DNA of 34,925 nucleotides. It comes from a virus. The notes under the pieces were generated by a model. It was given only the letters and a program-made list of their open reading frames with translations. It searched no databases and was not told where the DNA came from. How positions within the stretch are numbered: the first letter of the stretch is position 1; each line of letters opens with the position of its first letter. The translations under genes were made by a program, and so were the position numbers. The DNA lies in IMG/VR virus record IMGVR_UViG_3300042539_001222, positions 1 through 34,925 of that record, one strand, 5' to 3'. Shown one piece after another: positions 1 to 34,925 of this stretch.

Positions 1-318
1 CTGTTCAAGGATCGCAGCAAGGGCAGACTGGATCGTGCTTGCTCCTACAGTGTGCTTGGTAGCACCACAGTGGTACAGCCTGCTGTACAGACTAAGGCTG
101 TGCCTGTCCAAACACCGCTGCCTAAGGCTGCTCCTGTAACTGCGCCCTGGAACCTGCCCTTGGGCGCTAGCAAAGCAGATCAAGTCCGCGCTCGCATTGC
201 AGTGGCCAAGAACAACGGTGAAGGCAGCTCAGCTGTGGTCAACTATGCAGTCACGGTGCTTGGCATGACGCTAGCATTGGCCAAGACCTATGTCAAGAAC
301 AATTGGTCAAAGGCCTGA
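1..318 (+). CDS. Unrecognised protein, C-terminal part only (5' end outside window)
   Basis: The frame is open from base 1 to the TGA at 316-318, so the true start lies upstream; GTG at 52 is only an internal possibility. The visible 105 residues have a Pro/Val/Ala-rich linker (VQTPLPKAAPVTAP) followed by a compact helical-looking tail, SKADQVRARIAVAKNN through GMTLALAKTYVKNNW. That tail weakly resembles short C-terminal domains of phage and bacterial proteins of the type 'KAxxARxxF...GMTxxGASTYYxN', but I would not name a function. Codon use (CTG, CAG, GCC, GTG) is clearly more GC-rich than in every gene to the right, which is odd for one phage genome. Confidence 0.5.
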   Translation: MFKDRSKGRLDRACSYSVLGSTTVVQPAVQTKAVPVQTPLPKAAPVTAPWNLPLGASKADQVRARIAVAKNNGEGSSAVVNYAVTVLGMTLALAKTYVKNNWSKA

Positions 319-340
319 GGCGGTGGAGGGGCTTTGAGGT

Positions 341-369
341 GGCTGAGGAGGCTGAGGAGGCTGAGGAGG
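341..369. repeat. Tandem 9-bp G-rich repeat (GGCTGAGGA x3)
   Basis: Three perfect copies of GGCTGAGGA (341-349, 350-358, 359-367) lie just after the stop codon at 318, inside a purine-rich stretch (317-379) that ends in a run of six G. It could be a slippage-prone tract or, on the G-rich plus strand, a weak G-quadruplex candidate. It separates the GC-rich left edge from the AT-rich remainder. Confidence 0.8.
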
Positions 370-380
370 TAGTGGGGGGC

Positions 381-422
381 TGTAAACTTACAAAGCTTAC
401 AGCTAGCTTACAACCGCTTGCA
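381..422. repeat. Phased CTTACA hexamer repeats (iteron-like)
   Basis: CTTACA occurs at 387-392, 396-401 and 407-412, with a CTTGCA variant at 417-422. The spacing is 9, 11 and 10 bp, about one helical turn. Two copies extend to AGCTTACA (394-401, 405-412), and TGTAAACTTACA at 381-392 is nearly palindromic. The array lies in the 238-bp spacer between the left-edge gene and the small membrane protein. Protein-binding repeats are one reading; no function is established. Confidence 0.55.
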
Positions 423-526
423 AAACCCCACCATGGTTAGACTAGATCACCAGGGGCCGAGATCTCCAGACCTTTTAAAAATTTTGCAGCAAAAATTTTA
501 GGGTTGTATATAGGTTCGGGCAAGTG

Positions 527-533
527 TTAAATA
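527..533 (+). promoter_or_regulatory. T4 late-promoter-like element for the holin-like gene
   Basis: TTAAATA lies 23 bp before the chosen ATG at 557. Initiation about 6 nt downstream would give a short leader that contains the GGAGA ribosome-binding site at 546-550. This also argues against an alternative start at 524, which would lie upstream of the transcript. Confidence 0.5.
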
Positions 534-556
534 GTATTTTTATTTGGAGAAATACT

Positions 557-751
557 ATGTCTGCAGAAGTTCAAGAAGTTGGAAAAAAGTTCTGGTTAAG
601 TAAGACTTTATGGGTCAATGTTGTAGCAGGGTTAGCCATAATAGTTCAAGCTAGTTATGGATTTGTAGTCAGTCCGGAATATCAAGCGTTAGCATTAAGT
701 TTAATCAATTTAGGGTTACGTAAGATCACCAATGAGCCGTTAGTCTGGTAA
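557..751 (+). CDS. Small holin-like membrane protein
   Basis: A 64-residue protein with an N-terminal polar segment, then KxFWLSKTLWVNVVAGLAIIVQ, which looks like one hydrophobic transmembrane stretch (about residues 17-40), and a second amphipathic/hydrophobic segment (SPEYQALALSLINLGLRKIT) ending in NEPLVW. This 'SKTxWVN...G.xxxPE.QA..L...N..LR..T.EP' pattern is familiar from short phage membrane proteins often labelled putative holins. The start at 557 is preferred over 524 because GGAGA lies 6 nt before it and the late promoter lies between the two. The 3' end overlaps the convergent HNH gene by 12 nt. Function as a holin is inference from size and topology. Confidence 0.65.
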   Translation: MSAEVQEVGKKFWLSKTLWVNVVAGLAIIVQASYGFVVSPEYQALALSLINLGLRKITNEPLVW

Positions 752-1021
752 TTTTTTTGGTCCCAAACGTGCCAGTATATTAAGTGCACGTTGTCTAAGT
801 TTATCAGTAAATTCATCTTCGCTCAGAGTACCTTTAGCGAGGTTACATTTACGACAAGCTACTTGTAGATTATCTCTAGTAGTCAGTCCGCCCTTAGATT
901 CTGGAATAATATGATCTAAGTGTATTTCTTTATCTTGTAAATCTTCGTCACAGTAGACGCATCTTAGTCCGTCGCGTTCTATAACTGATCTACGTAGATT
1001 AAGTGGTATATACTGTTTCAT
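740..1021 (-). CDS. Free-standing HNH endonuclease
   Basis: A 93-residue protein with a clear HNH fold. A CxxC pair (C21VYC24) is followed by HLDHIIPESKGG (metal-binding HxxH-type motif), then DNLQVACRKCNLAKG with the second CxxC and the final N. Such small nucleases cut DNA near their own locus and behave as selfish or homing elements in T-even-like phages; some are co-opted for packaging. It is transcribed against its neighbours and shares a 76-bp divergent spacer with the gene at 1098. There is no intron signature around it, so it is best described as a free-standing (mobile) nuclease. Confidence 0.88.
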   Translation of the reverse strand: MKQYIPLNLRRSVIERDGLRCVYCDEDLQDKEIHLDHIIPESKGGLTTRDNLQVACRKCNLAKGTLSEDEFTDKLRQRALNILARLGPKKLPD

Positions 1022-1025
1022 TTGT

Positions 1026-1063
1026 ATTATATATCACGATTTCAATTTTGTTAGATATATAAT
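1026..1063. repeat. Inverted repeat in the divergent HNH/acyltransferase-like spacer
   Basis: ATTATATATC (1026-1035) is mirrored by GATATATAAT (1054-1063) across an 18-bp spacer. Each arm contains a TATAAT-like core pointing towards the adjacent gene, so the pair may be divergent -10 elements or an operator. Low sequence complexity means a chance match is possible. Confidence 0.4.
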
Positions 1064-1097
1064 GGATAATTAGTGGTATAAAATTCAGTTATATCAC

Positions 1098-1535
1098 ATG
1101 TTGCATATTATCAATAGTTTAGAAGATTCGTATATAAGTTTATTCAAGGATGATCCAGTCAGACCTGAAATTTCGTCAAAGTTTCGATGTCAAGAGGGTA
1201 GTAATTCTAGTTTTGTATTATTAGATTCTACCAGTTCACGAGTTCGAGCTGTAATATGTTGTGCGTTCAAATCTCAAGTGCCCAGTAGCATAGATGAGTT
1301 ATTGAATAGTAGTAGTGGTAGTAAGGCCATATTTTATACTGTATGGAGTTATGATCGTAGTGCGGGCAGTGAGATTGTGCAGTCTGTTCCTAGTTTTATT
1401 CGTAGTAGATTTAGTGGAGTGGATGAGTTTTACACGTTTAGTCCCAAGGGTCAAAGTGTGCGAAATTTTCATCTAGGGTTAGGGGCAAGTATATATAGAG
1501 AAAATTCGGATTCGGTGAATTATTCTTACAATTAA
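1098..1535 (+). CDS. Conserved phage protein resembling the acyltransferase (GNAT-like) part of malonyl-CoA decarboxylase
   Basis: A 145-residue protein. The second half reads IFYTVWSYDRSAG..IVQSVPSFIRSR, then FYTFSPKGQSVRNFHLGLGA. The pairing of a 'xT/FSP' strand with a downstream 'FHLxxGA' motif is what one sees in the C-terminal, GNAT-fold domain of malonyl-CoA decarboxylase (TLSP... FHLRNGA), and in short uncharacterised marine phage proteins of the same pattern. The substrate and even catalytic activity are unknown. The N-terminal half (Ser-rich) is unrecognised. No strong ribosome-binding site precedes the ATG. No late-promoter consensus is seen, only TATAAAAT at 1077-1084. Confidence 0.45.
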   Translation: MLHIINSLEDSYISLFKDDPVRPEISSKFRCQEGSNSSFVLLDSTSSRVRAVICCAFKSQVPSSIDELLNSSSGSKAIFYTVWSYDRSAGSEIVQSVPSFIRSRFSGVDEFYTFSPKGQSVRNFHLGLGASIYRENSDSVNYSYN

Positions 1536-1603
1536 GTATGTAGTTAATATAGATGGAGTGGGTTAAGTTTTTTTTGCGCTTCGCGCCAAGTGGAAGTCAG
1601 TGG

Positions 1604-1611
1604 AATAAATA
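1604..1611 (+). promoter_or_regulatory. Late-promoter-like element, nearly leaderless start
   Basis: AATAAATA ends 7 nt before the ATG at 1619. With T4 late-promoter geometry the mRNA would begin about 2 nt before the start codon, and no Shine-Dalgarno sequence is present. Confidence 0.55.
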
Positions 1612-1618
1612 GTTCATC

Positions 1619-2986
1619 ATGAGAGCAAGAGAATTTTTATCAGAAAGTATAGAGCGTTTAAAGGGTCATTTAAAGGATCTCATAGATCGCACCAGTGATG
1701 AAACCTTATTAAACAAGATCTATACATCTTTAAACCGTGGGTCGTTAGTGCCGCGGATATCTTCGGGATTAGAGTCGTTATCTGATCCTGAGATTCGTGG
1801 GTTTGTCAATGAAATAGCTGACATCATAGTTCAAGCGCCCGGGTCGTATGAGGAAAAGATTGATTTTGTCAGTGGGTTACAAAAAGGGTTCATTGATGTA
1901 GGCATAATGACTGACAAGGGCAGACATCATTTTTCTGATTTATTAAGACCTACTGACAAGGTCAGTAAGCGATTTTTATTCAATATGTTCAATGCCTTAA
2001 AGGATCTTGGTAAGGGATCTCAAAAGGGTCCCGGTGAATTTGCCATAGCCATAATGAGTCCAGAGGTTAGTATATTCGGATCAGGTGATCTAAAAATCAA
2101 AGATAAAACTGTAGAAGTAAAAGCTGGTTATGGAACTGTAGGGGCCACAGGTCTTTTTCAATATTTAGATGTACCTAATATTTTAAAGAAATATTTGCCG
2201 GATTTAGATGTTACACAAAACATAGGTGCTGGTACTTTAGCTAAAGCGTTGCAAGATGAAGTCAGTAAGCCTAATACATCGTTAACACCGGACAATTTAC
2301 AAAATTTTGCCAATGAATTAGTAGAGTATATTTTCAAAGGTCAAATAGCCTGGGCCAATGTACAGCCTCTCAAAGATGCCATAATGAATGTAAACATGCC
2401 TCCAAATTTATTAGATGATGCCATTCGTAAAGGTTATCTAATAGCTGCATATAGTGCATATAGAGGAGAGATGGGTTCAGAAGGGTCGAGAAATAAATTT
2501 GACGGATTAATGTTAATAGATTATGAGAGACAGGATCTAAGATATTTTGATGATCCTGAAGAGTTGTATAAGGATATTGACAAGCCTCAAATATTATTCT
2601 CTGCAAAGAATTCTCAATGGGCTGCACGTTTAATAAGTCCAAGTGTTAAGTTAAAAGGCAGAGAATTAGTTAAACCAGAGCGTCCAGCAGAGATTACTCC
2701 TGATTCTCTCAATCAATACTCAAAAGACCTTGCATCGCATTTTGTAAGTATAGCGCAAAGAAGTGATCCTCAAAATCTTGATCTAAGAGAACCTCAGTTA
2801 GTAACAGATCTATCAAGTACCTTAATGGATTTACTCAATCAGGGATATAAAGAAGCTAAATTAAGAGCAGAAATACTTAAGAGATTCCCTATGTTGAATC
2901 CCAGAGCAAAACCTAATACCACAAACGTAGCTCAGCCGGCACCACAACAATCATTCGAACCACAACCTACTATTCCTAGCGTTTAA
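1619..2986 (+). CDS. Putative capsid-targeted protein with PD-(D/E)XK-like nuclease motif
   Basis: A 455-residue protein not recognised as a whole. Its first ten residues, MRAREFLSES, resemble the T4 capsid-targeting sequence of internal proteins (MKTYQEFIAE followed by cleavage), and LSE/S fits the (L/I)xE cleavage rule of the T4 prohead protease gp21. Further in, GEFAIAI (E140), SGDLKI (D157) and TVEVKAG (E166, K168) form the spacing expected of a PD-(D/E)XK nuclease core. The C-terminus is a Pro/Gln-rich tail. The late-promoter-like element just upstream agrees with virion-time expression. My reading is an internal head protein that is processed and ejected with DNA; this is inference. Alternatives are a head-associated nuclease of other purpose, or a structural protein with a fortuitous motif. 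Confidence 0.6.
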   Translation: MRAREFLSESIERLKGHLKDLIDRTSDETLLNKIYTSLNRGSLVPRISSGLESLSDPEIRGFVNEIADIIVQAPGSYEEKIDFVSGLQKGFIDVGIMTDKGRHHFSDLLRPTDKVSKRFLFNMFNALKDLGKGSQKGPGEFAIAIMSPEVSIFGSGDLKIKDKTVEVKAGYGTVGATGLFQYLDVPNILKKYLPDLDVTQNIGAGTLAKALQDEVSKPNTSLTPDNLQNFANELVEYIFKGQIAWANVQPLKDAIMNVNMPPNLLDDAIRKGYLIAAYSAYRGEMGSEGSRNKFDGLMLIDYERQDLRYFDDPEELYKDIDKPQILFSAKNSQWAARLISPSVKLKGRELVKPERPAEITPDSLNQYSKDLASHFVSIAQRSDPQNLDLREPQLVTDLSSTLMDLLNQGYKEAKLRAEILKRFPMLNPRAKPNTTNVAQPAPQQSFEPQPTIPSV

Positions 2987-3013
2987 TAATTTTATATGAC
3001 ATGATTTATGTCA

Positions 3014-3020
3014 TTAAATA
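3014..3020 (+). promoter_or_regulatory. Late-promoter-like element for the glycosyltransferase pair
   Basis: TTAAATA lies 36 bp before the ATG at 3056. The predicted transcript start (about 3026) falls after the ATG at 3008 and before the GGAAGG ribosome-binding site, which supports translation from 3056. Confidence 0.5.
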
Positions 3021-3055
3021 CGTATAGAATTATTTTTTTAAGCCGGAAGGAAAGT

Positions 3056-3835
3056 ATGGGTAAGACGTTTGCACATTCTGGGACCAGTGGTGATGTCATG
3101 ATGAGTCTCAACGCCATGAAGTTATTAGGTGGTGGTCATTTATATCTCAAGTTAAACAATTTAGATCGAGTAGTTCAAAAGTATCTAGGGTGGCCGTCAG
3201 CTGGATTTCATTCTGGGCGTATGACTCAAAAAGACTTTGAAGATCTGAGAGAATTAGTTGAGCATCAATCGTATATAACCGGTTTCAGTGTATGGCAAGG
3301 TGAGGAAGTAGATCATGATTTTGACATCATGGCTGCTGGTCACAACATACCCGATTTTCCTAGAAATTTCAGTAACTTAAATGCTAGGGCGATGGGTTTA
3401 GATACCACAAAGTATCGTACTGAGTTGCAGATCAAATCATGGTTAGAATGCAGAGATCCTATAAAAGTTCCCGGAAAGCCTATTGTAGTTTTTAGAGGTC
3501 CTAGATATCAAGAGGGCAATGAATTACAAGGAGCACAATGGTTAGAGTGGCGTGATTGGGGTCTTGCTGATCAAGCTGTGTTCATAGGGTTACCATCGGA
3601 TCATGAATGGTTCTGTAAAACGTTAAACATGGATATTGAGCATTGGAAAACCGACACTTATTGGGATATGGCTCGTGTCATGGCAGGTTCAGAAATGGTT
3701 ATAACCAGTATGAGTAGTCCATGTGCAATGGCATTAGCTATGGGTAAGACAACGTGGATTGAAACCCGGAAGAATATCGAAATTGAAAGATTAGAAGTTA
3801 ATTATCCGTGGCGTTCGAATGTATTTTATTTTTAA
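3056..3835 (+). CDS. GT-B (family 9/heptosyltransferase-like) glycosyltransferase
   Basis: A 259-residue protein beginning MGKTFAHSGTSGDVMMSLNAMKLLGGG, the 'HSGTxGDxxxSLxxxKxLGGG' start typical of short GT9-like proteins found in phages and bacteria. The C-terminal half contains VFIGLPSDHEWF, then YWDMARVMAGSEMVITSMSSP followed by AMALAMGKTTWIE. This is the position of the nucleotide-sugar-binding 'D/SSSPxxxAxAxGK' loop of heptosyltransferase-type GT-B enzymes. ATG 3056 has GGAAGG 6 nt upstream and matches the family start; an in-frame ATG at 3008 lies outside the predicted late mRNA. The gene is followed 12 bp later by a second glycosyltransferase, suggesting that both act on the same glycan. 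The donor is unknown; ADP-heptose is possible given the heptose cassette at 10-12 kb. Confidence 0.6.
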   Translation: MGKTFAHSGTSGDVMMSLNAMKLLGGGHLYLKLNNLDRVVQKYLGWPSAGFHSGRMTQKDFEDLRELVEHQSYITGFSVWQGEEVDHDFDIMAAGHNIPDFPRNFSNLNARAMGLDTTKYRTELQIKSWLECRDPIKVPGKPIVVFRGPRYQEGNELQGAQWLEWRDWGLADQAVFIGLPSDHEWFCKTLNMDIEHWKTDTYWDMARVMAGSEMVITSMSSPCAMALAMGKTTWIETRKNIEIERLEVNYPWRSNVFYF

Positions 3836-3847
3836 GGAATAGATCAA

Positions 3848-4504
3848 ATGGTAATGGCAGTAGTCACAATGAATGATGGGGGATATGATTATCTAACTCC
3901 CTTGACCTGGGACCAAAATGGTTTATTGTATTGTGAGCAATGGGGATATCCTTATGTTGTTATAGATGATTTTGGTGGATTACCACCTGGATTTGCCAAA
4001 GTAGATAATATGTTAGCAATATGTAAAGAGAATCCAGAAGTTGAGTGGATCTTATGGAAAGATGCTGACGGTTTAATAACAAATTTTAGCACCAAAATTG
4101 AAGACATAGTTGATAACAATTATCATGTTATGATAACAACATGGTGGAATGGTATAAACAATGGAATGATGTTAGTGCGGAATTCAGAGCAAGGTCGTGC
4201 GTATCTTGAAATGATTATGGGTAAGTTACCGGAATATAGAGATCATCCATGTGTAGAGCAACAAGTTATGATAGACACATTTGAAGAGTGGAAACATATT
4301 ATCAAGGTCTGTCCTCAACGTTTATTCAATGCAGCCTGTTTTAGTGATGGTGCACACAGAGGTGCATATACAAGTACATTAGATACTTTAGGCACTGATG
4401 GTCAATGGCAACCCGGTGATTGGATCATGCATTGGCCTGGGCAAGATCCTTACATGCGTATACAGTTAGCTAAAAAATATCTCAGACAGGTTATACCTGC
4501 TTAA
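3848..4504 (+). CDS. GT-A glycosyltransferase of the GT34 (galactosyl/mannosyltransferase) type
   Basis: A 218-residue protein with the landmarks of GT34-like enzymes. WILWKDADGLITN (DAD at 72-74) is the metal- and nucleotide-sugar-binding DxD motif. It is followed by NNGMMLVRNS (acceptor-side loop), EQQVMIDTF, and a C-terminal IMHWPGQDP (His-containing metal site). The ribosome-binding site TAAGGA precedes the ATG, and the gene most likely shares the late mRNA of the gene before it. It would transfer a hexose from a nucleotide-sugar in the cytoplasm. The target (host surface glycan, virion protein or DNA) cannot be read from sequence. The 3' end overlaps the convergent methyltransferase by 14 nt. 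Confidence 0.75.
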   Translation: MVMAVVTMNDGGYDYLTPLTWDQNGLLYCEQWGYPYVVIDDFGGLPPGFAKVDNMLAICKENPEVEWILWKDADGLITNFSTKIEDIVDNNYHVMITTWWNGINNGMMLVRNSEQGRAYLEMIMGKLPEYRDHPCVEQQVMIDTFEEWKHIIKVCPQRLFNAACFSDGAHRGAYTSTLDTLGTDGQWQPGDWIMHWPGQDPYMRIQLAKKYLRQVIPA

Positions 4505-5216
4505 TTGCATAAAAGACTAGTTTGCCCGGAACTGGTTCTTTTATTTCGATTGTGTCAAACTTCATTTGATCTAATATATTAACAAATTCATCTTTAGTGA
4601 AGAACCAAAGATGTTCTATTGATTTCCAATGATGTTGCCCCTCAGGAATCCAAAAATGGGGTAAGTCGATAATAATTTTTCCCTTTGGTTTAAGTATTTC
4701 TCTTGCTTTAGATAGTGATATACTTACGTCAACCATATGTTCGATACTATCGTGCATAGTAATCCAATCATAATGACTAGGTTTAATATCAGTATTCTCT
4801 AATGTACCTGTAATAGTACATGAAAGGTCTCCGATGTCAGTGCCTGGTTCTAAACCCCAACAGTCATAACCTCTTTGTTTTGCAGCATGTACAAATGCAG
4901 AGTTACTGCTACCTACATCTAGACCTTTACTGTAGGATGGTAAGAATCCTTTATATGCGTCAAGTCTAATGTTAGCTATATTTAAATCGTGAATATATCT
5001 ATCTGCGTACGATATAACACCTTTACGCTCTTGGAAAATTTTATGGTAATCGTAGGTATAAAAATTAATAAGATCTTGGTCTTTCCAATTTTCTAATATT
5101 TGATGTACAACACCGCAATCGGTACATTTTAATACAGGTATGTTATTAATAGTAAGTTCAGTGAAATCATGTGTATTTCCGCAGATACATGATTTTATAA
5201 GATTTTTTTCAGTCAT
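4491..5216 (-). CDS. SAM-dependent methyltransferase with N-terminal zinc-binding motif
   Basis: A 241-residue class I methyltransferase. Two CxC/CxxC pairs (C10, C12; C31, C34) form a small zinc-ribbon at the N-terminus. Motif I is GLDVGSSNSAFVHAA (98-112), followed by an acidic loop WGLEPG, then DWITMHDSIEHMVD with the 'xHDSIEHxxD' motif typical of type 11/12 and sugar C- or O-methyltransferases. Next is LKPKGKIIIDLPHFW. Proteins with this zinc-ribbon plus methyltransferase plan often methylate sugars or sugar-nucleotides, which would fit the adjacent glycosyltransferases, but the substrate is not determined. It is monocistronic, with its own late-promoter-like element. Confidence 0.8.
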   Translation of the reverse strand: MTEKNLIKSCICGNTHDFTELTINNIPVLKCTDCGVVHQILENWKDQDLINFYTYDYHKIFQERKGVISYADRYIHDLNIANIRLDAYKGFLPSYSKGLDVGSSNSAFVHAAKQRGYDCWGLEPGTDIGDLSCTITGTLENTDIKPSHYDWITMHDSIEHMVDVSISLSKAREILKPKGKIIIDLPHFWIPEGQHHWKSIEHLWFFTKDEFVNILDQMKFDTIEIKEPVPGKLVFYAIKQV

Positions 5217-5221
5217 GGAAT

Positions 5222-5228
5222 TATTTAC
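5222..5228 (-). promoter_or_regulatory. Late-promoter-like element (GTAAATA), leaderless
   Basis: On the minus strand GTAAATA is followed by 5 nt and then the methyltransferase ATG (5216). T4-type initiation would place +1 on the A of the ATG. There is no Shine-Dalgarno sequence. Confidence 0.6.
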
Positions 5229-5299
5229 AATACTGTTAATTTTATTATACGTATCTTGATCAAAAGTTTCAACTATTAGGTATTTTTATTTTCGATTTA

Positions 5300-5306
5300 T
5301 TAAATA
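5300..5306 (+). promoter_or_regulatory. Late-promoter-like element (TTAAATA), nearly leaderless
   Basis: TTAAATA is followed by 6 nt and then the ATG of the AlgH-like gene at 5313. No ribosome-binding site is visible. It is divergent from the methyltransferase promoter about 70 bp away. Confidence 0.55.
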
Positions 5307-5312
5307 TATTAT

Positions 5313-5873
5313 ATGACAGAACAAAATTATCGCGGTAACTTATTAGCATCACATCCAAAATATCCAGATCCCGATTTAAGGAAAAGTGTTATATTAGTTT
5401 TAGATCATGATGAAAATGGAGCAATAGGATTACAAATAAACAAGCCATATCAAAATGGTGTAAGTTTCTCTACTGTAATGCAAAATGCAGGATTATATTA
5501 TGATAGTGATCAACCGTTATTCATAGGTGGTCAAGAATCATCTAACAGAGTGTATGTTATACACAGCTTAGATTGGTACAGTCCGACTACTAGCAAAATC
5601 AGTGACACATTAGGAGTCAGTACAGATTTATCTATATTAATGGCGATCAGTCAAGGTGAAGGGCCGGAATATTTCCAAGCAGTTGCCGGATATACCAAAT
5701 GGGAATCTAATGAGTTGGAAGGTGAGATTTCTGGACTTGAACCTTGGTCATCGTTACATAGTTGGAATTATATTCCTGCTAGTTTAGAAGTAATCTTTGA
5801 TATAGAGCCCAAAGATCAATGGGCAACAGTTATTAACATTTCAAGCAGATTACAAATTTCTACTTGGTTTTAA
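5313..5873 (+). CDS. AlgH/YqgE (DUF179, UPF0301) family protein
   Basis: A 186-residue protein matching the family across its length. It has GNLLASHP.yPDPDLRKSVILVLDHDENGAIGLQINKP near the N-terminus, then PLFIGGQESSNRVYVIHS, and a C-terminal VAGYTKWESNELEGEI..LEPWSS equivalent to 'GYAGWxxGQLExEI..xxWL'. AlgH/YqgE proteins are widespread in Proteobacteria. They have been tied to regulation of exopolysaccharide and possibly transcription, but no biochemical activity is settled. A phage copy is unusual. The late-promoter-like element and the neighbouring sugar-transfer genes suggest a late, host-envelope-related role, which is inference. The 3' end overlaps gp41 by 4 nt, convergently. Confidence 0.88.
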   Translation: MTEQNYRGNLLASHPKYPDPDLRKSVILVLDHDENGAIGLQINKPYQNGVSFSTVMQNAGLYYDSDQPLFIGGQESSNRVYVIHSLDWYSPTTSKISDTLGVSTDLSILMAISQGEGPEYFQAVAGYTKWESNELEGEISGLEPWSSLHSWNYIPASLEVIFDIEPKDQWATVINISSRLQISTWF

Positions 5874-7321
5874 TCTTTTTCTGAATTTAAACTAGCAAGA
5901 ATATTTCTAATATCACCTACGGCTTTTACTCCTTTAACTTTAGGAGCTCCTAATTGCTGCATTGCGCTAGGTGATAATACACCATCTGAATCAGCCAATT
6001 CTGTAGCGGTACTAACAGAGCTAGTTCGTTTTAGGCTTTGCATTAAGTTACTTGTAGCTTGAGCTTTTTGTTGTGCAAAGCTATTATCATCTTCATCGCC
6101 GAGGTCAGTAATTCGTAGTGTCTCTACATTAAATTCTAAATCTACTTTTTGCCCTACACCTGAGCTAGAGCGTGTCTTCATAAATTGAATTTGATAACGC
6201 CCACGTTCTTTCATAGCTCGACTAGTAAAGATACCTATAACGTTATCTGCGGTTTGAATCTTGCTTAAGCCTCCCGAAATATGACTATGATCGAATTCAA
6301 TTTCTTCTACTGCTGATCTATTAAGCTGACTAGCTGTAACAGTAATGCATTGTGTTTCCATAGCCAAATTTCTAATCTCTTCACTTACATATTTGTCTTT
6401 AACAAACAGATCGCTAGGACTTACCTTCACACTTAAAGGCATCATCAAATCGAGGTAATCTATTAACAAAACGTCTGGTTTTCTGCCTTTTTTGACCTGA
6501 TATTCCTTCAAATAGGCTCGAATATCGTTACAATTTTTACCTGAAGGCATATACTTAATCTGTATGCTACCTGCACGTTTTTCCGCCATTTTTACTTTGA
6601 GTTCAACGTCATCAATTGATTTAAAAATCTCTCTAGTGCTAATGCCGGTCATCATTGAATCTAGTCGCATAGCTACCAAATTTTCGCTAAGTTCGAAAGT
6701 CAAGTAAATTACATTAAGACCTAGCATAGCCCAATTAACACCTAAGTTAGCAAGGAACAATGATTTGCCACCGCCTGATGCTGCTGCAAAAATGTTAAGT
6801 TCGCCTCTATTAAATCCGCCGTATAATTTCTTATCTACACTAGGCCAACCAGTAGAAGTTTGCCCGTTATTGCTTTTAATCTTTTCTAATCGAGCACGTG
6901 GGTCTTCAAAGTAATCTGTGCCCATATCTTTATTAAGGCTGATCTGTATAGCATCTTTAACCAGTTTTTCTACAGGGCCGTAGTCACCTTTTTCTAACAA
7001 ATCTGCTGATTGTAAGATTGCACGTTCGAGACCTTTATGTCGACTAAATTTTTCAAATTCATCCATTAGCCATTCATAATTTTCTCTAGGCAATGAAATT
7101 GAGTCAAGATCTGATCCGCAAGATGCATTGACAATTTTTACTTCGGGCATGACTTTATAATCATCAACATATTTGTTGATAAATTCTGCAACCGTTTGTA
7201 ATCTTCGATCAAAGTTTTCCGGATCAAAAATATTTTGGCAACGAATAAATGTTTCTGCATCCGAAAGAAACATTTCTAAATAAAGACGTTGTGTATCTAT
7301 GTTATAGTTAGGTTTATCCAT
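5870..7321 (-). CDS. 41: Replicative DNA helicase, T4 gp41-like (DnaB family)
   Basis: A 483-residue DnaB-type hexameric helicase, close to T4 gp41 in length. An N-terminal helical domain (about 1-130) is followed by the RecA-like core: Walker A ASGGGKS (181-187) in GGFNRGELNIFAAASGGGKS, the YLTFELS strand with the catalytic Glu (210), Walker B DVLLIDYLD (283-291) and TASQLNR (329-335). It unwinds DNA 5'-3' at the phage fork and recruits the primase. The primase gene is immediately upstream and overlaps by 8 nt, implying translational coupling. The last 60 residues are divergent and Ser/Ala-rich. Confidence 0.95.
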   Translation of the reverse strand: MDKPNYNIDTQRLYLEMFLSDAETFIRCQNIFDPENFDRRLQTVAEFINKYVDDYKVMPEVKIVNASCGSDLDSISLPRENYEWLMDEFEKFSRHKGLERAILQSADLLEKGDYGPVEKLVKDAIQISLNKDMGTDYFEDPRARLEKIKSNNGQTSTGWPSVDKKLYGGFNRGELNIFAAASGGGKSLFLANLGVNWAMLGLNVIYLTFELSENLVAMRLDSMMTGISTREIFKSIDDVELKVKMAEKRAGSIQIKYMPSGKNCNDIRAYLKEYQVKKGRKPDVLLIDYLDLMMPLSVKVSPSDLFVKDKYVSEEIRNLAMETQCITVTASQLNRSAVEEIEFDHSHISGGLSKIQTADNVIGIFTSRAMKERGRYQIQFMKTRSSSGVGQKVDLEFNVETLRITDLGDEDDNSFAQQKAQATSNLMQSLKRTSSVSTATELADSDGVLSPSAMQQLGAPKVKGVKAVGDIRNILASLNSEKD

Positions 7322-8318
7322 TGAGTGTTTCTAATTTTTTCTTAAGTAGTTGTATTTTTATCTCGTTTGTTTCTTTGTAGTGCAATATTGTGAATAATGT
7401 ATACAATCGTCCGTATCGTTTTACAGCATCGGCGACATCCTTAATATCATTTTCCCAAGGAGGTAAACTTACTGACCAGTTATTCGATAATGCTGCGTTA
7501 ATAAGTTTTGCACCAGGGCGATCACGATCAGGAACTACAATTACTTCTTTACCTAATGAGTTTATTCTAGCACATTGAGTTTCATTAGGTTCGTTGTGCA
7601 TTATAGCAACACCGTCAACTGCTATTGCATCAAACTGACCTTCTACAACAATAACGTATTTTCTATCATACGTTTGACGATCTATATTAAACACATATCC
7701 AGGTTGTGTGTCAGTAAGATATTTTGGTTTACCTTCACGTATTTTTCTACCAGTATAGCCAACAATTTTTCCTTCGTGATAAAACGGTATTAGCAGTCTA
7801 TCTTTATATCCAGGACTGTTACTCCAATGCCACGGATACCAATCTATATTCATTCCACGGACTTCGAGATATTTAAAAATTTCAATAAGCTCAATGCCTG
7901 TTTCTTCAGAAATGTTCATGCTAGCCCATTCTGTTAAACTAGCAGATAGTTCAGGTAGTTGTTTTTCTACCAGTTCAAAGCTTAGTGTTTTTTTAGTCTT
8001 TGGTTGATTATCCTTAGCTTGCAATGCTGTTAGGATTAGTTTATTGATTTCATCATCTGGCATTCCTAGCCATTTTAACAAGCTTTTAGTATTTTTAGTT
8101 AGCAAATGCCCAGGAGACCAACCTGCCTTAAAATTACAGTTAAAGCAGTGATATTGGAATCCACCATCTGGATGTAGGAGTATACCGCCTCGTTGGCGAT
8201 TATCTTTAGTTTCGCCTCTATTATGGCAGCAGGGAGCATTAAAACTAGTCCACCCACTTGGTGTTAGTTTTCTTTTAGAAGGTAGTAATGCTTGTAGTCC
8301 TACTTGGATATCACTCAT
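7314..8318 (-). CDS. 61: DNA primase, T4 gp61-like
   Basis: A 334-residue primase (T4 gp61 is about 340). The N-terminal zinc-binding region has C30/C31/H32 and HCFNC (C58, C61). The TOPRIM core is YVIVVEGQFDAIAV (catalytic Glu at 227) followed by VVPDRDRPG (261-269, the DxD pair). It makes the RNA primers for lagging-strand synthesis with the gp41 helicase encoded next. The ATG at 8318 has GTAGG directly before it and only 9 bp to the gene upstream, so it may be read through from that gene or from a weak AAAATA element 5 nt before the ATG. Confidence 0.93.
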   Translation of the reverse strand: MSDIQVGLQALLPSKRKLTPSGWTSFNAPCCHNRGETKDNRQRGGILLHPDGGFQYHCFNCNFKAGWSPGHLLTKNTKSLLKWLGMPDDEINKLILTALQAKDNQPKTKKTLSFELVEKQLPELSASLTEWASMNISEETGIELIEIFKYLEVRGMNIDWYPWHWSNSPGYKDRLLIPFYHEGKIVGYTGRKIREGKPKYLTDTQPGYVFNIDRQTYDRKYVIVVEGQFDAIAVDGVAIMHNEPNETQCARINSLGKEVIVVPDRDRPGAKLINAALSNNWSVSLPPWENDIKDVADAVKRYGRLYTLFTILHYKETNEIKIQLLKKKLETLNG

Positions 8319-8327
8319 CCTACTATT

Positions 8328-9161
8328 TTAACTTCTATAGAGCGCTTTGTCAAAGCTTCCGAAGTAAGCAGGATTATCATTATTTGATTCAGCCGGTGCA
8401 GTTGCTGGGATATGTTTTATTCGAATATAGCTAAACACTCCATTGAAATTTACATAATCGATTCCAGTTAATCCATTATAAGTTCTAGTTGCAACTACGC
8501 TATAATTTGAGTTTACACCGGGGCTATTATCCATAGTAGCCTCAACATAAACAGTACCTTTGTACCTAGTCATATAAAGTGCTACTGTGTGTAATGCTGT
8601 ATTTCCGTTAAATGCAGGGTTTGCATAAACATTTCCACTTTTGTGTTCGTATTTAAAAATAGCATCGTTGTATGTTGTAGTAAAATTCGATATACTTACG
8701 CTATCTTGTAAAACTGGATAAACATCTTGACTTAAATGTAATGTTCCTGCAACTCCGTAATATGTATTTGAATAAGTAGGCAAATATGTACCGTCTGTAT
8801 CTTGAAGTTTTATACTATATTGATAGCTAGTGCGATCTAAATCTAGTGTATCGCTTTCGTTTAGGGTCAATAGTGCGAGTCCTCTAGTAGCAGTTGATAT
8901 ATCTAATACTTCCAATTGTTTTTCAATTAGTAAGCGTTGATTAATAGTATCAAACATGCTAAAAACAAAAGTTTGTGTATTGTATATTTGTATTTTCTTT
9001 TGATCACTATTTTTGAATTGTATCCTGACTTTATTCTTAATTCCTTTTTGAATTTTTAAATCGCGCTGATACATAACTTGGTTCACTCCCCTTACTGTAG
9101 CGTCCAAATCTAATGTTACATCGAGTGTATTTGAGTATAAATAGACTGGTAAATTTTGCAT
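8328..9161 (-). CDS. Conserved T4-like marine phage structural protein
   Basis: A 277-residue, beta-rich protein beginning MQNLPVYLYSNTLDVTLDLD. It contains NQVMYQRDLKIQKGIKNKVRIQFKNSDQ, GLALLTLNESDTLDLD and TYSNTYYGVAGTLHLSQDVYP. This arrangement recurs in many T4-like cyanophages, where it is a virion-associated protein of unknown role; no T4 counterpart is known to me. The frame is open to 9212, but ATG 9161 is chosen because AATAAATA ends exactly 5 nt before it and the longer form would overlap the divergent gene. Confidence 0.65.
   Translation of the reverse strand: MQNLPVYLYSNTLDVTLDLDATVRGVNQVMYQRDLKIQKGIKNKVRIQFKNSDQKKIQIYNTQTFVFSMFDTINQRLLIEKQLEVLDISTATRGLALLTLNESDTLDLDRTSYQYSIKLQDTDGTYLPTYSNTYYGVAGTLHLSQDVYPVLQDSVSISNFTTTYNDAIFKYEHKSGNVYANPAFNGNTALHTVALYMTRYKGTVYVEATMDNSPGVNSNYSVVATRTYNGLTGIDYVNFNGVFSYIRIKHIPATAPAESNNDNPAYFGSFDKALYRS
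9136..9143 (+). promoter_or_regulatory. Perfect T4 late-promoter consensus (TATAAATA)
   Basis: TATAAATA on the plus strand lies inside the first codons of the opposing structural gene and 38 bp before the ATG at 9182. It is the likely promoter for that gene. Confidence 0.6.
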
Positions 9162-9166
9162 GTTAG

Positions 9167-9174
9167 TATTTATT
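9167..9174 (-). promoter_or_regulatory. Late-promoter-like element (AATAAATA), leaderless
   Basis: On the minus strand AATAAATA is followed by CTAAC and then ATG 9161, the 5-nt geometry that puts +1 at the start codon. It overlaps the 20-bp gap between the divergent genes. Confidence 0.6.
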
Positions 9175-9181
9175 GAATATA

Positions 9182-9559
9182 ATGAGAGATAAGTTTCAAA
9201 CAAATTATCCATTTTTAAGCTGTTTAAAATCCAATGAAAAGGAATATATAGGCATCGTTATTAATTTCGATGATTATATCGCCAGCATATATGATATATC
9301 GATGATTGTCGAGGAATCTGAGAGGAAGTTATTTTTAGAGTTAGGGGATGCATGGTGGTGGGAAAGCAATCGTAAAATACCGATTAATATTTTTTTAAAA
9401 AAAGAAATGATAGTTTTCAGACCGTTTATTAAAACTTTCAACAGCAAAGATGTTGAATTATTGTTTGGTCCTACAGTGAATCTCAGCGAAATAGCAGAGA
9501 AAAGAGTTAAACGTAAATCAATTCAGTTAGTTAGATCAGTTAAGAATATCCGTAACTGA
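9182..9559 (+). CDS. Conserved T4-like phage protein of unknown function
   Basis: A 125-residue protein with YPFLSCLKSNEKEYIGIVINFDD, an ELGDAWWWESNRKIPINIFLK core, and VKRKSIQLVRSVKN near the C-terminus. These blocks recur in T4-like cyanophage hypothetical proteins. The W-rich central motif and basic C-terminus are its only landmarks. I use ATG 9182; a TTG at 9173 is in frame. Transcription would come from the perfect TATAAATA at 9136, so it belongs with the late genes. The 3' end overlaps the convergent DnaE-like gene by 20 nt. Confidence 0.65.
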   Translation: MRDKFQTNYPFLSCLKSNEKEYIGIVINFDDYIASIYDISMIVEESERKLFLELGDAWWWESNRKIPINIFLKKEMIVFRPFIKTFNSKDVELLFGPTVNLSEIAEKRVKRKSIQLVRSVKNIRN

Positions 9560-10115
9560 TCTTTTCACATATTAAATTCATATGTACTATAACTAATGCC
9601 GCATAACTATGGGCATGGCTTTTCTTAAAAAAGTATTCATTACCGTCCGGTTTTTTCCATACTTCTTCAAATACCTTATCCCAACTTAACCCAAGTAAGT
9701 GTCTTTTTGCTGGTCTAATTATTGCCAATACTGCGGCTAATTGTTCGACATTTTTCGGTTTCATAGTTCGTAGTATATGACCATGCCCGTTAAGATGGAA
9801 CAATAGATCAGTAAATTCATCTTGTTCTAAAAGATCCCATAATGGTTCTGTATTCATAAGATAAATTAGATGTTCTTCATCTTTTACATCTTTATATACA
9901 TTTACATTTAGAAAATCAATTTTAAAATATCCTCTTTTTTCAGCTTCTTTGTAATCTATACTTGAAGTATTAGTTAGTGGATTAACTGGAATAGCGTGAC
10001 AATATACTCCGGTATTGTGTTTTTTAGATTGATTGTTTTCTATAATCGAAGCGGGAATATGCTGAATTTTATTCAGAATAATTGATCTATCAGCAAAATC
10101 TATATCAATGTCCAT
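9540..10115 (-). CDS. Miniature DnaE-like protein (DNA polymerase III alpha palm/thumb fragment)
   Basis: A 191-residue protein that starts exactly at the catalytic motif of bacterial replicative polymerases. MDIDIDF corresponds to PDFDVDF of DnaE (two catalytic Asp), HNTGVY to the HAGGV region, and YFKIDFLNVNV (D67) to KFDFLGLxTL with the third catalytic Asp. MKPKNVEQLAAVLAIIRPAKR matches LxPxxFEDxxALxALxRPGP, and FFKKSHAHSYAALV matches FNKSHSxAYALV. The PHP domain, the bulk of the fingers and the C-terminal domains are absent. Homologues occur in marine T4-like phages. T4-like phages carry their own family-B polymerase, so this is more likely an accessory or inactive relic than the replicase. 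It overlaps the kinase gene by 1 nt (TAATG). Confidence 0.75.
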   Translation of the reverse strand: MDIDIDFADRSIILNKIQHIPASIIENNQSKKHNTGVYCHAIPVNPLTNTSSIDYKEAEKRGYFKIDFLNVNVYKDVKDEEHLIYLMNTEPLWDLLEQDEFTDLLFHLNGHGHILRTMKPKNVEQLAAVLAIIRPAKRHLLGLSWDKVFEEVWKKPDGNEYFFKKSHAHSYAALVIVHMNLICEKISYGYS

Positions 10116-10894
10116 TAGATAATAATACTATCTATATCATCTGAAGTCAAACTATAGACTCCCCGGTGTTCTACGGATATACTTGCACATTGATTAGCAA
10201 ATCTAATAGCCTGTTCGATATCTTTTGATCTTAAAAATTCAAAAGTAAGTGCTGCTAAAAATGTATCACCGGCGCCGCAAACATCTATAACTTCTGCTGT
10301 TCTAGTTGGATAGATATTATCTTTATATTGAGCACCTTTACTACCTAGCGTTACTATTAGATCAGTACATTCGGAGATACGTTGTTTAAATTCTGTTTCG
10401 TTTATCTTAACAAAACATCCTTCAAATTTAGCAAGGTCTTGTTTTTTACTATCTATAAAAATTGGACCTTTAAATTGATGTCTTACTTCTTGGATATTAT
10501 CGTAAGTAATAAATCCTTTATTATAATCACTTATTACAACAGCATCGTATTGATTGTATGCCAATGATCTTAAGTAAGGATTAAATGGAGCACTTAGTTT
10601 ATCTTCGTCTACTCGAACTATATGTTGTTTACTTCTATCATCGATATATCTACGTTTAATGCTTTTCTTGCCGCCAGTCATAAAATCAACATCGCAATTA
10701 AAAGCTTCTAGATTTGATTTTACGTTTGCTGCCATTCCAAAACTTTGACTCCAACGAGTTATTTTAAGAACAGGAACTGGAGCTTCTGGGTTTAGTCTGT
10801 CACAAGTACCATAATAATATTCATCGATGCAGCTATCACCTATTAATAATACTTTGTATTTTGTTTGTTGTTGAGTATTTTCCGAGTCGATCAT
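10115..10894 (-). CDS. hldE (kinase part): D-glycero-beta-D-manno-heptose-7-phosphate kinase (HldE domain I)
   Basis: A 259-residue PfkB/ribokinase-fold kinase. VLLIGDSCIDEYYYG and RLNPEAPVPVL match the start of HldE (VxVVGDxxLDxYxYG, RISPEAPVPV). FGMAANV replaces GGAANV, ISDYNKG matches LSDYAKG, and DVCGAGDTF (GAGD at 207-210) carries the catalytic base and anion hole. It would phosphorylate heptose-7-phosphate at C1. It is about 50 residues shorter than the bacterial domain, mostly lacking the segment after the GGAANV helix. I chose ATG 10894; GTG 10924 is also in frame. Either way the start overlaps the nucleotidyltransferase gene by 59-89 nt in another frame. Other sugar kinases are possible, but the flanking HldE-C and HldD make this reading strong. 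Confidence 0.85.
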   Translation of the reverse strand: MIDSENTQQQTKYKVLLIGDSCIDEYYYGTCDRLNPEAPVPVLKITRWSQSFGMAANVKSNLEAFNCDVDFMTGGKKSIKRRYIDDRSKQHIVRVDEDKLSAPFNPYLRSLAYNQYDAVVISDYNKGFITYDNIQEVRHQFKGPIFIDSKKQDLAKFEGCFVKINETEFKQRISECTDLIVTLGSKGAQYKDNIYPTRTAEVIDVCGAGDTFLAALTFEFLRSKDIEQAIRFANQCASISVEHRGVYSLTSDDIDSIII

Positions 10895-11237
10895 AAAATT
10901 TAATTTCTTTGCAATATTCGGCACCTATGATAGGTTTTCCTTCATAGTCACTACCTTTAATCATTAAATCTGGTTCGTAGTTTTTAATATAATCAATTAA
11001 TTCTTGATCAGTATCAAATATATCAACTTTGTCAACGGCCCTTAATGCAGCTAGCAAACTAGAACGTTCGTATTCGTTATTAACTGGTCTATCTGACCCT
11101 TTTAATTTTTTAATTCTATTATCGCTGTCAATTAAAACATATACAAAAGAATTTGGAAAAGATTTAGCATATTCTAAAAGTCTTAGATGTCCTACATGTA
11201 CAATATCAAATGTTCCATTGACAACAATTTTTATCAT
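10836..11237 (-). CDS. hldE (nucleotidyltransferase part): Heptose-1-phosphate adenylyltransferase (HldE domain II)
   Basis: A 133-residue nucleotidyltransferase with GTFDIVHVGH (HVGH at 14-17, the HxGH active site), LKGSDRPVN, LMIKGSDYEG (94-100) and the C-terminal YSTTNKIQSI. KG(G/S)DY and STTxI are characteristic of the C-terminal domain of HldE, which transfers AMP to heptose-1-phosphate to make ADP-D-glycero-beta-D-manno-heptose. In most bacteria this is fused behind the kinase; here it is a separate gene placed before the kinase. It overlaps HldD by 4 nt (ATGA) upstream and the kinase by about 59 nt downstream. Confidence 0.9.
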   Translation of the reverse strand: MIKIVVNGTFDIVHVGHLRLLEYAKSFPNSFVYVLIDSDNRIKKLKGSDRPVNNEYERSSLLAALRAVDKVDIFDTDQELIDYIKNYEPDLMIKGSDYEGKPIIGAEYCKEIKFYDRLGKYSTTNKIQSIINR

Positions 11238-12025
11238 AAATCAAAATGTTTACGTAATTTATCAATATTTGCTTTAGTATATGTTTGATATTGAGTTTTC
11301 ATGCTTTCTGGCATCGGAATATATTCAATAGTAGCGTTATATTTTTGAGAAATTTCTTCTCCAACTTCTTGAAAAGATTTTGCTTTTCCTGTGCCAACGT
11401 TCCATATATTAGATTCATTAATATTAAAGAATTTCTTATGTACATCAACAACTGTTTGTACTGGTACAAAATCTCGATAATATTGATCAGAATTTTGGAA
11501 TAGTTTTATTGTTCCTGTATTCTTTGCCTGTTGTTCAAATTTATGATAAGGACTTGCTTGGTCACCTTTATGGTCTTCATGGGGACCGTAGACATTAAAA
11601 TATCTAAAGCCTTGAACAATAATTTCGTTAAATTCACGTAATTTTTTTTGACGATTAACATATCGATCAAACAAATATTTTGACCATGCATATGGACTAC
11701 GTGGATCAACTGGGCCTTCTTCATCGAATGTTTTTAACTGTCCGTAGACACTAGCAGAACTGCTATATTGCAAGTTGACTTTCCAGGTTAAGCATTCATT
11801 TAATATCCAAACGCTGAAGTCATAATTTTGCTTCATTATCTTTTCTATATCAGTTTCTGTTGTAGAACTAATTGCACCGAGGTGTATAACCCAGTCTAAG
11901 TTTTGTATTTTTTGTATTTTTGGTAAAGGTTCTCCCCATTCGAAGAAGGTCAGTGAATGGTCAGATAAGGCAGGAATTAAATTTTTTCCAATAAATCCTT
12001 TATATCCTGTAACTAAAATTTTCAT
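11234..12025 (-). CDS. hldD: ADP-L-glycero-D-manno-heptose 6-epimerase (HldD)
   Basis: A 263-residue extended short-chain dehydrogenase. The Rossmann motif GYKGFIG (7-13) is followed by VIHLGAISSTTETD, the YSSSASVYG strand and SPYAWSKYLFD with the catalytic Tyr112/Lys116. GFRYFNVYGPHEDHKGDQAS, RDFVPVQTVVDV and NVGTGKAKSFQEV follow, all diagnostic of HldD. It interconverts the C6 epimers of ADP-heptose, giving the L,D form used in LPS inner core. It is shorter than the E. coli enzyme (about 310) through trimmed loops. It overlaps the genes on both sides by 4 nt, so it is translationally coupled to both. Confidence 0.92.
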   Translation of the reverse strand: MKILVTGYKGFIGKNLIPALSDHSLTFFEWGEPLPKIQKIQNLDWVIHLGAISSTTETDIEKIMKQNYDFSVWILNECLTWKVNLQYSSSASVYGQLKTFDEEGPVDPRSPYAWSKYLFDRYVNRQKKLREFNEIIVQGFRYFNVYGPHEDHKGDQASPYHKFEQQAKNTGTIKLFQNSDQYYRDFVPVQTVVDVHKKFFNINESNIWNVGTGKAKSFQEVGEEISQKYNATIEYIPMPESMKTQYQTYTKANIDKLRKHFDL

Positions 12026-12378
12026 TTTTGACTATCACCTTTTGCTACACGATAATTATCTTCAACACTATCAGGTGTACTAACTTCAATTAAAGTACCT
12101 TCTTCGATACAAATAACCTGATGGGGAAGTAATGGTGGATTGTACCATGTCATACCTTCAGTGAGTGTATGTTCATGCACATCAGCATTTTTAGTATCAA
12201 TAACCTTTACAATAAATTTACCACTTAGTACGTACCATGTTTCATCTTTTTCTGAATGAAAATGCATACTAAATTTTGCATCTTTATTAAATTTTAATAG
12301 TTTACCGCAATATTTGTCAGTGGTTGCAAATATAAATTCATGCCCCCAACCTTTTTCTACAAATCCTTCTAATCTCAT
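12022..12378 (-). CDS. Cupin-domain protein (sugar-phosphate isomerase/mutase-like)
   Basis: A 118-residue single cupin. KGWGHEFIF and YCGKLL are followed by the metal site SMHFHSEKDETWYVLSGKF (HxH...E, motif 1) and GMTWYNPPLLPHQVICIEEG (motif 2 with His), ending LIEVSTPDSVEDNYR. It resembles the C-terminal cupin of mannose-6-phosphate isomerase-type enzymes and small cupins found in nucleotide-sugar clusters. It is first in the four-gene sugar cassette and overlaps hldD by 4 nt. A role in making or isomerising the heptose precursor is possible but unproven. The window contains no GmhA or GmhB. Confidence 0.75.
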   Translation of the reverse strand: MRLEGFVEKGWGHEFIFATTDKYCGKLLKFNKDAKFSMHFHSEKDETWYVLSGKFIVKVIDTKNADVHEHTLTEGMTWYNPPLLPHQVICIEEGTLIEVSTPDSVEDNYRVAKGDSQK

Positions 12379-12758
12379 AGTTCCCCACTTTTTGCCATGT
12401 TAAGCATTAAACTGTATTGTTCATATGCTTTTTTTACTGCTGGATACTTATCTCTTAAGTATCGTTCTTCTTCTTTTTGTTTCATAATAGAATCGAATAT
12501 ATTATAGTGGCCGCGTTCTTGCATGTGGTTATAAACTTCAGCTTCAAATCTTGCGAGACGTTCTAATTCACTTTCGGCGATCTCAATAGTATATAGTTTT
12601 TCTGTTTCGAACCTAGTAATCTCTTTTTGAATAAATTTATTATAATCTTCAGGACATTGAAATAACGCTGTATTAAATCTAGTATGTCTATGTGCTCTTT
12701 TAGAATCGTCAATAACTCTAATCGAGTGGTCTCTTAGAAAAGGGTTTATATTAATCAT
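12375..12758 (-). CDS. Conserved T4-like phage protein, unknown function
   Basis: A 127-residue charged, mostly helical protein (FIQKEITRFETEKLYTIEIAESELERLARFEAEVYNHM). No catalytic motif is recognised. It sits between the zinc-finger protein gene and the cupin gene with 4-nt overlaps on both sides, so it links the recombination genes and the sugar cassette on one mRNA. Similar small helical proteins occur at the equivalent place in marine T4-like phages. Confidence 0.6.
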   Translation of the reverse strand: MININPFLRDHSIRVIDDSKRAHRHTRFNTALFQCPEDYNKFIQKEITRFETEKLYTIEIAESELERLARFEAEVYNHMQERGHYNIFDSIMKQKEEERYLRDKYPAVKKAYEQYSLMLNMAKSGEL

Positions 12759-13450
12759 TCTATTCCAACTTCTTTACAAATTTCTTTTACTAATGCAACA
12801 TCTACAGGAGTTTCTTTAAATTTTTTCAACCAATATTTAACGTCAAACACAGGAGCAATCATTCCTACTTGTTCATCGTTCATTTTTTGAACCATAGTTT
12901 TTCCTGCCGAGCTATTTAATATAACCCAACAACTGATTCTACCATTTAAGATATCATGCACTGCTTTGTTAAGACTAACGTAATTAAAGTAATGTTCAAA
13001 TTGAGCATTATGTTCGTCGGCCCATTCCATCATTGTTTGTATAGATCTTTGTACAGCAGATTCAACTGGTTCAGTTTTTAAGATTTCATAGAGATACTTT
13101 TCGTAAAGTTTATCTTTACACCAATTATCTAACTTTTCTCCACTTTTAATAACGTAGTCGATAAACTTATCTGGATATAGTGGGTTAACATTATTAACAA
13201 AACTGCCGAATTTTACAAATGCGTTATAATAACTGCTGTCGGCAAATTCTTCATAGGTCTTTGGCTTCTTGGCATTTTGTGTTAATTGCCAGAATCTATT
13301 GTAAGCCATAAATCCTGCCTGTACACGTTTTTCATCTTTCTGTAAGGCGCGACGTTTGCGCTCACACATGTGAGCCACAAGCGTTTTTTCTTGCATGAAT
13401 TTTTTATTGCAATGTACGCAGGTGTATGGTTGTTCGACTAGTGCTATCAT
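12755..13450 (-). CDS. Conserved T4-like phage protein with N-terminal C2H2-like zinc finger
   Basis: A 231-residue protein. YTCVHCNKKFMQEKTLVAHMCERKRRALQKDEKR has CxxC followed by H/C ligands, a single zinc finger with a basic tail. Then come MAYNRFWQLT, SSYYNAFVKFGSFVNNVNPLYPDKFIDYV and a C-terminal ISCWVILNSSAGKTMVQKM block. The same blocks occur in T4-like cyanophages. Nucleic-acid binding is likely from the finger, but the role is not known. It overlaps both neighbours by 4 nt in the replication/recombination operon. Confidence 0.7.
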   Translation of the reverse strand: MIALVEQPYTCVHCNKKFMQEKTLVAHMCERKRRALQKDEKRVQAGFMAYNRFWQLTQNAKKPKTYEEFADSSYYNAFVKFGSFVNNVNPLYPDKFIDYVIKSGEKLDNWCKDKLYEKYLYEILKTEPVESAVQRSIQTMMEWADEHNAQFEHYFNYVSLNKAVHDILNGRISCWVILNSSAGKTMVQKMNDEQVGMIAPVFDVKYWLKKFKETPVDVALVKEICKEVGIE

Positions 13451-13911
13451 TCGTATTCTTTACGTTGTTTTTTATCAAAACCCATTTTATCAAATAATTC
13501 CTCGCAATCCTCTTTAGACATCATACTGGCCAATAGCTTAACATCTTCTAGTTTTCGAGATGGATAAATTTCTATCAATAGTTTTTCTATCTTATTGGCT
13601 TTTTCTTTTTTACCTTGTGCAAGATAAGGATGATATGTTGAGATTCCTGCTCCAGTTGCAGCAAACAATTTCCAAAGAAGAGGTTTATGATTTTTACTCA
13701 AAGTCCAATGATGTTTATTAACACATTCATTAGTCATCTCAACAAACCATTCTTGTATATCTTTATCTCCTTGGACGTTTGAAGTATAACGCATAAGAAT
13801 AAAAGGACTAAATGCCTTACGTTCTTCGTCTGTTAGATTATCGTAAAAATTATAATCTTTTGTATCTACTGCACGAAGTTCGCGTTTAATATCGAGTTTT
13901 GCTGTTGCCAT
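13447..13911 (-). CDS. Conserved T4-like phage protein, possibly clamp-loader small subunit (gp62-type)
   Basis: A 154-residue helical protein: LDIKRELRAVDTKDYNFYDNLTDEERKAFSPFILMRYTSNV, then NECVNKHHWTLSKNHKPLLWKLFAATGAG and a basic C-terminus. Proteins of this type in marine T4-like phages have been labelled gp62, the small clamp-loader subunit, but gp44 and gp45 are not in the window and I cannot confirm the link from motifs. Membership of the replication operon fits. There is 1 bp between it and the gene upstream, and a 4-nt overlap downstream. Confidence 0.55.
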   Translation of the reverse strand: MATAKLDIKRELRAVDTKDYNFYDNLTDEERKAFSPFILMRYTSNVQGDKDIQEWFVEMTNECVNKHHWTLSKNHKPLLWKLFAATGAGISTYHPYLAQGKKEKANKIEKLLIEIYPSRKLEDVKLLASMMSKEDCEELFDKMGFDKKQRKEYE

Positions 13912-13912
13912 A

Positions 13913-14176
13913 TTATACAGGATGCCAAAAAGGAGGTTCTTCTTTTTTACTCATATGATATATTATTTTAGCATTATCCAATGCTTTTTGTAAAGCAAGG
14001 TTGCTTCGGCTTTCGACAATAATTTTTTCCCAAAGTGTTAATTCATCTCTTAGTTTTCGATCGTAGTCTCTACCAATTTCGAATCGTGTGTTTACAGGGC
14101 TGCCTAGTTCTCGAGCATAAGTTATGCCGTCTGCTTTTTCATATACATATTGAACTCCAGGTTTAAGCTGCCCCAT
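13913..14176 (-). CDS. Small conserved phage protein, unknown function
   Basis: An 87-residue protein (GVQYVYEKADGITYARELG, then a helical segment ALQKALDNAKIIYHMSK and a C-terminal PPFWHPV). No domain is recognised. Tight packing (3 bp after the gene upstream, 1 bp before the next) and an intact frame support a real gene in the operon. Equivalent short proteins accompany uvsW in other T4-like marine phages, to my recollection. Confidence 0.6.
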   Translation of the reverse strand: MGQLKPGVQYVYEKADGITYARELGSPVNTRFEIGRDYDRKLRDELTLWEKIIVESRSNLALQKALDNAKIIYHMSKKEEPPFWHPV

Positions 14177-14179
14177 AGT

Positions 14180-14683
14180 TTACCAACATTTAGTATAGTC
14201 AATTAGTTCGCTTTGTCTACTTACTTCTTTTACAAAATATGCACATAGTGGTTTGTCACCAGTTTCTAATGGTGTACATAGTAATTGTCCTGAACGCATT
14301 TTTGGAAAGTACCATTTAACTTCTTGATAGACATCGATAATATCTATATCTAAAAAGCTAGGTCTGAATCCGCTCAAAGGGTTAAAGCAAAAAGTTTTAA
14401 ATCCTCTATCGTTAAGACTAGTTAGTGGTAGTACTTCCATATCCGGGCCTTCAGGGTCTCCAACTATAGTGCACCAATCTAGAGGCATCATTAATTCATG
14501 AGGTCCTATTTGTAGTACTGCTGCTGGACCAGTGAAGCTTTCTAAGAAAATTAATGGTATAAAAAAATAGTCAGGATTTTGATTATCACTATTATCTAAA
14601 ACTGAAAATCTTAAGTCTTCTTCAATTTCTTCAGGTAGGTCATTTAGATAAAATGTTTTATTTTCTAATGATAAAATTTGCAT
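14180..14683 (-). CDS. Conserved phage protein downstream of uvsW, unknown function
   Basis: A 167-residue protein with an acidic, beta-rich first half (DYFFIPLIFLESFTGPAAVLQIG, MMPLDWCTIVGDPEGPDMEVLPL) and EVKWYFPKMRSGQLLCTPL near the C-terminus. No catalytic motif is recognised. It overlaps uvsW by a single nucleotide (TAATG), so it is probably translated by re-initiation. Conserved in position and pattern in T4-like cyanophages. Confidence 0.6.
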   Translation of the reverse strand: MQILSLENKTFYLNDLPEEIEEDLRFSVLDNSDNQNPDYFFIPLIFLESFTGPAAVLQIGPHELMMPLDWCTIVGDPEGPDMEVLPLTSLNDRGFKTFCFNPLSGFRPSFLDIDIIDVYQEVKWYFPKMRSGQLLCTPLETGDKPLCAYFVKEVSRQSELIDYTKCW

Positions 14684-16140
14684 TATTGGTATTTGACTTT
14701 CTCTATTGTAAATGGATATTTTGCATCTTTATAAAAACGTTTTCTTTCAGTTAGATGTCGTTTAGCATATTTTGTACTTGCTGTTATATCCCAAATTTCT
14801 ACATGGTCTTTATCTTCAGCTTTTCTAATGCCTCGCCCAATGCTTTGTATAACTCGGACAAAGCTTTTTCCGGGTTCCAAAAGAACCAAATTAAAAATAC
14901 GAGGGATATTAATACCCACAGCGGCCACACCATAAGTCGCCACAATAATCTTATTATTAGCAGTTTTGATTTCGTCATACTCTTCTTTTCGATCTTTTGT
15001 TTTTACTTCTCCGCTAACAAATACTGCATCAGGTAACAAATCAATAAGAAGTTTTCCTGAGTCAATTCTATTAACAAGTACTAATGTATTGCCAGATTGA
15101 CTTATAGTGTTGATCATATTTCCTATATATTTCATACGATCAGAGTCTGTGACTAAAAATTTTAGTTCTTCAGCGTAACTTCCAAATTCACGCCATTCTG
15201 CTGTTTGTTTAATGTTTACGTGGCAGTTACTTAGCACACCTTTTTGTTGTAACTCATATGCACTAACATGATTTATTACATCTCCTAGGCTTGCTCTAAG
15301 AGATTGATATTCAAAATCTTCCTTAGGAATAGTACCAGTGAGTCCCCACCGTATAGGAGCATTTGCTAAGTTTTGTGTAAGTAGTTTTTTTAGAACTTCT
15401 GCCTTGGCCATGTGCACTTCATCGACCATAACAGTTTTTACACCATCTAAAAATTCAGCTAATTTCAGTGCGTCAAGTTCATCATCATGTGATTTTTTGT
15501 CTAAGATATTCAAACTTTGCCAAGTACAAATAGTATGTGTACGTGTTAGGTCTTTTCTGTCTCCGTAGTATACGCCAACATCTAATCCGCAATTAATGAA
15601 GTCTTCTTCTGTTTGTTCTACAAGACTTTTATTAGGTACAATTGTGACAGTTTTTCCATATTTTTCACAAATTTTTGCCAAAGTTGCGGTGGTAATAGTT
15701 TTACCAAAACCTGTAGCAATCTCCTGAAGGCATTGTGGATTTTCTAAAAACTTATTGATTACATCCACTTGGTCATCACGTAACCGTATTGGATGCCCTT
15801 CATAACGATGACCTTTAGGCCAGCATTTTTCACCCCAAAAATCTTCAAAAATTTCGGTAAATTTTAGGTCTGTAGTAATACGTTGATCTTCAAGTTCGAT
15901 GTAGTAATTTTTACTTTCAAGATATTCTAAAACTTGGGGAAGCATTGAAAGATAGGTAGTACCCCCAAGACCAAAAAAGCTCACGGTACCATCCCATCTG
16001 CCTAATTTATAGGCTGGTCGATACCTTGCAGTAGGGTCTTCGTACTTAAATTTCTTAACTAATGCCTTTCTAGTGTCAAGATCAAGATTTTCTATCTTAA
16101 CATTTATTTCATCTTTAATAATAACTTTGCAAGTTGTCAA
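14683..16140 (-). CDS. uvsW: UvsW-like superfamily 2 DNA helicase
   Basis: A 485-residue SF2 helicase, close to T4 UvsW. The N-terminal domain (1-115, RPAYKLGRWDGTVSFFG) is the double-stranded-DNA recognition region. The core has QEIATGFGKTIT (Walker A, 139-150), IVPNKSLVEQ, MVDEVHMAKA (DEVH box, 240-243), GLTGT (266-270), and in the second RecA lobe IVATYGVAAVGINIP and QSIGRGIRK (432-440). UvsW unwinds recombination intermediates and R-loops and drives the change from origin- to recombination-dependent replication. It overlaps the preceding gene by 4 nt and the next by 1 nt. Confidence 0.93.
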   Translation of the reverse strand: MTTCKVIIKDEINVKIENLDLDTRKALVKKFKYEDPTARYRPAYKLGRWDGTVSFFGLGGTTYLSMLPQVLEYLESKNYYIELEDQRITTDLKFTEIFEDFWGEKCWPKGHRYEGHPIRLRDDQVDVINKFLENPQCLQEIATGFGKTITTATLAKICEKYGKTVTIVPNKSLVEQTEEDFINCGLDVGVYYGDRKDLTRTHTICTWQSLNILDKKSHDDELDALKLAEFLDGVKTVMVDEVHMAKAEVLKKLLTQNLANAPIRWGLTGTIPKEDFEYQSLRASLGDVINHVSAYELQQKGVLSNCHVNIKQTAEWREFGSYAEELKFLVTDSDRMKYIGNMINTISQSGNTLVLVNRIDSGKLLIDLLPDAVFVSGEVKTKDRKEEYDEIKTANNKIIVATYGVAAVGINIPRIFNLVLLEPGKSFVRVIQSIGRGIRKAEDKDHVEIWDITASTKYAKRHLTERKRFYKDAKYPFTIEKVKYQ

Positions 16141-17312
16141 GATATAAATCTCCTCTGTGGTGACTTATCTAAAATATTGATAACATTATGTTGCCAATGT
16201 AGATATTCTTTCAATTTATAGTGTGCAGTATAAAAATAATAGTTTAACACACTGTTAAACTTTTTTCTAGGCCCTAAAATAGTTTTTGGTATTTGACTGC
16301 TTATAAACACTACTTTGGTATTATCAGTAACAGGTGAATTTAATCCATTATCTTTTACAAATTTGTTAAATTCGCTGTTTGTTTCATTAGGTAGTCGAAA
16401 TAAAACACTTATTTCAGAAGGCTGTATATCACAACTTGTTAAAAATTCTAAATTTTGTTGTAATTTTTCTAATTCGCGGCCTGAGTCAAGTATAATCAAA
16501 CAAGGTAGTATATATTTAAATACTGGTCGGAATAAATTTAGTGAATTTTCGTCTAAATTTATCTCAAAATTGTCACCCGGTGAAGCTTTTATAAAACCTT
16601 TAACTACATCGTCATAAGGTAGTGCAGAAATTTTATCTTCTATGTCAGAATCCCAAGTAGTTATACCAACTTTTTTAGCATTAAATAATGATTCTACAAA
16701 ATCTGTTGAAAAATTCTGGGGCAAATGTTCAGATACATTAGTAAATTTAATCTGATCATTTTCTAAGACGGCCATAGGGACAAATTTTTCTAAATTTTTC
16801 TTGATTTCTGAAATTTGTTCAATATACTTTTGAAATTCGTCGTCACAAACAAATTTATGTTCTGCTATCAGTGGTAATAAAAATGAAATTGTAGCTTCAT
16901 CGAGTGAAAAAATCCAAGATTTTGAATCTTTATCCCAATGTGCATAATTTAATGAACTTTTATGTTGTTTAAATGATGCAAGAATTTTTTCATCGTAAGG
17001 AAATTCAACATTGACTGCTTTTTTATAATCAGGATGATCAATAATTGATATTTTTTTTGAAAAATTCACTGTTCTAAATGGTAGTTTGAACTTAGGATTG
17101 ATTAGAAACGGTCTAACATCTTGTTTGACAATTTTAGATAATTTGTCTTCATACTTTTTTAATAAAGCAACTGCTAAATTGCCTTGTTTTTCTGTAAAAC
17201 TCATTCCACTAGCTAGTTGATTATTAAAACTACTAATAATTTTAATATCAAATGAATTTATACCGATGCCGGGTGTCGATATTGCCAACGATAACAAATT
17301 TTCAATATACAT
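16137..17312 (-). CDS. Unrecognised 391-aa protein with a HARP-like segment, coupled to uvsW
   Basis: The N-terminal third reads MSFTEKQGNLAVALLKKYEDKL, followed by NVEFPYDEKILASFKQHKSSLNYAHWDKDSKSWIFSL. The pattern 'hPYxxxhhxxhK......WDxxxKxWxF' is the signature of the HARP domain found in annealing helicases such as SMARCAL1. The rest has no Walker motifs but alternates strands and helices like a worn-down RecA-type lobe (PCLIILDSGRELE, KVVFISSQIPKTIL). It may be a DNA-junction recognition partner of UvsW, with which it overlaps by 4 nt (ATGA). No Shine-Dalgarno sequence precedes the ATG; TATAAT-like sequence and a palindrome lie just upstream. The assignment is inference. Confidence 0.5.
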   Translation of the reverse strand: MYIENLLSLAISTPGIGINSFDIKIISSFNNQLASGMSFTEKQGNLAVALLKKYEDKLSKIVKQDVRPFLINPKFKLPFRTVNFSKKISIIDHPDYKKAVNVEFPYDEKILASFKQHKSSLNYAHWDKDSKSWIFSLDEATISFLLPLIAEHKFVCDDEFQKYIEQISEIKKNLEKFVPMAVLENDQIKFTNVSEHLPQNFSTDFVESLFNAKKVGITTWDSDIEDKISALPYDDVVKGFIKASPGDNFEINLDENSLNLFRPVFKYILPCLIILDSGRELEKLQQNLEFLTSCDIQPSEISVLFRLPNETNSEFNKFVKDNGLNSPVTDNTKVVFISSQIPKTILGPRKKFNSVLNYYFYTAHYKLKEYLHWQHNVINILDKSPQRRFIS

Positions 17313-17320
17313 AAAATTAT

Positions 17321-17340
17321 TATAACATTATAATGTTATA
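17321..17340. repeat. 20-bp perfect palindrome between two recombination genes
   Basis: TATAACATTATAATGTTATA reads the same on both strands. It spans the stop codon of the 151-aa gene (ends 17328) and lies 9 bp before the ATG of the HARP-like gene. It also contains TATAAT on both strands. An operator, a -10 region or a weak hairpin (8-bp stem, TATA loop) are all possible. Confidence 0.6.
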
Positions 17341-17783
17341 TCTTCTAGTCCAGCAGTTCTCAATTTAATAATATTACTCAATTGCCATTGTTTAATGTCC
17401 AATGCTTTGATAATACCAAGCCATTGATTACGCAGCATAGCAAATTCGTTGATAATTTTTTCCATATCAACAACATCTGCTTCTCCGTCGACGTATTTTT
17501 CTACATCTCGACTGCTTAGAGCACGTTGATAGTTCTCTAAATACTTTTTAAAAGATTTACTGCGGATACGTCGTAGTTCAATATTAAGATATTCTAATAT
17601 TGCTTCAATTTCTTGAAGTTGGTTGAATCTTTGTTCAACGATACCAGGTAAAGAAGCCGAAGCTTTTTCTACGTTTCCGTAAATTTTTGCTTCGGCTCTA
17701 GCAGAGTCAAGTTCTTTGTAAAAGTATTCTATGCAGTCAGGAAGAAAAGTTAAGTCTTTACTAACTTTAGAATACCATGACAT
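17328..17783 (-). CDS. Helical T4-like phage protein, possible UvsY-type mediator
   Basis: A 151-residue, almost wholly helical protein (RAEAKIYGNVEKASASLPGI, RFNQLQEIEAILEYLNIELRRIRSKSFKKYLENYQRALSSRD) ending in LRNQWLGIIKALDIKQWQLSNIIKLRTAGLED. Size, operon position directly after uvsX, and the 'W.....AL..I....xxIxxxRxxxxE' ending are reminiscent of T4 UvsY (137 aa), which loads UvsX on gp32-coated DNA, but direct similarity is weak and I cannot assert it. It overlaps the gene upstream by 1 nt. Confidence 0.6.
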   Translation of the reverse strand: MSWYSKVSKDLTFLPDCIEYFYKELDSARAEAKIYGNVEKASASLPGIVEQRFNQLQEIEAILEYLNIELRRIRSKSFKKYLENYQRALSSRDVEKYVDGEADVVDMEKIINEFAMLRNQWLGIIKALDIKQWQLSNIIKLRTAGLEDITL

Positions 17784-18028
17784 TAATAGTCCTCGTCTTC
17801 TTCCGAATCCTCGTCTTCTTCGCCGTCAAGGCTCTTAAATTCTTCTAAAACAAGATCTAATGCATCGTCTAAATGTGGGTCATAGCCCTTAAGACCTTCT
17901 AAGGTTTCAAGATCAACATCTTTGCCAACTAGAAAATCAACAAATTGATTTGATGCAACTTCTTTACTTTTTTCAGGGATATATTCTTTAAAAGTATCCC
18001 AGATTTCAATGATTAAGCTATCGTCCAT
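17783..18028 (-). CDS. Small acidic conserved protein
   Basis: An 81-residue protein with an amphipathic helical start (LIIEIWDTFKEYIPEKSKEVA) and a very acidic C-terminal tail (DGEEDEDSEEDEDY). It overlaps uvsX and the 151-aa gene by 1 nt each (TAATG junctions), so the three are co-translated. Short acidic-tailed proteins sit in the same place in other T4-like marine phages. The acidic tail could mimic DNA or bind a basic partner; function unknown. Confidence 0.65.
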   Translation of the reverse strand: MDDSLIIEIWDTFKEYIPEKSKEVASNQFVDFLVGKDVDLETLEGLKGYDPHLDDALDLVLEEFKSLDGEEDEDSEEDEDY

Positions 18029-19086
18029 TATGCTTCCTCTGATTCTTCAATGGTTTCTGTACTATGTTGAACAAGCGAATTGTCCCATTCAAGCATAATA
18101 CTCATTAATTTATCTTCTGTCCAATTTTTTCTAAATTCAGAAATAACTTCGCCTGTCTTTTTACTTACATATTGTAGTTTATTTCCGCTTTTTGTCAAGA
18201 TACCCATCTTTTCAAACATATCTACAAGACCACTAGTAGGACTCATACCAGTTGAGTAAGGAATCTTAACTTGAACACTTTCAAAAGGCTTTGCATAACG
18301 AGTTTTCATGATCTTGCAAGCACTACGAATACCTAAAACATCGCTGACTTTGTTACCGTCTTCATCTTCTTTAAGTTTTAGCTTTTTCATAGCCACTACA
18401 ATAGAACTAGCATATACAAACCCTTGACCTCCGCTGATTTTATCATCCGGATCAAACATATCTTGGCTTGCATACGTATGATTGGTACAAACCATACCTA
18501 CATTGTAACTACCAAACATATTAACACAATTACGAACAAGTGCAGTCAGTGCCTTAGGCTTACGGCCCATGTCACCTTTCAAATCACCTGCTTCAAATTG
18601 ATTCAAATCTGTAGGAGTAAGTAGCATACCGAGAGAATCGATAACAAACAATACCTTCATTCGATCTTCTTCAGGCATTGCACGATATTCTTTCATAAAC
18701 TCACTAATAGTTTTTGCAACATCATCGATCATTGCAACGTTGAGTTTAAGAAGTTTATTTTCACTAGTATCAACACCTAGTGCATGTAGCCATGCTTCGT
18801 CAAGAGCGTTTTCTGTATCAATTAAGATAACATAAATTCCCTGTTCTTGTGCATGACGAATAATATTACCTGAGCAAATGTATGATTTGCCTGCACCGGA
18901 TTCACCAGCAAACACCGTTACCTTACCAAGGGGAACTCCCTTAAAGAAGTCCCCGCTGATAAGATAATTAAGGGCGTAATTCCCAGTTGAAATCCAGTCT
19001 GTAGGATCATTAAATCCAACACCTAAACCCTCAATAGATTTAGTGATAGATTTACGAAACTTTGAAATATCAAAGGCTTTACCCAT
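18028..19086 (-). CDS. uvsX: UvsX, RecA-like recombinase
   Basis: A 352-residue RecA/RadA-family strand-exchange protein (T4 UvsX is about 390). WISTGNYALNYLISGDFFKG leads into VTVFAGESGAGKSYI (Walker A, 61-68). It is followed by YVILIDTENALDEAW, VLFVIDSLGML (Walker B), the SGGQGFVYASSIVV L2-type region and a Glu-rich C-terminal tail. It catalyses homologous pairing for recombination-dependent replication. The ribosome-binding site AAGGAGAC precedes the ATG, and gp32 lies 10 bp upstream on the same mRNA. Confidence 0.95.
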   Translation of the reverse strand: MGKAFDISKFRKSITKSIEGLGVGFNDPTDWISTGNYALNYLISGDFFKGVPLGKVTVFAGESGAGKSYICSGNIIRHAQEQGIYVILIDTENALDEAWLHALGVDTSENKLLKLNVAMIDDVAKTISEFMKEYRAMPEEDRMKVLFVIDSLGMLLTPTDLNQFEAGDLKGDMGRKPKALTALVRNCVNMFGSYNVGMVCTNHTYASQDMFDPDDKISGGQGFVYASSIVVAMKKLKLKEDEDGNKVSDVLGIRSACKIMKTRYAKPFESVQVKIPYSTGMSPTSGLVDMFEKMGILTKSGNKLQYVSKKTGEVISEFRKNWTEDKLMSIMLEWDNSLVQHSTETIEESEEA

Positions 19087-19096
19087 AATTGTCTCC

Positions 19097-20098
19097 TTAA
19101 GTAGTTTGACGCTTACGGATCATAGCAATGATATCAGCAGCCCTGCTACTTGCTTCACTACCCGAAGATTTGGTTTCTTCTTGAGAAGACTCTACTTCTT
19201 CCTTAACTACTGGTTTCGCAGCAGTTTTAGCGGGTGCTGGAGCCGCAGCTTCAAAAGGGACGTCGTCTTCCTCTACACCGGATTTTGCTGCCTTAGCTGA
19301 TCCTGCTACTGTGCTAGCATAGCCACTTGGCTTAAAGTATTGTCCCCAACGATCCATATCAAATGCTTCACCGTCGACGCTGGCTTCGAACATTTCCTTG
19401 ATAACCTTAAGTTCTACATCGCCTGGTTTCTTAGGCAGGAAGTCCTTAAGATTGAATAAACCATATTGTTCAATTGCAGCACGTTCTTGTTCGCTCAATG
19501 CACGTTCACGACGAGCCCAGGTTGATGTTGTATAGTCAGCGTAGACGCCCTTGCCCCCCTTTACAATCTTGAAATCAAGGCCACGTACAAAGTCAGTTGG
19601 AAGTTCTTCGATTTCACTATCCATTAGTGCATTCTTAACAATGTTAAAAATTTGACTACCAATAATGAATCTACGGATAGGATTCTCTGGAGTTTTATCC
19701 TCTTGGAATTTACTATCAACTACAAAACCTTGGAATAGGTATGACTTCTTCTTCCAATACTTACGACCCATTTCTTCAAGGCTCTTATCCTTGAACCATG
19801 GACGAACTTCTGTTAGTACTGGGCAAGTTTCCCCCCACATTTCCATACAAGGAACTTGTACAGTTGTAGGCTTGCTGTTTGTTTCACCTTTGACGCCAGC
19901 AAAAGGCATCTTGATCATTGCCCGTTCAAGCCAGAAAAAAGTGTTATTAGTATCGCCATCCGGTAGAAAACGGACAGTTGCTGTTTGACCTTCTGAAATA
20001 TTCCAGTGCGGATAAATTGCATTATCTCCGCCTGTTGAGCCAGAACCAGCTTGTGAAGATTGTTGTAGTTTTGCGCGAATTTCTGCTAAAGTTGCCAT
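19097..20098 (-). CDS. 32: gp32-like single-stranded DNA-binding protein
   Basis: A 333-residue protein with the gp32 plan. A short N-terminal cooperativity arm is followed by an OB-fold core (TATVRFLPDGDTNNTFFWLERAM, VQVPCMEMWGETCPV, KKSYLFQGFVV, IFNIVKNAL) and a flexible Ala/Pro/Glu-rich linker (230-310). The C-terminal segment AADIIAMIRKRQ ends basic, unlike the acidic T4 tail. It coats single-stranded DNA and organises the UvsX/gp41 machinery. Only C84 and C92 of the T4 zinc ligands (His, Cys, Cys, Cys) are evident; the CPVC motif is CPVL, so zinc binding is probably altered or lost. AAGGAG precedes the ATG. It is the first gene after the terminator at 20164-20195. Confidence 0.92.
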   Translation of the reverse strand: MATLAEIRAKLQQSSQAGSGSTGGDNAIYPHWNISEGQTATVRFLPDGDTNNTFFWLERAMIKMPFAGVKGETNSKPTTVQVPCMEMWGETCPVLTEVRPWFKDKSLEEMGRKYWKKKSYLFQGFVVDSKFQEDKTPENPIRRFIIGSQIFNIVKNALMDSEIEELPTDFVRGLDFKIVKGGKGVYADYTTSTWARRERALSEQERAAIEQYGLFNLKDFLPKKPGDVELKVIKEMFEASVDGEAFDMDRWGQYFKPSGYASTVAGSAKAAKSGVEEDDVPFEAAAPAPAKTAAKPVVKEEVESSQEETKSSGSEASSRAADIIAMIRKRQTT

Positions 20099-20163
20099 AA
20101 TGTTTCTCCTTAATGTTATGCCTTTAGTATGCCATTTCTTTAAAGCCCACTGACTAAAAAGAA

Positions 20164-20195
20164 AAAGTGCGTATAGAGTTAACTATACACACTTT
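20164..20195 (-). terminator. Intrinsic terminator after the 717-aa gene
   Basis: Read on the minus strand, AAAGTGTGTATAG and CTATACGCACTTT pair (13 positions, one mismatch) around the loop TTAACT. They are followed by TTCTTTTT. It lies between the 717-aa virion gene (stop 20225) and gp32, insulating late transcription from the replication operon. Confidence 0.8.
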
Positions 20196-20224
20196 ATTTA
20201 TAAAAAACAACAATAACGATTAAA

Positions 20225-22378
20225 TTATTTTGTCAAACCTGATAGTTTTAAAATTTCTGCCATTTCATTTTTAGGTTCTGGTTTTGGTTCAAACTGTGGA
20301 GGGATTCTACCACCACTATCTTTTTCAAGTTTCTTCAATAATGTAGCATCATCTGGTGCTACTTTATCTAAAACTTTTTTACCGAAAGATTTAACCTTAT
20401 CCATCATGCCTTCGTCTGTTTCTGGTTTTAATTTTCCTGTTCTTTCTAAATCTCTCAACATATCAATGCGATCTCGATATCCCTTAACACCAGGTTGAAT
20501 GTCGTGTGCTGCCATACGTTGTTGAACAGTTGGGTTATCAGCATGTTTCATTGTAGTTTTGTATGCATGTGATTTCGGATCAAACGTATCATTATGTTCT
20601 TCAGTTGTTGATGTCATTCCTTCAACTTTTGCCTTAACGTTACCTAACAATTCTTTTAATCTAGCTAATCCGTCATTGTCAACAGGTGCTAATTCTTCTT
20701 TATTTTTATGATGTTTCATTTCCCATTGTTTGGTCAATTTTTCCATAAACTGTTTAGCAATTGCCTCAGCTTTCATTCCTGCACGATCCCCATATTTTTC
20801 GCTTATTGTTTTTTTAACTTCTAAGCAAATTGCTTCTTCGCTGCGGAAAGGACCGACATCTTCATTTGAAGCATTATAAAAACGTTTTACAGTTTCTGCA
20901 ATGTCCTTCATTATAGATCCGGATCCCTCGGCTACTGGTTGTTCAGCAGGAGGGGCCTCTGGTGCTGGTTGTTCAGCAGGAGGTGTTTCGGGAGCAGGTT
21001 CTTCGGAATTACTTAATCCAAGTGCTACTAATAATTCTGGATAACTTTCGTTTGCCCATGCTTTAAATACTTCTATCGGATCTGTAGTATTGTCGATATC
21101 AGCCATGCTTTTTAATTTATCTTCTAAATCAGCATCTTCTATACCTAACCCATTAAAAAATTGCCATGCTGTTTGACCTTCTGGTCCTAGTTCTAGTTGT
21201 TGCCCTGATGAAGTTAATTCGGCCAGTGCATTTTTTAATTCTTGTATTTGATCGTCTGTTAATTTTCCTTGTTCAACGGCTTCTGCCCATTCTTCAAATT
21301 GATTAAATTCTGACTCAAATTGATCTTGATTTTCTACTGTAGTATTTTGATTATTATCTTCTACATATTCTTCTAAATTAATTTTTTCCTGCATAATACT
21401 GTGTATTAAGGGAAATAGTTTGCCTAATTCTTCATTAAAATTGCTTTGTGTAAATTTTGATTTATAATCTTCAAAAGTAATTGGATCTAGTTCTGTAATA
21501 GTTTCATCGCCATGTTCCATTTCATTAAACTCTGTTACCCATGATTCGTAATGATGACGTTTTCCTAAAGCTTCTACTCTACCTTTTAGTTCTTGTAGTC
21601 GGCCTATGGCCCTTTCTTTAATTCCCATTGCATCGTCGTGTAGAGAAGAATGTTGTACTTGTCTTTGAAATTCTTGTAATTGAGCAATTTGTTCGCTCAT
21701 TTTAATAATTGCCTTACCGGCAGGGTCATGTGGAATACCGCCGTGATCAACGTGTTGGGCCATAGCAAATGCACCAGCAGGATGAATAAACGGATATTTG
21801 AATCTCTCACCGTCTCTATTTTGAATAAAAATTGCTTTTATATTTTTACGTCTGCTTCGACTTCCTGGAAAAGTTTCGTCTACTGCGCTATGGTGTCTAA
21901 CAATAACTTCGGTAGTACCTTTAACTGCTCTGCTGGTCTTTTTAGTACTTTTATGATTCCAACGTGATTCATTCATATTCATATTATTTTCTTCCTTTGG
22001 CCCTTGAGTTGCTGCTAGATGTTGAAAGTCATTTTTATCTAAATTACTTTTTGCTACATCTCTAGTATCAAATCGAAGCAATCTTCGCATTGCAAACATA
22101 CGCATTTCTTTTAAAAATCTGTACCAAATTTGTTTAGCAGGATCGTCTTGATTTTCTGTAATTCCTTGACTGTAGTAGATTTTTAAAGATCCTAGGTCAT
22201 TAAGACTTATACTCACTCTTCCTAAATTTACACCTTCGGACACAAAATCAAAATCAAAAAATCTTGCATTTGTAGGATCAATAGTCACTGCTCCAGTTTC
22301 GTCGCCCATTTCTAAATTAGTAAAACGGCTACGTACCTTATCAAAAAGATCTTGAGAAATTATTTGTATTGCTTGCAT
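20225..22378 (-). CDS. Large virion-associated protein of T4-like marine phages, unknown function
   Basis: A 717-residue protein. The N-terminal ~120 residues are folded (IISQDLFDKVRSRF, VNLGRVSISLNDLGSLKIYYS). A basic segment (RWNHKSTKKTSRAVKG, GSRSRRKNIKAIFIQNRDGERF) and FIHPAGAFAMAQHVDHGG follow. Then comes an acidic Asn/Glu-rich region, a Pro/Ala/Glu repeat linker (EQPAPEAPPAEQP), a helical block (EEAICLEVKKTISEKYGDRAG) and the end MAEILKLSGLTK. That last motif is shared with the 305-aa protein at 24039. It lies downstream of gp17 and has its own late-promoter-like element and a terminator after it. Head/core association is likely; no enzymatic motif is seen. Confidence 0.6.
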   Translation of the reverse strand: MQAIQIISQDLFDKVRSRFTNLEMGDETGAVTIDPTNARFFDFDFVSEGVNLGRVSISLNDLGSLKIYYSQGITENQDDPAKQIWYRFLKEMRMFAMRRLLRFDTRDVAKSNLDKNDFQHLAATQGPKEENNMNMNESRWNHKSTKKTSRAVKGTTEVIVRHHSAVDETFPGSRSRRKNIKAIFIQNRDGERFKYPFIHPAGAFAMAQHVDHGGIPHDPAGKAIIKMSEQIAQLQEFQRQVQHSSLHDDAMGIKERAIGRLQELKGRVEALGKRHHYESWVTEFNEMEHGDETITELDPITFEDYKSKFTQSNFNEELGKLFPLIHSIMQEKINLEEYVEDNNQNTTVENQDQFESEFNQFEEWAEAVEQGKLTDDQIQELKNALAELTSSGQQLELGPEGQTAWQFFNGLGIEDADLEDKLKSMADIDNTTDPIEVFKAWANESYPELLVALGLSNSEEPAPETPPAEQPAPEAPPAEQPVAEGSGSIMKDIAETVKRFYNASNEDVGPFRSEEAICLEVKKTISEKYGDRAGMKAEAIAKQFMEKLTKQWEMKHHKNKEELAPVDNDGLARLKELLGNVKAKVEGMTSTTEEHNDTFDPKSHAYKTTMKHADNPTVQQRMAAHDIQPGVKGYRDRIDMLRDLERTGKLKPETDEGMMDKVKSFGKKVLDKVAPDDATLLKKLEKDSGGRIPPQFEPKPEPKNEMAEILKLSGLTK
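20937..20996. repeat. 30-bp tandem repeat encoding a Pro/Ala/Glu linker
   Basis: Two 30-bp units begin with identical 17-bp GGTTGTTCAGCAGGAGG (20937 and 20967). They encode a repeated PAPE(A/T)PPAEQ linker in the 717-aa protein. Such repeats expand or contract by slippage. Confidence 0.8.
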
Positions 22379-22385
22379 AATGTAT

Positions 22386-22393
22386 TATTTATT
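22386..22393 (-). promoter_or_regulatory. Late-promoter-like element (AATAAATA) for the 717-aa gene
   Basis: On the minus strand AATAAATA is followed by 7 nt and ATG 22378, with no Shine-Dalgarno sequence. It overlaps the stop codon of gp17. Confidence 0.5.
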
Positions 22394-23978
22394 AATAATT
22401 GCTAATGTATATAGGCATGGGCATTAAGAATTCGTCTTCGCGTTCTTCTCGCATTTTATCATATATTGCAGGATCCCAATCTTGCAACATCATGATCATT
22501 CTTAATGCCAATAATAAACTACTAACTAGGTCGTCAGTTGACCCGACTTTACCTTCAAAACTTATACCTTTAGCAACGAAAGTTTTAAGTTCAGATATCA
22601 GAGGTTTAGAAAATATCTTCAACCTGTTGCTTTCGATTAGATGTTTTAACTTTGCACAGATAGCAATTTTGCTAGTGTGTGTTGTATTAAATCCTTTTCT
22701 AAATCTTCTCACATGTCCTTTTTTAATCGGCTCGCTCAGGAATAATCCAGGTATGCTTTCTTCACCAATTTCTGTAATTGAAACTAATGCTGCTTCACCT
22801 ACTGTATTATTTTCAACAGAATAATATATGCTAGCTTGTGCTCCTTTTGATGCACATTCGTCATTAATATGACTACATATATCTCGTAGTATTCTAACCT
22901 GTGCTTGAATAGTTGTTAAATTGTGCTGCCATTCTGCAACCTGAATAAATGAAGGAATCTCTATTACCTGTATTGCGGCAGGATCTCCTCCTGTTCCTAA
23001 GCTAGGATCAAGTGCAACAATATATGTACATGATGGGTTAATTTTCTTATACCATCTTGCTTGGCCCATTTTCATAAATGGTTCTTTACCTTCAAGGTCA
23101 GCTAATTTAATGCTACTAATTAATGTTTCGTCAAATACTAAGAATTCGCAATCGTGTTCACGTCTAAATCTTTCTTCGCCAATTCTACTACGTTCAATTT
23201 CTGCCCATTTTTCATCTCTATCAGGATGTTCGTTCCAATATGCTCTAAATGGAAAAAATCCATTACGTCCTGTTGTAGTAGTATTTCCATGTTCGTCAAA
23301 TCTTTTATTTGCTTCTTTCCATATACTTGCAAATTGATCTTCGTCTGAATTAGGAGTACTAGTAATAATTGCTTTACCACCTGTTGCAAGTGTAGGCGAA
23401 ATACTAGTCCAGAATTCGCTAGCAATATTCGGTGCAACGAATGCAAACTCGTCGGCATATAGTAATGACAAGCTCATACCCCGGCCAGTTGTTTCAGTAG
23501 TAGTTTGAGCAATAATACGACTACCGTTTTCAAATTCAATACTTTGTTTGTTATAACTTGTACAACCGGCTCTAATATTATCAGGACACATTTCGTATGC
23601 ATAACGTATACGAACCATAATTTCTTGTGCACCTGTGTATTTGTGTGCTGCTATTAATATAGTGCTATCTGGTACAAACATAGCATACCAAAGTAAGTAA
23701 CCAGCAGCAGTTGTTGTTTTACCTGTCTGACGAGGTAATAAGTTAACATTAAATCTATGTTGGTGATAGCTGTCGATTAATCTACGTTGGTAATCAAATG
23801 GTTCGTATTTTAGTTTACCTCTAACAGGATGTTGTATATAGAAAAAGTTTTCAAGGAAGTAATGTGGACCTGTTTCTGGATCCATACATTTAGCAAGATT
23901 TTCTAGATCTTCTTCTGTAAATCTTTGTGTACTGTGTGCACGTTTGACCAAAGCTCCGTCTAAGTTTTTGCTTCCCAT
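22392..23978 (-). CDS. 17: Terminase large subunit, T4 gp17-like
   Basis: A 528-residue packaging motor. The ATPase domain has FDYQRRLID, Walker A LLPRQTGKTT (RQTGKTT at 83-89), Walker B LLYADEF (172-178) and ITSTPN (coupling motif). The nuclease domain starts YIVALDPSLGTGGDP, with catalytic Asp 324, and ends with GSTDDLVSSLLLALR. It translocates DNA into the prohead and cuts the concatemer. The gene sits in its own transcription unit, between a terminator (23997-24020) and the 717-aa gene, and is separated from gp16 by two genes, unlike T4 where 16 and 17 are adjacent. Confidence 0.96.
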   Translation of the reverse strand: MGSKNLDGALVKRAHSTQRFTEEDLENLAKCMDPETGPHYFLENFFYIQHPVRGKLKYEPFDYQRRLIDSYHQHRFNVNLLPRQTGKTTTAAGYLLWYAMFVPDSTILIAAHKYTGAQEIMVRIRYAYEMCPDNIRAGCTSYNKQSIEFENGSRIIAQTTTETTGRGMSLSLLYADEFAFVAPNIASEFWTSISPTLATGGKAIITSTPNSDEDQFASIWKEANKRFDEHGNTTTTGRNGFFPFRAYWNEHPDRDEKWAEIERSRIGEERFRREHDCEFLVFDETLISSIKLADLEGKEPFMKMGQARWYKKINPSCTYIVALDPSLGTGGDPAAIQVIEIPSFIQVAEWQHNLTTIQAQVRILRDICSHINDECASKGAQASIYYSVENNTVGEAALVSITEIGEESIPGLFLSEPIKKGHVRRFRKGFNTTHTSKIAICAKLKHLIESNRLKIFSKPLISELKTFVAKGISFEGKVGSTDDLVSSLLLALRMIMMLQDWDPAIYDKMREEREDEFLMPMPIYISNY

Positions 23979-23983
23979 AATAT

Positions 23984-23990
23984 TATTTAC
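23984..23990 (-). promoter_or_regulatory. Late-promoter-like element (GTAAATA) for gp17, leaderless
   Basis: Minus-strand GTAAATA, then ATATT, then ATG 23978: the 5-nt geometry with no Shine-Dalgarno sequence. It follows directly on the T-run of the terminator. Confidence 0.6.
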
Positions 23991-23996
23991 TGAAAA

Positions 23997-24020
23997 AAAT
24001 AGCCACCTAAGTGGCTATTT
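23997..24020 (-). terminator. Intrinsic terminator before gp17
   Basis: On the minus strand AAATAGCCAC and GTGGCTATTT form a perfect 10-bp stem with a 4-nt loop (TTAG), followed by a run of T. It ends the transcript of the 305-aa gene. Confidence 0.85.
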
Positions 24021-24038
24021 GGATAACTTAAAAATTGA

Positions 24039-24956
24039 TTATTTTTTAAGTCCTGCTAATTTCAACATAGATTCCATTGTATCTTCTTCACTTACACTTT
24101 CGCTAGGTAATTTACCTTCTGCTGCATCTTGATCTTTTTTTACAGCAGCGTCAGCAGCATCTTTACCCCAACGTTTGTCCATTCTAGCCTTCATACGATC
24201 ACTTTGATCACCTGCTAGACCTGTTCTGTTTTTCCAAGGATTATCACCGACAGCCATTTTGTTATAGGCTTTTGCTGCTAGTTTTTGAGAAATTTCTGCT
24301 ACTTCTTGATCTTCACCTAAAAACTTACGATATTCTGCCATTAGACTTTCGTAAGTTGCAGCCATTGGATTATCACCACGTTGTGCTGCTGGATACTGTT
24401 TCTTTTCTTTATGTAGATCATTACCGCTAGGAACAGCAGCATCATAACCCGCAACTTGCTCATCGGGAGTATTATCATATTCGTCTACTTTTTCTTCTTC
24501 ATCGTCATCTGACGAAGAATCATCTGCATCTGCACTAGGAGTATCATCAGAACTTGCGTCTCCTGCATCGTCATCTGATGGATTTAATTTATCAATCATT
24601 GAACGCATTACTGAAGTATCATCTGCCCCTACATCTGGACCAGCATCGACACTAGGTTCAACATCAACAACGGCAATTCCATCGGCGCCGGCCATTGGTT
24701 CTTCACCTCCCATTGGCATTTCAGGTGCTGGGTTCGATTGTCCAGCTAATGTCATTATGTCTTTTAACATAGAACTTAGCTCTTCACCTGTAGCTGCTGT
24801 CATGTTGATACTTGCTGGACTATGAGGATGACTCATACCCATACCGCCCATCATTCCGCATTCATCTAGACTTTCGTCTACACGTTTTTCTTGAACAATA
24901 TTAGGATTTTGTGCATCTAGTTCTGCAAGACGCTTTAATACATCGATCATTTGCAT
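24039..24956 (-). CDS. Acidic prohead-core-like protein, unknown function
   Basis: A 305-residue protein. The N-terminal MIDVLKRLAELDAQNP helix is followed by a Met/Gly-rich patch and a highly acidic Asp/Ser region (DDDAGDASSDDTPSADADDSSSDDDEEEK). Then come EYDNTPDEQVAGYDA, SGNDLHKEKKQYPAAQRGDNPMA and a C-terminal MESMLKLAGLKK. The 'xxNxPDE...GNDLxxxKxxxxxxxxGDNPM' block recurs in virion-associated proteins of T4-like cyanophages. Acidity and short terminal motifs fit a scaffold/core protein that is cleaved and expelled or packaged; this is inference. The ribosome-binding site AAGGA precedes the ATG, 1 bp after the gene upstream. Confidence 0.55.
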   Translation of the reverse strand: MQMIDVLKRLAELDAQNPNIVQEKRVDESLDECGMMGGMGMSHPHSPASINMTAATGEELSSMLKDIMTLAGQSNPAPEMPMGGEEPMAGADGIAVVDVEPSVDAGPDVGADDTSVMRSMIDKLNPSDDDAGDASSDDTPSADADDSSSDDDEEEKVDEYDNTPDEQVAGYDAAVPSGNDLHKEKKQYPAAQRGDNPMAATYESLMAEYRKFLGEDQEVAEISQKLAAKAYNKMAVGDNPWKNRTGLAGDQSDRMKARMDKRWGKDAADAAVKKDQDAAEGKLPSESVSEEDTMESMLKLAGLKK

Positions 24957-24957
24957 A

Positions 24958-25539
24958 TTATTTTCCTTTGCCGCTAATTGGGCTTAGTCGTTTATCTTCA
25001 GAGTCGGTGTTAAATTTTGCAGCACCTTCTGTAGGAATTTGTTCATTGCGTTCTTTACGCTGAAGTTTTAGGATATCATTTAATTCTTTAACAAACCCAC
25101 TATTGTATTTGTCCCCATAAAAATCTTCAAATTTAGCATTTGGAGATTCTTTATAAGTAGGATCGTCTAATAGTGCACCTTCACGTTTTGCAGGTTCGAC
25201 ATGTTGGTATTCTTCAGTAGGTTCGCCTGGTCGACGAACTGCTAAATGTGATTTACTAACACCGCAGTTATTTGCAATAAATTCAGTAAGCTCATGCTGT
25301 GTAGTCGGATAGTCTAAAGTAACTTCATAGATACTAACTTCACAGTTTTTTACTTGTGGGAAATCAAGTGGTAATTCTTGTATAGGAGTTTTTCCTGCTT
25401 TTTTCCAACCACTTACTGCATATTTGTCTAGTGCTGATTTTAAGTTTGTTTCTTGCTCAGTGGTAAAATCTCCGGCAATTTTAATGCGGAAATCATAACG
25501 TTTTTGAGACTCAGATAGATATTCTTTAAATGATTTCAT
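24958..25539 (-). CDS. Putative capsid-targeted internal protein
   Basis: A 193-residue protein starting MKSFKEYLSESQKRYDF. The first ten residues align with the T4 internal-protein capsid-targeting sequence MKTYQEFIAE, and LSE/S fits the gp21 prohead-protease cleavage rule. The next ~100 residues form an alternating alpha/beta domain (FRIKIAGDFTTEQETNLKSAL, VSIYEVTLDYPTTQHELTEFIANNCG). The C-terminal third is polar and disordered-looking. It lies between gp16 and the acidic core-like protein and has its own late-promoter-like element. Packaging in the head is inferred from the N-terminus; the mature function is unknown. Confidence 0.6.
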   Translation of the reverse strand: MKSFKEYLSESQKRYDFRIKIAGDFTTEQETNLKSALDKYAVSGWKKAGKTPIQELPLDFPQVKNCEVSIYEVTLDYPTTQHELTEFIANNCGVSKSHLAVRRPGEPTEEYQHVEPAKREGALLDDPTYKESPNAKFEDFYGDKYNSGFVKELNDILKLQRKERNEQIPTEGAAKFNTDSEDKRLSPISGKGK

Positions 25540-25545
25540 AGTTAA

Positions 25546-26031
25546 TTATTTATTCAAATTCTTAAGTTTTTCAAGTATGCTATTACGGTCAGTAATAATA
25601 TAACCTTCTCCTTCGATTGGCTCGTTTTCTTTTGAACCATTCTTTTTATCTAAGGCTAATTTTTTAATTTGTAAATCAACCATCTTAAGTTTTTTATCTA
25701 TTTTTGCACTTTTTGCTTGTATTGCTGCATTCATCATTTGTGCTGCAACTTCAAACATTCGTGCACCGTGCCTAGCTTCGACATTCATACCAAGGTCCAT
25801 TAGATCGTCATATGCTTTTTCTGCTTTACTTGCTAATGAATCTAACTCGTCATCGGCCATATCTCCTAGGCCTTTAACTTTAGGAAGTGCTGCTGCAATT
25901 TTATCAAATTCTTCAAGTTTATCTTGAAGATCGATTGTTGGCACCGGAGTAGCAGATGCTTGGCTAGGTGGTATAAGAGTTTCTTCCTCTTGAGGAGCTA
26001 TGTTGAGAACTTCTTCTAATCGTTTAGTCAT
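25546..26031 (-). CDS. 16: Terminase small subunit, T4 gp16-like
   Basis: A 161-residue protein. The central helical pair (ELDSLASKAEKAYDDLMDLGMNVEARHGARMFEVAAQMMNAAIQAK followed by AKIDKKLKMVDLQIKKLALDKK) is the coiled-coil oligomerisation domain seen in T4-like gp16. The C-terminus GEGYIITDRNSILEKLKN matches the conserved tail. It binds phage DNA and regulates the gp17 motor. No good Shine-Dalgarno sequence or late promoter is seen; it lies 10 bp after gp4 and is likely co-transcribed. Confidence 0.85.
   Translation of the reverse strand: MTKRLEEVLNIAPQEEETLIPPSQASATPVPTIDLQDKLEEFDKIAAALPKVKGLGDMADDELDSLASKAEKAYDDLMDLGMNVEARHGARMFEVAAQMMNAAIQAKSAKIDKKLKMVDLQIKKLALDKKNGSKENEPIEGEGYIITDRNSILEKLKNLNK
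25547..25554 (-). promoter_or_regulatory. Late-promoter-like element (AATAAATA) inside the 3' end of gp16
   Basis: Minus-strand AATAAATA is followed by 7 nt and ATG 25539 of the capsid-targeted protein. It covers the gp16 stop codon, so the unit can be expressed apart from gp16. Confidence 0.5.
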
Positions 26032-26041
26032 AATCTATTAC

Positions 26042-26485
26042 TTATTTTTGTTTGCTACCGTTCTGAAAAATATCATTTTCATTTATTACTCGAAATTGTA
26101 TGCCATTTTGTTTACACCAATTACCTGCTGCTGCCCACTTTGCCATATTTTTTACATATTGTGCTTGATTATATGGGTTCTTACCTACTTTTTCTTTCAG
26201 CATTTGATTTGCTGGTTTAATTTCAATTAGTTCTGCATGTTTTTTCATATTTCTATCAAGATATATGATTAAAAAATCAGGAACATAAACTGTTTGTTTA
26301 CCTGTTAATGGATCTCTGTATGGAATCTTTACGCTTTCGCTTGCCCATTGTTGTATACTAGGATTGTTATCGCAAAACATCATAAATGTTAATTCCCAAC
26401 TACTGCGATATTTTGGTACTCCTAGCCCTATATATTTTTCAGGGTGTTTAATTTTATAGGCACCTTGGCTAAACTTTAAACTCAT
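26042..26485 (-). CDS. 4: Head completion protein, T4 gp4-like (PD-(D/E)XK fold)
   Basis: A 147-residue protein with the gp4 (gp50) signature: FSQGAYKIKHPEKYIG, PKYRSSWELTFMMFCDNNPSIQQWASE, YVPDFLI and ELIEIKPANQ, ending KWAAAGNWCKQNGIQFRVINE. E31, D70, E88 and K90 form a PD-(D/E)XK nuclease-type core. In T4 it acts after packaging to finish the head portal/DNA end before tail joining. The start overlaps the gene upstream by 4 nt (ATGA). Confidence 0.92.
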   Translation of the reverse strand: MSLKFSQGAYKIKHPEKYIGLGVPKYRSSWELTFMMFCDNNPSIQQWASESVKIPYRDPLTGKQTVYVPDFLIIYLDRNMKKHAELIEIKPANQMLKEKVGKNPYNQAQYVKNMAKWAAAGNWCKQNGIQFRVINENDIFQNGSKQK

Positions 26486-26853
26486 GCCAATATATTTCTT
26501 TGAATTTCTGCATTAGGTCTTGGAGGTTGTGCAATTCCTAAACTACTTGTTTTAAATCTATTGTAATTTAAAATCTCTCCAAGGAGACCAGATAGCTCGA
26601 TGCTGTTTAATCCCTTAAGTGTATCTAATATTTTCATCGGATTAAAACCGTCTCTTTTTGATTGAGATATAATAATTGTAGATATCGATTCTGCTGCTGC
26701 TTCGTCGAATCCTCTATTAGTAAAAAATCCAGTCATTGCAGCATATACTGAAGAATTTATTTCAATAGGTGCAGTGTAGTAAGAACTAAACGCTTGAATA
26801 GTTGATTCAGAATTGCTACTGTTAGTTGGTAAATTAGAATAATTTTGACTCAT
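26482..26853 (-). CDS. Conserved T4-like virion-region protein, unknown function
   Basis: A 123-residue protein. A Ser/Asn-rich N-terminus leads into AAMTGFFTNRGFDEAAAESISTIIISQSKRDGFNPMKILDTLKGL and SGLLGEILNYNRFKTSSLG. The same helical block recurs next to head-completion genes in T4-like cyanophages. It follows the tube-like gene by 1 bp and overlaps gp4 by 4 nt, so the three are one translational unit. No T4 namesake is recognised. Confidence 0.6.
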   Translation of the reverse strand: MSQNYSNLPTNSSNSESTIQAFSSYYTAPIEINSSVYAAMTGFFTNRGFDEAAAESISTIIISQSKRDGFNPMKILDTLKGLNSIELSGLLGEILNYNRFKTSSLGIAQPPRPNAEIQRNILA

Positions 26854-26854
26854 A

Positions 26855-27943
26855 TTAGATTCCGCCGCCTAATTTAGAAAGTAATGACACAGGAGCAGCT
26901 TCTGTTAATCCATTGTTACTAGAATTAAACCCGGCAAATGTATTAATACCTACACCGCCAGGTACATTAAATTTTCCAGCCTGTGATTCTATGTCAGAGA
27001 ACGAAGAATTAAAAAGACTGTTAGCCACACTGTATCCACTATTTGAACCCGGAAATCCTTTAAAATCTCCAGGAGTAGGTTTTAATGCACTACCAAAACC
27101 AGATGCAGGAATAGGAGATTTAAAATTACCACTTGTAGTTCCATATACATCATCTTTACCTGATGTGTTTCCATAACCTGCCGAATAAGGGCTCTTTGTA
27201 TTGTCGTAATATATTGCTGTAAAATTTTCTGGATTTGATCCTGGCTCAATTGTGCCTTGATTGTATAGTACAGTCTCGTATGCTAATCCCATTCTATTTT
27301 GTAAAATTTTATTATTTTCATTTTGATTTAAAGTATCATGTGCCCATTCAGTTACTTTAGGATTTACTAAAGTAATTTGTGTAAATTGTTGCATATGTAA
27401 AACATATAAATCAACTGTTGTAAAAAATGGATCTAAACTTTTTTTATAATGGTATCGCCCGTATTTTATATCATCGGCTAAAAATTTAGTGTCTTTAAAT
27501 TCATATGGTAGTTCATTTCTTTTTGGTCTACCTAGTGCAGAACCGCCATAATTGCTATCTCGATAAGAATGTCTAAAATACTGTATCCATAAATTATTAA
27601 TAATGTCAGAACTGTCATCATGAAATTCAATACTAACATTTTCATAAGTTAATTTTGTTTGTACTACTGTTTTTCTGTTATATTGATTAAGTGTCTCTGT
27701 ACTAATTTTAAATTTAGGTAAATCTACTTTTTTAACTAAAAATCCTACATCAGCAACTTGCTTATTTGCAAACTCAGCATCTTGAATAGCATCTAGATTA
27801 ATGTTAAAGTTTACAAAAAACAAAAATCCTAGTTTCGGTATCTTGGCATAATTATTATCAAGATATAAACGAGAGGCATGTTGATAATCTCTCAATATAG
27901 TTGAGCTGTTGCTAGATAACCAATTTGTAAATGCATTAGACAT
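26855..27943 (-). CDS. Tail-tube-like structural protein (gp19/gp54-type fold)
   Basis: A 362-residue protein. The first 200 residues have the tube-fold pattern: LGFLFFVNFNINLDA, VADVGFLVKKVDLPKFKISTETLNQYNRKTVVQTKLTYENVSIEF and IINNLWIQYFRHSYRD, similar in plan to gp54 (tube initiator) and gp19. The C-terminal 120 residues are Gly/Ser/Asn-rich (YSAGYGNTSGKDD, SGFGSALKPTPGDFKGFPGSNSG). It lies directly downstream of the tube gene and upstream of gp4. Baseplate tube initiator, tube terminator or second tube protein are all possible. Confidence 0.65.
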   Translation of the reverse strand: MSNAFTNWLSSNSSTILRDYQHASRLYLDNNYAKIPKLGFLFFVNFNINLDAIQDAEFANKQVADVGFLVKKVDLPKFKISTETLNQYNRKTVVQTKLTYENVSIEFHDDSSDIINNLWIQYFRHSYRDSNYGGSALGRPKRNELPYEFKDTKFLADDIKYGRYHYKKSLDPFFTTVDLYVLHMQQFTQITLVNPKVTEWAHDTLNQNENNKILQNRMGLAYETVLYNQGTIEPGSNPENFTAIYYDNTKSPYSAGYGNTSGKDDVYGTTSGNFKSPIPASGFGSALKPTPGDFKGFPGSNSGYSVANSLFNSSFSDIESQAGKFNVPGGVGINTFAGFNSSNNGLTEAAPVSLLSKLGGGI

Positions 27944-27948
27944 ACAAA

Positions 27949-27955
27949 TATTTAG
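27949..27955 (-). promoter_or_regulatory. Late-promoter-like element (CTAAATA), leaderless
   Basis: Minus-strand CTAAATA, then TTTGT, then ATG 27943 of the tube-like gene. +1 is predicted on the A of the ATG, and there is no Shine-Dalgarno sequence. It sits right after the gp19 terminator. Confidence 0.65.
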
Positions 27956-27964
27956 CCAAATAAA

Positions 27965-27990
27965 AAAGCCCGGTTATTAAGCCGGGCTTT
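27965..27990 (-). terminator. Intrinsic terminator after gp19
   Basis: Perfect 9-bp GC-rich stem AAAGCCCGG/CCGGGCTTT with an 8-nt loop, followed on the minus strand by TTTATTT. It ends the tube mRNA 20 bp after the gp19 stop. Confidence 0.88.
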
Positions 27991-28009
27991 GATAACAACA
28001 GCGATATTA

Positions 28010-28657
28010 TTAACCTGTTGTTAGGCCTTGTCCTGTTGGAGACCTTCTTGGTAATCCAACTTCTAAACCAATACCAGATTCTGGACCACCTGGCTCTTGT
28101 AACTGAATTACGTTATCGCAGCTAATAGTTAATGTAATATCCATAGCTTCGTTTGTTGCGTAATTTCCTTCAGAATATGTAACTTGCTTAATGAAACAAC
28201 CTAGATATTCAAAGCTTTCTAGTGTAACAGGCTCATACCCACCGTTACCACCGTCAAGAATTTCAACTCTATATCTGAATTTGTAATCAATACCTGCTGG
28301 TGCAGCGGCTTGCTCAAAGAAATCAAATTGTTTCTGCATTTGTTCGCCGATTTTCTTGCTTACGATTCCACTAGCATCGTCGCGAATGACTAGTTTAGTA
28401 TCAGCAATAGTATGCTTACCAGCAATTTTTACTTTACTGTTGTAAACCTCTAATGGGATTGTTTCAAAGGTAATGTCTGGTCTCGAAGCGTTGATTACCT
28501 GTTTAGTTAACTCTGTACTAGGATTGCTTGCAACACCAAAGTTATCTAATGTTACTCTAAAGCGATACTTTAGCTTAGGCATTAGGAGACCTTGTGTAGA
28601 AGAACCACCTGCTCCCGATAAAGGTACTGTAAATCTATTTAAACTTGCAATTGGCAT
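28010..28657 (-). CDS. 19: Tail tube protein, T4 gp19-like
   Basis: A 215-residue protein. LKYRFRVTLDNFGV, LTKQVINASRPDITFETIPLEVYNSKVKIAGKHTIADTKLVIRDD, YKFRYRVEILDGG and LESFEYLGCFIKQVTYSEGNYATNEAMDITLTISCDN form the beta-rich tube fold of gp19. It stacks as hexameric rings inside the sheath. Its mRNA has a leader with AAGGAG 7 nt before the ATG and the late-promoter element GTAAATA upstream, as expected for a highly made protein. A strong terminator follows. Confidence 0.93.
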   Translation of the reverse strand: MPIASLNRFTVPLSGAGGSSTQGLLMPKLKYRFRVTLDNFGVASNPSTELTKQVINASRPDITFETIPLEVYNSKVKIAGKHTIADTKLVIRDDASGIVSKKIGEQMQKQFDFFEQAAAPAGIDYKFRYRVEILDGGNGGYEPVTLESFEYLGCFIKQVTYSEGNYATNEAMDITLTISCDNVIQLQEPGGPESGIGLEVGLPRRSPTGQGLTTG

Positions 28658-28679
28658 ATAAATGCTCCTTATTCTTTGT

Positions 28680-28686
28680 TATTTAC
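28680..28686 (-). promoter_or_regulatory. Late-promoter-like element (GTAAATA) for gp19
   Basis: Minus-strand GTAAATA lies 22 nt before ATG 28657, giving a leader of about 17 nt that includes the AAGGAG ribosome-binding site at 28665-28670. Confidence 0.6.
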
Positions 28687-28689
28687 CTT

Positions 28690-31617
28690 TTATAGTCCGG
28701 CTGCGATATCACCAGTATTTTTCAATCTTAGTGGTATGTAGATAAATTCAACTGCCTTGACTGGTTCTATAGCAATATCTAACCATAACTCGTTACGATC
28801 AATTCGAGCAGCGGTATTGTTAGATTCGTCACAAACTACAATAAAGTCATATAGAGCACGTTGACCTACTAATTCTAATAGTAGACTTTCTGCTGCTGCC
28901 TTTATTTCTCTACGTGTTTGAACATCATTTGGTTCAAACAAGTAAGGACGAGCTAAAATGTCTAATTGTCTACGTAAGTAAACTACTAAACGTGATACAT
29001 TAATTCTATCTAGTGCACTAGCATTTCTTGCACGGGTCTTTTGACCGTATGCAACAACACCAACACCTGTTAGAGTAGCAATCGGGTTAACTTTGGCATT
29101 ATATAGAACATCGCGTAGACCTTCGTATAGTGCAGTTGGTTTAAACTCACCTTCACCAGTAATGTAACCTACTGATGTAGCATTGTCGACACCGCCACGT
29201 CTTGTTCCTGCTGGGGCAAACCACTGATAGCTCTTATTGTCACTATTAATGATTGTACGTAGCATCATATGACTTGGAGGAACAACAATGTAGTTACCAG
29301 TGTTATCGTTAGTATAACCGCTCGGATACCACATAGCCATGTATTCGTCATAGCTAACTGCTCCTACATCACCGTTATCTAATGCTTGATTAGTATTCAA
29401 TGCCCACTCGCTTAATGCAGTTCCTGTTGGTTGTAGTCTGAAAGGTGTATCACCAACAACGAATGCAGTTAGCTTACGATCAGTATTAAATGCAACCATG
29501 TTCTGAATTGCTTCAGGATAGCCAGGTGTTGCAATTAAGTTAAAGACTAATGTATCAGTATCTCTAATGCTTGTGTTACTGTCAATAGTTTCTTTTAGTG
29601 CATTAACAACTTGTGCTCTCTGAGCAAGTCTACCAAATTGAGGACCACCGTCTGCTGCAACAGGGTATTGACTTACCCAACGTGCAGTTTCATATAGACC
29701 CATTGATTCGTCGTTAAATCTAATATTTTGACCTTCATTTGCATCTAAATTAATATATCCAGTAATATATTTTTTAACATTAAATCCGCTACGACGAGTA
29801 TTCCATAGCCTCATACCTTTTGGATAAGTTGCAGGATTAGGTGCATCTGGATCTAAATAATCGCTGCTTAGTAATTCAACAATACTGCTAGCAGTTAGTG
29901 TTGTACCAGTTGTTGCCCAACGTGCATCTGCAAACAACCAACCGTTTGGAGTGCTTTGATCTGTTACATCTTGTAGAACCCACCCACCGGCAGTGCTGGT
30001 GTTGTAAACATAGATATCTCTTCCGAATCTATCTAGATCAGCAGTACTAACCCAAATATCGCCAGTTGCTAATGCTGTTGCTCCGTCTTGTTGTGTAGTA
30101 GGAGCAACGGCGCTAACTATAGGACCTAGAGGATCTGCATCAGGAAATTCTGTCGCATAACCTACCCATGTAGTACCATCGTGATACATAATATCAACTT
30201 CGTCAACAATACTATTGTACCAGAAAGTGCCGTCTGCAGGATCTTGTGTAGGTGCAGTAGGTCTTGCTTCGTATACTAACGGAGCCCAGTTAGAAATTTG
30301 GAAGTCTGCTGGATCTGTTGATGCTGGAGCATATATGTTTGGTACGCTAAGTGATATTCCAGAATTTGATAAAGGAGTTCCCAAACCATCTTCTAGTTGA
30401 ATTTCACCTCCTAACAGGTGTCCTAATGTAAGTTTGTTTGTAGTGTTGTCAAAACTAGCATAGATATTATCTGTAGTTTGAAGAATTCTTTGCGCTACTA
30501 ATTGACCAATTTTAGAACCGTTACCTGTAATGTTTACTGTAGTCCAAGGAGTCCATCCACTTGGAGCAGATTGTCTTACTGCAAAAGAGTAATTTGTAGT
30601 TGTACTAACAGTTGAAGTAGAAGCATTTGACGCACCTGTAACTCTACTTTCGCCTTGTATTTTTCTTCTCTTAATAACAAACTCTGCCTCTGTTGTATTG
30701 TCTGGATCTGTTTCGATAAACAATGTACCTACAGGAATATTTTTTCCTCCACCGACAGAATCAAAAGCATAGTTTGCAAATTCTGCACCGTGATATAACG
30801 GAGCAGGAACATTGATCCATTCTTGAGCAGATCCGCTATAATATTTTACAGACCATTCAGCTCCATCAGTAGGAACTGTAGTTGTTACCCATACACTACC
30901 TGTTGCAGTACTTGCATTAAATTCAGGGTACTGATAGTGCGGACTTATTTTCACTGTTCTATTTGTGTTCCAGAAAGATGAATCTACATATTCCCAGTTA
31001 TTTGGTGATGTTTTTGCAAAAAGTTTTGCAATATCACCGTCAAACAACATACAGTAATCACCTACAGTACCTACTGAGCCCGCAGGTTGTCCTCCAACTA
31101 CACTAGAAGATGGAGAGCTATCATCTAAAACAATAGGAGTTTTAGAAGTAAATTGTAATGTAGACGCATTCCATTCTTTAATACCATATTTGCTAGCATC
31201 AGTATCTACCCAATAAGTACCTGCAACTGGATCTCCTTTTGGAGCAGTGCTAGATGGCTCTATGGCAGTTGTATCTAGATCAGCACGTACAATGTATGCT
31301 CTAGAGCTTACACCTAACATACTATATGCGGCTTGTAAACCATATTCGTTCAATTCGCCACCGTGTTGAGGATTACCACTAGCATCTGTATAGAATACAG
31401 GAACGCCAAATGTGTCTACTAAATCTCTTTGGCTTGTTATTAGCCATACCTTACCAGCATTTGCTGCTGTTGTTCCTAATGCTATACTGCCGCTAGGATT
31501 TGTTTTGTCTTGTGCAGAAGCTACAAATATCATCGGAGTTGTTCCTGGCGCTGCAGGAAGATAGAAACTCTCGTCAATTACTTGTACTTGTACGCCCGGT
31601 GATTGCAAATTTGCCAT
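28690..31617 (-). CDS. 18: Tail sheath protein, T4 gp18-like, with a very large insert
   Basis: A 975-residue sheath subunit (T4 gp18 is about 660). The N-terminus MANLQSPGVQVQVIDESFY and residues 85-113 (GELNEYGLQAAYSMLGVSSRAYIVRAD), and the C-terminal third (from about 600: RLWNTRRSGFNVKKYI, TGVGVVAYGQKTRA, LDRINVSRLVVYLRRQLDI, FIVVCDESNNT) are typical contractile sheath. Residues about 120-600 are an insert with several copies of a 'GTxWxxTD....Y....W' strand pattern (133, 240, 298, 463, 519), probably surface-exposed domains. AAGGAG precedes the ATG and a late-promoter element lies upstream. Confidence 0.94.
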   Translation of the reverse strand: MANLQSPGVQVQVIDESFYLPAAPGTTPMIFVASAQDKTNPSGSIALGTTAANAGKVWLITSQRDLVDTFGVPVFYTDASGNPQHGGELNEYGLQAAYSMLGVSSRAYIVRADLDTTAIEPSSTAPKGDPVAGTYWVDTDASKYGIKEWNASTLQFTSKTPIVLDDSSPSSSVVGGQPAGSVGTVGDYCMLFDGDIAKLFAKTSPNNWEYVDSSFWNTNRTVKISPHYQYPEFNASTATGSVWVTTTVPTDGAEWSVKYYSGSAQEWINVPAPLYHGAEFANYAFDSVGGGKNIPVGTLFIETDPDNTTEAEFVIKRRKIQGESRVTGASNASTSTVSTTTNYSFAVRQSAPSGWTPWTTVNITGNGSKIGQLVAQRILQTTDNIYASFDNTTNKLTLGHLLGGEIQLEDGLGTPLSNSGISLSVPNIYAPASTDPADFQISNWAPLVYEARPTAPTQDPADGTFWYNSIVDEVDIMYHDGTTWVGYATEFPDADPLGPIVSAVAPTTQQDGATALATGDIWVSTADLDRFGRDIYVYNTSTAGGWVLQDVTDQSTPNGWLFADARWATTGTTLTASSIVELLSSDYLDPDAPNPATYPKGMRLWNTRRSGFNVKKYITGYINLDANEGQNIRFNDESMGLYETARWVSQYPVAADGGPQFGRLAQRAQVVNALKETIDSNTSIRDTDTLVFNLIATPGYPEAIQNMVAFNTDRKLTAFVVGDTPFRLQPTGTALSEWALNTNQALDNGDVGAVSYDEYMAMWYPSGYTNDNTGNYIVVPPSHMMLRTIINSDNKSYQWFAPAGTRRGGVDNATSVGYITGEGEFKPTALYEGLRDVLYNAKVNPIATLTGVGVVAYGQKTRARNASALDRINVSRLVVYLRRQLDILARPYLFEPNDVQTRREIKAAAESLLLELVGQRALYDFIVVCDESNNTAARIDRNELWLDIAIEPVKAVEFIYIPLRLKNTGDIAAGL

Positions 31618-31647
31618 ATATGATCTCCTTAATGGATTACTTTGATT

Positions 31648-31654
31648 TATTTAG
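31648..31654 (-). promoter_or_regulatory. Late-promoter-like element (CTAAATA) for gp18
   Basis: Minus-strand CTAAATA lies 30 nt before ATG 31617. The predicted leader carries AAGGAG (31625-31630). Confidence 0.6.
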
Positions 31655-31678
31655 TAATTTTGGTAAAAAAAGAATTGG

Positions 31679-31685
31679 TTAAATA
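31679..31685 (+). promoter_or_regulatory. Late-promoter-like element (TTAAATA) for the zinc-binding nuclease-like gene
   Basis: TTAAATA lies 27 bp before ATG 31713; the leader would contain AAAGGG. It is divergent from the sheath promoter about 25 bp to its left. Confidence 0.45.
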
Positions 31686-31712
31686 CACTGAAAAGGGATT
31701 CAAAAAGGGCGT

Positions 31713-32051
31713 ATGATTCGAAATTTATGCAAAACATGTGGCCAAAGGCCTGTTGCTATTAATTACTACAAGAAGGGAAAAGCTTTTTTCAGATCAAATT
31801 GCGATCATTGCGCTAAAAATAGAAAAAAAGAAAGGCCTCTATGGGCCTTTACTGGATATAAGAAAAAAAGTAGTTGTGATAAATGTGGGTTTAACTCAAA
31901 ATATCAAGAACAATTTAATGTTTATTACGTTGACGGAAACCCTAGTAATTGCAGACCATCTAATTTAAAAACAGTTTGTGCAAACTGTCAAAGGATATTA
32001 CACAAATTTAAGCTGCCATGGAAACAGGGTGATTTGAAACCTGACTTTTAA
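31713..32051 (+). CDS. Zinc-binding HNH/endonuclease VII-like protein
   Basis: A 112-residue protein with four CxxC pairs: CKTCGQRP, CDHC, CDKCG and the C-terminal CANC. It has the core EQFNVYYVDGNPSNCRPSNLKTVCANCQRIL, in which the 'Hxh/VxxxDGNxxN...NLxxxCxxCH/Q' pattern is that of His-Me/HNH nucleases. Two usual His positions are Tyr/Val and Gln here, so activity is uncertain. Similar proteins are frequent next to tail genes of T4-like cyanophages. The 3' end overlaps gp1 by 44 nt convergently, and a terminator acting on the opposite strand is embedded in it. Confidence 0.7.
   Translation: MIRNLCKTCGQRPVAINYYKKGKAFFRSNCDHCAKNRKKERPLWAFTGYKKKSSCDKCGFNSKYQEQFNVYYVDGNPSNCRPSNLKTVCANCQRILHKFKLPWKQGDLKPDF
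31831..31850 (-). terminator. Intrinsic terminator for gp1, embedded in the opposing gene
   Basis: Minus strand: AAAGGCC, loop CATAGA, GGCCTTT, then CTTTTTTTC. The perfect 7-bp stem plus T-run sits about 160 bp past the gp1 stop, inside the coding region of the zinc-binding protein. Confidence 0.6.
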
Positions 32052-32673
32052 CTAAGGATTCTATCTGCTCAAATAACTCATTTATAGTACCATCATTGGA
32101 TATAACGATATCAGTAGGCAAACCAATCCACGCAGTTTCGCTACTGTGAATTCCTAATTGACTAAGGTGGTGTTTTCCTATTGCCCATCCTAACTGCTTA
32201 TCACCTTTGTTTGCATTTACTGCATGTTCGTACCATTCTGGCTCAGGCCCACGTTTAATACGTACTACTAATCCGCCAGCATTTTTAATTGCAGACATTT
32301 CGTTAGGAAAACGAACATCACTAATTACAATATTATCTTTAGTTTTACGAAGCCTATTTTCTAAACTGGCTATCCAAATGTCGTCATGAAAGCCAGTTCG
32401 ACAAACTTCAGTTCCCCAATGTTGTAAGATCCACCTAGGAGTAAGTTTTGGCATATTCAATCGTGTAGCCCACCATTGATCGACAGTTTCTCTCCATTCT
32501 CGAGCTTCTGTAGTACGACCTTCTAACAAGGTTCTATCCCACCCAAATACATGAGCTACAGCATCTTTTAATGTATTTGCAAAACTGTCTCTTCTAAACC
32601 CGTGATAATTAACCAAGTAATCAGCAGCAGTATCTTTGCCGCATCCTATAAATCCTACAAATCCAATGATCAT
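32008..32673 (-). CDS. 1: Deoxynucleoside monophosphate kinase, T4 gp1-like
   Basis: A 221-residue P-loop kinase (T4 gp1 is 241). GFIGCGKDTAADYL (P-loop, 7-14) is followed by FANTLKDAVAHVFGWDRTLLEG, RWILQHWGTEVCRTGFHDDIW, VISDVRFPNEMSAIK (the DVRFPNE motif) and VVRIKRGPE. It phosphorylates dNMPs to supply phage DNA synthesis. It has a GGAGA ribosome-binding site and a host-sigma70-like promoter rather than a late one, fitting early expression amid late genes. The 3' end overlaps the plus-strand gene by 44 nt. Confidence 0.92.
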   Translation of the reverse strand: MIIGFVGFIGCGKDTAADYLVNYHGFRRDSFANTLKDAVAHVFGWDRTLLEGRTTEAREWRETVDQWWATRLNMPKLTPRWILQHWGTEVCRTGFHDDIWIASLENRLRKTKDNIVISDVRFPNEMSAIKNAGGLVVRIKRGPEPEWYEHAVNANKGDKQLGWAIGKHHLSQLGIHSSETAWIGLPTDIVISNDGTINELFEQIESLVKSQVSNHPVSMAA

Positions 32674-32696
32674 AGCATCTCCAATCGATACTATAA

Positions 32697-32723
32697 TTTA
32701 TACGTTAATAAGACGTATGTCAA
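32697..32723 (-). promoter_or_regulatory. Host sigma70-like promoter for gp1
   Basis: On the minus strand a perfect TTGACA (32718-32723) is followed by TATAAATT about 15-17 nt on (TATAAA at 32697-32702, or TAAATT with 17-nt spacing), then GGAGA and ATG 32673. Confidence 0.5.
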
Positions 32724-32731
32724 TATTTTGT

Positions 32732-33490
32732 TTAGCCAATAACAAAGGTTAAAGGTGTTGATCCATCTTTGTAGTTAATTAGATCTTGCTCTAGGATTTC
32801 AATTTCTGCTTTTCCTTCTCCTTTGAGAGCAGTACCATTAAGTTGTGTACCACCTTGAGGGCTAGCAATTTGTCCAAATTTTTCACGAGCTTCGCCTAGC
32901 ATAAGTTTGCATGTTGCTAGACTGTAATCTTTGAGCCATTGATTTGCAAACGGATCTTGCATTAGATTAAAGTCCGGACGATAGTTATAAATCCATAATA
33001 GAACTTCTTCTTCTGAACGAGGACGTTGCATTAGAGTAAGTTTTTTAGTAGTCTTGTTAAAAGTAAAATTAATCTCGCTGCCAAACATTTTACCGACCTG
33101 CTTTTGATAACTTGCAAAGGCATAATAAGTAGCTAAGCCACCCATGTTTGTTGCAGTTAAAAGATATGTATTAGAATATGCAAGGTTAAACGGCTCAAAT
33201 AAAGTTCCGCCTTGCCCGCCACCTGACCTAGAACCTATACTACGTCTAAAAATTTGACGCACATTTGTTACTTCTGACGGTAAAATATAATCGTTTCTAT
33301 CAACTTCTATAGTTAAAAAGCTAAAACTTTCTTCTACTGCATTGCTACTACGTTGGCGAAATTTATTCAAAGCACGGTCAATCGCAGTATTGTAATGAGC
33401 AGGATCAAGCTCAACATCAATCATACCATCACCTAGCATAAGCTTGCAATAGTCGACAATTTTTTGGCGTTCGTTTTCGTTCTCAGTCAT
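32732..33490 (-). CDS. 13: Neck protein, T4 gp13-like
   Basis: A 252-residue protein. IVDYCKLMLGDGMIDVELDPAHYNTAIDRALNKFRQRSSNAVEESFSFL, DYILPSEVTNVRQIFRRSIGSRSGGGQGGTLFEPFNLAYSNTYLL, KLTLMQRPRSEEEVLLWIYNYRPDFN and KDYSLATCKLMLGEAREKFGQI match the gp13 neck protein of T4-like cyanophages. It closes the filled head and provides the platform for tail attachment with gp14, which is encoded divergently 29 bp away. It has its own late-promoter-like element 5 nt before the ATG and no Shine-Dalgarno sequence. Confidence 0.85.
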   Translation of the reverse strand: MTENENERQKIVDYCKLMLGDGMIDVELDPAHYNTAIDRALNKFRQRSSNAVEESFSFLTIEVDRNDYILPSEVTNVRQIFRRSIGSRSGGGQGGTLFEPFNLAYSNTYLLTATNMGGLATYYAFASYQKQVGKMFGSEINFTFNKTTKKLTLMQRPRSEEEVLLWIYNYRPDFNLMQDPFANQWLKDYSLATCKLMLGEAREKFGQIASPQGGTQLNGTALKGEGKAEIEILEQDLINYKDGSTPLTFVIG

Positions 33491-33495
33491 ACTGG

Positions 33496-33502
33496 TATTT
33501 AG
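33496..33502 (-). promoter_or_regulatory. Late-promoter-like element (CTAAATA) for gp13, leaderless
   Basis: Minus-strand CTAAATA, then CCAGT, then ATG 33490. It lies back-to-back with the gp14 promoter in a 29-bp spacer. Confidence 0.65.
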
Positions 33503-33504
33503 CT

Positions 33505-33512
33505 TATAAATA
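33505..33512 (+). promoter_or_regulatory. Perfect late-promoter consensus (TATAAATA) for gp14
   Basis: TATAAATA ends 7 nt before ATG 33520, so the leader would be about 2 nt. No Shine-Dalgarno sequence is present. Confidence 0.7.
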
Positions 33513-33519
33513 TAATACT

Positions 33520-34710
33520 ATGCCACGTTTATCCATGTACAAGCCTGAAAAGGGCAATGATTTCCGTTTTTTAGATAAAGTTATCAACGAACAATTTCAG
33601 GTCGGTGGTACGGATATATTTTTACACAAATATTTAGGGCCAGTAAATCCAGAAACTGGCGAAAGTACTCCAAGCACTCCTAATAATACTAACGAAATAC
33701 CTGAACTAGGTATTCAAGATTTAATTTTTATGGAGAACAGAGATCGACACTACGCTCCTGATGTATATGTTATTCGTGGAATTTACACCCTACAAGATAT
33801 CGATTTTAACCTAAGTCAATTTGGATTATTTTTACAAAATGATAATATCATGGTTACTTTCCATTTACGTGGAACTGTAGATTCTATAGGTAGAAAAATC
33901 ATGGCAGGCGATGTTATAGAATTACCTCACCAAAAAGATGAGTATGCATTAGATAATAGCTTAGTTGCATTGAAACGATTTTATGTAGTAAGTGAAGTTA
34001 CTCGCCCAGCATCGGGATATAGTCAAACATGGTACCCACATTTAATCCGTGCAAAATGTGCACCGTTAGTCGATTCTCAAGAATTTAAAGAAATACTTGA
34101 CGCCGATAGTGGTGCAGGAGATGGCAGCACATTACGAGATCTTATTTCAACTTATAAGAAAAGTATCGAAATTAACGATCAAATTATTGCACAGGCACAA
34201 GAAGATACAGGAAAGAGCGGCTACGATACTGAACACTTTTACGTTATTCCTGAAAGAGGTACACTATTAGATGTTGCCGATACATCATCGATTGATGCAG
34301 ATGCTAGTGTAGTTAATAACGCATTAGACGCTAGTATGGTCTTAAACAGCCCTGATAGGAATTTTTATGTAGGATACTTAACAGGAGATGGAGTTCCTCC
34401 AAATGGTGCACCTTATGGATTTGGATTAACATTTCCGAATAATCCGGTGTATGGACAATTTTACCTACGCACAGATTATTTGCCAAATAGACTATATCGA
34501 TATGATGGAAAAAACTGGCTTAAATACGAAGACAATGTTCGCATGACAACTAACACACAAGGTGCAACACAAACTGCTGATCCTACTAAGGTTAGAAAAA
34601 CACAAAAAGCAGGATTTATTAATAACACTACAACTTCTACTATTGCCGGAGAAGTTATACAAGAGAAACAAGCTCTTAGTAAGATATTAAGACCTAAAGC
34701 AGATAATTAA
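33520..34710 (+). CDS. 14: Neck protein, T4 gp14-like
   Basis: A 396-residue protein (T4 gp14 is 256). MPRLSMYKPEKGNDFRFLDKVINEQFQVGGTDIFLHKYLGP and YVIRGIYTLQDIDFNLSQFGLFLQNDNIMVTFHLRGTVDSIGRKIMAGDVIELPHQKDEY match the gp14 neck protein of T4-like cyanophages, including the 'D(V/I)IELPH' strand equivalent to T4 DLIYFP. The extra C-terminal region contains GQFYLRTDYLPNRLYRYDGKNW, the same repeat type as in the tail sheath insert. It forms the neck collar with gp13. It is the first gene of a rightward unit continuing into gp15, whose reading frame begins at or before its stop codon. Confidence 0.85.
   Translation: MPRLSMYKPEKGNDFRFLDKVINEQFQVGGTDIFLHKYLGPVNPETGESTPSTPNNTNEIPELGIQDLIFMENRDRHYAPDVYVIRGIYTLQDIDFNLSQFGLFLQNDNIMVTFHLRGTVDSIGRKIMAGDVIELPHQKDEYALDNSLVALKRFYVVSEVTRPASGYSQTWYPHLIRAKCAPLVDSQEFKEILDADSGAGDGSTLRDLISTYKKSIEINDQIIAQAQEDTGKSGYDTEHFYVIPERGTLLDVADTSSIDADASVVNNALDASMVLNSPDRNFYVGYLTGDGVPPNGAPYGFGLTFPNNPVYGQFYLRTDYLPNRLYRYDGKNWLKYEDNVRMTTNTQGATQTADPTKVRKTQKAGFINNTTTSTIAGEVIQEKQALSKILRPKADN
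34450..34530 (+). repeat. Copy of the sheath-type 'GxFxxxTD...YRYDGxxW' module in gp14
   Basis: The encoded segment GQFYLRTDYLPNRLYRYDGK resembles the insert repeats of gp18 (for example GTFWYNS...IMYHDGTTW). The similarity is at protein-pattern level only. Confidence 0.45.
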
Positions 34711-34925
34711 TGGAGGCTTCGGTTTAACACCGTTGAGAGATTATAGATTACTTTTATGATGGGCAAATACGTAGATACTTAACACAATTCATGCAGATTG
34801 TTAGCAACTTTAGTTATAAAGATGCTAAAGGCCAATTGGTTCAGGTGCCTGTTATCTACGGTGATATGACCCGACAAGTTTCTCAAATAATTAAAAAGAA
34901 TAGTGAGAATACTATTCCTAGTGCT
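34709..34925 (+). CDS. 15: gp15-like tail sheath stabiliser, partial, with an apparent +1 frameshift
   Basis: From 34748/34749 to the window end the frame reads YFYDGQIRRYLTQFMQIV, then SNFSYKDAKGQLVQVPVIYGDM. This corresponds to T4 gp15 (FYNSSFRRY...RVPITYA), the sheath terminator that joins the tail to the neck. The preceding codons of this protein, GGFGLTPLRDYR, lie in a different frame (34712-34747), which runs into TGA at 34757. Skipping one base after AGA at 34747 restores a continuous GGFGLTPLRDYRYFYDGQIRRY. No ATG opens the first frame; ATG 34791 is in the second. Sequencing or assembly error, a decayed gene or programmed +1 frameshifting are possible. The 3' end lies beyond the window. 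Confidence 0.7.

Follow-up and report, generated by a model that had tools for sequence, protein, structure and literature searches.

The open reading frame (ORF) at positions 1619-2986(+) of an uncultured virus record encodes, as judged from sequence, a member of a new protein family that our searches detected in uncultured phages (IMG/VR) alone, and there is about an even chance that its product is a late nuclease that is packaged in the phage head and injected into the host. We infer the packaging, cleavage, nuclease activity, injection and target of this protein from sequence comparison and structure prediction. The window, that is, the whole stretch of DNA analyzed, is the 34.9-kb record. 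The ORF is present as given in a preliminary description of this DNA, and its N-terminus reads MRAREFLSES. The features are as follows.

1604-1611 (+): T4-type late promoter AATAAATA, TAAATA core 13 nt before the ATG, no Shine-Dalgarno sequence (match to the consensus in PMC2984593)
1619-2986 (+): tagged nuclease-like protein of a new family, 455 aa, ATG start (ORF and family alignment)
1619-1645 (+): capsid-targeting-like tag MRAREFLSE (tag comparison; T4 rule from PMC9026906)
1649-1909 (+): N-terminal helical domain, residues 11-97 (AlphaFold model)
1952-2653 (+): predicted PD-(D/E)XK-like catalytic core, residues 112-345 (AlphaFold models and core alignment)
2036-2038 (+): codon of E140, first residue of helix 140-146, within GPGEFA (invariant in 56/56; model)
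2087-2089 (+): codon of D157, start of the second core strand, 157-160 (invariant in 56/56; model)
2114-2122 (+): codons of E166-V-K168, third core strand, 163-169 (E and K invariant in 56/56; model)
2459-2461 (+): codon of Y281, tyrosine in the long helix before the next core strand (invariant in the 51-sequence core alignment)
2699-2884 (+): C-terminal helical extension, residues 361-422, missing in many relatives (model and alignment)
24958-25539 (-): second tag-like start, MKSFKEYLSES, on a PHROG head-and-packaging virion protein with the same late promoter (PHROG match)

Judging from the genes in the window, the source is an uncultured large (jumbo) T4-like phage. The terminase is nearest to those of jumbo T4-like phages (PA5oct, 56%; Phosso, 49%; GAP32/Rak2-type, ~42%). 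A T4-type replication and tail set with sheath- and tail-tube-like proteins was recognized from matches or from translations read by eye, as were gp4-type head closure and head-tail adaptor proteins, a DnaB-type helicase, and UvsX- and UvsW-like proteins; the gp4-type head nuclease lies at 26042-26485. Inserted between late genes are a gene for a small HNH endonuclease, matched in Pfam (740-1021(-)), and an ORF that by eye looks like HNH (31713-32051(+)). A sugar-nucleotide cassette at 9540-12378(-), whose genes were read by eye as kinase-like, nucleotidylyltransferase-like, epimerase-like and cupin-like, may serve to glycosylate the host surface or DNA.

The ORF is almost certainly expressed late. 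The T4/cyanophage late promoter consensus is TATAAATA/NATAAATA (PMC2984593), and the late promoter that had been proposed upstream of the ORF was found there and is conserved among relatives, with TAAATA located 11-13 nt before the ATG in 24 of 43 and at 28-35 nt in seven others. In the window, TAAATA precedes the ATG by 11-13 nt in 10 ORFs of ≥70 aa versus ~0.06 expected by chance. The genes preceded by TAAATA include those for terminase, tail tube and head-tail adaptor, and no late TAAATA was found in the window before uvsX, ssb, helicase or primase. The same spacing without a Shine-Dalgarno sequence was seen at 4491-5216(-), 5313 (an AlgH-like (DUF179) phage gene with a late promoter, 5313-5873), 20225-22378(-), 22392-23978(-), 24958-25539(-), 26855-27943(-), 32732-33490(-) and 33520. 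From this fixed distance and the missing Shine-Dalgarno sequence, almost leaderless late messages can be predicted for this lineage and for related phages.

The family and its gene neighborhoods

The window protein was unmatched in Pfam, PHROGs, NCBIfam, PADLOC, PDB and 50,697 phage records, and single-sequence searches gave zero matches in Pfam, PHROGs, PDB, phages, plasmids, and viral and genome contigs. No profile library calls it a nuclease, and the earlier statement that no role is described for the family holds in every library searched. The family became visible only after a tag scan of IMG/VR (ATG-RA[RS]-EF-x-x-E; at least 120 stretches), followed by alignment of the first relatives. 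Among the matches listed, two were true relatives of the window protein, sharing the tag and the motif at 21-27% identity. A tagged 562-aa protein (L119) was rejected as a relative because its alignment was confined to the tag. The family was gathered from a three-sequence profile and the GPGEFA pattern, using only first-round HMM hits because iteration on full-length giant proteins drifted onto unrelated parts. There are 56 distinct members, 16-48% identical to the window protein. At the sensitivity used, the family is absent from the 50,697 phage records and 84,980 species genomes; marine members used as queries against the phage collection and a family profile scan of genome contigs also gave no matches.

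Two architectures were found: stand-alone proteins of ~350-500 aa with the N-terminal tag, and a domain near the C-terminus of giant phage proteins that reach about 2,400 aa. One giant protein of 2406 aa (L156:6118-13335) combines the nuclease-family domain (~1653-1913) with a Cu/Zn superoxide dismutase domain (2051-2182).

The gene neighborhood differs among relatives. In eleven of them (L122, L123 and nine further loci), a ferredoxin-dependent bilin reductase gene ends 12-16 nt before the start of the family gene. Hsp20, ClpS and heme oxygenase genes precede it in the same row, and in several of these loci CsgF and CsgG genes come next downstream; TAAATA seems to overlap the reductase stop codon in the loci inspected. 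In another group, the family gene follows RecA-like (UvsX) and UvsY-type genes. Such an inconstant context is as expected for cargo, while the uvsX/UvsY arrangement leaves room for a role in recombination, which these neighbors suggest for one subclade.

The main rival explanation, which we consider rather unlikely, starts from this arrangement. The protein would be a late DNA-processing nuclease (Holliday-junction resolvase, debranching or packaging nuclease) acting in the producing cell as a functional counterpart of T4 endonuclease VII, and the tag would only bring it to the prohead or packaging machinery. The late promoter fits this explanation, as do the several relatives whose gene lies after a RecA-like gene and, downstream of that, a gene that matches the window's uvsY-like gene. 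RuvC was not found in nine related contigs; endonuclease VII was not found in seven, where the positive control was unmatched as well. Novel REase-fold resolvases are known in jumbo phages (PMC7824862). However, a recombination enzyme needs no cleavable head tag, yet the uvsX-adjacent members retain MRHFEFISEE and MRYFEFLKED, and GNAT and peptidase proteins bear the same tag. Furthermore, the family is missing from four tag-bearing jumbo contigs (G004, G005, G006, G009), and the window already encodes the gp4-type head nuclease.

The N-terminal tag

The first 10 residues of T4 IPIII are enough to direct packaging, the T4 protease gp21 cleaves after L/I-x-E, and the cargo is diverse (PMC9026906). 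In the window protein, L7-S8-E9 fits L/I-x-E, and a prohead-protease cut is predicted after E9, so that the mature protein would start from S10. The preliminary description of this N-terminus as T4-like and capsid-targeting survived an independent test. (L/I)xE with L/I at residue 6-9 was present in 39 of 40 stand-alone relatives versus 56 of 626 control ORFs (9%), which were neighbors on the same contigs with starts picked by a simple RBS rule. The tag drifts within the family (MRAFEFLIE, MRHFEFISE, MRLHHLFE, MLLKHLFE), and the (L/I)xE register is retained. The sampled loci contain 136 copies of MRA[RS]EF(L/I/V/M/F)xE, of which 135 lie within 60 codons of an upstream stop, and MRA[RS]EF(I/L)xE fronts at least 29 clusters of unrelated bodies, including GNAT, DUF6267 and LysM-M23. 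The tag codons vary freely at synonymous sites, indicating that selection acts on the peptide. A broad (L/I)xE profile over the ORFs of contigs G001 and G009 gave no clear peak, which places the signal in the specific tag and the nuclease-like family rather than in ORFs at large. These results suggest that the tag is probably a head-targeting sequence.

The commonest tagged family, accounting for 81 of 128 tagged bodies sampled, consists of ~125-aa proteins (ORFs of 125-130 aa; L054, L042, L053 and others) ending in SPVKAFKGYPR, often in tandem copies. One representative was unmatched in cultured phages, and the cultured phages that partly matched a tagged GNAT/kinase-like protein gave nothing useful. 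Two unrelated-looking late proteins in the window, 24039-24956(-) and 20225-22378(-), have a common C-terminal motif (ESMLKLAGLKK / AEILKLSGLTK), which may mirror the head-targeting tag at the opposite end of the protein.

Of the 13 contigs tested that bear the tag or the family, 8 encode a gp21-type (PF03420) prohead protease; the window itself is a fragment that lacks its head genes. Contig G001 harbors both the protease and a tagged member of the nuclease family, and the 203-kb contig G010 harbors the family with no recognized gp21-type protease. In the mass-spectrometry-based virion annotation of PA5oct, an N-terminal (L/I)xE was present in 10 of 89 virion proteins versus 16 of 152 others (p=0.51), a comparison uninformative on the tag because the strict tag is nearly absent from PA5oct. 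The PA5oct proteins nearest the tag (MKINDIITE, MKIKDILVE) were both detected in virions, as was the homologue of the 24958-25539(-) protein. Of the processed, injected internal head protein originally proposed, the T4-like tag, the late promoter and the nuclease-type residues each hold; the PA5oct data gave no association of an N-terminal (L/I)xE with virion proteins.

We regard it as improbable that the tag is instead an N-terminal sequence favored for translating late, nearly leaderless messages and no targeting signal. Many tagged family genes do start 11-13 nt past TAAATA without a Shine-Dalgarno sequence, and the PA5oct comparison gave no support for targeting, but most window genes with the same late start are untagged (terminase, MGSKNL; tail tube, MSNAFT; adaptor, MTENEN) and some tagged genes have ordinary Shine-Dalgarno leaders. 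The synonymous variation of the tag codons and the (L/I)xE register held in MRLHHLFE and MLLKHLFE while the rest drifts also argue against this explanation.

Conserved residues and predicted fold

E140, D157, E166 and K168 were confirmed at exactly the positions first described, and all four are invariant in the 56 divergent members, together with G137, G139, F141 and G156. The conservation of E140 was partly selected for, since the GPGEFA pattern gathered part of the family; that of D157, E166 and K168 was not. Members share the spacing E-(17 to 30)-D-(9 or 10)-E-x-K. The conserved charged residues (E)...D...(D/E)xK of PD-(D/E)XK nucleases are present. With good confidence, the window protein can be predicted to carry a nuclease-type active site.

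AlphaFold modeling with 53 sequences gave a pLDDT of 89.8 and a pTM of 0.84 for the whole protein, and 91.7 and 0.89 for the core alone. The modeled order, helix (E140)-strand-strand (D157)-strand (ExK)-helices-strand, is that of PD-(D/E)XK with a helical insert. Foldseek searches of PDB with the full and core models returned no PD-(D/E)XK match, only helical or carbonic-anhydrase noise, and a structure search of BFVD matched only three unnamed uncultured-phage proteins. The invariant residues and the high-confidence order of strands and helices fit the PD-(D/E)XK reading of the preliminary description, but the fold-library comparison gave it no match; because Foldseek found nothing in PDB, we assign the fold from the residues and the order of the secondary-structure elements. 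On this basis, the protein probably has a PD-(D/E)XK fold.

The least probable reading is a packaged, non-cutting protein, such as a head core or DNA-condensing protein, in which the nuclease-like residues were retained to bind DNA or for structural reasons: the large helical domains on both sides of the core, the lack of an enzyme in the fold search, and the GGR motif, which follows ExK in most relatives and is missing in the window protein and its closest relatives, would agree with it, but none of the four acidic/lysine positions varies among 56 sequences, a pattern typical of metal-dependent active sites.

Proposed delivery and comparison with known systems

Under the reading of a head-packaged, injected nuclease, the T4-like jumbo phage would make a head-cargo protein from ORF 1619-2986 late in infection, and residues 1-9 would be its capsid-targeting sequence, binding to the prohead core. 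A gp21-type protease would cut after E9 and free a PD-(D/E)XK-type endonuclease within the head, which would keep its helical N- and C-terminal domains. The endonuclease would then enter the next cell with the phage DNA and, in the first minutes, may cut the host chromosome, plasmids or competing phage DNA. As the nuclease would be packaged active, protection of the phage's own DNA would be needed, raising the question of how the phage achieves it; no partner shielding phage DNA from the packaged nuclease was identified.

More generally, uncultured T4-like jumbo phages may run a protein-delivery system, a proposal that we put somewhat short of even: a portable MRA(R/S)EF(I/L)xE tag, with drifted forms, would load dozens of unrelated proteins for injection, one of them a widespread new family of PD-(D/E)XK nucleases entering the host with the genome. 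If the tag marks head cargo, the proteins delivered before transcription of the first gene could be listed from sequence across uncultured jumbo phages.

T4 injects a handful of tagged internal proteins; one of them, IPI*, is 76 residues long and inhibits a restriction enzyme. The window protein resembles T4 IPI/IPII/IPIII (capsid-targeting sequence MKTYQEFIAE) in its N-terminal tag ending in EF(I/L)xE, its late promoter, the combination of a conserved tag with a variable body, and the gp21-type protease in tag-bearing contigs. Unlike them, it has a tag one residue shorter and a 455-aa body with nuclease-type residues, and its packaging is a prediction. Nucleases have been packaged artificially in T4 heads (PMC9026906; PMC3012670), and a packaged nuclease would be the natural counterpart of these experiments.

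With the PD-(D/E)XK (restriction-endonuclease-like) superfamily, the protein shares E...D-x8-E-x-K on helix-strand-strand-strand, followed by helix and strand. It differs from the named families in having no sequence or fold-library match, a long helical insert that separates ExK from the following strand, and helical N- and C-terminal domains. Like T4 gp4, a TnsA-like head-completion nuclease (PMC7824862), the window protein would be a virion-associated REase-fold nuclease of a T4-like phage. Kinship to gp4 (PHROG 218) was rejected, as there was no PHROG match and the hhalign probability was 0.05%; the window protein is unrelated by profile, and the window's own gp4-type protein is encoded separately at 26042-26485. 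Finally, the family recalls the polyvalent injected phage proteins (Iyer et al. 2017, named in PMC7824862), since its domain also occurs within giant phage proteins, one with a Cu/Zn superoxide dismutase domain, whose injection is putative. Unlike polyvalent proteins, the window protein stands alone as a single unit.
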